From Tildeniella torsiva UHER 1998/13D (GTDB lineage Bacteria; Cyanobacteriota; Cyanobacteriia; Phormidesmidales; Phormidesmidaceae), in NCBI GenBank assembly GCA_019358835.1, contig JAHHIH010000007.1, positions 124,001 through 188,000 of the forward strand: 64,000 nucleotides of DNA. Direction: 5' to 3'. Below, piece after piece: positions 1-64,000 of the stretch. Under the pieces are notes generated by a model. The model did not search any database, was not told the DNA's origin, and was given only the letters and a program-made list of their open reading frames with translations. The stretch's first letter is position 1, and each line of letters begins with the position of its first letter. The translations under genes were made by a program, and so were the position numbers.

Positions 1-942
1 GGCCAAATTCTAGACACCGCTGCCATGGCCGACGCCATTCAAACGGTGCTCACTGAAAGCAAGCTCAAGGTCAAACAGGCCACCACCGCTATTCCGGGCC
101 GGGCCATTACCCGCGTCATTCCGGTGCCCGCCGAGCTTGACGATAACGAGCTGCGCGAAATGGTGCTCAACCAGGAGGCCAGTCTCTACCTGCCCTTCCC
201 CCGCGAAGAGGCCGATGTTGACTACCAAAAGCTTGGCTACTTCGTTGACGAAGATGGCATTGAGAAGGTGCAGGTGTTGCTGGTGGCGGTGCGTAAAGAC
301 CTCACCGACCCTTACATTGAGGTATTTCAGCAGGCGGGGCTAGCGCTCAACGTGCTCGAAACCTCGAGCTTTGCTCTGATTCGCACCATTCGAGAGCAGC
401 TGCGGCAGTTTACGCCCCAGGAGGCCGCCGCCGTGGTCGATATCGAGTTTGAAAACACCGAGATTTCCATCGTGGTCGATGGGGTGCCCCACTTCTCGCG
501 CACCGTACCGATTGGCACCTTTCAGATTCAGAGCGCCCTCAGCCGGGCCATGAATTTGCCTCCCTCCCGCAATACTGAGCTGCTCCAGGGCATGACGGTA
601 CCCATTCAAACGATGGATACCGTGGGTGCGCCCCAGATGGGCAACACCAACCCTGGCACCACCGCCATGCTGCGGGTGCTGGGCGAGCTATCTGACGAAC
701 TGCGCCGCTCTATCGACTTCTACCTCAACCAGGGCGAAGACATGGAGGTGGCGCAACTGCTGCTGGCCGGGCCAGGGGCTTCCATTGGCCAGCTCGACGA
801 ATTTCTGGCCCAGCGGCTCAGTCTGCCCGCCAGCCAGATCGATCCGATTTCAGCGCTGTCGTTAGAGGTGGCTGAAGACATTCCCGAGAGTCAGCGGGCA
901 GGGTTGGCGACGGTCATTGGTCTCGGCATGCGGGAGGTGTAG
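1..942 (+). CDS. pilM: Type IV pilus assembly protein PilM (5' truncated by window edge)
   Basis: Cytoplasmic actin-like (FtsA/MreB fold) ATP-binding protein of the type IV pilus machine. It binds the N-terminal tail of PilN and couples the inner-membrane alignment complex to the cytoplasmic motor. The frame is open to base 1 with no stop, so the real start lies upstream; about 313 residues are visible. Seen: an actin-like phosphate-binding strand (VVDIEFENTEIS, near visible residue 145) and a Gly-rich adenosine-type motif (LLAGPGASIG, near 255). The next gene starts 2 bases after its stop and is a clear pilN, followed by pilO and pilQ, which fixes the identity. The same pilM-N-O-Q order without pilP is usual in cyanobacteria, where the system drives phototactic motility and DNA uptake. 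Confidence 0.93.
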   Translation, partial: GQILDTAAMADAIQTVLTESKLKVKQATTAIPGRAITRVIPVPAELDDNELREMVLNQEASLYLPFPREEADVDYQKLGYFVDEDGIEKVQVLLVAVRKDLTDPYIEVFQQAGLALNVLETSSFALIRTIREQLRQFTPQEAAAVVDIEFENTEISIVVDGVPHFSRTVPIGTFQIQSALSRAMNLPPSRNTELLQGMTVPIQTMDTVGAPQMGNTNPGTTAMLRVLGELSDELRRSIDFYLNQGEDMEVAQLLLAGPGASIGQLDEFLAQRLSLPASQIDPISALSLEVAEDIPESQRAGLATVIGLGMREV

Positions 943-944
943 CT

Positions 945-1721
945 ATGTACGGTCTCGATATTAATTTTCTCAAGGATCGCGAAGTTCGCGTCTTTGAGGC
1001 TAAGCCCCGGGCTCGGGGTGGCGGGGTGGCCCCAGGCGATCGCAGGCCTCTGGTTTTAGGGTTGGCGGCGGCGCTGGTGCCGTTGGCGCTGGTGGGCGGC
1101 TACTGGGTAGTAACTCGCAGCCAGGTCAACCAGCTTCAGACCCGCAGTGCTGAACTAGACGCCGAAACGGCCCAGCTCCAGAGCCAGCTTCAGGAAATTA
1201 GCGGTATTCAGGGGCAAATCGACCTGGTTCGTGCTGAAATCAACGCTTTTGTGGCAGTCTTCAACGATATTTTGCCCTGGTCGGCGCTGCTACAAGACAT
1301 TCGCACCCGCACCCCGGCCCGAGTCCAAATCGTCAGCCTCAACCAGACGACGACCACCCCCGAGCAAACTGACCCTGCCGTTACGCCAGAGTCGGTTGAT
1401 GGGCTTTCCATCAATGGTGTGGCCTGTTCCTACGACGAGATCAACGATTTTGCTCTGGTGCTGCAGCGATCGCCCCTGTTGCAATCCCAAACCGTAGCGA
1501 TTAGTCAGGCTCAGCAGCAGCCTACCCTGCTCGACCCCCAAACCCAGGGGCGCTGCCCAGGCACCCCGGTGGGCGACCCTGACTTTTTGATCGACTACAC
1601 CATCGGTGCCAGCATCACCGATACCCCAGCCTCCCAGCTGGTGGATGAGCTTGAGCGCCAGGGTACCGTCGGTCTAGTGACCCGTCTTCAGGCCCTGAGA
1701 GAAAAAGGAGTGATCGAATGA
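945..1721 (+). CDS. pilN: Type IV pilus inner-membrane protein PilN
   Basis: Bitopic inner-membrane protein of the pilus alignment subcomplex. The short cytoplasmic tail opens with MYGLDINFL, matching the conserved Ile-Asn-hydrophobic segment that docks into PilM. One membrane helix follows at about residues 35-56, then a Gln-rich coiled coil (about 57-95) and a periplasmic ferredoxin-like domain that pairs with PilO. At 258 residues it is longer than many proteobacterial PilN proteins, with an extended C-terminus. It starts 2 bases after the pilM stop and its last codons overlap the pilO start by 4 bases (ATGA), so translation is probably coupled. Confidence 0.92.
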   Translation: MYGLDINFLKDREVRVFEAKPRARGGGVAPGDRRPLVLGLAAALVPLALVGGYWVVTRSQVNQLQTRSAELDAETAQLQSQLQEISGIQGQIDLVRAEINAFVAVFNDILPWSALLQDIRTRTPARVQIVSLNQTTTTPEQTDPAVTPESVDGLSINGVACSYDEINDFALVLQRSPLLQSQTVAISQAQQQPTLLDPQTQGRCPGTPVGDPDFLIDYTIGASITDTPASQLVDELERQGTVGLVTRLQALREKGVIE

Positions 1722-2623
1722 CCGCAGCTGGTGATTTCCTTCCCGCCGACGAGAATCAGGCCTTAGATGTTGGCCCTACCTATCCCACGGCCTTTGGTAT
1801 TGAGCTCACCCCTAAGGTGCAGGGCATTGGCCTGGGGGTGCTGGGGCTGATTGGCTCTTTTGTTCTGTATAACTTCGTGGTCAAGCCCGTAGTAGAGCAA
1901 AAAACCGCCCTGGAAGCCGAGGTTGCCCAAAAGCAGGCTCAGGTTGACCAACAGCGGGCCAGTCTCCAGGATCGTGCTGCCCTGCAGGCCGAGCTCAATT
2001 CGGCTATTGAGCAGCGGGTAGGTGTCTACAGCCTGCTGGGCGGTTCCCAGACCCTCGATACTCTGCTGCTCGACATCAATCAGCAAATTCAGAACAGCAA
2101 CGCTGCGATCGCCGATGTGCTGCGGGCCAACCCAGCTACCCTCGACAACGCCCAACTCGCTGCCCTGGGGCTCACCCGAGAGCAGATTCAGCGGGTCAAG
2201 ACTCAGTTTGCCGCTACTCCCCAGGTGCAAAAGCAGCTCTTTTCTTCAGAGCTGCTGCGGTTTAATCCCAGCCCCCCAGAGCCGGTCACTGACCTTGGCC
2301 CAGAGCTCACTGGCAAGCTAGAGCGCGTCACCGTCGATGTATCAATGCAGGCGCTGTTTCCCCAGACGCTCAGCATCATGCGCAATATCGAGCGCCTGGA
2401 ACCGCTGATCATCATTAAAGATATGCAGCAGAGTATTGCGCCGCCGCCGGCCGATGCCACCGAAGAGGAACTGCTGGGCATTAGCCGACTGCTGCTCACC
2501 GACTACACCCTTGAAGTGCTCGTGCCCGTTGGCGACCCCAGCGTGCCGCCCGAGCCGCCGCCGCCGCCCCCCGCCGAGGGAGAAGCCCCCGTCGAAGGTG
2601 CGCCGCCGCCTGAGGGTGGCTAG
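1718..2623 (+). CDS. pilO: Type IV pilus inner-membrane protein PilO
   Basis: Partner of PilN in the inner-membrane alignment complex that joins the cytoplasmic motor to the PilQ secretin. One membrane helix lies at about residues 37-55, followed by a coiled coil (about 60-95) and a periplasmic domain. At 301 residues it is longer than the ~210 usual in proteobacteria and ends in a Pro/Glu-rich tail (PPEPPPPPPAEG). No pilP lipoprotein gene lies between it and pilQ, so the long tail could take over part of the contact with PilQ; that is inference. The start codon overlaps the pilN stop. Confidence 0.9.
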   Translation: MTAAGDFLPADENQALDVGPTYPTAFGIELTPKVQGIGLGVLGLIGSFVLYNFVVKPVVEQKTALEAEVAQKQAQVDQQRASLQDRAALQAELNSAIEQRVGVYSLLGGSQTLDTLLLDINQQIQNSNAAIADVLRANPATLDNAQLAALGLTREQIQRVKTQFAATPQVQKQLFSSELLRFNPSPPEPVTDLGPELTGKLERVTVDVSMQALFPQTLSIMRNIERLEPLIIIKDMQQSIAPPPADATEEELLGISRLLLTDYTLEVLVPVGDPSVPPEPPPPPPAEGEAPVEGAPPPEGG

Positions 2624-2726
2624 CCCAACCTTTGGAGCCCCGCTGCTACCGCCCCCGCCCGATCTACCCACCTAGCCCAGTCAAACCCCGCGCGGCCCCG
2701 CCGCATCTGTGATGGAGGAGTGAACC

Positions 2727-4919
2727 GTGAACCGTCTAATGAACCTGCACCCAATTTTGCTTGGCAGCACCCTGGTTGCCCTAGCGGCCCAGCCTGGCCT
2801 GGCCTCAGTAACCAGTATTACTAATGTCCGTCTCAACCCCACCGCCACTGGGCTAGATCTGGTATTTGACACCCAGGGAGGCGATAACAGCAGCGTCTTT
2901 ACTGTCAGTCAGGGCAATACCCTACAGGCCGATATTACCCGCGCCCAGCTCAACCTGCCCGATGGCGGCAGCTTTACCCAGGCCAACCCCGCTCCCGGTA
3001 TCAGTCAGGTGTCGGTGGTGCCCCTCGATGCCAACAGCGTGCGCATCACCGTCAGTGGCACCAGCCAGCCCCCCACCGGGGCAGTAGAATCCAGCGATAA
3101 TCAGGTCATACTGTCGATTCGCAACGATGGCGAGACCGCCCAGGCTCCTACCCCTGTGCCTGCTGAGATCGAAACTGTACCTGCTCCGGCTGCTCCCTCC
3201 ACCGTGGCTCAAGCAGCGCCCGAAGCTGCCCCGGAGCCAGCACCGGAAGCGGCCCCTGAGGTACCCACCCCCGCTAGCCCCGACGTGCTGGTTCCCAACC
3301 CTGAAGTCACTATTGATGGTGCCCCGGTGCCGCGTCCCCAGGTGCAGCAAGTGCCGCCCTTTTTGCCCCGCGCCGTAGCACCTCCGATTGGCGATATCTC
3401 CGTAGCTGAGGGGGTACCCTCCTTTAACAGCATCAACCTGGGCAGCAACGAGCGGATTCCTAAGCTGCTGCTGCGGGATGCCCCAGCCCGAGAGGTTTTG
3501 TCGCTGCTGGCGCGGGCGGCAGGCCTCAACCTGGTCTTTACCCCCGCCGGGGGAACTGAAGCTGGGGCAGAGGGTGCCAGTGCCGATGGCCCCCCGGTTA
3601 GCCTAGATATTGAAAACGAGTCTGTGCAAGACGTGTTCAACCACGTTCTGCGGGTGACTGGCTTGCAGGCTAACCGCGTAGGCCGCAGCGTCTACGTAGG
3701 GCCTACGCTACCGGTTTCGGCCCAGAACGTCACCGCTAGAACCCTGCGCCTGAATCAGGTTGATGCCACTGTGGCCACCAATTTTCTGGTCGCCCTGGGG
3801 GCGGAGAGTGCCGTCAGCCGAGAGCGCCTGGTCACCAACGTCAATGCTGTGACCGTCGCGGAGGGCACCCCCCCGATTACCCAGACAGAGACCTCAACAG
3901 TTGACCAAATTGAGGTCAGCCGGGTTGACTATGAAGATAGCCAGGGCATTCTGCGCGGGTTGCAGGTGGTCGCCGATGAACGCACCAACTCAGTTACCCT
4001 CGTGGGCCGGGCTGATCTAGTTACCATTGCTACTGAGCAGCTCACCCGCATTGACCTGCGTCGGCGACAGGTGGCGGTCAATGTCAGAGTCATTGATATT
4101 GACCTCAACGCCCTCGATGCTTTTGGTACCAGCTTCTCCTTCCAAAACGGGCTGTTTGGGGTGCTCAGCTCTGGCGGTCTTGGCATTCTCAATATTGGCG
4201 ATGGCGGCACACCCAACCCTGCAAGCCAGGCAACCCCCACGGGCACGCCAATCCTGCCGCGTACGCTAGGTGGCCCTGGAGGCAATGCCACCTCCGGCAA
4301 TTTCTTGGCTCAGCTGCTGGGAACGGTGCAAAACGGCAACGGCAAGATTATTACTGACCCCACTCTAATTGTGCAGGAGGGGCAGACCGCTACGGTTCAG
4401 CTCACCCAAGATGTGGTGACTGAGCTGACGCAAACCATTGAGGTGACCGAGACGGGAACCCTGACCACCCTGGACATTGAAACAGAGCCAGCGGGCTTAA
4501 TTTTGCAAATTGACGTCGATCGCATCGATGACAATGGCTTTGTGTCGCTCTCGGTAGCCCCCAGTATCTCGGCACCAACTGACAGCTTCACCAGTGATGC
4601 GGGTACATTCTTCCTGCTGTCAGAGCGCCAAATTAGCTCTGGCCAGGTGCGGATTCGCGATGGTCAAACCCTGCTGCTTTCCGGCATCATCCAAGAGTCG
4701 GAGCGCAACACCATCAACAAGATTCCCATCCTGGGCGATATTCCCATTTTGGGGGCGCTGTTCCGCAGTACGGTTACCGATAACCAGCGCCGCGAGCTGA
4801 TTGTGCTGCTGACGCCGCAGATTTTGGATGACTCGGATCAGTCAACCTTTGGCTATCAGTACACCCCCAGTGAGGCGGTGCAAGAAATCCTAGAAAACCG
4901 AGGTCGGCAAGAGGAGTAA
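2727..4919 (+). CDS. pilQ: Type IV pilus secretin PilQ
   Basis: Outer-membrane secretin forming the pore through which the pilus fibre passes. The GTG start at 2727 is preceded by GGAGGAG ending 6 bases upstream. After a signal peptide (about residues 1-26) comes an AMIN domain (about 27-130) that targets peptidoglycan, a Pro/Ala/Glu-rich linker (about 135-235), an STN/N0-like domain starting near 246 (LLLRDAPAREVLSLLA), secretin N domains, and the secretin beta-barrel from about 450 to 710. Within it are GKIITDPTLIVQEGQTA near 538 and the typical end ILGDIPILGALFRS near 669. It is the last gene of the pil operon and is followed by a strong terminator. Confidence 0.95.
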   Translation: MNRLMNLHPILLGSTLVALAAQPGLASVTSITNVRLNPTATGLDLVFDTQGGDNSSVFTVSQGNTLQADITRAQLNLPDGGSFTQANPAPGISQVSVVPLDANSVRITVSGTSQPPTGAVESSDNQVILSIRNDGETAQAPTPVPAEIETVPAPAAPSTVAQAAPEAAPEPAPEAAPEVPTPASPDVLVPNPEVTIDGAPVPRPQVQQVPPFLPRAVAPPIGDISVAEGVPSFNSINLGSNERIPKLLLRDAPAREVLSLLARAAGLNLVFTPAGGTEAGAEGASADGPPVSLDIENESVQDVFNHVLRVTGLQANRVGRSVYVGPTLPVSAQNVTARTLRLNQVDATVATNFLVALGAESAVSRERLVTNVNAVTVAEGTPPITQTETSTVDQIEVSRVDYEDSQGILRGLQVVADERTNSVTLVGRADLVTIATEQLTRIDLRRRQVAVNVRVIDIDLNALDAFGTSFSFQNGLFGVLSSGGLGILNIGDGGTPNPASQATPTGTPILPRTLGGPGGNATSGNFLAQLLGTVQNGNGKIITDPTLIVQEGQTATVQLTQDVVTELTQTIEVTETGTLTTLDIETEPAGLILQIDVDRIDDNGFVSLSVAPSISAPTDSFTSDAGTFFLLSERQISSGQVRIRDGQTLLLSGIIQESERNTINKIPILGDIPILGALFRSTVTDNQRRELIVLLTPQILDDSDQSTFGYQYTPSEAVQEILENRGRQEE

Positions 4920-4999
4920 GCCAATCTCCTGCCAAAACCTAATGGTTTTGGTGGGTAGAGGTTTACGGTTCGTCGATCGAGAAGACGCTTAACCTAACG

Positions 5000-5038
5000 G
5001 GGCAGATGCGAAGATTGGGCGCATCTGCCCTATTTTTT
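5000..5038 (+). terminator. Intrinsic terminator of the pil operon
   Basis: A perfect 11-bp stem (GGGCAGATGCG at 5000-5010 pairing with 5020-5030), a 9-base loop, and then TATTTTTT. It lies 80 bases after pilQ. The following lipoprotein gene is on the other strand and converges on it. Confidence 0.9.
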
Positions 5039-5052
5039 GCGTTGGTGAATGT

Positions 5053-5610
5053 CTATTCGGCGAAGTAGCCGCCGTACATAATGTATTCGTCGTTTTGAAG
5101 CTGGGTATCGTCTGTATAAAAGGCCACCTCAATGGACTCGGCGGTGGCATCGGCTTTGGGAATCAGCTTGATGTAGCGGTTCTGGGTGTCGTAGAAGCTG
5201 GGGCTGGCCTCCAGCTCCAGTACGTAGCCCCCCTCAGTGCTGATCAGGGTGTAGGGGCTGACCTGGCCACTGCTCCACTGCACCTGGTCGGGCGTTAGGG
5301 TCATGGGGCCGAAGGCCAACAGCACGTTGCTCAGGGGCTGCCATTCGCGGATAAGGGCATTGGGCAGGGTGGCGGTGGGGGTGTTGGACGGGGCCGCTGG
5401 GGTCGGTGTTGGGGATTCAGTAGGCTGTGCGGCGGGAGTCTCAGGGGCAGAGTCGGCGGAAGTTGGCGGCGTGGGGTTGAGGGTTTCGCTCTGGGGCGGG
5501 GGGCTGGGGCGGCACCCGGCGATCGCCGTGCCGAGGGCGATCGCCACTGCCCCCCGCGCCAAGGTGGGGCGAGAGCGCTGGCGCAGCGACTGGGCAAGTT
5601 TTGCGGGCAT
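5053..5610 (-). CDS. Putative lipoprotein, function unknown
   Basis: A 185-residue exported protein. The ATG at 5610 was chosen because GGGAG sits 7 bases upstream; a GTG at 5628 is also in frame. The N-terminus is basic, followed by a hydrophobic stretch ending in the lipobox AIAGC, so the mature protein is probably lipid-anchored. A Pro/Thr/Ser/Ala-rich linker follows. A C-terminal domain of about 95 residues mixes beta-rich segments (GYVLELEASPSFYDTQNRYI) and ends YIMYGGYFAE. I do not recognise the family. It converges on the pil operon and diverges from potA. Confidence 0.75.
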   Translation of the reverse strand: MPAKLAQSLRQRSRPTLARGAVAIALGTAIAGCRPSPPPQSETLNPTPPTSADSAPETPAAQPTESPTPTPAAPSNTPTATLPNALIREWQPLSNVLLAFGPMTLTPDQVQWSSGQVSPYTLISTEGGYVLELEASPSFYDTQNRYIKLIPKADATAESIEVAFYTDDTQLQNDEYIMYGGYFAE

Positions 5611-5842
5611 CTTTGTACTCCCGAGCACTATCTGGTGCCATAGTAACGTTTCGCGGGCTTGCCGATGGCGTGTTTTTGGGGGCTAAGGCTCGCAATAATG
5701 GCTTTTTTGGGGCAGAATGCGTCGGCGATCGCCAGGGTGGGTAAAGTATAGGCAGTGCTGCTCTGGTATCGGCCTGAAACTAGGGCTGAAACCTGGGCGG
5801 TGGTTGTGATGGCAGCGACTTGTCTATCCCAGGGGCGATCGC
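5519..5842. repeat. Cluster of four HIP1 (GCGATCGC) palindromes
   Basis: GCGATCGC occurs at 5519-5526, 5537-5544, 5725-5732 and 5835-5842. This octamer is the highly iterated palindrome of many cyanobacterial genomes. It recurs throughout the window, in genes and between them, and supports the cyanobacterial assignment. Confidence 0.9.
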
Positions 5843-5873
5843 TACAGTTGGGGTGAACCCAGGAGAAACGGCC

Positions 5874-6995
5874 ATGGCTCAGATGGTGCATTCTGCGGCA
5901 GCAACGGCAACACCAGCGGCTCAGCCCGATGTTGAGCTGCGGCGGGTGGTTAAGGCTTTTGGGGCAGAGGTTGCCGTTTGCGATCTCGACTTGGCGGTGC
6001 GACAGGGTGAGTTCTTCAGTATTCTGGGCCCTTCGGGCTGCGGCAAAACCACCACCCTGCGCCTGATTGCGGGCTTTGAAACCCCCAGTGCTGGCGACGT
6101 GTTGATCCAGGGGGCTAACGTCAGCACTGTGCCCGCCCACCGCCGCCCGGTCAACACCGTCTTTCAGAGCTATGCCCTGTTTGACCATATGACGGTCAAA
6201 GACAACATTGCCTTTGGCCTCAAAATTCGCCGCATGGGCACGGCCCAGGTGCGCGATCGCGTCGCCGAAGCCCTGCGCCTGGTGCGAATGGAATCGATGG
6301 CCAACCGCTACCCGGCCCAGCTTTCCGGCGGGCAGCAGCAGCGGGTGGCCCTGGCTCGCGCCCTGGTCAACCATCCGGCGGTGATGCTGCTCGATGAGCC
6401 CCTTGGCGCTCTAGACCAAAAGCTGCGCAAGCAGATGCAGGTGGAGCTAGCCAATCTGCACCGCCAGCTGGGCATCACCTTTATTATGGTCACCCACGAT
6501 CAGGAGGAGGCGCTGGCACTCTCTGACCGCATCGCTGTGATGAACAACGGCCAAATTGAGCAGATCGGCACCCCCAGCGACATCTACGACCGGCCCAGCA
6601 CCGCCTTTGTGGCCGACTTTATTGGCGACACCAACCTGCTGCCGGGGCGTATCGACCAGCCCCACCCCCGCCAGGTGCAGGTCACCACCGACAGTGGTCT
6701 GCGGGTGCTGGCCTGCATGTCCGGCAGCACCGTCGCCCAGGCCGTAGTCGTGAGCGTGCGCCCCGAAAAAATCAACCTTAGCCTCAGCGCACCAGCCGCC
6801 GCCAACAACTGCTATCAGGGTCACATTAGCCACCTGATGTACCTGGGCACCCACCTGCACTGCGTAGTGCGCCTGGGGTCAGGCGAGACTCTGATGGTGC
6901 GCCATCCCAACCGGGCTGAGTCGTTAATCGGGGTCGATACCGCCGTGTATGTGCACTGGGCCGCCGACGATTGCCTGGTGCTCGACGCCGCCTGA
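5874..6995 (+). CDS. potA: Polyamine-type ABC transporter ATP-binding protein PotA
   Basis: ATPase subunit of a spermidine/putrescine-family importer. The ATG at 5874 has AGGAGA 7 bases upstream; a TTG at 5820 in the same frame is less likely. At 373 residues it has the Walker A motif GPSGCGKTT (near residue 52), Q-loop, signature LSGGQQQR (near 151), Walker B VMLLDEPLGALD (near 170), H-loop VTHDQEEAL (near 207) and a C-terminal TOBE domain typical of the CUT1/polyamine group. It heads a potA-potD-potB-potC cluster encoding a full importer. The family also includes iron(III) and other importers, so the substrate is assigned from PotD similarity. Confidence 0.88.
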   Translation: MAQMVHSAAATATPAAQPDVELRRVVKAFGAEVAVCDLDLAVRQGEFFSILGPSGCGKTTTLRLIAGFETPSAGDVLIQGANVSTVPAHRRPVNTVFQSYALFDHMTVKDNIAFGLKIRRMGTAQVRDRVAEALRLVRMESMANRYPAQLSGGQQQRVALARALVNHPAVMLLDEPLGALDQKLRKQMQVELANLHRQLGITFIMVTHDQEEALALSDRIAVMNNGQIEQIGTPSDIYDRPSTAFVADFIGDTNLLPGRIDQPHPRQVQVTTDSGLRVLACMSGSTVAQAVVVSVRPEKINLSLSAPAAANNCYQGHISHLMYLGTHLHCVVRLGSGETLMVRHPNRAESLIGVDTAVYVHWAADDCLVLDAA

Positions 6996-7129
6996 GGGTC
7001 GGTGGCTTTGGGCCTGCGATCGCGGCTCTTGAGCGTTACCCCAGACGCATCGCCATATACTTAGAAACTAAAGATTAAGGTCGTCCCTTTTCCCCTCGAC
7101 CGCCGCCGTCCCCCTTTGCCCCTTGGAGA

Positions 7130-8266
7130 ATGCCTGTGCCTGGAACGCGACTACAAACTCCCTCCGACTCGCGCCGTTTTGCCGTGAGTCGGAGGCGTTT
7201 TTTGCAGGGGTCAGCAGCGGTTGTGACAGGCCTGGCGGCGGCCAACTGTCGCCAAAACCTGGCGGGGCCACCAGCGGGGGGGGGAGCAAATGACGGCACC
7301 CTGCACATTTACACCTGGGCCAACTACACCGATGACGGTATGGCCGCAGCCTTTACCGAGCGCACGGGCATTCCGGTAGTGGTCGATATTTTTGACTCCA
7401 ACGAGGTCATGCTCACCCGTCTTCAAGCTGGCGGCGGCGATGCCTACAGCATCATCTACCCCTCCGACTACATGGTGTCGGAAATGTTGGAGCTAGGCCT
7501 GCTCACCGAACTCGACCAGAGCCGCATTACCGGGCTAGAGAATCTTAAAGCCCAGTGGGCCAACCCCGCCTACGACCCCAACAATGCCCACAGTGTGCCC
7601 TTTTGCTGGGGCACCACCGGCCTGCTTTACAACCATGAGGCCTCCCCCGGTGAACCTACCGACTGGAACTTTCTGTGGGATAACCAGGCCAAACTCTCCC
7701 GCCGCATCACCATGCTCGACGACATGCGTGAAACCCTGGGAGCCACCCTCAAGTCGCTGGGCTACTCCTATAATTCCAACAATCCAGCTGAAATTGAAGC
7801 CGCCTACAACCGCCTGCTCGAACTCAGACCCCACATCGCGGCCTTCAAAACTACCGGCTTTGAGAACGAATTACTCAGCGGCGACCTGAGCGTGTCGATG
7901 GCCTACTCTAGCGATGCGATCGCCCTCACCCTCGAAGACGATCGCATGCAGTACGTGATTCCAGAAAGCGGAGCGTCGCTGTGGACCGACACCCTGGCCA
8001 TCCCCGCCACCGCCCCCAATGTCGATGCCGCCTACCAGTGGATCAACTTCCTGCTAGAGCCAGAGGTCGCTAGCGCTGCCGTAGAGCGCCTGTTCTTTGC
8101 CACCGCTAACCAGGCCGCCTTTGACCAGCTGCCCGCCGGCATCCAAAACAACGCCGACCTCTACCCCCCTGAGGCGGTTTTGGCCAAGAGCGAAGGCATC
8201 GTGGCCGTCGATACCGCCAGCACCGATCTGTTTGACCAGTTTTGGACTGAAGTAACCAGCGCTTAG
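7130..8266 (+). CDS. potD: Spermidine/putrescine-type substrate-binding protein PotD, probable Tat lipoprotein
   Basis: Periplasmic binding protein of the importer. Typical PotD motifs appear after the signal: LHIYTWANYTDDGMAAAF, FDSNEVMLTRLQAGGGDAY and YPSDYMVSEML. The N-terminus carries a twin-arginine signal (SRRRFLQG), a hydrophobic segment, and then a lipobox-like LAAANC, so it is probably exported folded through Tat and then lipidated. An ATG lies at 7130, but its GGAG is only 1-2 bases away. A GTG at 7136 has that GGAG 7 bases upstream and may be the true start. Length 376-378 residues fits the family. Confidence 0.87.
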   Translation: MPVPGTRLQTPSDSRRFAVSRRRFLQGSAAVVTGLAAANCRQNLAGPPAGGGANDGTLHIYTWANYTDDGMAAAFTERTGIPVVVDIFDSNEVMLTRLQAGGGDAYSIIYPSDYMVSEMLELGLLTELDQSRITGLENLKAQWANPAYDPNNAHSVPFCWGTTGLLYNHEASPGEPTDWNFLWDNQAKLSRRITMLDDMRETLGATLKSLGYSYNSNNPAEIEAAYNRLLELRPHIAAFKTTGFENELLSGDLSVSMAYSSDAIALTLEDDRMQYVIPESGASLWTDTLAIPATAPNVDAAYQWINFLLEPEVASAAVERLFFATANQAAFDQLPAGIQNNADLYPPEAVLAKSEGIVAVDTASTDLFDQFWTEVTSA

Positions 8267-8275
8267 AGGAGGGGA

Positions 8276-8360
8276 GTTTTGAGTTCTAAGTTTTGAGTTC
8301 TAAGTTCTGTCGACAACACCTCAATTCAAAATTGAAAATTCAAAACTCAAACTTTCCCTA
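8276..8360. repeat. A/T-rich intergenic repeat, tandem 14-mers plus inverted arm
   Basis: GTTTTGAGTTCTAA occurs twice in perfect tandem (8276-8289, 8290-8303), followed by a partial third copy. An inverted A-rich arm lies at about 8322-8350 (TTCAAAATTGAAAATTCAAA). The block is just upstream of potB. Related TTTTGAG/CTCAAAA blocks occur at 22779-22855 and 37345-37442. Confidence 0.7.
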
Positions 8361-8400
8361 TCCTCCCACCCTCCTCACCTTCCCCACCCTCCTCACCCCC

Positions 8401-9303
8401 ATGACCCCCGCCCACTCACCCACTCCCTCGAACACCTGGGCCGATCGCCTCGCTCCCCGACTCTGGCTGGGGCCGGTGACGCTGCTGGGGCCAGCGGGGG
8501 TGTGGCTGCTGGTGCTGCTGGTGCTGCCCACCTTGCTGATTCTTGAGATCAGTTTGGTGCCGGGGCTGCGGCTGGGTCAACCCAGCGGCGGCTATGGCCT
8601 GGGCAACTACCTGCAAATTTTGCAGCCGGTGTATCTGCGGGTGATTTGGCGATCGCTGGTGTTTGCGGTCGGCTCTACGGCGCTGTGCCTGCTGATGGGG
8701 TTTCCGGTGGCCTATTGGCTGGCGCTGATGTCGCCCCAGCGGTGGCGCAACCTGCTGCTGGTGGCTTTTATTCTGCCCCTGTGGACATCGTCGCTGCTGC
8801 GGGCCTACGCCTGGACAACCATTCTGCGCCCCAGCGGCGTGCTCAATGGGATGCTAACGGCGATCGGGCTGCCCGCCCAAAATTGGCTAAATACGCCTAC
8901 GGCGGTGTTTATTGGCCTCACCTACAGCTTTTTGCCCTATATGGTGCTGATTCTCTATGCATCGCTTGAAAAACTCGACATTCGGCTGCTAGAGGCCGCC
9001 GCTGATCTGGGAGCCACCCCGCGCCAGTGCTTTTGGAAAATTACCGTACCCCAAACTCTGCCCGGCATTGCGGCGGCTAGTCTGCTGGTGTTTATCAGCA
9101 CCCTGAGCGATTTTGTTGTGCCTACGCTGCTTGGGGGTGCCTCATCGATGAATATTTCGCGGCTAATCTACAACCAGTTTCTCGGCCCTACCCGCGCCTG
9201 GGGGTTTGGCTCGGCCCTCAGCATGGTGCTGATTTTGGCGGTCAGCCTGGCGATCGCCCTCCTGATCCGCTACGGCGATCGCAACACCGTCACCGAAGCC
9301 TGA
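8401..9303 (+). CDS. potB: Polyamine-type ABC transporter permease PotB
   Basis: Membrane permease subunit of about 300 residues with six predicted membrane helices. The cytoplasmic EAA loop (LEAAADLGATPRQCFWKITV, around 8986-9045) contacts PotA. The reading frame is open from 8293, but that stretch translates the intergenic repeat, so I take the ATG at 8401. No clear Shine-Dalgarno sequence is visible. It pairs with PotC to form the channel. Confidence 0.87.
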   Translation: MTPAHSPTPSNTWADRLAPRLWLGPVTLLGPAGVWLLVLLVLPTLLILEISLVPGLRLGQPSGGYGLGNYLQILQPVYLRVIWRSLVFAVGSTALCLLMGFPVAYWLALMSPQRWRNLLLVAFILPLWTSSLLRAYAWTTILRPSGVLNGMLTAIGLPAQNWLNTPTAVFIGLTYSFLPYMVLILYASLEKLDIRLLEAAADLGATPRQCFWKITVPQTLPGIAAASLLVFISTLSDFVVPTLLGGASSMNISRLIYNQFLGPTRAWGFGSALSMVLILAVSLAIALLIRYGDRNTVTEA

Positions 9304-9418
9304 TTCCCCACCCGCCTATCCATCTACCCCGCTCCAGGGCAGACACAGCTCCAGGGCAGACACATAGGTCTGCCCCTACCAACCCGATAACCCACCCAAA
9401 ATCCAAAATCGCCAATCC

Positions 9419-9474
9419 AAAATTCGCAGCTCTACCCATCCACCCATCCACCCATCTACCTATCTACCCTCCCC
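9419..9474. repeat. C/T-rich low-complexity tract (CCATCCAC-type repeats)
   Basis: Repeated CCATCCACC and CTACC units directly before the potC start. It is one of several such tracts in this window; others are near 16770-16875, 36884-36965, 39515-39556, 55312-55386 and 58372-58430. Confidence 0.6.
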
Positions 9475-10269
9475 ATGCCCTCCCGCCCCGTCACCTGGCC
9501 CAGCCTCTTCACCGCGCTGATGTACGCCTTCATGTACTTTCCGATCATTGTGCTGGGGGCGTACAGTTTCAGCGACTCGCGCTACAGCGCCAGCTGGGGC
9601 GGCTTTAGCTTGCGGTGGTATCGAGCGCTGTTTAGCGATCGCCGCCTGCTGGCCGCCCTGCAAGACAGTCTGATCATCGCGATTGTGGCGGTGGCAATTT
9701 CGGCGGTGCTGGGCACGCTGATGGCGATCGGTCTGGCCCGCTACCGATTTCCGGGCAAGGGACTGTATCGGGGCATGTCGTATCTGCCGCTGATTATTCC
9801 TGACATTGCGATCGCGGTGGCGACCCTGGTGTTTTTGGCGTCGGTGGCGGTACCCCTCAGCCTCGGCACCATCATTGCGGCACACATGGTATTTTGCCTG
9901 GCCTACATTGCGGTGGTAGTGTCTAGCCGCATCCAGCGCCTCGACCCCAACCTCGAAGAGGCTGCCTTAGACTTGGGGGCCACCCACACCCAGGCGATGT
10001 TCAAAGTGCTGCTGCCCCAGCTGGCACCGGGAATTTTGGCCGGTTGCCTGCTGGCCTTTGTGCTCAGCATGGATGACCTGCTGATCTCCAGCTTCACCGC
10101 TGGGGGCGGTGCTAACCCGCTGCCCATTGAAATCTTTAGCCGGGTGCGTACCGGCGTTAAGCCCGACATCAACGCCCTCAGCGTGATGTTGATTTTGGGC
10201 TCGGCCCTGCTGGCCGGGATAGCCGAATATGTGCGCTACTGGGGCGATCGCCAGCGGCAGAGCACCTAG
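9475..10269 (+). CDS. potC: Polyamine-type ABC transporter permease PotC
   Basis: Second permease of the importer, 264 residues with six predicted membrane helices. Its EAA loop reads EEAALDLGATHTQAMFKVLL, followed by LPQLAPGILAGCLLAF. The ATG at 9475 follows a pyrimidine-rich tract and has no Shine-Dalgarno sequence. With PotA, PotD and PotB it completes the transporter; the gene order potA-D-B-C differs from the enterobacterial A-B-C-D. Confidence 0.87.
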   Translation: MPSRPVTWPSLFTALMYAFMYFPIIVLGAYSFSDSRYSASWGGFSLRWYRALFSDRRLLAALQDSLIIAIVAVAISAVLGTLMAIGLARYRFPGKGLYRGMSYLPLIIPDIAIAVATLVFLASVAVPLSLGTIIAAHMVFCLAYIAVVVSSRIQRLDPNLEEAALDLGATHTQAMFKVLLPQLAPGILAGCLLAFVLSMDDLLISSFTAGGGANPLPIEIFSRVRTGVKPDINALSVMLILGSALLAGIAEYVRYWGDRQRQST

Positions 10270-10681
10270 AGTCTGTTTTGCCCTAATCTGACTTGGTCAG
10301 GAACATTCGATCGCGTTTTGGCATCTGAGGAGTTTAGGCAGGCAAGCCAGTCGCTTCCTTTGGCTCAACCCATTTATCGCAATGGCCAGTTCGCTTAGGA
10401 GATCGCGAGCCTTCCCTAGCGAAAATTTGGGTGGTGAATTGGACTATAGCCATCGCTTCAGAAACTTGGGCATGTCCGAACCCTACCAGCGACATCTATA
10501 TAAAGTAGCCCAGGCTTACTCTATAGCAACTGCCTCTCCAGTGATTTAAACCACTTGCTGAGCTGCTATCAATCACTCACTGACCCGCTGAGGATCATGC
10601 CTCCGAGGGAGGCCATATCACCTTGCAGTTGGTGGTTACAGGCGATAATGGGTACAGCCTCAATTAGCTCAGGTCGTCACC
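10270..10681. other. Intergenic region without a convincing gene
   Basis: 412 bases between potC and a small hypothetical gene. A short open frame starting near 10555 runs into the next gene in another frame and has no homology I recognise. I see no tRNA, strong terminator or long inverted repeat. The GATCGCG/TCGCGAG-like elements are HIP1 variants. Confidence 0.5.
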
Positions 10682-10876
10682 ATGCCTCAAACCGCCAGTC
10701 ACTCCCTCAAAGCCCTAGTCGATCAAATCTTTGCCGATCGCCGCATTAGTCGCCAGGTGCAGCGAGAGCTGATGGAGATACTGCTCAGCCAGCCCACCCT
10801 CAGCAACCAGGATCATGCCACCGCCCAGCGAGTGTTTGAAGCGATTCGCCAGGGGCGGCTGCGGGTGGTCGATTGA
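10682..10876 (+). CDS. Small conserved-looking hypothetical protein
   Basis: A 64-residue soluble, probably all-helical protein (MPQTASHSLKALVDQIFADR...) with regular spacing of charged and hydrophobic residues. It ends in a short basic segment (IRQGRLRVVD). It has an ATG start and codon usage like its neighbours. I recall proteins of this type as uncharacterised cyanobacterial small proteins but cannot name a family. It stands alone between potC and the convergent Psb35-like gene. Confidence 0.6.
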   Translation: MPQTASHSLKALVDQIFADRRISRQVQRELMEILLSQPTLSNQDHATAQRVFEAIRQGRLRVVD

Positions 10877-11043
10877 GCGCTGCCTGACGGATGGTTGGCG
10901 TGGCAAAGGCAGCAAGACTAGGAAGAGGCATACAGAAACAACCGCCGCCCAAGCCAGACTCAGACGGCAGCGCGATCGCTAGAACGCCACCTTGATTGCC
11001 TCTAGCCTATGGTGGGGCCGAGGCTGTAGCGATTGTGGGTGGC

Positions 11044-11241
11044 TTAGACTTCTTCGCCTTCCTCAGCCTTGACGGTAGGGACGAAGTCGGGCTTTTCCTT
11101 ATCTTCCCAGCCAGCGGGGCGCTTGGAGTTGTACCAAGCGATGGAGCCAATACTGACGGCGGCAATAAAGCCCACTACATACACCAACACAAAAGACGAA
11201 CCTGCAGCAGCTTCGCCTGCGATCGCAAAATAGAGTGACAT
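11044..11241 (-). CDS. psb35: Small single-helix membrane protein, probable photosystem II assembly protein Psb35
   Basis: 65 residues from the ATG at 11241; a TTG at 11247 is also in frame. One membrane helix (about residues 14-36: FVLVYVVGFIAAVSIGSIAW) is followed by the conserved-looking cytoplasmic segment WYNSKRPAGWEDKEKPDFVP and an acidic tail. The helix end plus YNSKRPAGWE matches my recollection of cyanobacterial Psb35 (Ssl2148-type), which associates with CP47 modules and high-light-inducible proteins during photosystem II assembly. The assignment is from memory of the family, so confidence is moderate. Confidence 0.6.
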   Translation of the reverse strand: MSLYFAIAGEAAAGSSFVLVYVVGFIAAVSIGSIAWYNSKRPAGWEDKEKPDFVPTVKAEEGEEV

Positions 11242-11369
11242 AGCCAATTAAACTCCAAAATCAGTTGTGTATCATCCTACGACGGTTGGCTATCCCTGAG
11301 GATCACCCCCAGGTCTGACCCTTGGGAGGTCTGTAGGCTTTGGTCGAACCCAGCTCTCTACCCCAGGGC

Positions 11370-13757
11370 CTATTCCCCACCGGCTGGTGGAGGAGCTTCG
11401 AGGGGCGGTGGCGGCGACACAATCGGCGGCGGGGCCGGGGCGGGAGCCGGAGCTACTGGGGCCGGAGCCGGTGGGGCAGTGTTGACCGGCTGAGGAACTG
11501 GTGCCGGGGCTGCCGCTGGGGGATCCTCTGTAATGACAGGGGCTGCCGATTCGGTTGATGCGGGGGGGCTGCTGCTAGAGCTATCGCTAGAAGCGGGTGC
11601 CGGGGCCGATGCGGCTTCACCGCTACTGCTAGAGCTACTCTCTGACCGTTGCGATCGGCGGCTTTCTCCGCCACCCGAGCTAGCCGACTCTGACGACTGC
11701 GACGGGCCGTTTTCAGCAACCACGCGACCGGGCTTTACGGGGCTGAGGGTAATGCTGCCCTCGCGCCCGCCCAGCCGAGGCACGCTGGGAAACTGCTCAA
11801 CGGGAATATCGTCGGTGAGCTTGGCCATGAAGCTGCGCCACACCCCAGCGGCCATACTGCTAGCGCCGCTGGTAGGGGTGTTGTCGTCGTTGCCCATCCA
11901 AACGCCGGCCACCAGCTGGGGAATGTAGCCTACAAACCACAGGTCGCGATACGATTCGGAAGTACCGGTCTTGCCCGCTACTGGCCGCCCCAGGTAGGCA
12001 TTGCTGCCGGTGCCGCCCTCCACCACGCCGCGCAGCATCCAAGTCATAATGGCGGCGCTGTCGGCGTCAATGGCCTGCTCTGACTCGTTAGGGCGCTCAT
12101 AGATCACCTCGCCGCTGCTGTTCAACACCCGGCGAATGCCGTGGGCCGGGCGATGAATACCCTTGTTTGCCAGGGTGCCGTAGGCACTGGTGAGCTCTAG
12201 CAGGTTGACCTCAGAGGTGCCCAGGGCGAGGGAATAGGCGGGCAGCAGCGGCGACTCAATGCCCATGCGCCCGGCCAGTTTCACCACCGGGTCAAAGCCC
12301 ACATCTACCAGCAGCTTGACCGCCACAATATTGACCGAGTTGCGCAGGGCCTGGAGCAAATCCATGCCGCCGCTGTAGTTTTTGCCGTAGTTCTTAGGCT
12401 CATAGCCATCGACCACGTAGCGGGCATCCATGTAATTTTTGTAGGGCGACATGCCGCCTGCGATCGCCGCCGCGTACACAAAGGTCTTAAACGTAGAGCC
12501 GGGCTGTCGCTGGGCCTGGGTCACCCGGTTGAACTGGTTTTCGCTGGTGAAGTCGGTGCCCCCCACCATGGCCTTGATTTCGCCGTTGCGGGGGTCCACC
12601 GCCACCAGCGAGACCTGCCCCACATTCTGCCAACCGCTGTAGCGAGCGACGGCGTCTTCAACGGTTTCTTCAGCCCGGCGCTGCCAAACCACATTGAGTG
12701 TGGTCTCGACGGTTAACCCACCGGCCTCTAGCTGATCGGGGGGCAGCAGCGCCTCTAGCTGCTTTTGAATATAGATAGTGAAATAGGGAAACTCGCTGTA
12801 GAGAAACTTGGGCTGATTAGGGGTGACCGCCACCTCCGTCGTGATCGCTTCTTCTGCCTCGACCCCGCTAATAACGTCGGTGGACAGCATGCGGCGAATG
12901 ACGCGATCGCGCTGGCTGCGGGCGGCCTCGGCATTGACCGTGGGCGAATACAGGCTAGGGGCTGGGGCCATACCGGCAATCATCGCCGACTCAGCTACGG
13001 TGAGCTGATCGATGGTTTTGCCGAAGTACACCCAGGAAGCGTCGGCTACGCCGTAGGCTCCAGAGCCCAGGTAGACCAGATTGAGGTAGCGCTCAATAAT
13101 CTGCTCTTTGGTGAGGCTGTCTTCGAGCTTGGTGGCCATCATGGCCTCTTTGATCTTGCGCTGAAAGCTGCGCTCCTGGTCGAGAAAGACGATGCGGGCG
13201 AGCTGCTGGGTAATGGTGCTGGCCCCTTCTACCAGCTCGCGGTATTGCACGTTAGCCCAAGCGGCGCGGGCAATACCTCGGTAGTCAACGCCGTTATGCT
13301 CGTAGAATCGCTGGTCTTCGGAGGCAATAAATGCCGCCACCAGGTGCTCGGGCATGGCCTCATAGTTAATGGTTTCGCGGGTGGCGGGGCCAAGCTTCTG
13401 CAAAATTACCCCATCCGCCGACACCATGGTGATGGTGCCGTCGCGCTGGTAGGTTAGGGCCTGATTGGGGTCGGGTAGATTTGCACTGGTGGCTTCTATG
13501 ACCCGGTAGGCGCGAGTACCGCCTCCCGCAATGCCTGCCCCAGCCAGCAACACCACCCAAAATAAGGGGCGCAAAAACAGAGGCCGATAGCTGCGCGGCA
13601 ACTCCGGCTTTTCGCCCGACGGCCCAGGCTGGGGCTCTACTCGCTGGGGAGAGACCCGCGCACCGTTGACCATGCTGGCCCCAGATCTGCTCCGTCCTGA
13701 GGGGCGCGACGATTTCCTCGAAGGAAACGACAGCCGGGTTAACCAAGATCGAGCCAT
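11370..13757 (-). CDS. Class A penicillin-binding protein (transglycosylase/transpeptidase)
   Basis: Bifunctional peptidoglycan synthase of the PBP1a family, about 795 residues from the ATG at 13757 (AAAGG 10 bases upstream; a GTG at 13775 is the alternative). It has a basic cytoplasmic N-terminus and one membrane helix (about residues 65-85). The GT51 glycosyltransferase domain holds the catalytic Glu in SEDQRFYEHNGVDYRG, then GASTITQQLAR and LNLVYLGSGAYGV. The transpeptidase domain has all three motifs: STFK (PGSTFKTFVYA), SVN (LRNSVNIVA) and KTGT (VAGKTGTSES). The last ~130 residues are a low-complexity Ser/Pro/Ala tail, longer than usual. Confidence 0.93.
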   Translation of the reverse strand: MARSWLTRLSFPSRKSSRPSGRSRSGASMVNGARVSPQRVEPQPGPSGEKPELPRSYRPLFLRPLFWVVLLAGAGIAGGGTRAYRVIEATSANLPDPNQALTYQRDGTITMVSADGVILQKLGPATRETINYEAMPEHLVAAFIASEDQRFYEHNGVDYRGIARAAWANVQYRELVEGASTITQQLARIVFLDQERSFQRKIKEAMMATKLEDSLTKEQIIERYLNLVYLGSGAYGVADASWVYFGKTIDQLTVAESAMIAGMAPAPSLYSPTVNAEAARSQRDRVIRRMLSTDVISGVEAEEAITTEVAVTPNQPKFLYSEFPYFTIYIQKQLEALLPPDQLEAGGLTVETTLNVVWQRRAEETVEDAVARYSGWQNVGQVSLVAVDPRNGEIKAMVGGTDFTSENQFNRVTQAQRQPGSTFKTFVYAAAIAGGMSPYKNYMDARYVVDGYEPKNYGKNYSGGMDLLQALRNSVNIVAVKLLVDVGFDPVVKLAGRMGIESPLLPAYSLALGTSEVNLLELTSAYGTLANKGIHRPAHGIRRVLNSSGEVIYERPNESEQAIDADSAAIMTWMLRGVVEGGTGSNAYLGRPVAGKTGTSESYRDLWFVGYIPQLVAGVWMGNDDNTPTSGASSMAAGVWRSFMAKLTDDIPVEQFPSVPRLGGREGSITLSPVKPGRVVAENGPSQSSESASSGGGESRRSQRSESSSSSSGEAASAPAPASSDSSSSSPPASTESAAPVITEDPPAAAPAPVPQPVNTAPPAPAPVAPAPAPAPPPIVSPPPPLEAPPPAGGE

Positions 13758-13841
13758 AGCAGCGTTGCCTTTCACATCCTCTGTGAACTGTATGGGGTTT
13801 CGGCCATTTCTTCAAGGGTACAGCCGCGATCGCGCGGATCC

Positions 13842-14867
13842 CTAAAGTGCCGTGTGCCCCAGTGCCAGCCCTGTTACCAGCATACCTAACACCAGAAAAG
13901 GCTGGGCGCTGGCCTGGTACTTGACATCGTTACCCAGGGGATCGCGCAGAAAGTACATATCCTGAAAGGTGATCTGGGGAATGATCAGCAGCACCAGCAG
14001 CACGGCATAGAGGTTCTGGTGAATGGCCATCAGGTAGGCGGCGACGCCCCCCTGAAAAATGTCAATCGCCAGCACGCAGATCCAGGCGGCGGTGGTAACG
14101 CCAAACATCACCGGCAGCGACTTGAGGCCCATCTGGCGATCGCCCTCCACGCTCTTAAAGTCGTTGACCACCGCAATGCCCAAGCCCGCCAGGCTGTAGA
14201 ACAGGGTGAGCACCACAATCTTCCAGGTGAGGGTGCCAAACAGGGCGTGGCCCGCCCACCAGGGCAGCGCAATGTAGCTGGCCCCCAGGGCGTAGTTGCC
14301 GAGCCAGCCATTCTGCTTGAGCTTCAGCGGTGGGGCGGAGTAGATGTACGACACAAACGAGCCGCCCAGGGCTAGGGCGGTGATAATCGGGAAGCTGTGC
14401 CCGGCCCAGCGATCGAGGCTGAAGGCAATGGCGATACCGGCCACCAGCAGCACCAGAATTTGGGTCACCACTTGGGGAATGGTGATCGCCCCCGAGGGGA
14501 TGGGCCGATAGGGCTCGTTGATGGCGTCGATGTCGCGATCGTAGAAGTCGTTGAGGGTTTGGGTGTAGCCCGTCAGCAGCGGCCCCGCAAACAGCATGCA
14601 GGCGGCGGCGATCAGTACGTACTCTAAACTCCAGCGGTAGTTGCCGGAGGAGGCCGCCCCACACACCACGCCCCAAATCAGCGGAATCCAGGTGATCGGC
14701 TTCATCAGCTGAAGGCGAATCTTCCAAATCGAGGTCTCGCCCGACTTGGCACCCTTCATGCCTAAAAGCTGGCGGGCGGCGTTGCCCTGGGCCTCGGGGG
14801 CAATTTCAGCAGCAGGGGTTTGGTCTAGAGCGTCGTTGACCGGAGTGGAGGACGGTGGTTCAGCCAT
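13842..14867 (-). CDS. chlG: Chlorophyll a synthase ChlG
   Basis: UbiA-superfamily membrane prenyltransferase that esterifies chlorophyllide a with phytyl or geranylgeranyl diphosphate, the last step of chlorophyll a synthesis. It has 341 residues and about nine membrane helices. The first Asp-rich motif NDFYDRDIDAINEPYRPIPS is perfect, and the second is DFKSVEGDRQMGLKSLPV. Both bind Mg-diphosphate. The ATG at 14867 was chosen. In Synechocystis ChlG works with Ycf39, HliD and YidC, which is of interest because two hli genes lie elsewhere in this window. The upstream neighbour on the same strand is a Get3-type ATPase, 187 bases away. Confidence 0.95.
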   Translation of the reverse strand: MAEPPSSTPVNDALDQTPAAEIAPEAQGNAARQLLGMKGAKSGETSIWKIRLQLMKPITWIPLIWGVVCGAASSGNYRWSLEYVLIAAACMLFAGPLLTGYTQTLNDFYDRDIDAINEPYRPIPSGAITIPQVVTQILVLLVAGIAIAFSLDRWAGHSFPIITALALGGSFVSYIYSAPPLKLKQNGWLGNYALGASYIALPWWAGHALFGTLTWKIVVLTLFYSLAGLGIAVVNDFKSVEGDRQMGLKSLPVMFGVTTAAWICVLAIDIFQGGVAAYLMAIHQNLYAVLLVLLIIPQITFQDMYFLRDPLGNDVKYQASAQPFLVLGMLVTGLALGHTAL

Positions 14868-15021
14868 GGTGATGGAATGCTACAGGTCGATACAACGTCG
14901 GTCAGAACTTAGGCAAAACTTAGGCGATCACTACCCACGGTGCCACATTTCTCGGGTCAGAATCAAACCCTGGCCAGAGGGAGGGAAGATTTTTCTGCGA
15001 ACCCGTGACATTGCAGCAGGC

Positions 15022-15052
15022 GCGATTCCCTAGAGGGGAATTGCGCCATCGC
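15022..15052. repeat. Short dispersed repeat, copy 1 (intergenic)
   Basis: A 31-base sequence beginning GCGATTCCC and ending TTGCGCCATCGC. It is clearly related to the 32-base copies at 19820-19851 and 40866-40897. This copy lies directly after the stop of the Get3-like gene, in the gap before chlG. Confidence 0.7.
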
Positions 15053-15053
15053 C

Positions 15054-16154
15054 CTAACTAAAGGAAATCACCAGATGCTGATCTTGAAACTTGGCCCCGG
15101 CCACCGCTTTGCCCTGGAGGGCGGGGGGCAGCAGCAGGTTGCGCCGCTGATCGCCCGCTTCAATGGTGACCTCGGGGCCGTACTGGGTGAGCTTGACCTG
15201 GGTTTTGTCAAAGCTGGGTAAGAAGAGCCGCACGGTCTTCGTCGCTGCATCCACGGTTACTGGGCGCGGGGCCGCTGCCGCCCACTGGGCGGGGTCGGGC
15301 AAAGCTTCCACCGCTGCATCCCATCCCTGATCGATGACTGAGGGCAGCGGCACCTGGGGCAGGGGCGCAAAGGCGTGGATCTGCTCGGCATCGAGCACGC
15401 CGTGGTTGACCAAAACACCGCCCACCGTCAGCCCAATCTGCTGGGCGCTGCCCCACAGGTAGCGGGCCGTCGCCACCGACCCTGCCGTGGGCGTGGTAAC
15501 TAAGAATGCGGCCATGCGGCTGGGGTTAGTGACCGCCTGGCGACCCTCTTCCAGCTGCGATCGCACCTGTCCCGTAGGCTGATCCAGCACATCCCCCGAC
15601 CAGTCAACTGCCAGCACCGCCGAGGCCATGGGCTGCAAAAACGGCGAGATCACCCGACCCACATCGGACTGCTGAAACACGCCGCGAAACCGCCGCAGGT
15701 ACCAGTCGAGAATTTCCGGCATGCCCAGCATGCGCAGGGTGGCCAGCGCCTCGCTGCCGTCGTAGATGATGACGTCGTAGCGATCGCTGCCGTCGAGCTG
15801 CCGCAGGGTATTCAGCGCCAGGGCGCTATCGATGCCCGGCATCACCCCCAGCTCTTGACCATAGACCGCCTTGAGAAAGGGCGTCCGCAGGTACTGTGAC
15901 TCCAGCGCTTTGACTTCGTCCCAGCTTTTCTCCAGCAGGGCTGCGGTTTGAAACTGCATGGCCCACAGGTTGGGCTCTAGCTCTTGGGGCTCCACGCTCA
16001 GGGCCAGGCCCAGCAGCAGCGCCGGAGCTGGCGTTACATCCTGAATGGCCAGCAGCACCCGCTGCCCGGCCCGCGCCCGCTGTTTTGCGGCGGCGATCGC
16101 CACAGTCGTGCTGCCGCTGCCGCCCTTACCCAAATACGTGAGAATTAATGCCAT
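15054..16154 (-). CDS. Get3/ArsA-family ATPase with C-terminal HSP20-like domain (Get3d-type)
   Basis: P-loop NTPase of the SIMIBI class, 366 residues. The N-terminal Walker A reads YLGKGGSGSTTVAIAAAKQ. The signature Lys of the deviant P-loop is kept, but the second Lys expected in GKGGVGKT is replaced by Ser. A hydrophobic central region resembles the client-binding part of Get3. The last ~80 residues (VKLTQYGPEVTIEAG... to HLVISFS) look like the alpha-crystallin/HSP20 domain found in some ArsA/Get3 proteins, including the cyanobacterial and plant Get3d group. Get3 proteins target tail-anchored membrane proteins; the function of this type is not settled. It is likely co-transcribed with chlG. 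Confidence 0.78.
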   Translation of the reverse strand: MALILTYLGKGGSGSTTVAIAAAKQRARAGQRVLLAIQDVTPAPALLLGLALSVEPQELEPNLWAMQFQTAALLEKSWDEVKALESQYLRTPFLKAVYGQELGVMPGIDSALALNTLRQLDGSDRYDVIIYDGSEALATLRMLGMPEILDWYLRRFRGVFQQSDVGRVISPFLQPMASAVLAVDWSGDVLDQPTGQVRSQLEEGRQAVTNPSRMAAFLVTTPTAGSVATARYLWGSAQQIGLTVGGVLVNHGVLDAEQIHAFAPLPQVPLPSVIDQGWDAAVEALPDPAQWAAAAPRPVTVDAATKTVRLFLPSFDKTQVKLTQYGPEVTIEAGDQRRNLLLPPALQGKAVAGAKFQDQHLVISFS

Positions 16155-16439
16155 AGAAAAACTGGGCCTACGCGTTGGTCAGGTCATCGCTGCTCGAAGC
16201 ATCCCTAGAAACACACGGGGGCGACCTCGCCCCGCTTCTCTATGCCCAGGGAAACTTATGCCGATCATCTCGGGGACTGGACAGCCGTGGAATCACTCCA
16301 AAAGAGGAGATTTGCTGAGCACCCTCCTCTCTTTTGCTATTGCCGACCCATTGATCTGCTCCCCTAACTAATTTAAAAGGGCAGAGAGAGGCATCCCAGA
16401 TCTTAGCAGCTATAAAAATGGCCTCAGCGAGGCCGTCCG
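16155..16439. other. Intergenic region between the DUF2862 gene and the Get3-like gene
   Basis: 285 bases. Apart from a minus-strand terminator at its right end I see no gene; a plus-strand open frame here is antisense to the Get3 start and looks spurious. The promoter of the Get3-chlG unit must lie in this region. Confidence 0.5.
16411..16434 (-). terminator. Intrinsic terminator of the DUF2862 gene
   Basis: Read on the minus strand: GGCCTC, loop GCT, GAGGCC (16420-16434), then ATTTTTATA. It lies 6 bases after the stop of the DUF2862 gene. Confidence 0.75.
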
Positions 16440-16640
16440 CTACTGAATGACAGACAGCTCATCTTCAAAGAACCAGGTGGTGTAGCGATCTTCAAACTCC
16501 ACCACGACGCCTACGCCGCTGCCGTCCACCATTTTGAACTGGCTTACAACGCCGCGCTTGCCGAGGTAACCTGCCAAATCCTTCGAAACCCGATCGCGTA
16601 GCCGGGATACTTTCACCTTTTGGCCAATCTCTAAAGCCAT
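16440..16640 (-). CDS. DUF2862 small protein
   Basis: 66 residues from the ATG at 16640, which gives the usual N-terminus MALEIGQKVKVSRLRDRV. In-frame starts at 16664 and 16682 would add up to 14 residues. The sequence (KVKVSRLRD... GKRGVV... DGSGVGVVVEFEDR... TWFFEDEL) suggests a small SH3-like beta-barrel. It matches the cyanobacterial DUF2862 family, of unknown function; the relative Ssl0353 in Synechocystis lies next to ndhS, from memory. It is transcribed alone, with its own terminator. Confidence 0.78.
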   Translation of the reverse strand: MALEIGQKVKVSRLRDRVSKDLAGYLGKRGVVSQFKMVDGSGVGVVVEFEDRYTTWFFEDELSVIQ

Positions 16641-16769
16641 GTCTGCTAAGGGCTCCAACTGCATGTCCAACGATAAAACCAAGAGACAGTGTATCAGCGT
16701 CTTGGCCCCTGGTGATCGTCATAATCCTCTATTGTGGAGCGGGGGAAGGGTTTAATTTGCTGTCGGGGG

Positions 16770-16880
16770 AAATGGGTAGGGAGTGAGGGGTGAGGGGTGA
16801 GGACTAAAGATTGTTGGGTGGGGCTAACGCGTGATTAGGAACATCCCTACCCCCCTCACGCCCCGCTCCCTACCCCCTCG
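16770..16880. repeat. Paired G/A-rich and C/T-rich tracts
   Basis: GTAGGGAGTGAGGGGTGAGG at about 16776-16795 is mirrored by CCTACCCCCCTCACGCC and CTCCCTACCCCC at about 16848-16877. The two arms can pair into a long imperfect hairpin between the divergent DUF2862 and hisF genes. Confidence 0.55.
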
Positions 16881-16903
16881 CTAGGAAACATAAGGAGAAC
16901 GCA

Positions 16904-17674
16904 ATGCTGGCGAAACGGATTGTGCCCTGCCTAGATGTCAAGGCTGGCCGGGTGGTGAAAGGGGTCAATTTTGTCGATCTGCGCGATGCGGGCGATCCGG
17001 TGGAGCTGGCCCAGGCCTACAACCAGGCCGGGGCCGATGAGCTGGTGTTTCTGGATATCACCGCTACCCACGAAGACCGCGACATTATCTATGACGTGGT
17101 GTACCGCACGGCGGAGCAAGTGTTTATTCCTCTCACGGTGGGCGGTGGCGTGCAATCCTTAGAAACCATTAAAAAATTGTTACGGGCCGGGGCCGACAAG
17201 GTCAGCATTAACTCGGCGGCGGTCAAGCGGCCAGAGCTAATTAAAGAGGCCAGCGATCGCTTTGGAGCGCAGTGTATTGTGGTGGCGATCGATGCCCGCC
17301 GCCGCCCTGACCCTGGCAACCCAGGCTGGGATGTCTACGTGCGCGGCGGTCGCGAGAATACTGGGCTTGACGCCTTAGCCTGGGCAGAGGAAGTCGTCAA
17401 CCAAGGGGCGGGCGAGTTGCTGGTCACCAGCATGGATGCCGACGGTACCCAGGCGGGCTACGATCTCGACCTCACCCGCGCCATTGCCGATCGCGTGCCA
17501 GTGCCAGTGATTGCCTCCGGCGGGGCTGGCAACTGCGACCACATTCACCAGGCCCTCACCGAGGGGAAGGCTGAGGCGGCGCTGTTGGCTTCACTGCTGC
17601 ACTACGGGCAGCTAACGGTGCGGCAGGTAAAGGAGCATTTGCGCGATCGCCAAGTACCCGTACGCCTGACCTAG
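16904..17674 (+). CDS. hisF: Imidazole glycerol phosphate synthase cyclase subunit HisF
   Basis: (beta-alpha)8-barrel cyclase that joins HisH-derived ammonia to PRFAR, giving imidazole glycerol phosphate and AICAR in histidine synthesis. The 256-residue length is standard. The catalytic Asp near residue 11 is in [19 protein letters not shown], and the second, near residue 130, is in [10 protein letters not shown]. Phosphate-binding loops appear as [10 protein letters not shown] and [10 protein letters not shown]. The ATG has a strong AAGGAG upstream at 16891-16896. No other his gene is nearby, as is common in cyanobacteria where his genes are scattered. Confidence 0.97.
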
Positions 17675-17809
17675 ATTCTGCCTTTCCTAAGCAAACCTGA
17701 AGACATTCTGTGGAAGCCATGCCGGTTTTATGAATGCCTGTTACGATGTGTAACATATAGACTCAGTCATTAATCTGACTATCCATATCGTTACAACAGT
17801 CATTGTTCC

Positions 17810-18109
17810 ATGCTGCTGCTTATCCTGACTATTGTTATTGCCCTAGTGGCTTGGGCGCTCCGTCTGATGGAGCAGGCCGTCAAAGGTCAGGAATTCTCCC
17901 TGATGCTAGCGGGTTTTTTGGTGGCATCGTCTGCCGCCGCCCTGATGGGCGTGTACTTTCTGATGGGTAACTACATGCTCTATATGGATCATGCTGCTCA
18001 GCAGATGGCCACCATGGAAGCTTTGGATATCCCCTACTCCACCTACGCCAGCGCCACTCTGCCTGAGTCGGCCAACATGTTAAACGACTGGTTTGTGCAG
18101 CCAGACTAG
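17810..18109 (+). CDS. Small two-helix membrane protein, unknown
   Basis: 99 residues. Hydrophobic segments lie at about 1-18 (LLLILTIVIALVAWALRL) and 30-56 (SLMLAGFLVASSAAALMGVY). A polar C-terminus follows (MDHAAQQMATMEALDIPY... NDWFVQPD). I do not recognise the family. It is a stand-alone gene: a palindrome GTTAC-N5-GTAAC lies 56 bases upstream (17740-17754), and a terminator follows 27 bases after the stop. Confidence 0.65.
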   Translation: MLLLILTIVIALVAWALRLMEQAVKGQEFSLMLAGFLVASSAAALMGVYFLMGNYMLYMDHAAQQMATMEALDIPYSTYASATLPESANMLNDWFVQPD

Positions 18110-18136
18110 CTTGCCACCACTGCGGGTCATAACCCT

Positions 18137-18175
18137 AAAAAGCCGCCTAAGAACTCAGCTTCTCGGCGGCTTTTT
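18137..18175 (+). terminator. Intrinsic terminator
   Basis: AAAAAGCCGCC (18137-18147) pairs perfectly with GGCGGCTTTTT (18165-18175); the 17-base loop is itself partly paired. It follows the small membrane protein gene. Its A/T ends on both sides would let it work in both directions. Confidence 0.85.
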
Positions 18176-18382
18176 AGCGGGCGTTCGCCACATTCTGTTG
18201 CTTTGGGCTCAGTCGTTGGGGTGGAGCGCTCTGCCCGTGGCCATCTTGGGTGGGTGTACGATTCGACCCTAGGGGAAGACGATTGATCGGCGATCGCGGC
18301 TGTTATCGTGCGCGGCGATCGCCCCAATCCTTTGGCAGCTGGGACGACTGAACCGGCTGTAAACCCGAGCTTTTTTCTTCGT

Positions 18383-19147
18383 CTAATTGAGTGCTCGCCA
18401 GGTGGCGGGGCCAACGATGCCGTCTACGGTGAGATTATTGGCGGCTTGGGCAGCACGCACGGCGGCCTCAGTTTGACTGCCAAACACGCCATCGACGGTA
18501 CCGCTGTAAAAACCCTTGGTGCGCAGGCGCTGCTGGAGCTGCCGCACGGCGTCTCCCTCCATGCCGGGGCGGAGTACCGGTAGAGCAGCTGAGGTGCCGG
18601 TACTGCTGCTGGGTGGGGTGGTGGTCGATGGATTGGTCGTTGAGGGATTGGTCGCTGAAGGATTGGTCGCTGGTGGGGTGGCGCTGCCAGGGGCGGTGGC
18701 CGTCGGGGGGTTGGCTTCCCCTGGCGGGGTGGGGAACAGGCGGCTCCAGGTGGCGGGGCCAACAATGCCGTCGGCGGTAACGCCCGCAGCGGTTTGAAAT
18801 CGGCGGGCGGCGGCGGCGGTGTCCTCTTGGTAGAGGCCGGTTACGGGGCCGGGGTAGTAGCCCAGCAGCATGAGCATCGATTGCAGTTCTCGTACCGACT
18901 CACCCTGGCTGCCGAGCTGAAGGGTGGGCCGCACTATGCGCCCGCCGCTGACGGTGGAGGTGGCGGGTTGGCTTGCCGGGGGTGCCCCCTCGGGTGGGGT
19001 CTGAGCTAGGGTGACAGTAGCCGTTAGGCCGATACCCAGGGCAATGGCGCAGCCTGCTTGGAGGGGAATTGCCACGGCTGTTTTCCAAAAGCGCTGGCAG
19101 GCCCCCCCTGGAGCCGTGGATTGAATGAAAGGGGAGACGCGGAACAT
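18383..19147 (-). CDS. Secreted protein with two peptidoglycan-binding domains
   Basis: 254 residues. An N-terminal signal peptide/anchor (about residues 25-48, AGCAIALGIGLTATVTLAQ) is followed by PG_binding_1 domain 1 (about 77-140: GSQGESVRELQSMLMLLGYY... GIVGPATWSRL). A Ser/Thr/Asn/Pro linker built from a repeated ~5-residue unit (NPST/NPSA) comes next, then PG_binding_1 domain 2 (about 190-253: GDAVRQLQQRLRTKGFYSG... GIVGPATWRALN). No catalytic domain is present, so it is probably a cell-wall-binding protein rather than a hydrolase. The linker repeat in the DNA (about 18630-18676) has a 15-base period. Confidence 0.85.
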   Translation of the reverse strand: MFRVSPFIQSTAPGGACQRFWKTAVAIPLQAGCAIALGIGLTATVTLAQTPPEGAPPASQPATSTVSGGRIVRPTLQLGSQGESVRELQSMLMLLGYYPGPVTGLYQEDTAAAARRFQTAAGVTADGIVGPATWSRLFPTPPGEANPPTATAPGSATPPATNPSATNPSTTNPSTTTPPSSSTGTSAALPVLRPGMEGDAVRQLQQRLRTKGFYSGTVDGVFGSQTEAAVRAAQAANNLTVDGIVGPATWRALN

Positions 19148-19267
19148 AGACTTGGCTCCAGGCAGGGTAACAAAGATCAGTAGAACCCTAAGGGCTTGAC
19201 AGCAAGCATTATAGGATTGCTGTTAAAAAATAGACTACTACACCCCTTAAAATTCAACAGGGTCTTT

Positions 19268-20071
19268 ATGGAGGGCGCTGGAAAAGCGAGGCAAGCCATG
19301 GGTCAAGCCGGTTCACAGCACGATCGCCTGACGGCGGCCCTAGAAGCGGTCGTGATGGGCGATCGCAGCCTGCCTTATCTCCGCTCTGCCGCCGACCTGG
19401 GGTGGCAAGGGGGCCTGCTGCAAACGGCCACTGCCTGCGCCAGGGGAGAGTCGCTGCGACCATCCCGCTGGCAAGCTCATTTTCAGGCGCTGTCGAGCCC
19501 CGCCGCCGCTGCTATCAACGCCTTCCCCTACCTGTGGGTGATGGCCGATGCCCACGGCCACCATCGGGTCGCTGTAAATCGCTGGGTTGCAGATCTGGAG
19601 CTGTCTCCTGCGGCCTCGTTAGCCTGCCAGGAGTTGTTTGCCGTCCTCTGTCAGCAGATGAAAACGGCCCCCAGTCTAAGTGCTCTGCCTTTGGTCGCAC
19701 CTCGTTCCTGGACTGACGGCACGAGTGCTGTGGGACAGGCCCTAGACCTAGTCATTCAAAGCCAGGGGCAGTTTGCCGTGGCCCAGGGCGTAGCTCGTCA
19801 GCGGGGGTGGGAGTCAGCGGCGATTCCCCTCTGGGGAGGCTGCGCCATCGCCCTGGTGGGTTTACTGACGGGTCTAGCCGTGGGGCGCGCTGGGCTGGGC
19901 GCTGCGCTGCGCCAGCGCTGGCTGCTCGACTATCGCCCGGCCCAGCCTGACCCCTGGCAGGGGGTAGAAGCCTCAGCCCTAGCGACCCTGGCGGCGGCGT
20001 TGCACGGGCGCTGGGCTGGGGTAGTGCCCCAGGGGGCATCTTCCACCGTGCCCCTGGGGCTGAGGGGTTGA
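19268..20071 (+). CDS. Hypothetical protein carrying an in-frame dispersed repeat
   Basis: 267 residues from the ATG at 19268; a TTG at 19196 is also in frame but adds an unlikely leader. It is Ala/Leu/Gly-rich and mostly helical. It contains FPYLWVMADAHGHHRVAVNR and a hydrophobic stretch (about residues 185-212, IPLWGGCAIALVGLLTGLAV). I do not recognise the family; a distant ADP-ribosylglycohydrolase-like helical fold is possible but lacks the acidic metal motifs. Codons for AIPLWGGCAIA are supplied by a 32-base short dispersed repeat (19820-19851). It lies divergently from the peptidoglycan-binding gene. Confidence 0.6.
   Translation: MEGAGKARQAMGQAGSQHDRLTAALEAVVMGDRSLPYLRSAADLGWQGGLLQTATACARGESLRPSRWQAHFQALSSPAAAAINAFPYLWVMADAHGHHRVAVNRWVADLELSPAASLACQELFAVLCQQMKTAPSLSALPLVAPRSWTDGTSAVGQALDLVIQSQGQFAVAQGVARQRGWESAAIPLWGGCAIALVGLLTGLAVGRAGLGAALRQRWLLDYRPAQPDPWQGVEASALATLAAALHGRWAGVVPQGASSTVPLGLRG
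19820..19851. repeat. Short dispersed repeat, copy 2 (inside a gene)
   Basis: 32 bases, identical at 29 positions to the copy at 40866-40897. It has an internal palindrome (TCCCC..GGGGA) and a HIP1-like end. It is in frame within the hypothetical gene. Confidence 0.85.
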
Positions 20072-20244
20072 GTCGGCGGGCACAGGCGGTGACCATAGCC
20101 GCCGCCTATAATAGCTTCAGAGAGGCCTCGGTTGGGTCAACGCCGCGCTGTGAGGAAATGTGTGCTCTCGCAATCTTTAGTCTTGGATTCCCGGTCTCTG
20201 CCCACCCACGTTATCTGCCCACCCAAAGTTAACTGTCTTAATCT

Positions 20245-22761
20245 ATGAAGGCAATTCAAGCCATTGTGGCTGCGGTCGAGCACTGGTGGGCTTTAGAGCA
20301 GCAGGCGATGAAGCCGATTACCCCCCGTTCTACGCTGTCGCCGCGATCGCTATCCCTAGATTTAGAGCTGGTGGATACTGAGGCGATCGCCACCTCAGCC
20401 CAGCGCCGCTTCAAAGGGCGGCCCCAGCCCTGTCGTCCACTGCGGCGGCAAAAAAACATTCGTCACCCTCGCCTGGCCTTCGCCGTCACCGCCGTAGGAT
20501 TGACGGCCATTCTGGGACAGCGTTTCTACAATCAGCCGGGGTTGCAGGTGGGCAGCATTGCCCCCAACACCGTGCTGGCTCCGGGCACGGTGCGGGTCGA
20601 AGATCAAGAAACCACCGAAGAGCGCCGCCGCGATGCTCGCAATGGGGCCTTGAGGGTGCTCCGGGTTGACCCCACCATCGATGACTCGGTGCTGCGATCG
20701 CTCAACGCGCTGATGGCCCAGGTGGGCGATATTCGCCGCCAGGCGGGGGGCGTGCCCTTTGTGGCTACCAGCACGTTGTCAACCCAGGTGCAGGTTTACC
20801 TGCGCCGCTCCGACGATGCCACCTGGCTGAAGCTGCGCAGCCTCATCGACCCACTGGCCGACGACAGCGCCAGGGGTGAGCAGGTGCCCCTAGCCACGCT
20901 GCTGCGCAACCAAACCATTACCCCCGACCAGCAGACGGCCCTGGGTGAGCTGTGGGCCTACGGCCAGCGGTCTAGTAGTCAAGAACTGGCAAAGCTGCTG
21001 ACGGCGGTGGAAAAGTCTCGCCAGAGCTACCAAGAGGCTATGGCCAATTTAACGGTGCTGGCTGCCCAGGCCGAAGGCGTTGCCGAGGCCCCTCCGCTGT
21101 TCGATTTGCCTGTGCAAGACTGGGTCAGCGCCCAGGCCGAGATTCGCCAAGCCGCAGAGCGGATGCTGGCCCAGGGCATTCATGCCGGGCTGCCGCCCGA
21201 GGTACTCGACCGGGCGGCTTACCTTCAGCTCAAAGACAATCTGCCCCGCCCCATTGAGCCCCTGGCTCGCCAGCTCTTGCTCTCTACCCTAGAGCCCAAC
21301 TTAGTGGAGGATACTGATCGCACCCGGCAACAGGCCGATATGGCCGCAGAGGCCGTGAAGCCGGTGATTGTCGAGGCGCAGCAGGGCGAGCTGATTGTTT
21401 CCGCTGGCGAACCCATCAGCCAGGAACAGTTTGTGCTGCTCGACAGCTTTAACCTCAGCCAGCGCCGCTTTAACTACTGGGGACTGGCCATGTTTGGCGG
21501 CCTAGTGGCGGGCGGGGTAGGTCTGTTTTTATTGGTAGAGCACTGGGTGCCCCAGCGGCTGCGCCAGAAAGACTATCTGCTGCTGTCGGCGATGGTGGTC
21601 AGCACCGGGGTGATGCAAATTTTTGGAATAGCAGCCTACGGGCTGCCGGCCATTGGTCTTTTGGCGGGCAGCTTCTACGGCCCGGTGCTGGGAGGCACCT
21701 TGGTGGTGCTGGTGGCGGTGCTGCTGCCGGTGGGTTCGGCAGTGAGCAGCATTTCGTTTATAGCAGGGGCGGCGGGGGCACTGGTTTGTAGTCTGCTGGC
21801 CAGCCGCATGCGATCGCGCGAAGAGCTGGCCCTGCTGGGTGGTGGTGTCGGGCTTACCCAAGGAGTGGTTTACCTACTGCTGACCCTGGTGGTGAGTCCG
21901 GTATCTTTAATTTCTGCCTGGTCGGTTATGCTCACTGGGGCGGCTCTTCAAGGCATCTATGGGGTGATTTCTAGCATTGCCGCCCAGGGGCTGAGTCCTT
22001 ACCTAGAGCACCTGTTTGACCTGGTCACGCCGATTCGCCTGGCCGAGCTGTCGGGCCCCAACCGCCCGATGCTGAAGCGGCTGGCCGCCGAAGCGCCGGG
22101 CACCTTTCAGCACACGGTGTTTGTGTCGAGCCTGGCCGAGGCCGCCGCCCGCGCCCTGGGCTGCAACGTTGAGCTGGTGCGGGCCGGTACGCTCTACCAT
22201 GACATTGGCAAAATGCACGACCCCCAGGGCTTTATCGAAAACCAGATGGGCGGCCCCAACAAGCACGACGAACTCAACGACCCCTGGCTCAGCGCCGCCA
22301 TCATCAAAAAGCATGTCACCGAGGGCATTGTGATGGGCCGCAAGTGCCGTCTGCCCAAGGCGGTGCGATCGTTTATTCCCGAGCACCAGGGCACGATGCT
22401 GATCAGCTACTTTTACCACCAGGCCCAGGAGTTGGCTAAGGATGAACCGGCCCTGACGGTCCAAGAAGCTGACTTTCGCTACGATGGCCCCATTCCCCAA
22501 TCGCCCGAGACCGGCATTGTCATGCTGGCTGACTCCTGCGAGGCGGCGCTGCGATCGCTCACCAATGCCACCCCCGACGAAGCCCTGGCCATGGTCAACC
22601 GTATCCTTCGCGCCCGCTGGAAAGACAACCAGCTGGTAGAATCGGGCCTCACCCGCGACCACATGACCCTGATTGCCGAGATTTTTGTGCAGGTTTGGCA
22701 GCAGTATAACCACAAGCGCATCGCCTACCCAAAGGCGGCGCTGGCACCGAAGGCGGGGTAG
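20245..22761 (+). CDS. 7TM-HD family phosphodiesterase (PgpH-like)
   Basis: 838-residue membrane phosphohydrolase of the 7TMR-HDED/HD type; Listeria PgpH of this family degrades c-di-AMP. Layout: a cytoplasmic basic N-terminus, a first membrane helix (about residues 78-96), a large extracytoplasmic 7TMR-HDED domain (about 100-405), about seven membrane helices (410-590), and a C-terminal HD domain. The HDIG signature is TLYHDIGKMHDPQGF (His near 652), preceded by the first metal His in GTFQHTVFVSSLAEAAA and followed by FIPEHQGT. All metal ligands appear present. No partner gene is adjacent. Confidence 0.88.
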   Translation: MKAIQAIVAAVEHWWALEQQAMKPITPRSTLSPRSLSLDLELVDTEAIATSAQRRFKGRPQPCRPLRRQKNIRHPRLAFAVTAVGLTAILGQRFYNQPGLQVGSIAPNTVLAPGTVRVEDQETTEERRRDARNGALRVLRVDPTIDDSVLRSLNALMAQVGDIRRQAGGVPFVATSTLSTQVQVYLRRSDDATWLKLRSLIDPLADDSARGEQVPLATLLRNQTITPDQQTALGELWAYGQRSSSQELAKLLTAVEKSRQSYQEAMANLTVLAAQAEGVAEAPPLFDLPVQDWVSAQAEIRQAAERMLAQGIHAGLPPEVLDRAAYLQLKDNLPRPIEPLARQLLLSTLEPNLVEDTDRTRQQADMAAEAVKPVIVEAQQGELIVSAGEPISQEQFVLLDSFNLSQRRFNYWGLAMFGGLVAGGVGLFLLVEHWVPQRLRQKDYLLLSAMVVSTGVMQIFGIAAYGLPAIGLLAGSFYGPVLGGTLVVLVAVLLPVGSAVSSISFIAGAAGALVCSLLASRMRSREELALLGGGVGLTQGVVYLLLTLVVSPVSLISAWSVMLTGAALQGIYGVISSIAAQGLSPYLEHLFDLVTPIRLAELSGPNRPMLKRLAAEAPGTFQHTVFVSSLAEAAARALGCNVELVRAGTLYHDIGKMHDPQGFIENQMGGPNKHDELNDPWLSAAIIKKHVTEGIVMGRKCRLPKAVRSFIPEHQGTMLISYFYHQAQELAKDEPALTVQEADFRYDGPIPQSPETGIVMLADSCEAALRSLTNATPDEALAMVNRILRARWKDNQLVESGLTRDHMTLIAEIFVQVWQQYNHKRIAYPKAALAPKAG

Positions 22762-22778
22762 GGAATCGAATGAGTTAT

Positions 22779-22855
22779 GAGTGTTAAATTTTGAGTTTTG
22801 AGTTAAATTCTGGCCAAAACAATTCAAAACTCAAAATCCAAAACTCAAAACTTCT
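22779..22855. repeat. A/T-rich inverted intergenic repeat
   Basis: The TTTTGAGTTTTGAGTT arm (22789-22804) is mirrored by AAAACTCAAAATCCAAAACT (about 22826-22845), so the region can fold into a hairpin. It is the same repeat family as 8276-8360 and 37345-37442, and again lies just before a permease gene. Confidence 0.65.
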
Positions 22856-22888
22856 CTCTATCCCCCTCATATTCCCCATCTCTCCCCT

Positions 22889-23851
22889 ATGCTCGGCTAC
22901 CTGCTCAAACGTCTGCTGATCGCCATCCCCACGCTGCTGGCCATTAGCGCGGTGATCTTCTTCATTCTGGCGCTGGCACCGAGCAATCCCCTGGGCGATT
23001 TGGCGACTAACCCGGCGATTACGCCGGAGGTGCGGGAAAATATTGTGCGATCGCTCGGTCTAGACCAACCCATCCCCATTCGCTATCTGAAGTGGACGGT
23101 GGCGCTCTTTAGCGGCAACCTGGGCTACTCGTTTACCAGTCGGCTGCCGGTGGTGGAGCTGATTGCCCAGCGGTTGCCGGTTACCCTGTGGGTGATTGGG
23201 GTGGCCTACCTGCTGAGCGTGGCCCTGGCGCTGCCCCTGGGGATTGTGGCGGCGCTGCGGCACAACACCTGGGTTGATCGAGCGATTACAACGCTGGCAT
23301 TTATGGGGTTTTCGACGCCGCCGTTTTTTTCGGGGCTGGTGCTGATCATTGTGCTGAGCGTGCGGCTGGGCTGGCTGCCCTTTATCTACGACAACCAGCT
23401 AGTGGTAAGCGATTTGGAGAGTATGGGGCGGTGGCTGAAGCAGTCAATCATGCCGATCGCGACGTTGGTGCTGTTTCAGACGGCGGTGCTGCTGCGGTTT
23501 GTTCGGGCCGCCATGCTCGAAGAAATTCCGCAGAACTATGTAAAAACGGCACGGGCGAAGGGGCTGGGCCGCTGGCGTATCGTCACGTTGCACATGCTGC
23601 GCAACGCGCTGATTCCGGTGGTGACGCTGGTGGCGCTGGATATTCCGACGATTTTTACGGGGGCGCTGGTGACCGAGCAGGTGTTTCGGGTGCCGGGGAT
23701 TGGGGCGCTGCTGATCGAGTCGATCTACCGCAGCGATACGCCCGTGGTGATGGGGATTGCCTTTATCTACGCGGTGCTGGTGGTGGCGTTTAACCTGGTG
23801 GCCGACCTGCTCTACGGTGTGATTGACCCTCGGGTACGCCATGGCCATTAA
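22889..23851 (+). CDS. Oligopeptide-type ABC transporter permease (DppB/OppB family)
   Basis: 320-residue permease with six predicted helices and the family's N-terminal pattern (MLGYLLKRLLIAIPTLLAIS). The EAA-type loop is VKTARAKGLGRWRIVTLHML, followed by PVVTLVALDIPTIFTGALVTEQVF. It is the partner of the following DppC-type permease, whose start overlaps this gene's end by 11 bases. No ATPase or binding-protein gene lies nearby, so these must be encoded elsewhere. The substrate (di/oligopeptide, nickel or glutathione) cannot be told from the sequence. Confidence 0.87.
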   Translation: MLGYLLKRLLIAIPTLLAISAVIFFILALAPSNPLGDLATNPAITPEVRENIVRSLGLDQPIPIRYLKWTVALFSGNLGYSFTSRLPVVELIAQRLPVTLWVIGVAYLLSVALALPLGIVAALRHNTWVDRAITTLAFMGFSTPPFFSGLVLIIVLSVRLGWLPFIYDNQLVVSDLESMGRWLKQSIMPIATLVLFQTAVLLRFVRAAMLEEIPQNYVKTARAKGLGRWRIVTLHMLRNALIPVVTLVALDIPTIFTGALVTEQVFRVPGIGALLIESIYRSDTPVVMGIAFIYAVLVVAFNLVADLLYGVIDPRVRHGH

Positions 23852-24752
23852 TACCGACCTGGCACCGGGAGCCGTGGCTCCTGCGGGAAGCAAAAATCGG
23901 GTTTGGGAACGGCTGTGGGGCGATCGCACCGCCCAACTCGCCCTGGTGGTGCTGGGGATGCTGATGCTGGCGATCGCCCTCGGCCCGCTCCTTTACTCCG
24001 GTTCACCCAGCACCATTGATTTTGCCCGCGCCTTTTTGCCGCCCGGTATAGGGCAGCCCCTGGGCACTAACGATCTGGGCCAAGACCAGCTAGCCCGGCT
24101 GCTGATCGGTGGCCGCATTTCTCTGGCGGTGGGGTTGGCGGCTACCCTGGTGGGCATTAGCTTGGGGGTAGCTATCGGTGCCTTGGCTGGGTTCTGCGGC
24201 GGCTGGGTAGATGTTGTTTTAATGCGTGTCACCGACCTGTTTTTGGCGCTGCCGCAGCTGCCGCTGGTGCTGCTGGTGGTGTATTTGCTGGGTGACTCGG
24301 TGCGCCGCGCCCTGGGGCCAGAGCGGGGTATTTTTCTGCTGATTGTGCTGCTGATTGGTGGCTTGAGCTGGATGTCGGTGGCGCGCTTGGTGCGGGCCGG
24401 GTTCTTGAGCCTCAAGCAGCGCACCTTTGTGCAGGCGGCCGTGGCGCTGGGAGCGAGGCCCTGGGGCATTGTCAAAACCCACCTGCTGCCGAATATCCTT
24501 GGCCCGGTGATTGTGGCGGCGACCATTGGGGTGGGCAATGCCCTGTTGGCAGAGTCTACCCTCAGCTTTCTCGGTGTCGGATTTCCCCCTGACGTGCCCA
24601 CCTGGGGGCGCATGCTCTACGACGCTCAAAACTACATCGAGAGCGCTCCTTACCTGGTGCTGGCCCCCGGTGTGGCAATTTTTCTCACAGTCCTTTGTAT
24701 TAACACGCTGGGCGATCGCCTCCGCGATAGTCTAGATCCTACTAGTCGTTAA
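23841..24752 (+). CDS. Oligopeptide-type ABC transporter permease (DppC/OppC family)
   Basis: 303-residue second permease. I chose the ATG at 23841, which overlaps the upstream gene by 11 bases; the frame extends to 23823. It shows the OppC N-terminal extension, LGTNDLGQDQLARLLIGGRI, and the EAA loop FVQAAVALGARPWGIVKTHL. It ends ITLGDRLRDSLDP-like (INTLGDRLRDSLDPTSR), as expected for the family. The polysaccharide deacetylase gene follows 4 bases later and is probably co-transcribed. Confidence 0.87.
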   Translation: MAINTDLAPGAVAPAGSKNRVWERLWGDRTAQLALVVLGMLMLAIALGPLLYSGSPSTIDFARAFLPPGIGQPLGTNDLGQDQLARLLIGGRISLAVGLAATLVGISLGVAIGALAGFCGGWVDVVLMRVTDLFLALPQLPLVLLVVYLLGDSVRRALGPERGIFLLIVLLIGGLSWMSVARLVRAGFLSLKQRTFVQAAVALGARPWGIVKTHLLPNILGPVIVAATIGVGNALLAESTLSFLGVGFPPDVPTWGRMLYDAQNYIESAPYLVLAPGVAIFLTVLCINTLGDRLRDSLDPTSR

Positions 24753-24756
24753 GGCT

Positions 24757-25575
24757 ATGGCCGCCAATGCTATGGCTCCTCCCCACCACCAGCTGCTGAC
24801 CCAGGTCGCCCGGATGTTTCCGGATGCGCTGTTCTACGCGCCGACCAAAGCCCCCCTGGTGGCGCTGACCATCGACGATGTGCCGACGCCGGGCGATCGC
24901 GACGATGCCTCTACCCGGATGATTCTCGACGCGTTGGATACCTACAACCGCACCGCCGCGCAGCCGGTCCACGCTACGTTCTTCGTGATTACTGACCACC
25001 TCAACCCCGGCAGCACCATCCTGCAAGACATTCTCGCCAGCGGCCACGAAATCGCCAACCACGGCACCACCGATACCACCCCGGCGATGTTGCAACCGGC
25101 CCAGTTTGCCCGCCACTTTCAAGAAGCCCACGATCGCATCACTGACCTGATTCAGCAGCCCCTGCGCTGGTATCGCCCAGGTCGTGGCCTCTACAACCGG
25201 GCCATGGTTGACCACATTCGCCTCGCTCCTGGCTACGAGTCGCTGGTGGCCCTGGCCTCGATGATTCCCTTCGACACCATGCGCAGCCTGAGTACTCCCC
25301 ACCTCAACACCTGGTACCTGGCGCAGTTCATTTTTCCGGGGGCGATTTTTGTCATACACGGCGGCTCGATGGAGCGCTGCGTGCAGACCGCCTACGCCCT
25401 GCCCACCCTGCTGGCGCTGATCGATCGCCAGGGTTACCGCGCTGTCACCCTCTCGGAACTGTACGACAGCCTGCTGATCGGCAGCTCGGCCAAACCTACA
25501 GCAGAAACTCCCGCAGGGCCACCGCCACCCCGTCCGCCTCAACCCCCGGTGCCACCCAGTCAGCCCCCTGCTTGA
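24757..25575 (+). CDS. Polysaccharide deacetylase family protein
   Basis: 272 residues with a NodB-homology (CE4) domain. Motif 1 is LVALTIDDVPTPGD (the Asp pair binds metal and acts in catalysis), motif 2 is SGHEIANHGTTD (two metal His), and motif 3 lies around LRWYRPGRGLYNRAM. Family members remove N-acetyl or other acyl groups from chitin-like polymers or peptidoglycan. No signal peptide is evident. The last ~25 residues are Pro-rich (PPPRPPQPPVPPSQPPA) and are encoded where the gene overlaps the convergent HAD gene by 80 bases, so the tail may be a by-product of that overlap. Confidence 0.8.
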   Translation: MAANAMAPPHHQLLTQVARMFPDALFYAPTKAPLVALTIDDVPTPGDRDDASTRMILDALDTYNRTAAQPVHATFFVITDHLNPGSTILQDILASGHEIANHGTTDTTPAMLQPAQFARHFQEAHDRITDLIQQPLRWYRPGRGLYNRAMVDHIRLAPGYESLVALASMIPFDTMRSLSTPHLNTWYLAQFIFPGAIFVIHGGSMERCVQTAYALPTLLALIDRQGYRAVTLSELYDSLLIGSSAKPTAETPAGPPPPRPPQPPVPPSQPPA

Positions 25576-26329
25576 CCGGCTCTGGGGCATCGCCCATGGC
25601 CACGCCAATGCCCGCGTAGCGCAGCATTTCCAGATCGTTGTAGTTGTCGCCCACGGTCATCACTTGGTCGGGCTTGAGGCCCAGCAAGTCTTCGGCCAAA
25701 AACCGCACCGCTTCGCCCTTATTGGCCTTGGGATGGGTGGCCTCGACGAAATATTCCACCGATCGCGTCAGGTACAGATCGTCCAATGGGTAGCGCTGCC
25801 CCAGGTCGTTGAGGATGTCACCCAGTAAGTCCAGGTTTTCGCTTAAGGTCAGCAGTTTGGTGGTTTCGATGGCGACGTTGCTCGCCAGTAGCGCGGCCAG
25901 ATCCCCCGCTGCGATCGGGTTAACGCCCGATCGCACGGCGTAGGCCTTGGTGTCTTCAATAATCGCTCGCACATGGAGCTGATCGTCAATGTAGAGATGA
26001 ATTGAGAGGTCGTTGTTGGCTTCCATCGGGGCCAGGTAAGCGAGAATTTCGAGGGCCAGCTGTCGGGGCAGAGGGGTGTGGCGGTGCAATTTCTGCGTGT
26101 TGGGGTCTTTAATGAATGCCCCCTGGTAGGCCATCAGCGGCAGGGTTGAGCCCACCACCTCGTAAAACCGCAGGGCCGATTGATACATGCGGCCGGTGGC
26201 GATCGCCACCGCAATCCCCCGCTGCTGCACCTCGCGTACCGCCTCCAGCACCGGCTCGCTGATCTGGTTAGACACGCCAGCCAGGGTGCCATCAATATCG
26301 AGCACGAGTAGACGAATGTCGGCAGTCAT
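25496..26329 (-). CDS. Cof-type HAD-superfamily phosphatase
   Basis: 277-residue HAD subfamily IIB hydrolase. Motif I is LLVLDIDGTLAG (nucleophile Asp), motif II is AVAIATGR, motif III is the Lys in KANKGEAVRFLAEDL, and motif IV is MTVGDNYNDLEMLRYAG. The C2-type cap lies between. Relatives dephosphorylate sugar phosphates, pyridoxal phosphate or FMN-related compounds; the substrate here is unknown. The start is the ATG at 26329. Its 3' end overlaps the polysaccharide deacetylase gene by 80 bases on the opposite strand. Confidence 0.88.
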   Translation of the reverse strand: MTADIRLLVLDIDGTLAGVSNQISEPVLEAVREVQQRGIAVAIATGRMYQSALRFYEVVGSTLPLMAYQGAFIKDPNTQKLHRHTPLPRQLALEILAYLAPMEANNDLSIHLYIDDQLHVRAIIEDTKAYAVRSGVNPIAAGDLAALLASNVAIETTKLLTLSENLDLLGDILNDLGQRYPLDDLYLTRSVEYFVEATHPKANKGEAVRFLAEDLLGLKPDQVMTVGDNYNDLEMLRYAGIGVAMGDAPEPVKQGADWVAPGVEADGVAVALREFLL

Positions 26330-26416
26330 GGGGTCAGCCAGTAGAGGGTTCCGCGTCTATTATCTCTGGCTAAGGGACATTATCTAGGTGCTGTATCGCA
26401 CCTCGCTGGGGTCTGA

Positions 26417-26806
26417 CTAGGGCAATTTAACGGAGCAATCGGTAAGGGTCTGGGCCTGGGCGGCAAACTTGCGATCGAAGGTATACATCTGGGCGCACAT
26501 TTGGCTGGTGGCCAGGTGCAGAGCATCGGCGAAGTCGAGACCATTTTCGTGCCATTGCAACACCTTGGCCATCAGATTGCCGTTGGTTAACTGCACGTTG
26601 GGTAAGCCAAACAATTTTCTCAAGGCCGCACAAATTTCATCGGGCTGAAAGCCATAGGCAAACCGCAGCACCCACTCTGTTTCTAGAATGACGGTGTCGG
26701 GAATAAAAATCTCTGGCGTCTGAAATAGCTTGACGCTAGCGTTGTACTGCTGTTCATCGTCCCTGGTCAGCAGTCTGACGACGACATTAGTGTCAACGGC
26801 GATCAT
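26417..26806 (-). CDS. VapC-type PIN-domain toxin
   Basis: 129-residue PIN ribonuclease. Acidic active-site residues are visible: Asp in IAVDTNVVVRLL (residue 5), Glu in ILETEWVLR (near 42), Asp in GLDFADALHLA (near 94) and Asp in YTFDRKFAAQA (near 113). VapC toxins cleave RNA, typically tRNA or rRNA, when their antitoxin is degraded. The start overlaps the end of the upstream AbrB-type antitoxin gene by 14 bases, the usual coupled layout. All catalytic residues are present, so the toxin looks active. Confidence 0.87.
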   Translation of the reverse strand: MIAVDTNVVVRLLTRDDEQQYNASVKLFQTPEIFIPDTVILETEWVLRFAYGFQPDEICAALRKLFGLPNVQLTNGNLMAKVLQWHENGLDFADALHLATSQMCAQMYTFDRKFAAQAQTLTDCSVKLP

Positions 26807-27056
26807 GCCACTGCTCCATTACACCCTGGCGAATGGCCTGGTCAAAATCGTCCAGGCTTTTAGGCGTGCCTTGATAGTTGAGGCAGCCCGCTACCTGCGT
26901 CAAGGTTGTCGGCTCAAAAGGCTTTTTAGGTTTCAGCAAAATGCCATCGCCAACATCCACCGCGATCAGCTCCTGCCCGGTCTCCCATTGGTGAGCGACC
27001 CGCAAGGCTTTAGGGATAATTACCTGGCCTTTGCTAGAAAGACGCGTCACTTCCAT
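26793..27056 (-). CDS. VapB-type antitoxin with AbrB/SpoVT DNA-binding domain
   Basis: 87 residues. The N-terminal swapped-hairpin AbrB domain reads MEVTRLSSKGQVIIPKALR, with typical following residues (GQELIAVDVGDGILLKPKKP). The C-terminal ~40 residues (SLDDFDQAIRQGVMEQWHD) should bind and block the PIN toxin. It lies first in a two-gene operon with vapC, and such complexes usually repress their own promoter, here in the 27057-27110 gap. Confidence 0.85.
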   Translation of the reverse strand: MEVTRLSSKGQVIIPKALRVAHQWETGQELIAVDVGDGILLKPKKPFEPTTLTQVAGCLNYQGTPKSLDDFDQAIRQGVMEQWHDRR

Positions 27057-27110
27057 AATTGCTGACTTGATCGCCGGTAAGAACTTAGTAAGACTCTGAT
27101 ATTGTCAATC

Positions 27111-27767
27111 TTACTCTGCCCGGTAAGGTGATTGATTACTGCCAGATTCAACCTGCCAAGCGGCCTCAAAAAAAGCGAGTTCGCACTCCATGGCGTAGCG
27201 GTAGGCGGTCTGGTTACTGGGGTTATCTGCTGCCTGATCATCGATCAGCGCTTCGAGCTGGGCGGCCAGGGGTTCAAACTGGTCGCTGCTGTAGGTATCG
27301 ATCCAAGGACTGTAGCGGTGGGTCGGTGGGCTGAGTTTTGCCAAAGATTGCCCCAAAAAGGCGTAGAGCCGCATGCAGGGGGCCATCGCTACCGCCGTTG
27401 CGCCAGGTGCTTGTCCCCAGGCCGTGCTGAGTAAAAAATCGATATAGCGACGGGTAGCGGCACCAGGGGTAACGATGGTTAGGTCTACTCCCCATGCCTG
27501 GGCGTAGCCGCTGTGCAGATTTAGCTCAGCCAGCACTCCATCGGCTAGCTGGTGGAACACTTGAAACACTTCCCATGTAGGTGCTTTGGCGGCGGCGATG
27601 CTGTAGGCACGGGCAAAGGCTTCAAGAAAAAAGGCGTCTTGCCCCACGTAGTAGGCGAATCTCTCCACGGGCAGAGTGCCGTCGCCAATGCCCTGGACGA
27701 AGGGGTGGTGCAGGCAGGCCTGGGCCAGGTCGTCGTTAGCTTGCCAAAGGGCTAGGGAGAGGGACAT
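27111..27767 (-). CDS. tenA: TenA-family thiamin-salvage enzyme, Cys-containing class (TenA_C)
   Basis: 218-residue all-helical protein. The substrate-binding Asp is in YYVGQDAFFLEAF (near residue 43), the nucleophilic Cys is in AMAPCMRLYAFLG (near 132), and the C-terminal acid is in YAMECELAFFEAAW (near 200). The Cys places it with the thiaminase II/aminopyrimidine aminohydrolase class, which releases HMP pyrimidine from degraded thiamin for reuse. A second TenA lacking the Cys lies at 34646-35281. No TPP riboswitch is visible upstream. Confidence 0.87.
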   Translation of the reverse strand: MSLSLALWQANDDLAQACLHHPFVQGIGDGTLPVERFAYYVGQDAFFLEAFARAYSIAAAKAPTWEVFQVFHQLADGVLAELNLHSGYAQAWGVDLTIVTPGAATRRYIDFLLSTAWGQAPGATAVAMAPCMRLYAFLGQSLAKLSPPTHRYSPWIDTYSSDQFEPLAAQLEALIDDQAADNPSNQTAYRYAMECELAFFEAAWQVESGSNQSPYRAE

Positions 27768-27893
27768 GGGGAGTGAATGGGTAGATGGGTTAATGGTAGG
27801 ACGATTGTTGGGATACCCGGTTCAGGCAGGACAGGGACGCGGGGTGTTTGCCTTGAAGGGAGACTTGCTCAAGAATGTGGATTACAAAAGTCC

Positions 27894-28667
27894 CTACACG
27901 TGGGTTGATTGAGTCGATAACAGCGCTTGGGCCAGATCTAGGGAGAAATAGTAGGCGTTGCTGGCCTTGCCCCAAAGGACTTCAAAGGGCAGGCTGGGTT
28001 CACCCAGATGACTGATCACCAGGCGAGCACCGGGCAGAGCATAGTTGCGGGTGTAGTCATTGACGGTAACTACAGTGGTGAGCCCGGCAGCGATCGCTGC
28101 TTCTAAGCCCTGGGAGCTATCTTCAATCACCAAGCAGGTGGCGGGGTTGAGATTCATCGCGTCGATCACCAGATTGTAGATGTCGGGTGCGGGTTTTTTA
28201 GCGGGCACCATGTCTCCGGCGGCGATGATCTCAAACCAGCTAGGCGAGTCTGGCCCCAGCAGTCGCTCAAGCAGGGGAAGGACGCTGTCTTTGGCGCTGG
28301 TGGTGGCGATCGCCAGCCGCACCCCCTCCCGCTGGGCCGCTTCGATCAATCGTCGCACCCCTGGCCGCAGCGGTATCACATTGCTTTCAACTAAAGCCTG
28401 AAAGTGCTGGGCCTTAGCCTGGTGCAGGGCCATCACCAGCCCATCGATATCCTCAGCCTCAAACTTGGGCTGGTAGCGCTGAATGTAGTAGCGAATGCGC
28501 TCTTTGCCCCCTGCGACCCGCAGCAGCTGCCCGTAGAGACCCACCGGCCAGTGCCAGCGCAGACCAAACTCCTGAAACGCCTGGTTAAAGGCAACGCGGT
28601 GCCCGTCGCGCTCGGTTTCGGCCAGGGTGCCATCGACATCAAAAATTAGCGCCTCAAGGGTTTTCAT
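27894..28667 (-). CDS. HAD-IA family phosphatase (CbbY-like)
   Basis: 257 residues from the ATG at 28667, which puts the nucleophile motif EALIFDVDGTLAETERDGHR near the N-terminus; an upstream in-frame extension to 28757 looks like leader sequence. Other motifs are IATTSAKDS (motif II), PAKKPAPDIYNLV (Lys, motif III) and CLVIEDSSQGLEAAIAAG (motif IV). The family includes CbbY (xylulose-1,5-bisphosphate phosphatase) and beta-phosphoglucomutase; the long helical cap and GHRVAFNQAF favour CbbY, a housekeeping enzyme that removes a Rubisco inhibitor. No Rubisco gene is nearby. Confidence 0.83.
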   Translation of the reverse strand: MKTLEALIFDVDGTLAETERDGHRVAFNQAFQEFGLRWHWPVGLYGQLLRVAGGKERIRYYIQRYQPKFEAEDIDGLVMALHQAKAQHFQALVESNVIPLRPGVRRLIEAAQREGVRLAIATTSAKDSVLPLLERLLGPDSPSWFEIIAAGDMVPAKKPAPDIYNLVIDAMNLNPATCLVIEDSSQGLEAAIAAGLTTVVTVNDYTRNYALPGARLVISHLGEPSLPFEVLWGKASNAYYFSLDLAQALLSTQSTHV

Positions 28668-28732
28668 CGTGGCCCAGGAAAGGGGGTAGAGACTTATGGC
28701 GCAAGTAGATTGCACCGATAAACTAAATCTAC

Positions 28733-28805
28733 GTCCACAAGGGCCAAGTTCAGCCAAGGAATTTTGCCGGTCAAAAAACTCTACCCTTGAGCTGAACTTG
28801 TGGAC
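28733..28805. promoter_or_regulatory. 15-bp inverted repeat upstream of cysK
   Basis: GTCCACAA-(7-base insert)-GTTCAGC at 28733-28754 pairs with GCTGAACTTGTGGAC at 28791-28805. It lies in the divergent promoter region between the HAD phosphatase and cysK. It could be an operator or an RNA hairpin; no T-run follows. Confidence 0.55.
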
Positions 28806-28959
28806 AGAACCCCAGAAAACGGCCCAATTCTAGCCGAGAAGCCAGCCGTTTCACCGTAGGATGAAGAGGCGGCCTGCGCTGGGAATATCGCCTTGGGCAG
28901 GCTCTCGGTTGGGCGATCGCCTAGCTCCGCACAGACTGTTGTCAACGGTTACGAAAGGC

Positions 28960-29955
28960 ATGGATATCAAACAAGGTTTTGTCGCCACCATTGGCAATAC
29001 TCCCCTCATTCGCCTCAACAGTGTGAGCGAGGCCACCGGCTGCGATATTTTGGGCAAAGCAGAGTTTCTCAACCCCGGTGGCTCAGTTAAAGATCGCGCT
29101 GCCCTATACATTATTGAAGACGCCGAGAGAAAGGGGCTGCTCAAGCCCGGTGGCACCGTGGTTGAAGGTACCGCTGGCAACACCGGCATTGGCCTGGCCC
29201 ACATCTGCAATGCCAAGGGCTACTGCTGCCTCATCGTCATTCCCGACACCCAATCGCAGGAAAAAATTGACCTGCTGCGCACCCTGGGTGCCGAGGTGCG
29301 CACTGTACCCGCCGTGCCCTACCGCGACCCCAACAACTATGTAAAACTCTCAGGTCGTCTGGCAGCGGAGCTCGACAACGCTATCTGGGCCAATCAGTTC
29401 GACAACCTGGCCAACCGCCTGGCCCACTACGAGACCACCGGCCCCGAGATCTGGGCACAGACCGAGGGCACCGTTGACGGCTGGGTGGCAGCTACGGGCA
29501 CCGGCGGCACCTACGCTGGCGTAGCCATGTTTCTCAAAGAGAAAAACCCCAGCATTCGCTGCGTGGTGGCTGACCCCATGGGCAGTGGTCTCTACAGCTA
29601 TATCAAAACCGGCGAAGTCCATATCGAGGGCAACTCGATTACCGAAGGCATCGGCAACAGCCGCATCACCGCCAACATGGAGGAGGTGCCCATTGACGAC
29701 GCTATGCAAATCGACGATCCCGAGGCGCTGCGTACCATCTATCAGCTGCTCTATAACGACGGACTGTTTATGGGCGGCTCGGTGGGCATCAACGTGGCGG
29801 CGGCGGTGAAACTGGCCCGGCAGCTTGGCCCCGGCCACAAAATTGTCACCGTGCTGTGCGACGGCGGCTCCCGCTACCAATCGCGCATTTACAGCCGTCC
29901 CTGGCTCGAGGAAAAGGGACTGTGGTCTGAGGAACTGGCCCCCGCCTCGCCCTAG
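28960..29955 (+). CDS. cysK: Cysteine synthase A (O-acetylserine sulfhydrylase)
   Basis: PLP enzyme that makes L-cysteine from O-acetylserine and sulfide. I take the ATG at 28960 (MDIKQGFVATIGNTPLIRLN), giving 331 residues; the frame runs open from 28861. The PLP Lys is in KAEFLNPGGSVKDRAA, the substrate loop is GTAGNTGIGLAH (GTAGNTG rather than the enterobacterial PTSGNTG), and the phosphate-binding glycines are in ATGTGGTYAG. The C-terminus is typical (VTVLCDGGSRYQSRIYS). The GTAGNTG loop is common in the longer cyanobacterial/fungal-type branch. Confidence 0.9.
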   Translation: MDIKQGFVATIGNTPLIRLNSVSEATGCDILGKAEFLNPGGSVKDRAALYIIEDAERKGLLKPGGTVVEGTAGNTGIGLAHICNAKGYCCLIVIPDTQSQEKIDLLRTLGAEVRTVPAVPYRDPNNYVKLSGRLAAELDNAIWANQFDNLANRLAHYETTGPEIWAQTEGTVDGWVAATGTGGTYAGVAMFLKEKNPSIRCVVADPMGSGLYSYIKTGEVHIEGNSITEGIGNSRITANMEEVPIDDAMQIDDPEALRTIYQLLYNDGLFMGGSVGINVAAAVKLARQLGPGHKIVTVLCDGGSRYQSRIYSRPWLEEKGLWSEELAPASP

Positions 29956-30000
29956 GAGAGCGCTTTGGGAATAGCCGAATCCGTTGTCTGTTATCTCTGT

Positions 30001-30029
30001 AACCAACCGTCCACCGGAGACGGATGGTT
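30001..30029. terminator. Hairpin after cysK, weak terminator candidate
   Basis: An 11-bp stem with one mismatch (30001-30011 with 30019-30029) and a 7-base loop, 45 bases after the cysK stop. No T-run follows, so termination there is uncertain. Confidence 0.4.
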
Positions 30030-30137
30030 GCAAAGTAGATCGATTACACTAGGACAGACCTAGCGGGGACGTTTGGGGCGACTTTGCCCTGGGAGCTACT
30101 GGGGCCAACCTTTCTCTGTATTTTCGGGGAGACACCT

Positions 30138-30746
30138 GTGACCGATCAGTCTGATAAATCTTCGCTGCCGCCCGAGTCTTCCCTAAATCCAGGCCCAATC
30201 CAAAAGCAGCAGGCACCCCAGCCGAATCCTTGGGTAGAAGGGCTGCAAACCATCGGCCTGAGCGTGGTACTGGCGTTAGGCATTCGGCATTTTGTGGCAG
30301 AGGCGCGCTACATTCCCTCGGGCTCCATGGAGCCCACGCTGCAAATCAACGATCGCCTCGTAATTGAGAAAATTAGTTATCACCTCAACCCTCCAGACCA
30401 TGGCGATATTGTGGTGTTTTGGCCACCCGAGAGCCTGACGGTTCCAGGCAAGCGTCGGGATGCATTTATTAAGCGCATCATTGGGTTGCCGGGCGATGTG
30501 GTTGAGGTTCGCGATGGCGAGGTGCTGCGCAACGGGGAGGTGCTGACTGAGCCCTACATCAAAGCCGCGCCCGACTACCAGTGGGGGCCTGAAGAAGTGC
30601 CCGAAGCGTCTTACCTGGTGCTGGGCGACAACCGCAACAGCAGCTACGACAGCCACGCCTGGGGGTTTGTGCCCCAGGAAAATATCATTGGCAAAGCGGT
30701 GGTGCGGTTCTGGCCCCCCGATCGCCTGGGCCTGCTCAACGACTAA
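30138..30746 (+). CDS. lepB: Signal peptidase I
   Basis: Membrane-bound serine protease that cleaves Sec and Tat signal peptides. The GTG start at 30138 has GGGGAGA 5 bases upstream and gives 202 residues. A single membrane helix at about residues 38-58 is followed by box B with the nucleophile (YIPSGSMEPTLQINDRLVIE), box D with the general base Lys (RRDAFIKRIIGLPGDVVEV) and box E (LGDNRNSSYDSHAWGFV). The Pro-rich N-terminal tail is cyanobacterial in style. Confidence 0.94.
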   Translation: MTDQSDKSSLPPESSLNPGPIQKQQAPQPNPWVEGLQTIGLSVVLALGIRHFVAEARYIPSGSMEPTLQINDRLVIEKISYHLNPPDHGDIVVFWPPESLTVPGKRRDAFIKRIIGLPGDVVEVRDGEVLRNGEVLTEPYIKAAPDYQWGPEEVPEASYLVLGDNRNSSYDSHAWGFVPQENIIGKAVVRFWPPDRLGLLND

Positions 30747-31003
30747 TTTTGCTACCCGTAGACCGCAGTTTCTGAACCAGATCTTAAAACTTCTGGGGCT
30801 TACTCAGGGAACCCTAACATAGCAGGCTAGGATGCTTGCTTAATCTCTTAGGTCTATAAAGAGCCTGGGTTTAGCTTTTTCCTGGCGCTGCTATCCTTAG
30901 TATTTGTCGGGTTTGGTTCTAGATCTTGGTATCTAGAGGCTAGTGCGCCGATCGTTGCTGTTATCTAATGAGCCTCTTCGCAGGCTGATGTTTCAGTTTT
31001 TGT

Positions 31004-32611
31004 ATGACTTTTAACCCTGTAGATCAATCGCCGTTTGCTATTACTACGCCGCTGTATTACGTCAATGGCCTACCCCACATCGGCAGCGCCTATACGACCA
31101 TTGCCGCCGACGTAGTGGCTCGGTTTTATCGCCTCATGAACCATCCGGTGCTGATGATTACCGGCACCGATGAGCATGGTCAAAAAATTCAGCGTACCGC
31201 TGAAGAGCGCGGTGTCTCACCCCAGGCCCACTGCGACGAATTTGCGGCTGGGTTTGAGCGTCTGTGGGGGCTGCTAAATATTAGCTGCGATCGCTTCATT
31301 CGCACCACCTCCCCCCGCCACAACGCTATCGTCAACGAATTTTTTCAGCGGGTTTGGGATCGAGGAGATATCTACAAGGGCCAGCAGCAGGGCTGGTACT
31401 GCGTCTCCTGCGAAGAATTTAAAGAAGAGCGCGATTTGCTGCCTAACAAGCACTGCGCCATTCACACCAACAAGCCAGTAGAGTGGCGCGACGAGTCAAA
31501 CTACTTCTTCAAACTGTCGAAATACCAAGAGCCGCTGGAACAGCTCTACGCTGAGCAGCCTGACTTTATTCAGCCCGAGGCCCGTCGCAATGAGGTGCTC
31601 AGCTTTGTGAAACGGGGGTTGCAAGACTTTTCGATTTCACGCGTTAACCTCGACTGGGGCTTTCCAGTCCTCACCGATCCCGATCACACGCTCTACGTCT
31701 GGTTTGATGCGCTGCTGGGCTATATTACTGCCCTCCAAGACCCAAGCGACCCACCCAGTCTGGAGCAGGCGATCGCCCACTGGTGGCCCATCAATACTCA
31801 CCTGATTGGCAAAGACATTCTGCGGTTTCACGCGGTGTACTGGCCCGCCATGCTGATGTCGGCGGGGCTGCCGCTGCCAAATCGGGTGTATGGCCACGGC
31901 TTTTTGACCAAAGACGGCCAAAAAATGGGCAAGAGCCAGGGCAACACCCTCGACCCGGTGGCGCTAGTAGAAACCTACGGCCCTGATGCCGTGCGCTACT
32001 ACTTTCTGCGCGAAATCGAGTTTGGCAAAGACGGCGATTTCAACGAAACCCGCTTTATCAATGTGCTGAATGCCGACCTGGCCAACGACTTGGGCAACCT
32101 GCTCAACCGCACCCTGAAGATGGCCGGGCGCTACTGTGATGGCCATGTGCCCGACGTTGATCCCCAGAGCATTGCGGCTGACCACTCCCTGCGGGCGATC
32201 GGCACGGGGCTGCCTAAAACCGTCTTTGAGGCCTACACTCACCTGGCCTTTAGCCACGCCTGCACGGCGATTTTGACGCTGGTGCAGGCCAGCAACAAGT
32301 TTCTCGACGAGCAAGCGCCCTGGAGTCTCTATAAGCAGGGCAAGCAGGCCGAAACCGAAGCGGTTTTATACGCCGTCTTGGAGTCGGTGCGGCAGGCGGC
32401 TTACCTGCTGTCGCCGGTAATCCCCGGCATTAGCAATCAAATTTATACCCAGCTGGGCTTTGCCGTTGACTTTGACGACAAAGCCATCGGTCAGCAGACT
32501 AGCTATGCCGACCATGCCGCCTGGGGCTATCTGCCTCCCGGCCAGCTCTTGGGAGAAGCCTCCCCCGTATTTCAGCGCCTGGAGCTGCCCGAACCCGTAG
32601 CCAGCTCCTAG
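31004..32611 (+). CDS. metG: Methionyl-tRNA synthetase
   Basis: Class I aminoacyl-tRNA synthetase, 535 residues. Visible features: the HIGH-type motif in YVNGLPHIGSAYTTIAADV, a zinc/connective domain with CVSCEEF, the KMSKS motif as DGQKMGKSQGNTLDP, and the anticodon-binding helical domain after about residue 350. It lacks the C-terminal tRNA-binding dimerisation domain found in E. coli MetG, so it is the short form. The ATG start at 31004 follows a 257-base gap from lepB. Confidence 0.95.
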   Translation: MTFNPVDQSPFAITTPLYYVNGLPHIGSAYTTIAADVVARFYRLMNHPVLMITGTDEHGQKIQRTAEERGVSPQAHCDEFAAGFERLWGLLNISCDRFIRTTSPRHNAIVNEFFQRVWDRGDIYKGQQQGWYCVSCEEFKEERDLLPNKHCAIHTNKPVEWRDESNYFFKLSKYQEPLEQLYAEQPDFIQPEARRNEVLSFVKRGLQDFSISRVNLDWGFPVLTDPDHTLYVWFDALLGYITALQDPSDPPSLEQAIAHWWPINTHLIGKDILRFHAVYWPAMLMSAGLPLPNRVYGHGFLTKDGQKMGKSQGNTLDPVALVETYGPDAVRYYFLREIEFGKDGDFNETRFINVLNADLANDLGNLLNRTLKMAGRYCDGHVPDVDPQSIAADHSLRAIGTGLPKTVFEAYTHLAFSHACTAILTLVQASNKFLDEQAPWSLYKQGKQAETEAVLYAVLESVRQAAYLLSPVIPGISNQIYTQLGFAVDFDDKAIGQQTSYADHAAWGYLPPGQLLGEASPVFQRLELPEPVASS

Positions 32612-32676
32612 TCCAAAACCGCTCCAGCTCACTTCACGTTTGTTTCTAGCTCGATTTAATACCTTCATAAAAACCC

Positions 32677-33339
32677 ATGTTTGATACTCACAGCCACGCC
32701 TTAAACAACCACTCTTTACTTCGCGAAGACGCCATGTTTACCCCTGAGCAGGTGCTCGAAAACCGGGGGCGGGTGGCCATTTTCATCGATGGCTCTAATC
32801 TGTTCTATGCGGCTTTGCAGTTGGGCATTGAGATCGACTACACCAAGCTGCTGTGCAAGCTCACCGCTGGCTCGCGGCTGTTTCGGTCATTTTTCTACAC
32901 GGGCGTCGATCGCACCAATGAAAAGCAGCAGGGCTTTTTGCTGTGGATGCGGCGCAACGGCTACCGGGTAATTGCCAAAGACCTGGTGCAGCTGCCCGAC
33001 GGCTCTAAAAAAGCCAATCTCGATGTTGAAATTGCCGTGGATATGGTGGCCCTGGTGGACTACTACGACACGGCGGTGCTGGTCAGTGGCGATGGCGATC
33101 TGGCCTACGCCGCCGACGCCGCTAGCTACCGGGGGGCAAGGGTCGAGGTGGTGAGCCTGCGATCGATGACCAGCGACAGCCTGATCAATGTGGCCGATCG
33201 CTACATCGACCTCGAAGGGGTCAAAGATGACATCCGAAAACTGCCCCGCAATTCGGCTAGCCAAAACTACACTTACCGTCCCCTCACTAACCTGACTGCC
33301 GACGAGCCAGTGGACGACGGTCTGACCGTCGGCGAGTAA
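32677..33339 (+). CDS. LabA-like NYN-domain protein
   Basis: 220-residue protein of the NYN/DUF88 family, a PIN-like fold with likely RNA-processing activity. Acidic motifs: VAIFIDGSNLFYAALQLG (Asp near residue 38), KANLDVEIAVDMVALVDYY and AVLVSGDGDLAYAADAA. LabA of Synechococcus elongatus belongs to this family and affects negative feedback in KaiC-dependent circadian output. An alternative ATG start lies at 32734. It follows metG by 65 bases and precedes lptC by 19 bases, so it may be co-transcribed with lptC. Confidence 0.83.
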   Translation: MFDTHSHALNNHSLLREDAMFTPEQVLENRGRVAIFIDGSNLFYAALQLGIEIDYTKLLCKLTAGSRLFRSFFYTGVDRTNEKQQGFLLWMRRNGYRVIAKDLVQLPDGSKKANLDVEIAVDMVALVDYYDTAVLVSGDGDLAYAADAASYRGARVEVVSLRSMTSDSLINVADRYIDLEGVKDDIRKLPRNSASQNYTYRPLTNLTADEPVDDGLTVGE

Positions 33340-33358
33340 CGTTTACAGGCGCAGCACC

Positions 33359-34510
33359 ATGGCACGATGGCGGCGGTTGATGATTAGTGGGGCTGCGATC
33401 GCAGCCCTAGCTGTTGGGCTTTATAGCTTGCTCGGGCCGGGGCCGGGTTCAGAACCGGGGGCCGATGACTCGGCCGCTGACGACCCACCCCCCGGCCTAA
33501 CCCTGCGGGATGTCACCCTAGAGCAGCCCGACGAACAGGGCCAGCTGCTCTGGCGAGTCAAGGGCAAGGAGGTGACCTACAGCTCTGATCAGCAGGTGGC
33601 GTTTATCACCCGTCCCGACGGCGACCTATTTCAGGACGGCGAGGTGATCTACAAAGTGGTAGCCGACTCTGGCGAGGTGCGCGAAAACGGCAGCGTAATT
33701 TTGCTGCGGGGCAATATTGTGGCCACTGGCGTTAAGAATGGCTCTGTGCTGCGGGGCAACGAAATGGAGTGGCGTCCCCAGGACGATGTGCTGATCATGC
33801 GGGATCAAATTACCGGTACCCACCCACAGCTGCGGGCTGTGGCCGACGAGGCGCGAGTGTTTAACCGCGAAAATCGGATGGAGTTAGTGGGCAATGTGGT
33901 GGCCAATACAGTGGTTCCCGACCCCCAGGCCGACCCCTGGCTGAAACTTCAGGCCCAAGAGCTGATCTGGTTTTGGCAGGAGGAGCGCATCGACAGTGCC
34001 CAGCCCCTACGGGTAGAGCAGTTCAAACAAAATGCGATTACCGATGTGGTGGTCGGCCAGCGCGGCACGGTAGACCTGGAAACGCAGCTAGTCGCCCTGC
34101 GCGGCAAAGTGGCTATGCAAATGCTGGATATTCCGCTCAATATGGCCAGCGAAGCCCTCGATTGGCAGGTGGCCGAAGAGCAGGTGACCGTCAACCAGCC
34201 CCTGACCCTGATCCACCCTGAAAACAAAATTAGGGTGACCGCCCGCCAGGGCCGTATGGATTTGGCGCAGCAGCAGATTTTTCTCTCCCAGGAAGTGGTG
34301 GCCGTAGGTGAAGCCAACCAGGCCCGCATGACCAGCGATCGCCTCAACTGGAATGTAGAGACTCAAACCCTGGTTGCCGAGGGTGGCGTTAACTACCGGC
34401 AGGTCAATCCCAACGTCAACCTCAACGGGGCGCGCGCCGTGGGTCGCATTGACGACCAAACCGTAGTGGTTGATGGGGGCCGGGTTGTGACTGAGATCGT
34501 GCCGAATTAG
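33359..34510 (+). CDS. lptC: LPS-export periplasmic protein LptC (cyanobacterial type)
   Basis: 383 residues. One N-terminal membrane anchor (about residues 7-27, MISGAAIAALAVGLYSLLGP) is followed by a periplasmic beta-jellyroll of LptC/OstA type. Repeats of the kind VTYSSDQQVAFITRPDGDLF, REN..MELVGNVVANT and LTLIHPENKIRVTARQGRMD follow each other. It would be one segment of the bridge that carries lipopolysaccharide from the LptBFG transporter to the outer membrane. At 383 residues it is twice the E. coli LptC length, as in other cyanobacteria. Confidence 0.85.
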   Translation: MARWRRLMISGAAIAALAVGLYSLLGPGPGSEPGADDSAADDPPPGLTLRDVTLEQPDEQGQLLWRVKGKEVTYSSDQQVAFITRPDGDLFQDGEVIYKVVADSGEVRENGSVILLRGNIVATGVKNGSVLRGNEMEWRPQDDVLIMRDQITGTHPQLRAVADEARVFNRENRMELVGNVVANTVVPDPQADPWLKLQAQELIWFWQEERIDSAQPLRVEQFKQNAITDVVVGQRGTVDLETQLVALRGKVAMQMLDIPLNMASEALDWQVAEEQVTVNQPLTLIHPENKIRVTARQGRMDLAQQQIFLSQEVVAVGEANQARMTSDRLNWNVETQTLVAEGGVNYRQVNPNVNLNGARAVGRIDDQTVVVDGGRVVTEIVPN

Positions 34511-34583
34511 GCGATGGGACGTGGGGTGTTAGGTGTAGGGTATGCGGTACAAGGTGTTAGGCCGAGTTGAAACCCAAGACCCG

Positions 34584-34626
34584 AAACCCTATACCTAATC
34601 CCCTATACCTAATCCCCTATACCCCT
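34584..34626 (+). repeat. 14-base tandem repeat upstream of the second tenA
   Basis: The unit CCCTATACCTAATC occurs about 2.7 times in tandem. A rough inverted copy (TTAGGTGTAGGGTAT) lies about 60 bases upstream, at 34528-34542, so the region can fold back on itself. Confidence 0.6.
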
Positions 34627-34645
34627 CATCCCTAAGAAAACTTCT

Positions 34646-35281
34646 ATGCCTCTGACCTGCAAATCTCTGCTGCAAGCCCACCCCACCGCTTGGCACAGCG
34701 CTACCACCCACCCATTTCTAACCGGCTGTCAGCGTGGCACCCTGCACCCCGCTCAGTTCAATACCTGGCTGGTGCAGGATTTTTTGTTTGTCAAAGACTT
34801 TACCCGCATGGTGGGGCGGGTGCTGGGGGCGGCTCCCGATGGCCATATCGATGGGCTGCTGGCTGGGCTCGGTGCCCTCAAAGACGAGCTGCTGTGGTTT
34901 GAGGCCAAGGCTGCCGAGCGATCGCTCAACCTGTCCATTTCACCCCAGCTCACCTGTGAGCGCTACTGCGATTTTATGGTCAGCCTAGCCCCGCAGCCCT
35001 ACGCGGTGCAGGCTACCGCCCTATGGGCGATCGAGTACGCCTACAACCAGGGTTGGCAGCTGCCCGGCCCCATGCCCGAGCCCTACACCGAGTATGCCGA
35101 TCGCTGGGGGAACCCCGGCTTTACCGATTATGTGCACCTGCTGGCGGCCCAGGCCGATGTTGCCTTGTCCACGGCTAGCCCAGAGGTTGAGACCCAGGCA
35201 GAAGCCGTGTTTTTGCAGGTGGCTGACCTCGAAGCGGCCTTTTGGCAAATGGCCTTTGCCGCTGCCGAGCCTGTTTCCTAG
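34646..35281 (+). CDS. TenA-family protein, Cys-less class (TenA_E-like)
   Basis: 211 residues of all-helical TenA fold. The substrate Asp is in WLVQDFLFVKDFTRM (near residue 44) and the C-terminal acid is in DLEAAFWQMAF. At the place where the other TenA in this window has its Cys, this one reads QATALWAIEYAYNQGW, so the nucleophile is absent. That is the pattern of TenA_E proteins, which in plants act on formylamino-HMP and amino-HMP during thiamin salvage. The gene stands alone after lptC. Confidence 0.78.
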   Translation: MPLTCKSLLQAHPTAWHSATTHPFLTGCQRGTLHPAQFNTWLVQDFLFVKDFTRMVGRVLGAAPDGHIDGLLAGLGALKDELLWFEAKAAERSLNLSISPQLTCERYCDFMVSLAPQPYAVQATALWAIEYAYNQGWQLPGPMPEPYTEYADRWGNPGFTDYVHLLAAQADVALSTASPEVETQAEAVFLQVADLEAAFWQMAFAAAEPVS

Positions 35282-35527
35282 TACCGCTACGCGGAGTTCA
35301 AAATGCAAAGTTCAAAATGGAAAAATCCTTAGGCACGGGTATTTCAAGCATTCTGAACAGTAGAGTCATTTCTGCCGCAGCGTATTAGGTGGTTGTTCCG
35401 GGTTTCTAGTGGGTTCACCCCGCTATCGCACTCCTGGAGGCGATCGCCCCAAACTGTGCCTAACTGAGGATGTTTTTAAAATAGGTTGCGGTCAATCCTA
35501 GAGAGCGATACTACCCTGGGGAATGCC

Positions 35528-36883
35528 GTGGCCTACGATTTTGATTTATTGGTAATTGGCGGTGGATCGGGCGGTATTACGGCGGCGCGGCGGGCCGCCG
35601 GCCACGGTGCCAGGGTGGGGCTAGCCGAGGCCAGGCAGCTAGGTGGCACCTGCGTCAATCGCGGCTGCGTACCTAAAAAGCTGATGGTCTACGCCGCCCA
35701 GTTTGCAGACCAGTTTGCAGCGGCCTCGGGCTACGGCTGGCGAGTCAGGGATCGACAGTTTGATTGGTCTACCCTAATCGCGGCCATCGACCAGGAAGTG
35801 CAGCGCCTCAACGGCGTCTACCAAGACCTGCTCGACAAATCTGGGGTAGGGATTTTGCCCCACTACGCTCGGTTTGTCGATGGGCACACCCTATCTGTGG
35901 GAGATGCCACCGTCACCGCCGCAAAAATTTTGCTGGCCACAGGGGGTAAACCCATCCGGCCCGACAACATCCCCGGCATTGAGCACGCCATCACTTCTGA
36001 CGATATCTTTCATCTGCCCCAGCAGCCCCAGCGCCTGGTGATTATTGGCGGCGGCTATATCGGCTGCGAGTTCGCCAGCATTCTCAAAGGGCTCGGCACC
36101 GAGGTCATCCAGGTCATTCAGGACGACAAAATTCTGAGCGGCTTTGACGACGATCTACGCAGCGAAATTCACCAGGCAATGCAGCAGCGGGGCATCAAAA
36201 TTGTGGCTCAGAGCGAAAACATCGCGATCGCCCCCGCCGAGTCAGGCTTAACCGTGACCGTAACCACCCAGCAGGGGCAAGAGATCATCCTCAGCAATGC
36301 TGTCAGTTTGGCCGCCACCGGACGCAGCTCTAATGTCGAGAACCTGGGGCTAGAGAAGGTCGGCGTAGCCGTCAAGGAAGGGGCGATCGCCGTCGATACC
36401 CAATACCGCACCACCGTTTCCCACATCTTTGCTATTGGGGATGTTATCAATCGCGTCAGCCTTACCCCAGTGGCCATTCGGGAGGCCCGCCTGTTTGCCG
36501 ATGCCGAGTTTGGCCAGCAAACCAGCACCCTAGACTACGACACCATCCCCACCGCTGTATTCACCACCCCTGAAATGGGCTCCGTAGGCCTGACTGAGGC
36601 CAAGGCCGCCAAAACTTTTGGCAAAGACGATATTCAAACCTATTGCTCACGCTTTCAACCCTTGTACCACAGCCTCTCTGACCGAGAGACCCAAGGCCTA
36701 ATCAAGCTCGTAGTGCAAAAATCCACCGATCGCGTTTTGGGAGCCCACATGGTCGGCGACCACGCCGCCGAGATTATGCAGGGGGTTGCGATCGCCGTCA
36801 CCATGGGGGCCACCAAAGCCGATTTTGATGCCACCCTAGCGATTCATCCCAGCACCGCCGAGGAGTTTATTGGCCTGGGATGA
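35528..36883 (+). CDS. gor: Glutathione reductase
   Basis: FAD- and NADPH-dependent disulfide reductase of about 451 residues from the GTG at 35528; a TTG at 35486 is in frame but adds a poor leader. FAD motif: LVIGGGSGGITAARRAA. Redox pair: GGTCVNRGCVPKKLMVYA (CVNxGC as in glutathione reductase). NAD(P) motif: LVIIGGGYIGCEFASIL. C-terminal catalytic His-Glu: LAIHPSTAEEFIGLG. The GCVPKK and HPSxAEE patterns favour glutathione reductase over lipoamide dehydrogenase. Confidence 0.9.
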   Translation: MAYDFDLLVIGGGSGGITAARRAAGHGARVGLAEARQLGGTCVNRGCVPKKLMVYAAQFADQFAAASGYGWRVRDRQFDWSTLIAAIDQEVQRLNGVYQDLLDKSGVGILPHYARFVDGHTLSVGDATVTAAKILLATGGKPIRPDNIPGIEHAITSDDIFHLPQQPQRLVIIGGGYIGCEFASILKGLGTEVIQVIQDDKILSGFDDDLRSEIHQAMQQRGIKIVAQSENIAIAPAESGLTVTVTTQQGQEIILSNAVSLAATGRSSNVENLGLEKVGVAVKEGAIAVDTQYRTTVSHIFAIGDVINRVSLTPVAIREARLFADAEFGQQTSTLDYDTIPTAVFTTPEMGSVGLTEAKAAKTFGKDDIQTYCSRFQPLYHSLSDRETQGLIKLVVQKSTDRVLGAHMVGDHAAEIMQGVAIAVTMGATKADFDATLAIHPSTAEEFIGLG

Positions 36884-36965
36884 GATGAGTGGGGAGGTGA
36901 GGTAGGTGAGGTGATAGGAGAATGAAGCTCACCCTCATCACCCTCATCACTTACTCACCCAGACG

Positions 36966-37289
36966 CTAACCCTTCCCACCTACCTCACCCTCCACCTGCA
37001 CCCCGGCCCGGTGCTGCACCACCGCCTGGCGAAACCCCAGCACCACAAAAATATTCGACAGCGTTAAAAATGCCTCTGCACTGCCGTGGAGCCAGTCCAC
37101 ATTGGCCAACTCCTCGCCCAGGCCCACTTTGGCGTAAATGCCTGCTGGAATAGTTACCGCCACAAACACCAGCAGCGCGTAGAAGCCAGTTAGCGCCAGC
37201 CGGGGCGTTTCTTTGGTGCGGGTCATAAACCAGAGAAACCCCAGGTAGGGGAAGAGGGACATGGCGAAGAGGGTGTTTTTGTCGAGCAT
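36966..37289 (-). CDS. DUF3593 membrane protein
   Basis: 107 residues from the ATG at 37289 (MLDKNTLFAMSLFPYLGFLW). The frame upstream of it translates intergenic repeat and is ignored. About three hydrophobic helices are visible, with KETPRLALTGFYALLVFVAV and a C-terminal VVLGFRQAV. It matches the cyanobacterial/plastid DUF3593 family of unknown function. It lies 159 bases after the Ycf49-like gene on the same strand, an arrangement suggesting joint work. Confidence 0.75.
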   Translation of the reverse strand: MLDKNTLFAMSLFPYLGFLWFMTRTKETPRLALTGFYALLVFVAVTIPAGIYAKVGLGEELANVDWLHGSAEAFLTLSNIFVVLGFRQAVVQHRAGVQVEGEVGGKG

Positions 37290-37344
37290 GGTGGGGAGTG
37301 GAGGGGTGGGGAGTGGGAAGTGAGGGAATGTAGGGAGGATGGGG

Positions 37345-37442
37345 GAAGTTTTAAGTTTTGAATTTTGAGTGTTAAGTGCTTGGCGTACGGCAAAATTCAA
37401 AATTTCTCCTTCGGAGACGCTTCGCGAACAAAATTAAACATT
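37345..37442. repeat. A/T-rich inverted repeat with embedded palindrome
   Basis: The arms TTTTGAATTTTGAG and CTCAAAA-type (ATTCAAAACTCA, about 37440-37451) flank a palindromic core CTCCTTCGGAGACGCTTCGC at about 37406-37425. The core resembles a short repeat common in Nostocales and other cyanobacteria. Confidence 0.6.
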
Positions 37443-37448
37443 CAAAAC

Positions 37449-37763
37449 TCACTTAGGGCTTTCTGCCGAAAGGTTGCTTTGCCGCCAGATCCACCAGGCG
37501 GCGAGGCATAGGGTGCCGTTGCCAATTACGGTCATGGCGGCTTGTAGGGTCACCAGCCAGGCTAGACCAGGGGCATTGTCGAACAGGTGCCAGGTGCAGG
37601 CGGCCATAGCGCTCACCAGGGCGGGGAACATGCCGATCGCCAGCCAGCGCCAGACGGGCCGCTGGGTTACGGTGGCAAACTGCCAGATAAACCACATCGC
37701 CGCCATCCACTCCAGCACGCTTGAGATGTGGATCATCCAGGTGGGCAGCGAGAGGGCGTGCAT
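37449..37763 (-). CDS. ycf49: Ycf49-like membrane protein (DUF2499)
   Basis: 104 residues with three predicted helices. It opens MHALSLPTWMIHISSVLEWM, the hallmark of the DUF2499/Ycf49 family found in cyanobacteria and plastids, whose function is unknown. Other typical segments are WRWLAIGMFPALVSAMAACT and ATLCLA-like GTLCLAAWWIWR. The start is the ATG at 37763. It is first in a pair with the DUF3593 gene. Confidence 0.82.
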   Translation of the reverse strand: MHALSLPTWMIHISSVLEWMAAMWFIWQFATVTQRPVWRWLAIGMFPALVSAMAACTWHLFDNAPGLAWLVTLQAAMTVIGNGTLCLAAWWIWRQSNLSAESPK

Positions 37764-37856
37764 GGGGTTCAGGGCGTAACAACAGCCTCTATTGTAGAGA
37801 GGTCGGTGTAGGGCGTATAGCGATTTAGCTAACGGTTTAGCTGGGGACAGGTCAAA

Positions 37857-38915
37857 ATGCGAGCGGTTTTGTGTGGCTACTACGGCATGGGCAACGGCGG
37901 TGACGAGGCCCTGCTGGCTACCCTGCTACAGATGCTGCCTGCGGGGGTAACGCCTGTGGTGCTGTCGGGCAATCCCGTTGAAACTGCCCAGCGCTACGGT
38001 GTCGAAACTGTGCCCCGCAAAGCCCTAGGGCCAGTCATTCATGCGCTGCGGGGGGCCGACGTGCTGATCTGGGGGGGCGGTAGCCTGCTGCAAGATGCTA
38101 CCAGTCTACAAAACCCTGTTTACTACGGCGGGTTAATGGTGCTGGCCCAGTGGCTAGGGCTCAAAACCATTGCCTGGGGGCAGGGCATTGGCCCCCTCAA
38201 CCACCCCCTCAGCCAGGGGCTGGGCCGCTATGCCCTGGGCCACTGCAATGCCGTCAGTGTGCGAGATAACGGATCGGCGGCCTGGCTGGCCCGCTGGCAG
38301 GTACCGGGTATGCAGGCCCCAGACCCGGTGTGGGCCTTAGACGCTGTGCCAGTAGATGGACTGTGGGATCTGCCCGCCCCTCGGGTCGCTGTGGCCCTGC
38401 GCCCCCATCCCTGGCTAACCGAGAGTCGCCTAGACCAGTTCACCCAGGCTCTGGCCTCGTTTCAAAAGGCGACTCAGACCTGCGTGCTGCTGGTGCCCTT
38501 TCAGCCGATCAAAGACTTGCCCCTTGCAGAATATATTCAGCCCCGGCTGCCGGGGCCTAGCCGCATCTATGCCTTGGCTGACCCACACCAGCTCAAGGGG
38601 CTGTTTCGCGGCGTCGAGATGACCTTGGGCATGCGGCTGCACGCGCTAATTATGGCGGCGGCTGAGGGCTGTCGCTGCTTTGGGCTGAGCTATGACCCTA
38701 AGGTCAGCCACCTGATGGCTGACCTTGACCTGCCGGGGTTTGACCTAAACCCCCAGGCGGTGAGCCACCGCTGGCCAGATAGCCCTGAGCAGATGACTCA
38801 AACCTGGCTGGAGGTCTATGCCAACGGCGACCCGCTGTCGCCGGAACAAATTGGGTCACGGGTCGATCGCGCCCTCATGCATCGAGATCTGCTGCGAGAC
38901 GTGCTGGCTGGGTAG
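37857..38915 (+). CDS. csaB: Polysaccharide pyruvyl transferase CsaB
   Basis: 352-residue enzyme that adds pyruvate ketals to cell-wall-linked polysaccharide; in Gram-positives this makes the anchor for SLH-domain S-layer proteins. Typical motifs: LCGYYGMGNGGDEALLATLL at the N-terminus, LIWGGGSLLQDATSLQNPVYY, and GMRLHALIMAAAEG near residue 260. Cyanobacteria have many SLH porins, so the likely target is the peptidoglycan-linked polysaccharide. It is convergent with the glutathione peroxidase gene; the stops are 3 bases apart. Confidence 0.92.
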   Translation: MRAVLCGYYGMGNGGDEALLATLLQMLPAGVTPVVLSGNPVETAQRYGVETVPRKALGPVIHALRGADVLIWGGGSLLQDATSLQNPVYYGGLMVLAQWLGLKTIAWGQGIGPLNHPLSQGLGRYALGHCNAVSVRDNGSAAWLARWQVPGMQAPDPVWALDAVPVDGLWDLPAPRVAVALRPHPWLTESRLDQFTQALASFQKATQTCVLLVPFQPIKDLPLAEYIQPRLPGPSRIYALADPHQLKGLFRGVEMTLGMRLHALIMAAAEGCRCFGLSYDPKVSHLMADLDLPGFDLNPQAVSHRWPDSPEQMTQTWLEVYANGDPLSPEQIGSRVDRALMHRDLLRDVLAG

Positions 38916-38918
38916 TTC

Positions 38919-39383
38919 CTAGCCCAAAGCCTGCTCGATCGCCGCTTTGAGATCCGGGTCGTTAGGAGCGGTTTGGGGTTCAAACCGCGAGATTACCTGG
39001 CCGTCGCGCCCGACCAAAAATTTGCCAAAATTCCAGCCGATATCGGGGCCGTCGCCGACGAGAAACTGGTAGAGGGGGCTGCGATCGGGGCCGTTGACAT
39101 CCTGCTTTTCGAGCAGCGTAAAGTCAACGTCGTACTTGGTCTTGGTGAAGTCTTTGATTTCCTCAGGGCTGCCGGGCTCTTGCTTGCCGAACTGGTTGCA
39201 GGGCACGCCTACGATCACAAGGCCGCGATCGCCGTAGGCTTTATCTAGCTCTACCAGGCCGCTGTATTGGGGCGTTAGGCCGCACTTGCTAGCTACGTTC
39301 ACAAAGAGAATTACCTTGTCAGCCAGCGCTTCGGGGGCCAAAGGGGCACCGTCTAAGGTGGCGAGGTTTGAAGGAAGAGACAT
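38919..39383 (-). CDS. Glutathione peroxidase family protein (Cys type)
   Basis: 154 residues from the ATG at 39383. The peroxidatic Cys is in NVASKCGLTPQYSGL, the conserved Gln in CNQFGKQEPGS and the Trp in WNFGKFLVGRDG. Cys replaces selenocysteine, as in cyanobacterial and plant enzymes, which often use thioredoxin or NADPH instead of glutathione. It reduces lipid and organic hydroperoxides, protecting membranes under light stress. Confidence 0.9.
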   Translation of the reverse strand: MSLPSNLATLDGAPLAPEALADKVILFVNVASKCGLTPQYSGLVELDKAYGDRGLVIVGVPCNQFGKQEPGSPEEIKDFTKTKYDVDFTLLEKQDVNGPDRSPLYQFLVGDGPDIGWNFGKFLVGRDGQVISRFEPQTAPNDPDLKAAIEQALG

Positions 39384-39552
39384 AGGGGGTAACGGTCTGC
39401 ACAACGTTGTTATTATCGGTCATCCCCGATATCTTGTCGGCCAATCCCCCCAACAAGATATCAGCAGCGCTTTCCCAAACCCTTACGACGCCCAGCAAGC
39501 AACGTCAACGACCAGATCTACCCCTCACCCCCACCCCCTCACTCCCCACCCC

Positions 39553-41937
39553 TCACCCATTCTCCGCCTGCCAAACCGCCTCCAGCGTAAACGGCAGGGC
39601 CGCCGCTTCTACCGAAATGGAGTTAATTCCCCAGCCGACTAGATCGGCAATCAGTTCGGGATGCCGCACTGGAGCCTGACCGCAGATTGAGCACAGCAGG
39701 CCGCTGCGGCGGGCCTCTTGCACCAGGTGGGCCATGGCGAGGCGCACCACCGGGTGGCGCTCGTCGTAGGCGGAGGCCATGGTGGGCTGGTCGCGATCGA
39801 TGGCTAGCAGCAGCTGGGTAAGGTCGTTAGAACCAATGGCAATGCCCTGGATGCCCGCCTGGGCGTAGGCGGGCAGCAAAAACAGCACCGAGGGCACCTC
39901 GGCCATAATCCACAACGCAAAGCCGGTGGCGTCGGTGAGGCCAGCGCGCTCGACCCGCTGGCGGCAGGCGATGGCTTCTTCGACGCTGCGCACAAAGGGC
40001 AAAATGAGCTGGAGGTTGCCGTAACCAGCCCGTTGCAGGGTAGCCAGCGCCCCCAGCTCGACCTGGAACAGGCGATCGTCAATGTCGTAGCTGAGGGTGC
40101 CTCGCAGTCCTAGCATGGGGTTGGGTTCTACCGGGGGGCTGCCCTGGAGGGCCTGCCACTCGTGCGATCGCAGATCGAGACTGCGGTAGCGCAGGGGCCT
40201 AGGCCCCAGGGCCTGCAAAATGAACTCGAGCTGTTGCACCAGACGACTTTGCAGCTCTGCCTCCTGGCTGCGGTTGACCCAGTCCCAGGGGTGGCGACCC
40301 TCCAGCGCCTCTAGCAACAGCCATTCCGATCGCAGCAGGCCAATGCCCGCCACGTGGTCGAGGGCCAGGTTGGCTAGGCCCTGGCGCTGGCTCAGGTTGA
40401 CCATGACCTTGGTTTTCAGCCGTTGGTAGCGGCCCGGTTGATCGGTGGGCAATGGTTCAGTCAAGGGGGCAGCCGGAGGCCGAAACGACCTGGCGGCCTC
40501 GTCTGTGAGGCCATAGACCACGCCGCGATCGCCGTCGAGCCAAAGCACCATGCCGTTATCGAGCAGCTGGGTGGCATGGGGGGCACCTACCACCGCCGGA
40601 ATGCCCACCTCCCGCGCCAAAATGGCCGCATGGCAGGTAGCGCCGCCCCGCTCGGTGACAATGCCGCCGACCGATGGCAGCTGAAAAAACACATCGGGCT
40701 GGAGGTCGGGCAGCACCACAATACAGCCGGGGGGCAGCGACTGCGGCAAGTCTTGGGGCCGCTGGGCCACGACAGCGACCCCTTGAATGCGCCCCGCTGC
40801 GGCCCCGATACCGCGAACGACTGTGCTGGCTAAGGGCAGTAGGGGTGGTTGAGGTTTAGGCGGGGGCGATTCCCCTACGGGGAGGCTGCGCGATCGCACC
40901 GGGGCGGGGGCGGCCACCGTCGGGTCGTGCCAGGGGGCGGCCTCAGTAATGACTAGGGTAGGTTGGTGGGGGTCGGCACTGGGGTGTAGCAGCCACTCTA
41001 GGCGTACTCCGGTCTGACCCAGAATGATTTGAGCTCGCTCGGCAATTCGCACCAGCTGGGTTAGCTGATCCAAACGTAAGGGCGCGACTAGCTCGGGGCG
41101 ATCGCGCTCTAGAACCTGAATGGGCGGGGCGATGGCTGATTGGTGGGGGGGAGCCTTAGCGGCGGGTCTCAGCTGATGAATGCGCTCCTGAAACCCTGAC
41201 TGCCAGATGGCCTCAGCGACTTTGCCCTGAGCGATCTGACAGCGGGCCGGGATGGCTTCTCCCTGGGTGAGGGCCATCCCTAGCCCCGTGACCACGGCCA
41301 CGGTAGCCTCTCCCTGACTGAGCCTCAACGTGCCTGACACCAGGGCCGGATACACCGGCATAATCAGCGTGGCCAGGTTCAAATCGCCCAGCCGCTGACA
41401 ATGCTGTTCCCAGACCGGTAGGCAGCGAGCCGTTAGCGCCTGGCTCCAAAACTGTGGCAGTACCCCAGCCAGATTCGCCAGGTTGCCTTCGATCTGGGCG
41501 GGCAGCAGACCAGAACCTAGGGAGCCGTGGGCCTGTCCCTGTCGGGATTCTGAGTCCAGGCCCTCTACCCACAGCGACGCGCGCAGCATCCAGGCGGCCG
41601 GACTAACATCATCGGGCACCAGATACTCCAACCCATCGCTGGCCCCATCGCTGGACAGGGGGGCGATCGCGCCAATAGCCCGCAGATTCTGCTGCCAGCG
41701 CTGGCTGCTCTGCTGGAGGGTCTTAAACCCGCCCTGGCACACTGGCGCCAGGCGATCGCCCGCGCCCTCAGTCCAGTCCATTTGCCTGAGGCCGTGGTGC
41801 CAGGCTGCCGCCGTGAGCACATAACCCTGAGCCACGGGCAGCCCCTGCTGTTTGAGCAAGCCCAGGTAATAGGCCTTCTGACCAACGGCCCGCAGATCAG
41901 CGCTGTCCAGGGTATGCAGTTGTCGAAACCAGGTCAT
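39553..41937 (-). CDS. PEP-utilising protein, PpsA-like with eroded ATP-binding half
   Basis: 794 residues. The N-terminus keeps the PpsA-type opening (VGQKAYYLGLLKQQGLPVAQ), but the ATP-grasp part lacks the usual RSSATAED-like motif and reads MLRASLWVEGLDSESRQG, with little other similarity. The swivelling phosphohistidine domain is intact (TERGGATCHAAILAREVG, His near residue 436). The C-terminal TIM barrel is well kept (RSEWLL, GSNDLTQLLL, catalytic Cys in CSICGQAP). The linker near residue 350 contains a dispersed repeat encoding RSRSLPVGES. It may be a regulatory or altered-specificity paralogue rather than a working PEP synthase. Confidence 0.78.
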   Translation of the reverse strand: MTWFRQLHTLDSADLRAVGQKAYYLGLLKQQGLPVAQGYVLTAAAWHHGLRQMDWTEGAGDRLAPVCQGGFKTLQQSSQRWQQNLRAIGAIAPLSSDGASDGLEYLVPDDVSPAAWMLRASLWVEGLDSESRQGQAHGSLGSGLLPAQIEGNLANLAGVLPQFWSQALTARCLPVWEQHCQRLGDLNLATLIMPVYPALVSGTLRLSQGEATVAVVTGLGMALTQGEAIPARCQIAQGKVAEAIWQSGFQERIHQLRPAAKAPPHQSAIAPPIQVLERDRPELVAPLRLDQLTQLVRIAERAQIILGQTGVRLEWLLHPSADPHQPTLVITEAAPWHDPTVAAPAPVRSRSLPVGESPPPKPQPPLLPLASTVVRGIGAAAGRIQGVAVVAQRPQDLPQSLPPGCIVVLPDLQPDVFFQLPSVGGIVTERGGATCHAAILAREVGIPAVVGAPHATQLLDNGMVLWLDGDRGVVYGLTDEAARSFRPPAAPLTEPLPTDQPGRYQRLKTKVMVNLSQRQGLANLALDHVAGIGLLRSEWLLLEALEGRHPWDWVNRSQEAELQSRLVQQLEFILQALGPRPLRYRSLDLRSHEWQALQGSPPVEPNPMLGLRGTLSYDIDDRLFQVELGALATLQRAGYGNLQLILPFVRSVEEAIACRQRVERAGLTDATGFALWIMAEVPSVLFLLPAYAQAGIQGIAIGSNDLTQLLLAIDRDQPTMASAYDERHPVVRLAMAHLVQEARRSGLLCSICGQAPVRHPELIADLVGWGINSISVEAAALPFTLEAVWQAENG
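40866..40897. repeat. Short dispersed repeat, copy 3 (inside the PpsA-like gene)
   Basis: 32 bases, 29 identical to 19820-19851. It contains a TCCCCTACGGGGA palindrome and ends in a full HIP1 octamer. On the coding strand it gives RSRSLPVGES in the linker. Confidence 0.85.
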
Positions 41938-42289
41938 GCTGGGGTACAGGGCTAGCCCTCAGCGATTGCTTAGGGGGGTGGCCAAGGTATTCGGTTTTAT
42001 AGCGCTAGAACCGCTCACCGCCGCTGCTTAACCCGGCCTAACCCCAGAGTGGTGGTGCCAGGGGCGATCGCAACGAAGCGCTGTATTGAAGTCAATATCT
42101 TATATCTATGAGTTTACGCGATGGCCATCGCCTTTGCCCTCTACCCTGCTAGTGGGCCTGCGAGTAAGAATGGGTTTTCTCAACGCAGATCCCTATGCAG
42201 ATCCCTATTTCTACCCTCGTCCCCGCCCGCTGCGGCCCCGACAATAGATCTAGGCCGTATCAGCTCTTCAGGCAGTCAGGGCAAATTCT
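41938..42289. other. Intergenic region, promoters only
   Basis: 352 bases between the divergent PpsA-like and comF genes. An open frame from 42121 overlaps comF and is Ser/Pro-rich noise. A short direct repeat, CAGATCCCTAT, occurs at about 42186 and 42197. Confidence 0.5.
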
Positions 42290-43036
42290 ATGCATCCTCG
42301 TTCCGCCATGCAAACCTGGCTCAGCCAGGGTAAACACCAAGTGCTCAGCCTGTTTTTGACCGAGCCCTGCCCCCTGTGCCAGCGATCGACGCCTGCGGGG
42401 CTCTGTTCTAGCTGTCGCCGCCAGGTGCACCAGTGCCAGGCGCAAACCCCTTGCGATCGCAGCCTTCCCGGTCTGGCGGTAGTGAGCTGGGGCCGCTACG
42501 AAGGCAGCCTGCGCCAGGCCATTGGCAGCCTCAAATACAGTAACCAGACTAGTCTGGCCCAGTTTTTAGGCACCGAGCTGGGGCAAACCTGGCTCGACCA
42601 CGGGCCTGGCCCGAAGGATCTAGCTCGGCCCGTGGCGATCGTGCCCGTTCCCCTACATCCCAGTCGGTTGCAGCAGCGGGGCTTCAACCAGGCCGATCTG
42701 CTGGCCCAGTGGTTTTGTCGGCTCACCCGGCTGCCCCTCCACAGCAGTGGTCTCTTGCGGGTGCAGGCAACCCAGGCCCAGCACAGTCTCGACCGCCTCA
42801 GCCGCCAGCAAAACCTGGCCCAAGCCTTTGCTGTTAACCCAGGCCGGGTCAATGTTCTGAGGCAGTCTACGGTATGGCTGCTCGACGATATCTTTACCAC
42901 TGGGGCCACGGCCCAGGCGGCAGCCCAAACCCTAAGGCGCAATGGCATTGCCGTCGGGGGCATCTGCACCGTTGCGCGCGCGATGGCCTGGGGTGACACC
43001 AACAGCGATACCAAGGCAACCTCGACCCTGGGATAG
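42290..43036 (+). CDS. comF: ComF family phosphoribosyltransferase-like protein
   Basis: 248 residues; an alternative ATG lies at 42308. The N-terminal zinc-type cysteines (CPLCQRSTPAGLCSSC) are followed by a type I PRTase domain with the PRPP loop VWLLDDIFTTGATAQAA. ComF proteins are needed for DNA uptake after the DNA crosses the outer membrane. Since the type IV pilus operon lies in the same window, the organism probably has a natural-transformation pathway; that link is inference. Confidence 0.88.
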   Translation: MHPRSAMQTWLSQGKHQVLSLFLTEPCPLCQRSTPAGLCSSCRRQVHQCQAQTPCDRSLPGLAVVSWGRYEGSLRQAIGSLKYSNQTSLAQFLGTELGQTWLDHGPGPKDLARPVAIVPVPLHPSRLQQRGFNQADLLAQWFCRLTRLPLHSSGLLRVQATQAQHSLDRLSRQQNLAQAFAVNPGRVNVLRQSTVWLLDDIFTTGATAQAAAQTLRRNGIAVGGICTVARAMAWGDTNSDTKATSTLG

Positions 43037-43139
43037 ATGTCAGCGATCGCATCTTAGGAAATATTAATAATTCTTGGGCTCCGTTGCGCCAGATGACGGT
43101 TGCACTAGTATAAATCTAAAGAAATTATTAATAGCTGCT

Positions 43140-43349
43140 ATGAACCCCCAGCTTCTAAGGCACCTGTGGTCTTTGATAGAACGGTCCCAGAGCAGTCATC
43201 TCCTCGCCCTAGATGACCACGGTTTGGTTTGCTGGTTGTTAGATCAGTTCGTCGGGCAGCAGCCTATCGATCCGGCAGAAACCGATCAGCTGCATCACTA
43301 TATTCGTGCCAAGATTCCCCTCATTCGAGATTTGGCCCAGGAGCGCTAG
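43140..43349 (+). CDS. Small hypothetical protein
   Basis: 69 residues from the ATG at 43140 (MNPQLLRHLWSLIERSQSSH); the frame extends upstream to 43074. It is helical and charged, with a repeated hydrophobic pattern (LLALDDHGLVCWLLDQFVG). Proteins beginning MNPQLLRxLWxLIE are, as far as I recall, a small conserved cyanobacterial family without known function. Confidence 0.6.
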   Translation: MNPQLLRHLWSLIERSQSSHLLALDDHGLVCWLLDQFVGQQPIDPAETDQLHHYIRAKIPLIRDLAQER

Positions 43350-43486
43350 TTTAGATATCGCCGAGCGTTAGGTAAGGCCTCCTTGGAAAAAACCAAGAGC
43401 AATCTTTCAAGATAGCTAAGATTAACTGGATCCGGATGGGTTTAAATTTCCCTCCGGTATATTGTTATCTTTGATGCAAAATGAAA

Positions 43487-43536
43487 ACTCAAACCATTGG
43501 ACTGTTAACCAAGTGCAACACTCCAACGGTTTGAGT
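43487..43536 (+). promoter_or_regulatory. Inverted repeat in the leader of the amino-acid transporter operon
   Basis: A 15-bp repeat with one mismatch (43487-43501 with 43522-43536) and a 20-base loop, 41 bases before the binding-protein start. An eight-base T-run follows at 43552-43560. It could be an operator, an attenuator-like leader or the terminator of the preceding small gene. Confidence 0.5.
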
Positions 43537-43577
43537 GTAAATTTTACGGTGTTTTTTTTGTGAGTGAGGATTGATTC

Positions 43578-44630
43578 ATGCGCAAGTGGGGTTTACTCGC
43601 AGCTGCCCTCGGGCTAACGCTGGCCGCCTGTGGTGGCGGTACTACTACTACCGCTGATGGGGAAGCCGCTCCCGCTGGTGGGGGCCGTCTCGACGTCGTT
43701 AAAGAGCGCGGACAGCTAGTCTGTGGTGTTGATGGTGGCATTCCGGGCTTTAGCTTTGTGGATGAAAGTGGCACCTACACCGGGCTCGATGTCGATATCT
43801 GTAAGGCCGTCGCCGCCGCTGTGCTGGGCGATGCCGAAGCCGTAGAGTACCGTCGCTTAGACTCGACCGAGCGCTTTACCGCCCTCTCTGGGGGTGAAGT
43901 TGACATGCTCTCCCGCAACACCACCTGGACCATTAGCCGTGATACCAGCGTGGGTCTTGAGTTTGCGCCGACCACCTTTTTCGATGGTCAGGGCATGTTG
44001 GTGCGTGCAGACAGCGGCATCGCAGACCTTGAGGATTTTGCCGGTAAGGCCATCTGTGTGGAAACCGGAACCACCACCGAGCTTAACCTGACTGACCAAA
44101 TGCGTCAGCTGGGTGTGGACTTTGAGCCCGTGGTGTTTCAGGATGCCGACGCCGCCTACGCAGCCTACGACGAAGGCCGTTGCGAGGGCATGACCTCTGA
44201 CAAGTCGCAGCTGGTGGCTCGCCGCAGCACCCTGCCCAACCCCGACGAGCACACCCTGCTCGAAGTCACTATGTCGAAAGAGCCCCTGGGCCCTGTGACC
44301 ACCAACAACGACTCTGGCTGGTACGACGTGGTCAAGTGGGTCACCTATGGTTTGATTCAGGCCGAGGAGTTTGGTATTACCTCTGAGAATATCGCTACCT
44401 TTGAAGCCACTGATAACCCTGATATTGCTCGCTTCCTGGGCCAAGAGGGCACCTTGGGTACCGATATGGGGCTGCCCAATGACTTCATGGTGCAGGTGAT
44501 CACCCAGGTGGGTAACTACGGCGAAGTCTATGAGCGCAACGTGGGAGCTGACTCTGAGTTTGCTCTAGAGCGCGGTCAAAACGCGCTGTGGACTGAGGGT
44601 GGCCTCATGTACTCTCCCCCCTTCCGCTAA
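43578..44630 (+). CDS. Amino-acid ABC transporter substrate-binding lipoprotein (NatF/AapJ-like)
   Basis: 350 residues. The lipoprotein signal (MRKWGLLAAALGLTLAAC, Cys18) is followed by a Gly/Thr linker and SBP_bac_3 lobes: VKERGQLVCGVDGGIPGFSF, TGLDVDICKAVAAAVLG and AICVETGTTTELNL. The long form with C-terminal NVGADSEFALERGQNALWTEGGLMYSPPFR is the AapJ/BztA class that binds many L-amino acids. It pairs with the two long permeases downstream, as in the Anabaena N-II (NatFGH-BgtA) transporter. It is followed by its own terminator. Confidence 0.9.
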   Translation: MRKWGLLAAALGLTLAACGGGTTTTADGEAAPAGGGRLDVVKERGQLVCGVDGGIPGFSFVDESGTYTGLDVDICKAVAAAVLGDAEAVEYRRLDSTERFTALSGGEVDMLSRNTTWTISRDTSVGLEFAPTTFFDGQGMLVRADSGIADLEDFAGKAICVETGTTTELNLTDQMRQLGVDFEPVVFQDADAAYAAYDEGRCEGMTSDKSQLVARRSTLPNPDEHTLLEVTMSKEPLGPVTTNNDSGWYDVVKWVTYGLIQAEEFGITSENIATFEATDNPDIARFLGQEGTLGTDMGLPNDFMVQVITQVGNYGEVYERNVGADSEFALERGQNALWTEGGLMYSPPFR

Positions 44631-44699
44631 GGAACGCCTGCTGCTCGGTGGGAGTCTCTAGCCCCCACCGAAGCTCTCTACTCTGGACTATCAGGTTGA

Positions 44700-44726
44700 A
44701 AGGCGCAGCTAGACTGCGCCTTTTTT
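44700..44726 (+). terminator. Intrinsic terminator between binding protein and permease genes
   Basis: AAGGCGCAG (44700-44708), loop CTAGA, CTGCGCCTT (44714-44722), with a T-run to 44726. It should partly end transcription after the binding protein, so that binding protein is made in excess over the permeases. Confidence 0.85.
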
Positions 44727-44832
44727 ATAAATCCTTGTAACAAATTGAACTTTTCTTGACATCGCTCTTAGATTATTTTGCTGACAGCTCTAGCACTGCT
44801 CTCTTTGCACTGATACACCACAGGTGACGTAA

Positions 44833-46011
44833 ATGGCCCACGATAGCGGCAGCAAAACCTTTGACCTTAAGGCAATGCTGCGAGACGAGCGCTTCTGGAA
44901 GATTGCCTTCCAGGTGATTACGCTGATCGTTGTCCTTCTCTTGCTGAGCTTTTTCCTGGGTAATTTGAACCGCAACCTGATTCAGCAGGGGCGGGCCTTT
45001 GGGTTTAGCTTTTTGCGGAACCCGGCGGGCTTTAGCATTGGCGAAAGCTTGATTCAATATCGCCCTAACGACCCCTACTGGCGGGCGCTGATGGTGGGCT
45101 TGGGGAATACCTTGACCCTGGTAGTAGGCGGTATTGTTTTGACCACTTTGCTAGGCGTAGTGGCTGGGGTGGCAAGCTTTTCTAAGAACTGGCTGTTGCA
45201 AAAGCTCAGCCGTTTATATGTGGGGCTGGTGCAAAATATTCCGCTGTTGTTGCAGTTGTTCTTTTGGTATTTCGCTATCTTTGGTGCCCTGCCCAACCCG
45301 GCTAACCAGATTGGGGTACTGGGGCTGGCTTTTTTGAACAATCGAGGGGTTTATATTCCTTGGGCCAGCAGTGCGCTGCTGGCAATATTAGGCATTGCGG
45401 CTACGGTTGGGGCGGCGATCGCCGCCCTTTTCCTCTGGCGCTGGCGCACCAAAATTCGCATTGAAACTGGGGTCGGTGGCCAGGCTCAGTCCATTGCTTT
45501 GGCGGTGGTGGCGCTAGCCTGGCTGGCCATCATCACCGTAGGTATGGACTGGACTGTACCGGAGGGTGTTGAGGGGGGTGGCGTAACCGGTGGCTTGCGC
45601 CTGTCGCGGGAGTATGTGGCATCCCTCACAGCATTGGTCTTTTACACCTCTGCCTTTGTGGCGGAGATCGTGCGGGCAGGCATTCAGTCGGTGTCGAAGG
45701 GGCAGTGGGAAGCCGCCCGCACCCTGGGGCTAAATGCGGGCATGGTAATGCGGCTGGTGGTATTTCCCCAGGCGCTGCGGGTGATCATTCCACCGATGAA
45801 CAGTCAGTACATGAACCTGACTAAAAACTCTAGCCTGGCCTTTGCGATCGCCTTTCCTGAAATTTATTCGATTGCCACCACCACCTACAACCAAACTGGC
45901 CGCCCGGTTGAAGTCTTCGTGGTCATGATGGCCACCTATTTAACCCTGTGTTTGCTGATAACTGTGGTGATGAACCAGTTCAACCGATCTGTGCAGTTCA
46001 AGGAGCGCTAA
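44833..46011 (+). CDS. Amino-acid ABC transporter permease (NatG/AapQ-like)
   Basis: 392 residues, longer than the ~220 of simple HisM permeases, as in the AapQ/BztB class. About eight membrane helices are predicted. The N-terminal extension includes FQVITLIVVLLLLSFFLGNL. The core has LYVGLVQNIPLLLQLFFWYF and the EAA loop GQWEAARTLGLNAGMVMRLV. An AGGTGA sequence lies 6 bases before the ATG. The next permease starts 3 bases after the stop. Confidence 0.9.
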   Translation: MAHDSGSKTFDLKAMLRDERFWKIAFQVITLIVVLLLLSFFLGNLNRNLIQQGRAFGFSFLRNPAGFSIGESLIQYRPNDPYWRALMVGLGNTLTLVVGGIVLTTLLGVVAGVASFSKNWLLQKLSRLYVGLVQNIPLLLQLFFWYFAIFGALPNPANQIGVLGLAFLNNRGVYIPWASSALLAILGIAATVGAAIAALFLWRWRTKIRIETGVGGQAQSIALAVVALAWLAIITVGMDWTVPEGVEGGGVTGGLRLSREYVASLTALVFYTSAFVAEIVRAGIQSVSKGQWEAARTLGLNAGMVMRLVVFPQALRVIIPPMNSQYMNLTKNSSLAFAIAFPEIYSIATTTYNQTGRPVEVFVVMMATYLTLCLLITVVMNQFNRSVQFKER

Positions 46012-46014
46012 GCT

Positions 46015-47232
46015 ATGACCTCCGTAACACCCGACTCTGTCTCCTCTGCACGCCCCGATGTGCTGGCCCTAGGGCCAGTGGCCTGGGCCAAAAAAAATCT
46101 GTTTAGCGACTGGTTTAACAGCCTGCTCACCATTCTGATTGTGGGTATCTTCGGCTGGGGAATTTTTCGCTTGGTCTTGTGGGCTTTAACGGTTGCCCAG
46201 TGGCAGGTCATTCCCAACAACTTTGGCCTGTTCATGTCCGGTACCTTTCCCTCCCAGCTTTACACTCGTATTTGGGCGATTCTGGCGATTATCTGCGGCC
46301 TGGCCGGGCTGTCGTGGGGAGTGCTGGGGCGCAATGTCTCTACTCTATTTAGCCGCAATGTGCTGATTGGCCTGGGGGCAGTCTGTGCCTTTATTGTGCT
46401 GTTTCCACCGACTCGACCCAACTCGCTACAGCTGTTGCCGATGGTGGCTCTGGTGGCTGGGGGGGCAGCGGCAGGGCGGCAGATCGGGCGCAAGTTTCCT
46501 GGGGTAGGCAAGTGGATTTCACTATCCTGGTTCTTGTCGTATTTTGTCGCGCTCTGGCTGCTGGGCGGAGGGTTAGGGCTGACCAAAGTCTCAACCAACG
46601 ACTGGGGCGGTTTGGTACTGACCCTGTTTACAGCGGTGAGCGGCATTGTGCTGTGCTTTCCGCTGGGGCTGCTGCTGGCCCTGGGGCGGCGCAGTGCGCT
46701 GCCGGTGGTGCGCTTGCTATCTACCGCCTACATCGAGCTGGTGCGGGGCGTGCCCCTGGTGGCCTTTCTATTCATGGGGCAGGTGATGATTCCGCTGTTT
46801 TTGCCGATTGGGTCGCGGCCCGATCGCATTTTGCGGGCGGTCATTGCGCTGGCTCTGTTTAGCGCCGCCTACCTGGCCGAAAACGTGCGGGCGGGCTTGC
46901 AGGCGGTACCTCGCGGCCAGCGCGAAGCCGCCATGTCTTTGGGGCTCAACACCCCCACCACCCTGGGCCTGATCATTTTGCCCCAGGCGCTCAAGATTGC
47001 GATTCCGGCGATCGTGGGGCAGTTTATTAGCTTGTTTCAAGACACCACGCTGCTGTCGATCGTGGGCCTGGCGGAATTGCTGGGCATTGGTAAATCGATC
47101 TTGGCTAACCCGGCCTATCTGGGGCGCTACGCCGAGGTTTACCTCTTCTTAGCGGTGATTTACTGGTTCTTTTGCTACGCCATGTCTTTGGCTAGCCGCA
47201 AAATTGAGGAAAAACTCAATACTGAACATTAG
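46015..47232 (+). CDS. Amino-acid ABC transporter permease (NatH/AapM-like)
   Basis: 405 residues, with about nine membrane helices. The C-terminal core shows YIELVRGVPLVAFLFMGQVM and the EAA loop GQREAAMSLGLNTPTTLGLI, followed by GLAELLGIGKSILANP. It forms a heterodimer with the preceding permease. A 186-base gap separates it from the ATPase gene, unusually wide for this operon type; no terminator is visible there. Confidence 0.9.
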   Translation: MTSVTPDSVSSARPDVLALGPVAWAKKNLFSDWFNSLLTILIVGIFGWGIFRLVLWALTVAQWQVIPNNFGLFMSGTFPSQLYTRIWAILAIICGLAGLSWGVLGRNVSTLFSRNVLIGLGAVCAFIVLFPPTRPNSLQLLPMVALVAGGAAAGRQIGRKFPGVGKWISLSWFLSYFVALWLLGGGLGLTKVSTNDWGGLVLTLFTAVSGIVLCFPLGLLLALGRRSALPVVRLLSTAYIELVRGVPLVAFLFMGQVMIPLFLPIGSRPDRILRAVIALALFSAAYLAENVRAGLQAVPRGQREAAMSLGLNTPTTLGLIILPQALKIAIPAIVGQFISLFQDTTLLSIVGLAELLGIGKSILANPAYLGRYAEVYLFLAVIYWFFCYAMSLASRKIEEKLNTEH

Positions 47233-47418
47233 ATACCTTTCTGCGTAATGTCTCTCCGTGTAACAGTTGACAGTCTGGAATCCAGAAACCTCCTAGGGTT
47301 AAGGCAAAATAGCATTATCTTGCGCTAGCGCCCCGCCCTGTCGGGTTTAGCTATGTTGAAAACGTCCATTTCATGAGTTGTTAGCAGCCCCAAGGGCGCG
47401 ATAAAGAGGAAACCTTTC

Positions 47419-48198
47419 ATGACACAGTTTCAGACGGAGCAACCCTCGGCCCACTCCACCAGCACCGAGCCTGTGATCGTCGCTCGCGACGTGGAAAAGT
47501 GGTACGACAACGGCTTTCACGTGCTCAAGGGCGTCAGTATGACGGTCTACAAGGGCGAAGTGCTGGTGGTGATGGGGCCGTCTGGGTCGGGTAAGTCAAC
47601 CTTTATTCGCACCTTTAATGCACTAGAGCCCTACCAAAAAGGCTCCATTGAGGTCGATGGCATCACCATTTCCCACGACCTAAAAAATATTGAGGCCATC
47701 CGCCGCGAGGTGGGCATGGTGTTTCAGCAGTTCAACCTGTTCCCTCACCTGACGGTGCTGCAAAACGTAACCCTGGCCCCCATTTGGGTGCGCCGCTGGC
47801 CCAAGGCCAAGGCCCAAGAAGTTGCCATGCAGCTGCTAGAGCGGGTAGGCATTTTAGAGCAGGCCCACAAGTTTCCCGGTCAGCTGTCGGGGGGGCAACA
47901 GCAGCGTGTTGCGATCGCCCGTTCCCTAGCCATGCAGCCCAAGGTGATGCTGTTTGACGAGCCCACCTCTGCCCTCGACCCTGAGATGGTGCGGGAAGTG
48001 CTGGATGTAATGCGCGGCCTGGCAAAGACTGGCATTACGATGGTGTGCGTCACTCACGAGGTGGGTTTTGCCCGCGAGGTGGCCGATCGCGTCGTGCTAA
48101 TGGATGGTGGCTACCTCGTCGAAGAAAACACGCCCCAAGAGTTCTTCAGCAACCCCCGCGAAGACCGCACTCAAAAATTTCTCTCCCAGATTCTTTAG
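47419..48198 (+). CDS. Amino-acid ABC transporter ATP-binding protein (AapP/GlnQ-like)
   Basis: 259 residues. Walker A is [18 protein letters not shown], the Q-loop is [17 protein letters not shown], the signature is [16 protein letters not shown], Walker B is [15 protein letters not shown], and the H-loop is [15 protein letters not shown]. This is the polar amino-acid family. GAGGAA lies 7 bases before the ATG. It is the last transporter gene; the DUF2358 gene starts at the base after its stop. Confidence 0.94.
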
Positions 48199-48582
48199 GT
48201 GGATATTCTCGAACAGATTCGCCTCGACTACGAGCGGTTCCCCTGCGATCAGAGCTACTATCTCTACGCTGAGGATGTTTACTTTAAAGATCCGCTCAAC
48301 CAGTTTCGGGGCGTCGATCGTTACCAGCGCATGATTGGTTTCATCAGCCACTGGTTTAAGGATGTTGATCTGCAACTGCACGGGATTGAGTACTCCAACC
48401 CCAGCCAAATTGACACCCACTGGACGCTGAGTTGGGTCGCCCCGTTTCCCTGGAAACCACGGATGAGCATTCCCGGTCGCAGTGAGCTAGGGCTAGCGCA
48501 GGGCAAAATTATCTCTCACATCGACTATTGGGATTGTTCGCGGCTGGCGGTGCTGAAGCAGGCGTTTGGCCTAAAAAGCTAA
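48199..48582 (+). CDS. DUF2358 protein
   Basis: 127 residues from a GTG that follows directly on the stop of the transporter ATPase, so translation is probably coupled. The sequence pattern (IRLDYERFPCDQSYYLYAED, FKDPLNQFRGVDRYQRMIGF, HIDYWDCSRLAVLKQAF) matches DUF2358, an NTF2-like fold family of cyanobacteria and plants with unknown function. Why it sits in an amino-acid transporter operon is not clear. Confidence 0.8.
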   Translation: MDILEQIRLDYERFPCDQSYYLYAEDVYFKDPLNQFRGVDRYQRMIGFISHWFKDVDLQLHGIEYSNPSQIDTHWTLSWVAPFPWKPRMSIPGRSELGLAQGKIISHIDYWDCSRLAVLKQAFGLKS

Positions 48583-48665
48583 ATCTCGTTGGGGTCAACG
48601 CCTAGCTCTCGCAGGCGCTGGGCAAGGCGATCGCCCCGCTGCTGGGTCGGTTCCGGTGCGATGGA
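48579..48665 (-). pseudogene. Relic of a Uma2-family gene (C-terminal tail only)
   Basis: Reading the minus strand gives APEPTQQRGDRLAQRLREL and then GVDPNEI before a stop. That is the typical C-terminal tail of Uma2/DUF820 nucleases (QRADRLAAKLRELG-like). A TGA lies just upstream in frame and no nuclease core is present. Its stop codon overlaps the DUF2358 stop on the other strand. Confidence 0.65.
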
Positions 48666-48805
48666 ATGGGCAAGTAGGCTAGGTCATGATGCTGGGGCAA
48701 CTGGGCTGTTTCTCATTTTTCTCACTTTTGGAATGAGCCATCTGTAAAGGAGACGATGGATCAAATTCCTGCCACAATCGAGGAAGATTTATTGAGAATG
48801 ACAGC

Positions 48806-49219
48806 ATGCGGTTCCTACAAAAGACATTGGCCGGGACTTGCCTGTTTTTTGGGCTCTTAATAGTGCTGGTGGCAACGGTCGAAATCCTCAACCCTACTAC
48901 TAGTGACGAAGACCGCTCAGGGTCGGTGGCGGCCCTCGTGATCTTTGGACTGCCGCCGACCGCCTTGGGTGCTTGGTTGATTTGGAATTTGCGGCAACAA
49001 TACGAGCGATCGCTAGAAAACCTCGCCGATCAGCAAGAGCAGCGGTTTCTACAGCTCCTTCAAGACCACAAGGGCGACTTAACAGTGCTTCAGTTTGCCA
49101 CCGCAACCCAACTGTCGCTGGAAGAGTCCAAAGTTTACCTAGACGAAAAAGCGCAGCAGCTAAATGCCTCGTTCGATGTTTTAGACAACGGGGCCGTAGT
49201 CTATCGCTTTCCTCTGTAG
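48806..49219 (+). CDS. Two-helix membrane protein with winged-helix-like tail, paralogue A
   Basis: 137 residues. Two hydrophobic segments (about 7-27 FLQKTLAGTCLFFGLLIVLV; about 45-63 VAALVIFGLPPTALGAWLIW) are followed by a coiled-coil-like stretch with QQEQRFLQLLQDHKGDLTVL and a compact C-terminal domain ending FDVLDNGAVVYRFPL. The tail's pattern (GDLT..QFA..TQLSLEESK..L...) looks like a small winged helix. The next gene is a diverged tandem copy. The family is unknown to me. Confidence 0.7.
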   Translation: MRFLQKTLAGTCLFFGLLIVLVATVEILNPTTSDEDRSGSVAALVIFGLPPTALGAWLIWNLRQQYERSLENLADQQEQRFLQLLQDHKGDLTVLQFATATQLSLEESKVYLDEKAQQLNASFDVLDNGAVVYRFPL

Positions 49220-49408
49220 ACGTCTACGAGCCAGATGGATGGGCCTGCCCAACGGAGTATCCGATGGAATAGGTCACAGATTGCCACGTCAACTGAGTTG
49301 CTTCTTATTATGTAAGGGGTTAGACGTGGCCAATCTCTGTGGGCGAACTGGAGAAACAAAGGTTACGATAACCGTCAAAACCGAGAGCGACCGGTAGAGG
49401 AGACGGCT

Positions 49409-49825
49409 ATGCGGATGTTACAGAAGGCTTTGGCTGGAGCTTGTGTGCTATTTGGGCTATCAATTACGCTTCTAGCGACAACCCAACTAATTGGCTCCGA
49501 CGACGATGAATGGGAAGATCGAGCCGAGACTGGGTTAGCGTTGGTTATGTTTGGCGTCGCCCCTACGGCGTTGGGCACCTGGCTGGCATGGAATTTGCGA
49601 TCCAACAACCAGCAATTATCCCAAGCCGTGTCGATCCAGCAGGAACAGATGTTTTTACAGCTGCTTCAGAATCAGGCGGGCGACCTCACTATTGTTCAGT
49701 TCGCGGCGGCTGCGCAAATGCCGGTTGAGCAGGCCAAAGCGTTTCTCGACCAAAAAGCTCAGGTTCTCGACGCATCCTTTGATGTCAAAGATACCGGAGC
49801 ACTTGTCTATCGCTTTCCCCTGTAG
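49409..49825 (+). CDS. Two-helix membrane protein with winged-helix-like tail, paralogue B
   Basis: 138 residues, collinear along its whole length with the gene at 48806. Shared blocks are LQKxLAGxCxxFGL, FGxxPTALGxWLxWNLR, QQEQxFLQLLQ, GDLTxxQFAxAxQ and the end VYRFPL. An acidic loop (GSDDDEWEDRAETG) sits between the helices. The spacing and matching flanks (TCTATCGCTTTCC at both 3' ends) indicate tandem duplication. It converges on serS with stops 4 bases apart. Confidence 0.7.
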   Translation: MRMLQKALAGACVLFGLSITLLATTQLIGSDDDEWEDRAETGLALVMFGVAPTALGTWLAWNLRSNNQQLSQAVSIQQEQMFLQLLQNQAGDLTIVQFAAAAQMPVEQAKAFLDQKAQVLDASFDVKDTGALVYRFPL

Positions 49826-49829
49826 GCGT

Positions 49830-51107
49830 CTACAGATACTCGCGGTTGAGGTAGGGTTGCAGCACCTCAGGTACTCGCACTGAGCCGTTGGCCTCCTGGT
49901 AATTTTCCAGAATGGCGGCCATGGTGCGGCCAATGGCCAGGCCAGATCCATTGAGGGTGTGGACGTACTGAGTGCCTTTTTGACCCGCTGATTTAAAGCG
50001 AATGTTGGCGCGGCGGGCTTGGAAATCCAAGCAATTCGAGCAGCTGGAGATCTCCCGGTAGTTCTCAGAAGACGGCATCCACACCTCGAGATCGTAGGTT
50101 TTGCAGCTTGAGAAGCCCAGGTCGCCAGTGCACAGCGCCAGCACTCGGTAGGGCAGCTTGAGCTGTTGCAGAATGTCTTCCGCATCGCCCACCAGAGCTT
50201 CTAGCTCGTCAAAGGAGGTGTCGGGGTGGACAAACTTGTACATCTCCACTTTGTTGAACTGGTGGAGGCGAATAAGGCCACGGGTGTCTTTGCCGTAGCT
50301 ACCGGCCTCGCGGCGAAAGCAGGGGGTGTAGGCGCAGTAGTGAATAGGGAGTTGCTCAGCCGCAAGAATGTCGTCGCGGTGCAGGTTGGTGAGGGGCACC
50401 TCAGCGGTGGGGGTAAGCCACAGGTCATCGTTGCGACACTGGAAGCTCTCTTCGGCGAATTTAGGGAGCTGGCCCGAGGCGGTTAGCGCTGCGGAATTAA
50501 TTAGGTATGGAGGAATGATCTCGTAGTAGCCTGCTTTGGTGTGGCGATCGAGCATGAAGGAGATCAGCGCTCTCTCCAGGGCAGCACCTGCGCCTTTTAG
50601 GACGACAAAGCGGCTTTGGGCAATCTTTTCGGCGGCGCGCTTAAAGTCGAGAATGCCGAGGGTTTCGCCAATTTCCCAGTGGGGCTTAGCGGGCTGCTTG
50701 GGCAGGTACTCATCGCCCCAGCGGCGCACTTCGACGTTTTCGGTTTCGTCTTTGCCGACGGGGGTGGTGTCGCTGGGCAGGTTGGGCAGGCCGAGCAGAA
50801 TGGCCTCAATCTGGGCTTTAATCTCGCGCTCTTGGGGTTCCAGGGTTTGCAGCTCGGCCTTGACCTGGTTGCCTTCGTCTTTGAGGGCGGTAACTTCGGG
50901 GCCGTTGGGGGCGGCTCCGGCTTTAATGGTTTGGCCAACCTGCTTGCCAATCTCGTTGCTGCGGGCTTGCAGCTGCGATCGCACCGTCTCGATCTGGCGC
51001 TGCTGCTGGTCTAGCTCTAGCAGCGGGGTCAAATCGTACTTGCCCCGCTTACCCAGAGCAGTCTGCACCCGCTCTGGGTTTTCTCGGATTTGCTTTAGAT
51101 CTAGCAC
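49830..51107 (-). CDS. serS: Seryl-tRNA synthetase
   Basis: Class II synthetase, 425 residues from a GTG at 51107. The N-terminal coiled-coil arm (about residues 25-100) contacts tRNA-Ser. Motif 2 is [20 protein letters not shown] and motif 3 is near [20 protein letters not shown]. The serine-binding region contains [10 protein letters not shown]. Length and architecture are standard. Confidence 0.96.
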
Positions 51108-51181
51108 AGCAGCCCTCTACAATCTGAAATCTGATGTTTTGACAGGAAACTCCTTGCCAATAGATCAGAATATCAGCATTC

Positions 51182-51421
51182 CTAAAATACCTGCTCAATC
51201 TCGGCAATTTCAGGAATAAACTCGCGCAGGCGACGCTCGATGCCCATGCGCAGGGTCATGGCAGAGCTGGGGCAAGAGCCGCAGGCTCCCTGGAGGCGGA
51301 GTTTGACCACTGGGCCGTCGATTTCCACTAGCTCCACGTTGCCGCCGTCGGCCAGTAGGTAGGGCCGCAGTTCGTCGAGCACTTGCTCAACATTGGGGGG
51401 AGTAAGGGCAAGGGTTTCCAT
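51182..51421 (-). CDS. nfu: NFU-type iron-sulfur cluster scaffold
   Basis: 79-residue protein equal to the C-terminal domain of NifU. The cluster-binding CxxC is in [20 protein letters not shown] (near residues 48-51), preceded by [18 protein letters not shown]. In cyanobacteria NfuA of this size is the main scaffold delivering 4Fe-4S clusters, including those of photosystem I. It lies just upstream of serS on the same strand but is separated by 74 bases. Confidence 0.93.
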
Positions 51422-51611
51422 AGGGTTATATTCGCCAAACGCATTGTGAACTAGAACTATCTCTATTCTAGGGATTTTGCCCCCACATCAAAGCGTGCGA
51501 TCGCATCGTTGCCATTGATCTTGCTTAGGCGCCCATTAAATGTTAACTTTTGTAAGGAAATGTTTCAAAATTTACAATCTTTCGTCCAGTACCCTTTAAG
51601 GAAATCACAGT

Positions 51612-52571
51612 ATGCCGTTTACACTCGATTCAGCGCGCAATATCTTCCCCAGTACCCTCACTGCTGATGCGGTACCCGCTACCATTGCTCGCTTTACGCA
51701 GCTGAGTGCAGAAGACCAACTGGCGTTAATTTGGTTTGCCTACCTCGACATGGGCAAAGGCATCACCATTGCGGCTCCCGGCGCGGCCAGCATGCAGTTT
51801 GCTGAGGCCACCATGAACGAGATTAAAGCCATGTCGTTCCAGGAGCAATCGCAGGTCATGTGCGACCTAGCCAACCGGGCCGACACCCCCGTTGGCCGCA
51901 CCTACTCGACCTGGTCGCCCAACATTAAGCTGGGGTTCTGGTACAAGCTGGGTCAGTGGATGGAGGAAGGCTTCGTCGCCCCCATTCCCGAAGGCTATCA
52001 GTTGTCGGCCAATGCCTCAGCGGTGCTGCAATCGATCCGCAACTTAGAGTCGGGTCAGCAGATCACGGTGCTGCGCAATGCCGTGGTTGATATGGGCTTT
52101 GACCCCAAGCAAATGGGCTCTTACACCCGCGTAGCCGAGCCTGTAGTGCCGCCCCAAGATGTTGCCAAGCGCAGTCAGGTCTCCATTGAGGGGGTCACAA
52201 ACCAAACGGTGCTGGCCTACATGAACAACCTCAATGCCAACGACTTTACTGCCCTCATCGAGCTGTTCACCGATGATGGTGCCCTGCAACCCCCCTTCCA
52301 GCGGCCCATCGTGGGCAAGGCCAACGTGCTGCGCTTCTTTCAAGAAGATTGCCAAAATCTCAAACTGATCCCTGAGCGCGGGGTTACCGAACCCGCCGCT
52401 GATGGCTTTACCCAAATTAAGGTTACCGGCAAGGTGCAAACCCCGTGGTTTGGCGCTGGTGTCGGTATGAATATCGCCTGGCGGTTTTTGATCAACCCTG
52501 AGGGCAAGATTTTCTTTGTTGCTATCGACCTACTGGCTTCTCCTAAAGAGCTGCTAAACCTAGTCCGCTAG
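51612..52571 (+). CDS. ocp: Orange carotenoid protein (OCP)
   Basis: 319-residue blue-green-light sensor and phycobilisome quencher that binds a ketocarotenoid. The N-terminal helical effector domain covers about residues 1-165 and the C-terminal NTF2-like domain about 197-317. Key residues are present: Tyr44 and Trp110 near the carotenoid, Arg155 in ITVLRNAVVD (phycobilisome binding and domain salt bridge), and Tyr203 and Trp290, which match Tyr201 and Trp288 of the Synechocystis protein with a linker two residues longer. AAGGA lies upstream of the ATG. frp follows 363 bases later, the usual partner arrangement. Confidence 0.97.
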   Translation: MPFTLDSARNIFPSTLTADAVPATIARFTQLSAEDQLALIWFAYLDMGKGITIAAPGAASMQFAEATMNEIKAMSFQEQSQVMCDLANRADTPVGRTYSTWSPNIKLGFWYKLGQWMEEGFVAPIPEGYQLSANASAVLQSIRNLESGQQITVLRNAVVDMGFDPKQMGSYTRVAEPVVPPQDVAKRSQVSIEGVTNQTVLAYMNNLNANDFTALIELFTDDGALQPPFQRPIVGKANVLRFFQEDCQNLKLIPERGVTEPAADGFTQIKVTGKVQTPWFGAGVGMNIAWRFLINPEGKIFFVAIDLLASPKELLNLVR

Positions 52572-52580
52572 AGTTTCGGC

Positions 52581-52663
52581 AAGGCATAGCCAGAAACCGG
52601 GTTTCTGAACCGCGATCGGCGGATATTCTCTAGCAAAGAGCCGGTTTCTGGCTTAGCTGCCTT
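52581..52663. repeat. Palindromic element after ocp (AGAAACCGG type)
   Basis: AGCCAGAAACCGG (52588-52600) pairs perfectly with CCGGTTTCTGGCT (52641-52653), with an outer AAGGCA/TGCCTT pair (52581-52586, 52658-52663). The core GAAACCGGGTTTC is a repeat I know from many filamentous cyanobacteria. Probably a small non-coding mobile or REP-like element. Confidence 0.65.
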
Positions 52664-52686
52664 GTCAGGCTTGCCCAAACCCAAAC

Positions 52687-52726
52687 AAACCACGGGCCAT
52701 CCTCAACTGAGGGTGGCCCGTGGTTT
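52687..52726 (+). terminator. Hairpin terminator of ocp
   Basis: AAACCACGGGCCATCCTC pairs with GAGGGTGGCCCGTGGTTT through one G-U pair; the 3' end runs into TTTATGA. The T-run is short, so it may also work as an mRNA-stabilising 3' end. Confidence 0.7.
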
Positions 52727-52934
52727 ATGAGAGCTTGCAAAGCTCTGTAATATTCCTTAATATAGATAGATATCCATGGTTGCTACACAAATATAGCCAG
52801 GGGCTGATCACCATTAAGGGTTCAGCCGCAGCCTTATCTGACTGAGGTGTTGCTTTAAGCACTGCGATCGTGCTGAGTACGTTCTCAGGAGTCATCTATG
52901 GCAGTTTTTTATCCTTTTTTCCAATCTTTGAATC
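52727..52934. other. Gene-free stretch upstream of frp
   Basis: With the two hairpin elements before it, this makes 363 bases between ocp and frp. It contains A/T-rich sequence and must hold the frp promoter; I see no further gene. Confidence 0.5.
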
Positions 52935-53264
52935 ATGCAGACTAGCGAACTCCAGTGGACAATACAGGAGCAGTCTATTGCCAGGGCCGCCTTTGACCAG
53001 GCCTACCAGCGAGAAATTCAGGCATTGGTACAGGTGGTAAGAGAACAGGCGAGTTCTATTGCTAGTACTGAAGACGTTTGGCAGCTGCACGACTTTCTCA
53101 GCGCCCGTCGGCACGAGCTTGACGGCAAGTATGACGATCGAGAGTCAGCGCTGCTATTTGTGTTTGCTGATCTGATTAAAGAAGGATGGCTTAGCCTTGG
53201 TGACCTAGACGGGCTAAATGCTGTCAAGCTATCTAAGATAACTGCGCTCACTCGCATGATGTAA
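52935..53264 (+). CDS. frp: Fluorescence recovery protein FRP
   Basis: 109-residue all-helical dimer that binds the C-terminal domain of active OCP and speeds its return to the orange form. The functional helix is EDVWQLHDFLSARRHELDGK, with Trp49, His52, Asp53 and Arg58/59 corresponding to the Trp50/Asp54/Arg60 region of the Synechocystis protein. It continues as KYDDRESALLFVFADLIKEG. It is on the same strand as ocp, but with terminators between, so it likely has its own promoter. Confidence 0.93.
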   Translation: MQTSELQWTIQEQSIARAAFDQAYQREIQALVQVVREQASSIASTEDVWQLHDFLSARRHELDGKYDDRESALLFVFADLIKEGWLSLGDLDGLNAVKLSKITALTRMM

Positions 53265-53542
53265 GGCCTTGACCCTGCTTACTAGGGACTGTTGTTGACT
53301 GACCGCTAATGGATCAAAATTAGCGGTCGCAACTCCTAGCCTGGTTGTCTGGCCGGGCGTGGCAACGCTTAGGGGAACGCAAGAAAATAAGGTACCCATT
53401 GCCATCTCTCCTATTGGTGCATTGCTACGTGAATGCACCTTACACAGAGCAATACTTCCGTTACTTTATTTAACCTCACATCCCCTATGGGACAAGGCTT
53501 TTTGCCGGAAATGGACAACACGTCCTCAACCCACGGTTGACA
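53265..53542. other. Gene-free stretch after frp, with a hairpin
   Basis: 278 bases. GACCGCTAAT (53301-53310) pairs with ATTAGCGGTC (53319-53328) without a T-run. The open frame from 53359 covers repeat-like and terminator sequence and is not a gene. Confidence 0.5.
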
Positions 53543-53583
53543 GCAAAAAAGCGGAGAGTAAATTTTACTCTCCGCTTTTTTGC
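53543..53583. terminator. Bidirectional terminator between frp and hli
   Basis: A near-perfect 41-base palindrome: GCAAAAAAGCGGAGAGTAAA (53543-53562) and its complement at 53564-53583, with A-runs and T-runs at the ends. It serves frp on the plus strand and the small hli gene on the minus strand. Confidence 0.9.
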
Positions 53584-53610
53584 TATTTAGTTGTCAAAGA
53601 TGTAGATGAC

Positions 53611-53754
53611 TTACATTAACCCGATTTGAGACAGGATGCCTTGGCCGGTCAGAAACTCGGTGGCAACACCAATTACAAATCCCAGCATTGCCAAACGGCC
53701 GTTCCAGGTTTCTGCAAAATCTACAAAGCCGAACTTGGTATCTTTGGTTTCCAT
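53611..53754 (-). CDS. hli: High-light-inducible protein (47 residues)
   Basis: Small single-helix member of the LHC-like superfamily, found by translating the gap. It begins METKDTKFGFVDFAETWNGR and holds the pigment-binding motif [12 protein letters not shown], then a helix (AMLGFVIGVATEFLTGQG). Hlips bind chlorophyll and carotenoid at photosystem II intermediates or at ChlG complexes, and dissipate energy. GGAGATA lies upstream of the ATG. An A/T palindrome near 53797-53812 (GTTACTTAACGTAAC) lies about 45 bases upstream, a degenerate HLR1 candidate. Confidence 0.92.
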   Translation of the reverse strand: METKDTKFGFVDFAETWNGRLAMLGFVIGVATEFLTGQGILSQIGLM

Positions 53755-53912
53755 GGTGGATATCTCCTAAATGATTAGAGGGGCGAGATCAATATCCTGT
53801 TACTTAACGTAACATAGATTTTTTGAGGCGTGGTGTGGAAACGATGACTTTTTTGGTGGTGACAATTTAATCGCCCACGTTGTCAGTCCTCGCTCAAACC
53901 CAGCAAGACTAT

Positions 53913-54125
53913 TTACAGACTGGTTAGCCAGGTGACAATGCCGTGGCCTGTGGCTGCTTCAAACAGCATTGCAGACACAAAGCCCAGCATGGCTAGGCGA
54001 CCGTTGAGCTTTTCAGCATATTCGCTGAAGCCAAACTGCTGGCTGTCATCGACGTAAACCTTGGGTTCAACGGCAAAGTTGTTCAGACGACCGCCCTCTT
54101 CGGTGGTGTAACCGTTAGTGGTCAT
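53913..54125 (-). CDS. hli: High-light-inducible protein with extended N-terminus (HliA/B or Psb34-like arm)
   Basis: 70 residues from the ATG at 54125 (GGAG 8 bases upstream). The N-terminal arm [20 protein letters not shown] is shared by HliA/HliB and Psb34, which compete for CP47. It is followed by the pigment-binding helix [20 protein letters not shown]. It lies 158 bases upstream of the shorter hli gene on the same strand and has an HLR1 element about 30-47 bases before its start. Confidence 0.93.
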
Positions 54126-54154
54126 AGGGTATTCTCCGTTGCTTCTGTAGTGCC

Positions 54155-54172
54155 ATTGTAACGCAATGTAAA
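54155..54172 (-). promoter_or_regulatory. HLR1 element (RpaB-binding site) upstream of hli
   Basis: On the minus strand the sequence is TTTACATT-GC-GTTACAAT: two copies of (G/T)TTACA(T/A)(T/A) separated by two bases, exactly the HLR1 consensus bound by the response regulator RpaB at high-light genes. A further half-site lies on the plus strand near 54189-54196. Confidence 0.75.
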
Positions 54173-54308
54173 CAAATATTGCAAACCTCTTTACATTTTT
54201 GAGCAGTTGAGGCGCGCTGTACATTGGCTATGGCTAACCTTGGCTCACTGATTTCGGGGAGTGAGCCAAGGTAGAAATCTGGGTGCTGAACTACTAACGG
54301 CAAGGACA

Positions 54309-55073
54309 ATGACTTTAATTGATTTACAGGGCCGCACGGTGTTGGTGACGGGAGCCTCGCGGGGGATTGGGGCGGCGATCGCCCGTACGCTGCACGAGGC
54401 TGGAGCGGCGGTTATTCTTCACTACAGTCAGGGTGAAGCCGAGACTAAACAGCTCGCCGCTGATCTGGGGCATGAACGCACTCACCTGGTGCGCGCCGAT
54501 TTGGCAGTGCCGGAGGCAGCCCTAGAGTTATGGGAACAGTCCCTAGCCTGGCGAGGTAGCGTGAACGCTGTGATCAACAATGCCGCTACTATGCCTGCCG
54601 CCTCAATCACCGCAGAGTGGGATCAGTGGACGACGGCCTGGCAAGAGACGCTTCAGGTCAACCTTGTGGCTATGGCCGATCTGTGTCGAGAGGCGATTCG
54701 CCACTTTCAGGCTCAGGGGGGCGGCACGTTGGTTAACTTGGCGAGTCGGGCGGCGTTTCGGGGGGATGGGCCAGAGTTTATGGCCTATGCGGCATCGAAG
54801 GGCGGGGTGATTGGGCTGACCCGCTCAATCGCGAAGGGGTTTGCGGCGGATGGGGTGCGGGCCTATGCGATCGCCCCTGGGTTTGTGCGTACCGATCGCA
54901 TTGAGCAGGTGATGGCGGAGCGGGGGGCGGAGTATGTGACGCGGGATATTCCGATGGGGGCTCCGGCGGAGCCGCAGGATATTGCTAATTTGGTGGCGTT
55001 TTTGGTGGCGGGGTTAGCGCCCCATGCGACGGGGGCGACGTTTGATGTGAATGGGGCATCGTATTTTCACTAG
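54309..55073 (+). CDS. SDR-family oxidoreductase
   Basis: 254 residues from the ATG at 54309; the frame is open from 54261. Classical short-chain dehydrogenase: cofactor loop VTGASRGIGAAIA, NNAA motif (VINNAATMPA), catalytic Ser in NLASRAAFRG and the YxxxK motif in YAASKGGVIGL. The C-terminus (DIPMGAPAEPQDIANLVAFL, GATFDVNGASYFH) resembles FabG-like 3-oxoacyl-ACP reductases, but a dedicated fabG usually sits elsewhere in cyanobacteria, so the substrate is open. Confidence 0.87.
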   Translation: MTLIDLQGRTVLVTGASRGIGAAIARTLHEAGAAVILHYSQGEAETKQLAADLGHERTHLVRADLAVPEAALELWEQSLAWRGSVNAVINNAATMPAASITAEWDQWTTAWQETLQVNLVAMADLCREAIRHFQAQGGGTLVNLASRAAFRGDGPEFMAYAASKGGVIGLTRSIAKGFAADGVRAYAIAPGFVRTDRIEQVMAERGAEYVTRDIPMGAPAEPQDIANLVAFLVAGLAPHATGATFDVNGASYFH

Positions 55074-55386
55074 AGAACCGCAATAGATTGCTCCCCTCGC
55101 CCTCTGGGAGAGGGGCTGGGGGTGAGGGCAGGTTTTCTCGGCTAAAAATCTGGGCTTGCGGCGCACAATTGGGGTCAAAGCCAGATCTGCTTCCGGGGCC
55201 ATTTTGCTGGCCCCAGACCCCCGTCAACAAGGACGTTCCGTCGTCCTTGACCTCACGGAAAGGATGGGCCGATCATCGGTTTAAACTTCCATCTTGCAAA
55301 TTGGCCTGTGGGCGACATTCACCGCTAACTTCCCCAATCCCTCACCTTCCTCATCTCCTTACCTTCCTCACCAACCCGTCCACTCC
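55074..55386. other. Intergenic region built from repeats
   Basis: 313 bases containing the CCCCTCGCCCTCTGGGAGAG-type palindromic repeat (55093-55128) and a hairpin CAAGGACG/CGTCCTTG (55228-55249). A C/T-rich tract (55312-55386) follows. Open frames across it only translate these repeats. Confidence 0.6.
55093..55128. repeat. Palindromic GC-rich intergenic repeat
   Basis: CCCCTCGCCCTC-TGG-GAGAGGGGCTGGGGGTGAGGG. This is a repeat type widespread between bacterial genes, whose translation gives the familiar false peptide PSPSGRGAGGEG. Confidence 0.7.
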
Positions 55387-56625
55387 CTACTCTTTACTCC
55401 ACTTCACCTCTGGAGGCTTCGTCTGCACCAGCAGCTTCCCGCGCGAAAACACGTGGGTGACGGTAGCGCGGCGACGGATTGCATCGTAGGGGCTGTCGGC
55501 ATCGAGAACGATGAGGTTGGCGGGTTTGCCGACTGCGAGGCCGTAGGAGTCTTGTAGAGCTAGGGTTTGAGCGCCGTTGGTGGTGATCATGTCGTAGCAG
55601 GCGGCGATTTCGTCTTGGCCGGTCATTTGGCAGACGTGGACGGCCATGGAAGCGACATCGAGCATATTGCCGGTGCCCAGGTTGTACCAGGGGTCTTGCA
55701 CGCAGTCGTGGCCGAGGCTGACGTTGAGGCCCTGCTGCCAGAGTTCTTTAACGCGGGTGACGCCGCGCCGTTTGGGGTAGGTGTCGGTGCGGCCCTGGAG
55801 GGTGATGTTGATCAGCGGGTTGGCGATGAAGTTGATGTTGGAGCGGGCCAGCAGACCCATGAGCTTGAAGGCGTAGGCGTTGTTATAGCTGGCAAAGGCA
55901 GTGGTGTGGCTGGCGGTGACGCGGGAACCAAGACCCGATCGCAGGGCGCAGGCGGCGACCACTTCTAAAAAGCGCGACTGGTCGTCGTCGATTTCGTCGC
56001 AGTGGATGTCGATCAGGCGATCGTACTGCTGGGCCAGCTCAAAGATGCGGTGCACCGACTGCACACCGTCTTCGCGGGTCATCTCGTAGTGGGGAATGCC
56101 GCCAACGGCGTCGGCCCCCAGCTTCAGGGCTTCTTCCATCAGGTCAAGGTTGCCGGGGCTGCCGTAGAGGCCGTCTTGGGGAAAGGCAACGACTTGTACG
56201 GTGATCCAGTCTTTGACGGCGTCGCGGACTTCGAGCAGGGCTTTAAGGGCGGTGAGGCTGGTTTCGCTGACGTCGGCATGGCTGCGGACAAAGAGCACTC
56301 CCTGCTGGGCCTGGAGCTTGAGGGTGGCGATCGCCCGCGCTTTGACATCCTCTAGGGTGAGGGACTGTTTGCGATCGCGCCAGATTTCAATGCCCTCAAA
56401 CAGGGTGCCGCTCTGGTTCCAGCGGGGCTGACCGGCAGTGAGCGCTGAGTCGAGGTGAATGTGCGATTCCACAAAGGGCGGGCTCACTAGCTTGCCGCCC
56501 AGGGCAATCTCTTGGGGGGCGGCAATGGGTAGGTGGGGTTCCACGGCCTGAATGCGGCCATCTTTGAGGCCAATCTCGACCGTCTCGCCGCTGGGCAACT
56601 TACCGTCCCGCAAAATAATGTCCAT
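55387..56625 (-). CDS. codA: Cytosine deaminase-like amidohydrolase
   Basis: 412 residues from the ATG at 56625, with AAGGA 7 bases upstream. Amidohydrolase TIM barrel: metal motif FVESHIHLDSALTAGQPRWN, HCDEIDDDQSRFLEVVAACA, metal His in RVTASHTTAFASY, and the catalytic Asp in SLGHDCVQDPWYNLGTGNM. The HCDE and GHDxxxDPW patterns match cytosine deaminase/isoguanine deaminase (CodA). It would salvage pyrimidine bases; related enzymes act on other N-heterocycles, so the exact substrate is tentative. Confidence 0.83.
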   Translation of the reverse strand: MDIILRDGKLPSGETVEIGLKDGRIQAVEPHLPIAAPQEIALGGKLVSPPFVESHIHLDSALTAGQPRWNQSGTLFEGIEIWRDRKQSLTLEDVKARAIATLKLQAQQGVLFVRSHADVSETSLTALKALLEVRDAVKDWITVQVVAFPQDGLYGSPGNLDLMEEALKLGADAVGGIPHYEMTREDGVQSVHRIFELAQQYDRLIDIHCDEIDDDQSRFLEVVAACALRSGLGSRVTASHTTAFASYNNAYAFKLMGLLARSNINFIANPLINITLQGRTDTYPKRRGVTRVKELWQQGLNVSLGHDCVQDPWYNLGTGNMLDVASMAVHVCQMTGQDEIAACYDMITTNGAQTLALQDSYGLAVGKPANLIVLDADSPYDAIRRRATVTHVFSRGKLLVQTKPPEVKWSKE

Positions 56626-56721
56626 GGCTGCTTCCTTCGGTGCGTTGCCCCCTATTGTTATGGCGACTATACCAACTCCATCCCGGATAGCGATAGCCTG
56701 GCGCGTGATCCCCAAGTAAAA

Positions 56722-56756
56722 ATCCCCGACGCTGCCTGTAGGGCAAGGTCGGGGAT
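56722..56756 (-). terminator. Intrinsic terminator of the zinc-ribbon gene
   Basis: A 9-bp stem (ATCCCCGAC at 56722-56730 with GTCGGGGAT at 56748-56756) and an inner TGCC/GGCA pair. On the minus strand it is followed by TTTTTAC. Confidence 0.75.
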
Positions 56757-56822
56757 AGCGGTTTTCAAGGGCCTAGGAGGGAAGAACCCCAGGCTGATGC
56801 CGGTCGATTGGTCGAGCCTACG

Positions 56823-57011
56823 CTAGCAAGCTGAAGCGGCAAATAAACCCGGCGCGTGGGCCTCAATTACGTTGCCAGTGCGGGCACAGGTAATCATGAG
56901 GTAGTCGCAGGCGGCGCACTGGGTTCGCACCAGCTGGTCGGGGGTGATGTGGTGCCTTTCAGCTAGATGTCCACAGTTGGGGCAATGTACTTGTTGAGAA
57001 TGACCAATCAT
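56823..57011 (-). CDS. Small zinc-ribbon protein
   Basis: 62 residues from the ATG at 57011; the longer frame to 57140 translates an A/T-rich upstream region. Two CxxC knuckles (HCPNCGHLAER and TQCAACDYLMI), about 20 residues apart, would hold one zinc ion. The C-terminus TGNVIEAHAPG is tidy and folded-looking. Similar short cyanobacterial proteins are sometimes mislabelled as PriA; no helicase domain exists here. Function unknown. Confidence 0.7.
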   Translation of the reverse strand: MIGHSQQVHCPNCGHLAERHHITPDQLVRTQCAACDYLMITCARTGNVIEAHAPGLFAASAC

Positions 57012-57507
57012 TTTGTGACTCCGGCAGCTTTTTGCAGAATAAGTAAGGGATATTATTTGGAGGCTAGTCTTGTTAAAAATAATTCTCGCAATGGACAAAT
57101 GCACTGCGAGAATTACCTGGGCGATACTCAAAAATCGCAAGCCAAAATCTTGTCTTCCCTGTGTTTATTATCACCTCGTTTTTTTTGAGGCGCAACTTTA
57201 TTTTATAAATCCTTAATCTTGGGATCAAGCCCAGGGCAATGATCCCCGCCTTTAGATAGAGCAGACAGGCTTGAGATTGATGCCACGGTTTGCAGCCCTA
57301 AGTTGACGAATAGTGATGGTCTGGTGTGGGTATCTAACAATCTATGGGTGTGGATCCCTGCCTTTTTGCTCCAATTTTGGGGATCGCTAATTTTTCTAGA
57401 GTCATTGTGATTAGGTTCGCAGTGAAGAAGATAAGTTTTTCATGCTTGATGTGACGCTATAGTCCATCTGTGCTTCGATACGGTTTCCGTTCAATTCTCG
57501 ATGGGCT
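57012..57507. other. Long A/T-rich intergenic region
   Basis: 496 bases between divergent genes, clearly more A/T-rich than its surroundings. Open frames here are short and unconvincing. I see no tRNA, tmRNA or RNase P signature and no strong hairpin. It contains the two promoters; a small RNA cannot be excluded. Confidence 0.5.
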
Positions 57508-58371
<864 letters not shown>

Positions 58372-58424
58372 GTGGGGAGGGTGGGGTAGGTGAAAGTCTA
58401 AAATTCTTGATCCCCCCATCACCC

Positions 58425-60242
58425 TCACCTCCCCAAACTCTGCCGGGCACGCTGGCGCAGTTCCTTGGCTGGGGCATAGTCGGGGTCAATCTGCAGGGCT
58501 TTCTCTAGGGCGACAATCGCCTGGTCGTAGCGCTGGAGAGACCAGGTGGCTTCGCCGCGTACGGTCCAGGCCTCGGCTGACTCGCGGTTGCGGGCGATCG
58601 CCTGGTCGATGGCGGCGATCGCCTCGGCGGAGCGCCCCAGCTTTTGCAGCACGCGACCCCGATCCAGCCAGGCCTCAAACATGGCTGGCATCAGGCGATT
58701 GGTGCTCTCGTACAGCGCTAGGGCAGCCAGCAGCTTTCCCTGCTGTTCTTCGGCGTTGCCCTTGCTGCGTACGGCCTCAGGGTAATAGGTGCTGTAGGCA
58801 AGGGCATCGTCGCAGGCGGCAATGGCCTCTAGGGGGCGTTTGAGGGCAATCAGGGCTCGGCAGCGCCCGAGGTAGGCGGGTGCGTAGTCTGCCTGGCTCT
58901 CGACGGCTTCGTTGTAAGTAACCAAGGCGTCGGGGTAGCGGCCCTGGTGGCGCAGGCGATCGCCCTGGCGAGTCAAGTAGGCGGCTTTTTCCTCGGGGGG
59001 CAGCAGCAGGCCAAAATCGGTGGTTAGGGTGGGAATGGCCGCTGCTTGAAACGGCACGACAGCCCCTGGATTGGGCTCAAAGGCAATGGTCATACCGCTG
59101 CGCCAAAGCACTAAGAGGCTGAGCGTTCCCAACAGGCTGCCGACGACCATCGCTCGACGGCGGCTAGAGGGGTTTAGCTCCTCCACCGCAGGCTCTGAGG
59201 GCGTTAGCGGCACCGCGCCATTGCTGCCGTAGGCCAAATCGACCGGAAACAGAGAGGTAGAGTCTTGATCGTCGGCAAAGGCCGTGGGCTCTGAGGTCTC
59301 GCTCGGGCCGATGTCGGTGTCGGTGTCGTCATCGGGGAAGGTTGGCCCGCGCCCATTGGCTCCCTTCATCCAGGTTTGGTAGATTTGGCTGCCCACCAGC
59401 CCGTGGAGGGGGTTGGGCAGGTTTTGCAGGGCTTCGAGGGCCTCTTGTGCGGTGGGGTAGCGATCGCGAAAGTCGTAGCGCACCATTTTGTCGAGCACCG
59501 CCGCCAGCGACGACGACACCGTCGGGGCGTGCTGACGCCAGGCTAGCTCGCTAGTAACTGGGTCTTCTTCTATCTTTTGGGGATGAATGCCGGTCAATGC
59601 CCGAATACCGAGAATTCCTACGGCATACACGTCGCTGCTAAAGCGCGGCTTGCCCGCATACTGCTCGTTGGGCATATAGCCATGGGTGCCAATGGCCACG
59701 GTGATGTTGGTGGCCCCGGTTTCGGCATCGAGTAGGGGAGACGAAGTCACCTGCTTAACCGCCCCGAAGTCGATCAGTACCAGCTTGCCATCGCGGTGGC
59801 GGCGAATTAGATTGGAGGGCTTAATGTCGCGGTGAATCACCTGCTGGCGGTGCACAAAGGAGAGAATCTCCAGCACCTCTTGCAGCAGCAGTATCACCCG
59901 CGTTTCTGACCAGGGCTTGCCCTCTTCGACCTGACGGTTGAGGCGACTGCCCTCAATGTATTCCTGCGCTAGGTAAAACTCCTGCCCCTCTTCAAAGTGG
60001 GCCATCAGCGACGGAATTTGGGGATGGTTGCCCAGCTGATAGAGCACCCGCGCCTCGGTGTCGAACAGCCGCCGCGCCATGTCGAGGGTGCCTGTATCCT
60101 TGTCCTGCACCTTGAGCTGCTTGATCACACATCGCGGGTGGTTCGGCAGGTGAATATCGGTCACCAAAAAGGTGCGGCTGAACCCCCCTGACCCCAGCCG
60201 CCGGACAACTTGGTACCGTCCTCCCAATAGTGTTTGCTCCAT
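58425..60242 (-). CDS. Membrane-anchored Ser/Thr protein kinase with TPR repeats
   Basis: 605 residues. The N-terminal Hanks-type kinase has GSGGFSRTFLVTD (Gly loop), CVIKQLKV (Lys), VIHRDIKPSNLIRR (catalytic loop), VLIDFGAVKQVTSS (DFG) and AIGTHGYMPNEQYAGKP, the cyanobacterial PknB/Spk type. A single hydrophobic segment follows at about residues 366-385, then three to four TPR units (about 430-600: YPDALVTYNEAVESQADYAP, AEAIAAIDQAIARNRESAEA, YDQAIVALEKALQIDPDYAP). The TPRs would be outside the membrane and could sense or bind a partner. Confidence 0.92.
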   Translation of the reverse strand: MEQTLLGGRYQVVRRLGSGGFSRTFLVTDIHLPNHPRCVIKQLKVQDKDTGTLDMARRLFDTEARVLYQLGNHPQIPSLMAHFEEGQEFYLAQEYIEGSRLNRQVEEGKPWSETRVILLLQEVLEILSFVHRQQVIHRDIKPSNLIRRHRDGKLVLIDFGAVKQVTSSPLLDAETGATNITVAIGTHGYMPNEQYAGKPRFSSDVYAVGILGIRALTGIHPQKIEEDPVTSELAWRQHAPTVSSSLAAVLDKMVRYDFRDRYPTAQEALEALQNLPNPLHGLVGSQIYQTWMKGANGRGPTFPDDDTDTDIGPSETSEPTAFADDQDSTSLFPVDLAYGSNGAVPLTPSEPAVEELNPSSRRRAMVVGSLLGTLSLLVLWRSGMTIAFEPNPGAVVPFQAAAIPTLTTDFGLLLPPEEKAAYLTRQGDRLRHQGRYPDALVTYNEAVESQADYAPAYLGRCRALIALKRPLEAIAACDDALAYSTYYPEAVRSKGNAEEQQGKLLAALALYESTNRLMPAMFEAWLDRGRVLQKLGRSAEAIAAIDQAIARNRESAEAWTVRGEATWSLQRYDQAIVALEKALQIDPDYAPAKELRQRARQSLGR

Positions 60243-60799
60243 GCTGCCCAGAATATCTTTGTCAGCCTGGCCATTTAACCACAGCTCTACACCGGCCCCC
60301 AGTGCCTGAGGGGATATCCACTAGTGGCCTGGTTGCCGACGGGCGATTATAGAGCTGCCACCGACCTAAGCATATCCCAACTAAAAAACAGCCTTTCCAA
60401 GGACGCGAACCCGGCCTGTTGAGCCGGTCGCGGTGAGATCCCGGACAAGTATTGAGTTGGAACACTCTAATATAAACGTTGGCTCTTGGCCCCTAGGTCA
60501 GGGGGTGAAGTCGAACTGTTGATGTCAAATCGCACCACCGATGCACCAGTTTTTAGTGTAGGGCCTGAAGGTCTTCCCTGAACTGACGCCGACGGGCAAC
60601 CCCCGGTGGTCTTACACATCCTTTACAGCACTTTATCTTAAGTTTCTAAAGCTGTGGTTTCGTTTTGGGGGCGCAAGAGCGATCCCCCAGGACGAAACCA
60701 CACCACGATTTTGGGCAAGCTAAATCTATCGCTGCGATCGCCCCCGTTGAGGGGTTGGCTCTATGCTTTTGATACCTCCGTTTCGTTACCCCTGACCCT
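60243..60799. other. Intergenic region with structured elements
   Basis: 557 bases between the divergent kinase and PAS-GGDEF-EAL genes. It holds a hairpin at 60404-60432 (CGCGA/TCGCG outside CCGGC/GCCGG) and a larger one at 60653-60702. It could encode a small RNA or a long leader; no tRNA or known riboswitch consensus is visible. Confidence 0.5.
60653..60702 (+). promoter_or_regulatory. Long compound hairpin in the leader of the GGDEF-EAL gene
   Basis: TGTGGTTTCG (60653-60662) pairs perfectly with 60693-60702. Inside it TGGGGG (60666-60671) pairs with CCCCCA (60684-60689), with a CGC/GCG tip around AAGA. It lies 98 bases upstream of the start codon, and no T-run follows. Confidence 0.6.
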
Positions 60800-62542
60800 A
60801 TGTCACAGCCCTCTTGCCCAGATGCCGAGATGTACCGGGCCGTGCTGAGCGCCCTGCCGGACGCCGTTGTGGTAGCTGACTCAGCCGGGGCACTGCTGTT
60901 CTGTAATGCGGCGGCTGAGGCTCTGCTGCCAGGGGGGATTGGCGGGATTGGCGGGATTGGCGGGATTGGCGACCATTCAGATTATCAGGTGCTCGATCAG
61001 CAGTATCGGCCCCTTGCCCCCTCTGACCTGCCCCTAGGCCGAGTGCTTGCGGGCCAGTGCCTGCACAACAAAGAATTGATCCTGGCTGTGGGGTCGCCGC
61101 CTAAAACCCGCTGGGTGGTCTGTAGCGGTGGCCCCTGGGCAGGCGGTGCGCTGCTGACCCTGCGAGATATCTCCGCTGCCAAGCAGCAGGAAGCCAGTCT
61201 ATTGCAGCAGGCCTTTTACGACCCCCTTACCGGGCTGCCCAATCGCCATCTGTTTATAGATCGCCTTGGCCAGGCTCTGGCCCGCGCCCACGATGAGCCC
61301 CAGAACATCATGGCGCTGCTGGTTATCGATCTAGAGCGGTTCAAGATTATTAACGACAATCTGGGGCACAAAGTCGGGGATGAAATGCTGGTCGAGCTGG
61401 GAGCTCGTCTTCTGTCCCAATCCCTCCCTGAGTACACCGTGGCGCGTCTGGGCGGAGACGAGTTTGCCATTTTGGTCGAAGACTTAGACAGTCGCGCCAG
61501 CGCCATTGACCTAGCGGAAAAGATCTATGCGATCGTTCAACAACCCTTTTTGCTTCAGCAGCAGCAGGTCTATGCCAGCGCCAGCATTGGCGTAGCTCTG
61601 GGGCCTGCGGCTTACCAAAATGCGGCTGACTGGTTGCGAGATGCCGACATTGCCATGTACCAGGTGAAAGCCCGCCCCGACCAAGGCTGGCACGTGTTTG
61701 ACAGCTCGCTGCGGGTGCAGCAAGACCTGCGGGTGCAAACCGAAATCGACCTGCGCCAGGCGATCGATCGCGGCGAGCTACGGCTGCACTACCAGCCCAT
61801 TGTCACCATCAGCAATGAGGAAATCTGCGGTTTTGAGGCCCTGGTGCGGTGGCAGCATCCGACCCGAGGGCTGCTGCTGCCGGGGGAGTTTATTCATATT
61901 GCCGAGGCCAGCGGGCTGATTATTCCTTTGGGGTGGTGGGTGCTGGCCGAAGCATGCCGGCAGATGCAGGTGTGGACTGAGCAATACCCCGCCATGGCCG
62001 AGTTTACGGTCAGCGTCAATATGTCGAGCAAGCAGTTTTCGCAGCAGCACATCGTCGAAAGAATTCAGCAGATTTTAGACGAAACCGGCTTTGTGGCCAA
62101 TCGGCTCAAAATTGAGCTGACCGAAGGGGTGCTAATCGACCATTCAGACAGCATCATCGCTACTCTGGAGCAGATCAAGGCTCTGGGCATCAAGCTGCTG
62201 GTGGATGACTTTGGCACCGGCTATTCCTCCCTGAGCTACCTGCATCGCTTTCCCTTCGACTGCCTCAAGATCGATCGCTCCTTTATTGAGAACGCCGACC
62301 AAGACTTTGAAAAGCTGGAGATTTTGCAGTCGGTGGTGCGCCTCGCCTGGAATCTAGGCCTTGACGTGGTAGCTGAGGGGGTGGAAACGCCGCGCCACCA
62401 CGCCCAGCTCAAAGCGCTGCGCTGTGAGTTAGGCCAGGGATATTTGTTTTCGCGTCCCCTAGCGCCCGCTGCCGTCGAGGCTATGATGACGGAGAAAACT
62501 ACCCCGCTGAGCGATCTTCCTGCGGTTACTCAACCCACGTAG
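60800..62542 (+). CDS. PAS-GGDEF-EAL cyclic-di-GMP signalling protein
   Basis: 580 residues. PAS domain (about 8-120), short linker helix (AAKQQEASLLQQAFYDPLTG), GGDEF (about 135-300; RLGGDEFAILVEDL) and EAL (about 315-560; FEALVRWQHP, KIELTEGVLID, VDDFGTGYSSLS, KIDRSFI, VAEGVETP). Both catalytic signatures are complete, so it could make and break c-di-GMP. The RxxD inhibitory site before GGDEF is absent (LPEY). Inside the PAS a 9-base tandem repeat adds GIGGIGGIGGIG. In cyanobacteria c-di-GMP controls pilus motility and aggregation. Confidence 0.94.
   Translation: MSQPSCPDAEMYRAVLSALPDAVVVADSAGALLFCNAAAEALLPGGIGGIGGIGGIGDHSDYQVLDQQYRPLAPSDLPLGRVLAGQCLHNKELILAVGSPPKTRWVVCSGGPWAGGALLTLRDISAAKQQEASLLQQAFYDPLTGLPNRHLFIDRLGQALARAHDEPQNIMALLVIDLERFKIINDNLGHKVGDEMLVELGARLLSQSLPEYTVARLGGDEFAILVEDLDSRASAIDLAEKIYAIVQQPFLLQQQQVYASASIGVALGPAAYQNAADWLRDADIAMYQVKARPDQGWHVFDSSLRVQQDLRVQTEIDLRQAIDRGELRLHYQPIVTISNEEICGFEALVRWQHPTRGLLLPGEFIHIAEASGLIIPLGWWVLAEACRQMQVWTEQYPAMAEFTVSVNMSSKQFSQQHIVERIQQILDETGFVANRLKIELTEGVLIDHSDSIIATLEQIKALGIKLLVDDFGTGYSSLSYLHRFPFDCLKIDRSFIENADQDFEKLEILQSVVRLAWNLGLDVVAEGVETPRHHAQLKALRCELGQGYLFSRPLAPAAVEAMMTEKTTPLSDLPAVTQPT
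60935..60970 (+). repeat. Nine-base tandem repeat, four copies, in frame
   Basis: GGGATTGGC repeated four times without error, within the PAS-domain coding region. It encodes GIG/GIG units and can change length without a frameshift. Confidence 0.9.
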
Positions 62543-62582
62543 TGAAGTCCTGCGGCGAAAGGGTGTCGCTACTGCTGCTGCC

Positions 62583-62954
62583 ATGCTGATTCGTAAACTG
62601 CTCGACTGCCCCGAATTTGTGGCCGGTGACGGCACCCAGCTGCGAGAGCTGCTGCACCCCGACAAGCAAGACCTGGCCCTGCGCTACAGTCTGGCCCACG
62701 CCACGGTGCCGGTGGGGCAGGTGTCTACCCCCCATGCGCTGACCACCTCCGAGGTGTACTACATTCTGGCCGGGCGGGGGGACATGTCCATCGACGGTGA
62801 GACTCAATCCGTCGAGCCGGGGGATGCGGTGTATATTCCGCCCCAGGCCCGCCAGTACATCCGCAATACAGGGGATATCCCGCTGGTATTCATTTGCCTG
62901 GTGGATCCTGCCTGGCGCAAGGAAGATGAGACGGTGTTTGAGGCGGCTGAGTAG
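62583..62954 (+). CDS. Cupin-domain protein
   Basis: 123-residue single-domain beta-barrel. Cupin motif 1 is weak: the region HALTTSEVYYILAGRGDMSI supplies one His and one Glu, and motif 2 is PGDAVYIPPQARQYIRNTG. It probably binds a metal with few ligands. Small stand-alone cupins have many roles (isomerases, dioxygenases, storage) and none can be assigned here. It starts 40 bases after the GGDEF-EAL gene and may be co-transcribed. Confidence 0.82.
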   Translation: MLIRKLLDCPEFVAGDGTQLRELLHPDKQDLALRYSLAHATVPVGQVSTPHALTTSEVYYILAGRGDMSIDGETQSVEPGDAVYIPPQARQYIRNTGDIPLVFICLVDPAWRKEDETVFEAAE

Positions 62955-63155
62955 CTAGCGCTTTGGCCTCAGACGTAGCGTGTTCCAGACTGTGTGGGAT
63001 GTCCAGAAGCCTTGAACCCTCTGCCACAGGCTGCGGCGGGGTGATTGCAGGCTACAGCGTTTGAGCTGCCCCAGCAGTTTGGCTAGGGCGGCGTCCCCCA
63101 CTGCTAGCTGGGCGGCTAGGCAGTGGGGTTTGTTTTGGCAAGAGGTACACAACAT
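62955..63155 (-). CDS. Small Cys-rich hypothetical protein
   Basis: 66 residues from the ATG at 63155 (MLCTSCQNKPHCLAAQLAVG); the frame is open to 63347, but that part looks non-coding. The N-terminal CxxC plus later Cys residues (CTSCQNKPHC) could bind metal. A basic C-terminus (SPRRSLWQRVQGFW...LRLRPKR) follows. It ends on the base after the stop of the convergent cupin gene. I do not recognise the family. Confidence 0.5.
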   Translation of the reverse strand: MLCTSCQNKPHCLAAQLAVGDAALAKLLGQLKRCSLQSPRRSLWQRVQGFWTSHTVWNTLRLRPKR

Positions 63156-63449
63156 GAGAACTTGAGTCTCACTGGACTCGAATACAGAACTTGGCGGGAC
63201 AGTGTCAGCGGTGGCTGGGTCGTCTAACCTTGACCATCTATATTTTGCGCTGCCAAAAATAAAAGCTGTTCGCGATGAGCTGAATCCAGTCTGAAAGTTG
63301 GCGATCGCCCCCCCGCTCCCCACCAGCTCAATTTCTGACCAGTTCATTTTCTGGAAGGGCGAATGTTAAGGCCCATAAGCTTTAGGGCTAGCCTTAGACC
63401 AGGCTGCGGTAGGATTACCGCAAGCTTTTCTAAACTTTTGGTGGCCGCT

Positions 63450-64000
63450 ATGCCCGTATCCACAACTGCTCTGCAAGAGGTGCGACAGCGCGATCGCGCC
63501 TGCCTAGAAGCCCACAACCCCTACGAGCGGCTCCAGGCGCTGCACGAAATTTGGCCCCTTGTGGCCGAGAAATACGGCGACATGGTGGCCCTCAACGACC
63601 CCCACTACAAGCCTGCCGCTACCCTCACCTATCGCCAGCTGGCCGAGGCGATTCGCACCTTCGCCAGTGGCTTGCAGGCTCTGGGGGTAGAGAATCGCGC
63701 CCATGTGGCCCTGTTTGCCGACAACAGCCACCGCTGGTTCATTGCCGACCAGGGCATTATGACCGCTGGCGGCATGAACGCCGTGCGCAGCGCCACCGCC
63801 GAAACCGAAGAGCTTGCCTACATTGCCGAGCACAGCGAGAGCACGGTGCTGGTGGTCGAGACCCTGGCGCTGCTGAAGCGTCTGCGCAATCGCATCGACA
63901 CCCTGCCCATCCCCCTGGTGATTTTGCTGTCGGATGAAGAACCGCCCGAGGGCGATCGCCTCAAAATCCTCAATTTTGGTCAGCTCATGGCTCTGGGGGC
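63450..64000 (+). CDS. aas: Long-chain acyl-ACP/acyl-CoA synthetase, N-terminal part
   Basis: AMP-binding adenylate-forming enzyme cut by the window end; 183 residues are visible from the ATG at 63450. The N-terminal pattern (ATLTYRQLAEAIRTFASGLQ, ALFADNSHRWFIADQGIMTA, AELAYIAEHSES-like ELAYIAEHSESTVLVVE) is that of long-chain fatty-acid activating enzymes. Cyanobacteria usually have one such gene (aas, slr1609 type), which recycles free fatty acids onto acyl carrier protein. The catalytic motifs lie beyond the window. Confidence 0.85.
   Translation, partial: MPVSTTALQEVRQRDRACLEAHNPYERLQALHEIWPLVAEKYGDMVALNDPHYKPAATLTYRQLAEAIRTFASGLQALGVENRAHVALFADNSHRWFIADQGIMTAGGMNAVRSATAETEELAYIAEHSESTVLVVETLALLKRLRNRIDTLPIPLVILLSDEEPPEGDRLKILNFGQLMALG

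Follow-up and report, generated by a model that had tools for sequence, protein, structure and literature searches.

A cyanobacterial Get3d with serine at the Walker A position, encoded between petP and chlG in Tildeniella torsiva

The locus and its Get3d protein

The window, which is the whole stretch of 64,000 nucleotides of Tildeniella torsiva DNA analyzed here, carries on its reverse strand an open reading frame located between petP and chlG (Table 1). Two further neighbors, a divergent His_biosynth gene, which we take to be hisF, and a gene for a penicillin-binding protein (pbp), served as gene-order controls.

Table 1. Positions of genes and sequence features at the get3d locus of the window
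Feature	Position	Strand	Basis
get3d (NosAFP-type Get3d)	15054..16154	-	366 aa + stop, ATG start, open throughout
P-loop GKGGSGST, residues 9-16	16107..16130	-	Read from translated ORF and codons
Ser15 (AGC)	16110-16112	-	Codon read
Signature Lys10 (AAG)	16125-16127	-	Codon read
Alpha-crystallin-like domain (ArsA_HSP20), residues 307-365	15060..15236	-	Pfam
chlG, chlorophyll synthase, downstream of get3d	13842..14867	-	TIGR02056, 1.2e-180
petP, cytochrome b6f subunit, upstream of get3d	16440..16664	-	NF050003, 105.5 bits, cut-off 65
Terminator-like hairpin and T-run just 3' of petP	16420..16434	-	Pattern match only
hisF-like gene (His_biosynth), divergent; gene-order control	16904..17674	+	PF00977, 290 bits
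pbp, penicillin-binding protein, transglycosylase and transpeptidase; gene-order control	11370..13775	-	PF00912, PF00905

This ORF encodes a cyanobacterial Get3d orthologue. The NCBIfam equivalog NF050088 (Get3_fold_NosAFP) spans residues 1-365 with 553 bits against a cut-off of 325 (2.4e-166). Pfam places ArsA_ATPase at residues 6-259 (103.7 bits, cut-off 24.3) and ArsA_HSP20 at residues 307-365 (58.9 bits, cut-off 22.5), the latter being the alpha-crystallin-like C terminus already noticed in an earlier note on this DNA. The closest solved structures are NosGet3d (All4481) of Nostoc sp. PCC 7120 (3igf/8egk; full-length match, 1.8e-125) and Arabidopsis AtGet3d (At1g26090; 8elf; 6.3e-48), while archaeal and eukaryotic Get3 structures score much below these two. 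An AlphaFold2 model built on a 62-sequence alignment had a mean pLDDT of 85.8 and a pTM of 0.84, with residues 174-192 in the helical part falling below a pLDDT of 50, which leaves the model uncertain as to a putative hydrophobic client chamber, and strands were modeled from 307 to 365, matching the alpha-crystallin domain. In Foldseek, the best match of this model was 8egk_B (TM-score 0.93 on the query, 53% identity), followed by the other Nos chains and then by 8elf (TM 0.78-0.79). The NF050088 match, the nearest solved structures and the agreement of the modeled fold with 8egk thus place the protein in the Get3d group, to which the earlier note had assigned it.

The window protein shares with NosGet3d the alpha-crystallin domain and a residue other than lysine at the Walker A position, and with AtGet3d the domain order and the fold. 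It differs from NosGet3d, which has an arginine and a switch I glutamate where the window protein has Ser15 and the aligned Asp39, and from the chloroplast-targeted AtGet3d, which retains the Walker A lysine. Eukaryotic Get3/TRC40 has the Get3 fold as well, but the yeast and human proteins found by Foldseek are only 16-23% identical to the window protein. Furthermore, Get3/TRC40 has its own ATP-driven cycle and a CXXC zinc site, whereas the translated window sequence contains no cysteine and hence no CXXC motif. Get3d, its alpha-crystallin domain and the replacement of the lysine by arginine have all been published, and the gene as such is ordinary.

Because of its Pfam label, ArsA_ATPase, the protein could be taken for an arsenite-pump ATPase (ArsA). 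However, it consists of one ATPase unit followed by an alpha-crystallin domain, and a 640-aa tandem ArsA-like ORF is found elsewhere in the genome (G000 C34:182206-183942), separate from both Get3d-type genes. The ArsA pump model of NCBIfam requires 650 bits, of which the protein reached 27.8, and we rejected this identity, to which we give hardly any credence.

The second Get3d-type gene is a paralogue whose copy in the T. torsiva genome (contig C28, 393 aa) also combines an ArsA_ATPase unit with an ArsA_HSP20 C terminus. Unlike the window protein with its GKGGSGST, it has the P-loop GKGGVGKT, found in 20/20 readable copies (21 copies, one of them truncated), and with about 190 bits it remains below the NF050088 cut-off. 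We infer that this paralogue is likely of the Sll0086 type.

Repeated damage to the ATP site and conservation of the remaining protein

Residues 9-17 of the window Get3d read GKGGSGSTT. The signature lysine of GKGG is present (Lys10), and the lysine of the canonical GK[ST] is absent, its place being taken by Ser15. The AAG and AGC codons bear out the deviant Walker A motif that the earlier note had described in these terms.

To compare this position with that of get3d in other genomes, we read another 158 loci (120 + 38), with flanks of up to ~5 kb where the contig allowed; outside the own family, mostly one locus per genus was sampled. Together with L257, L258, L270 and the window, these loci make up a set of 162 sequences. 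The own genus gave a match in 25/26 genomes; 24 of its sequences, including the window, are in the set, and the 25th, a shortened copy in G338 (L063), was read apart from it. Across the 162 sequences, position 15 is Arg in 95, Ser in 21, Cys and Lys in 16 each, Gln in 4, Thr in 3, Glu in 2, Pro and Ile in 1 each and a gap in 3. Neither Lys nor Arg is thus found in 49 of the 160 readable sequences (24 from the own genus and 25 from outside), two rows ending before position 15. Arg also leads after down-weighting near-identical sequences (82.1 of 129.1, compared with 15.0 for Lys). In the own genus (n = 25), we found 21 Ser, 2 Thr, 1 Cys and 1 deletion, and Lys or Arg in none. To the question, left by the earlier note, whether the serine is family-wide, the answer is hence divided: it holds across the genus, with variants, but the family mostly has arginine. 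Several Arg15 sequences carry a lysine at position 17, while inspection by eye revealed no lysine in the window's genus that would compensate for the lost one. Ser15 is not a sequencing slip, since the 24 other genus sequences also lack Lys/Arg15 and the gene is under strong purifying selection (see below).

We then mapped these states on a tree of the 162 sequences from which the P-loop columns had been dropped. "Lys/Arg" versus "neither" at position 15 requires at least 10 changes (20 in a three-state version) and the signature lysine 7, counts that are undirected and come from a quick tree with 59/159 inner branches open and some long rows. The 24 own-genus sequences form a single clade (98*). 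The whole P-loop pattern is lost, for example, in L104-L107, L109, L110, L112, L163, L220, L222-L224 and L226, and broken P-loops are also present in diatom-endosymbiont lineages and one free-living relative (LGKGDSHQS, LGQGSSEPA). All nine relatives tested against NF050088 exceeded its cut-off, among them seven with a broken P-loop (L107, L188, L163, L095, L223, L104 and L258) and two with an intact one.

Of the 366 positions, position 15 comes 211th in degree of conservation. Among the multi-residue regions compared, the alpha-crystallin region is conserved best (mean entropy 0.94 bits versus 1.54 overall), and across 62 sequences many residues are invariant there and in the helical part. 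The P-loop as a whole is also conserved above average (1.08 versus 1.54 bits), and Lys or Arg15 is found in 111/160 sequences and the signature lysine in 142/162, which indicates continuing selection on this site in the majority of lineages. Overall, the P-loop has been damaged repeatedly in this family while the rest of the protein was kept. We found no mention of repeated P-loop loss in Get3d in the literature searched, which covered few subscription papers.

Such erosion could mean that the gene is decaying, its catalytic function having become redundant with the intact paralogue; the loss of get3d in family f2 and the partly relaxed selection in endosymbionts, both described below, would fit. 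However, in nine own-genus pairs (366 codons), dN/dS was 0.011-0.110 for get3d, 0.014-0.074 for chlG and 0.093-0.251 for petP. In the own genus, get3d is therefore maintained, and we rejected a decaying gene there. The many invariant residues also argue against decay, as does the breadth of the family: the NF050088 cut-off is exceeded in 311/388 genomes, and 63 of the 77 misses belong to f2. We thus regard decay as very unlikely.

NosGet3d, with its arginine at the Walker A position, is a slow ATPase (kcat 0.28/min, KM about 353 uM), and AtGet3d is a slow ATPase too; both bind a tail-anchor segment, and both lack the A-loop and the Asn of strand beta7 (PMC10248533). The window protein might likewise be a working slow ATPase, for which the signature lysine, the switch Asp residues and Mg would be enough and in which the serine would merely lower affinity or rate. 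This would be in agreement with the retention of Lys10, Asp39 and Asp132 and with the activity of NosGet3d despite its Arg and switch I Glu. However, arginine keeps the positive charge and serine does not, and the drift to Thr, Cys and a deletion in the own genus is unexpected for a required catalytic contact. A slow ATPase is therefore possible, but we doubt it.

The get3d neighborhood and genomes lacking get3d

We scored petP and chlG as linked when they shared the strand of get3d and lay no more than 500 nt away from it, and the controls hisF and pbp under looser limits. Among the 158 loci (window excluded), petP was linked upstream of get3d in 137, not linked in 19 and undecidable in 2; for chlG downstream, the corresponding counts were 91, 61 and 6. 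The controls gave 77/70/11 (hisF) and 70/75/13 (pbp). Since the own family supplies 45/158 loci, counts by family are fairer: at least one linked locus was found in 36/41 families for petP, 25/40 for chlG, 14/39 for hisF and 12/40 for pbp. Without a distance limit and with the window included, petP lies upstream in 141/159 and chlG downstream in 100/159. petP is thus a tighter neighbor of get3d than chlG. A chlG linkage exclusive to this strain, along with a protein outside Get3d, was what the earlier note had named as speaking against its proposal; neither applies, since the linkage recurs in other genomes and the protein is a Get3d.

Given the hairpin after petP, petP and get3d may form separate transcripts in the window's strain. 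A pattern scan found a terminator-like site in the petP-get3d gap of 8/24 own-genus loci and 8/111 others. The petP-get3d-chlG order did not come up in the literature searched, which covered few subscription papers; chlG, petP and synteny are absent from the main text of the Get3d paper (Barlow et al. 2023), which was the only source found for slr1794 and all4481, and no paper was found for NosAFP.

In family f2 (1.6-3.7 Mb), no match exceeded the NF050088 cut-off. Among the matches listed, 27 f2 genomes comprise 7 with a weak, sub-threshold match and 20 without any match, and the 36 no-match genomes beyond these 27 tally exactly with the 63 f2 rows. All 63 f2 genomes have a PetP match, so that a co-loss of Get3d and PetP was rejected. 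petP lies directly before chlG in 18/18 f2 genomes tested. At the 8/8 f2 junctions read, hisF, petP and chlG follow the window's order, with pbp seen in 7/8 on these short stretches, and get3d gave no hit there with an E value below 0.3. As the f2 junctions keep the window's order minus get3d, the hisF / petP-get3d-chlG-pbp neighborhood is old, with get3d cleanly missing from f2.

Eight f2 genomes (G001, G026, G041, G078, G090, G100, G110 and G160) have 2-3 PetP-like matches, only one of them beside chlG. In G143, a single-contig genome of 3.76 Mb from family f32, PsaA/B and Photo_RC genes are present, chlG and petP remain below thresholds, and the paralogue is the only NF050088 match; this gap may reflect a deletion of the cluster or a missing assembly segment, and we left G143 out of the evidence. 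The T. torsiva genome itself contains, outside the window, two complete psaA/psaB-like pairs (G000 C6:86166-90631 and C32:248809-253403), which we take to be a possible far-red-light photoacclimation gene set.

We also analyzed four diatom-endosymbiont genomes, namely, those of the symbionts of Epithemia turgida (EtSB; G354, NZ_AP012549.1), Rhopalodia gibberula (RgSB; G384, NZ_AP018341.1) and E. clementina (EcSB) as well as uoEpiScrs1, taken as an endosymbiont from its name alone. EtSB and RgSB are both described as non-photosynthetic, with all ten chlorophyll-a genes dysfunctional in EtSB and no working bciB in RgSB, in which dispensable genes can remain open for long (PMC5638926). EcSB has lost its photosystems and kept its thylakoids, and respiratory electron transport is kept by diazoplasts (PMC11070190). 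Published work describes three of the four, EtSB, RgSB and EcSB, as free of photosystems. In EtSB and RgSB, we found remnants or nothing in place of intact PsaA/PsaB and Photo_RC genes, and an intact cytochrome f. petP and an open get3d of 365 aa are present in all four genomes. EtSB has a chlG pseudogene beside its open get3d; in RgSB, EcSB and uoEpiScrs1, chlG is open.

Among EtSB, RgSB and EcSB, dN/dS was 0.17-0.27 for get3d, 0.27-0.33 for chlG (the EtSB pairs resting on 157 codons), 0.10-0.20 for petP and 0.05-0.18 for three control neighbors. Two uoEpiScrs1 pairs gave 0.20-0.21, 0.16-0.17, 0.12-0.13 and 0.04-0.08, respectively, and a free-living pair, whose ratios are rough because its dS is >1, gave 0.08, 0.04, 0.06 and 0.04-0.09. 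In the endosymbionts, get3d is thus near chlG and above the three control neighbors, and selection on it is partly relaxed, which makes its retention weak evidence of need. This retention nevertheless speaks against a purely chlorophyll-related role, without proving a need for Get3d there.

These data bear on the idea that Get3d is a delivery factor dedicated to the ChlG complex, bringing, for example, Hlips or YidC-inserted proteins to ChlG, which is close to the role specific to the chlorophyll-synthase complex that the earlier note had proposed. ChlG forms complexes with Hlips, Ycf39 and YidC (PMC6175206), chlG directly follows get3d in at least one locus of 25/40 families, and the two genes are 186 nt apart in the window, with nothing resembling a terminator between them in the pattern scan. 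However, petP is the more faithful neighbor, and the linkage of the hisF and pbp controls in 14/39 and 12/40 families shows that the chlG linkage stems in part from inherited gene order and to that extent is no sign of shared function. In addition, f2 genomes keep petP-chlG without get3d, EtSB retains an open get3d beside a broken chlG, and a text search of PMC6175206 returned no occurrence of ATPase, ArsA, Get3 or anion. These observations weaken the proposal of a ChlG-specific role, and we consider a dedicated ChlG factor unlikely.

A putative role for Get3d and its implications

The reading that we favor is that the window's Get3d is, on balance, probably a chaperone for membrane segments that makes weak or no use of ATP and is not dedicated to chlorophyll synthase. 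It would act as a soluble holdase, shielding the hydrophobic transmembrane segments of small thylakoid membrane proteins that are inserted post-translationally. Because of the petP linkage and the retention of get3d in symbionts without photosystems, small cytochrome b6f subunits or SecE would be the first candidate clients. These clients may be passed from Get3d to a YidC/Alb3-type insertase; the chloroplast relative GET3B binds ALB3 and ALB4 (PMC12040988). ATP hydrolysis would be weak or dispensable in this genus, where ATP binding may have been lost, and truly ATP-driven work could be carried by the intact-motif paralogue in a putative division of labor. Several observations weigh against this reading: the ATP site is conserved in most lineages, the window protein itself retains Lys10, Asp39 and Asp132, selection on get3d is partly relaxed in the endosymbionts, f2 genomes manage without the gene, and the hairpin lies between petP and get3d in this strain.

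More tentatively, we propose that cyanobacterial Get3d in general could be an emerging pseudo-ATPase, that is, an ATP-independent holdase for thylakoid segments (cytochrome b6f, respiratory) that would derive from an ATP-driven Get3, would have lost its site repeatedly and would leave ATP work to the paralogue. This broader proposal is well short of probable in our view; if true, it would mean that a targeting factor of the Get3 fold runs without a nucleotide cycle.

Two published statements on Get3d are qualified by these findings. Most Get3d sequences of the sampled cyanobacteria carry arginine at the Walker A position, so that this residue is no exception. Furthermore, get3d is open in symbionts without photosystems, so that its role possibly extends beyond photosynthesis, selection there being partly relaxed. 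The natural alleles of the family, with Lys, Arg, Ser, Thr, Cys or no P-loop, many of them in one conserved locus, make the ATP need of Get3d testable by allele swaps, and the linkage to petP offers a concrete place to look for Get3d clients.
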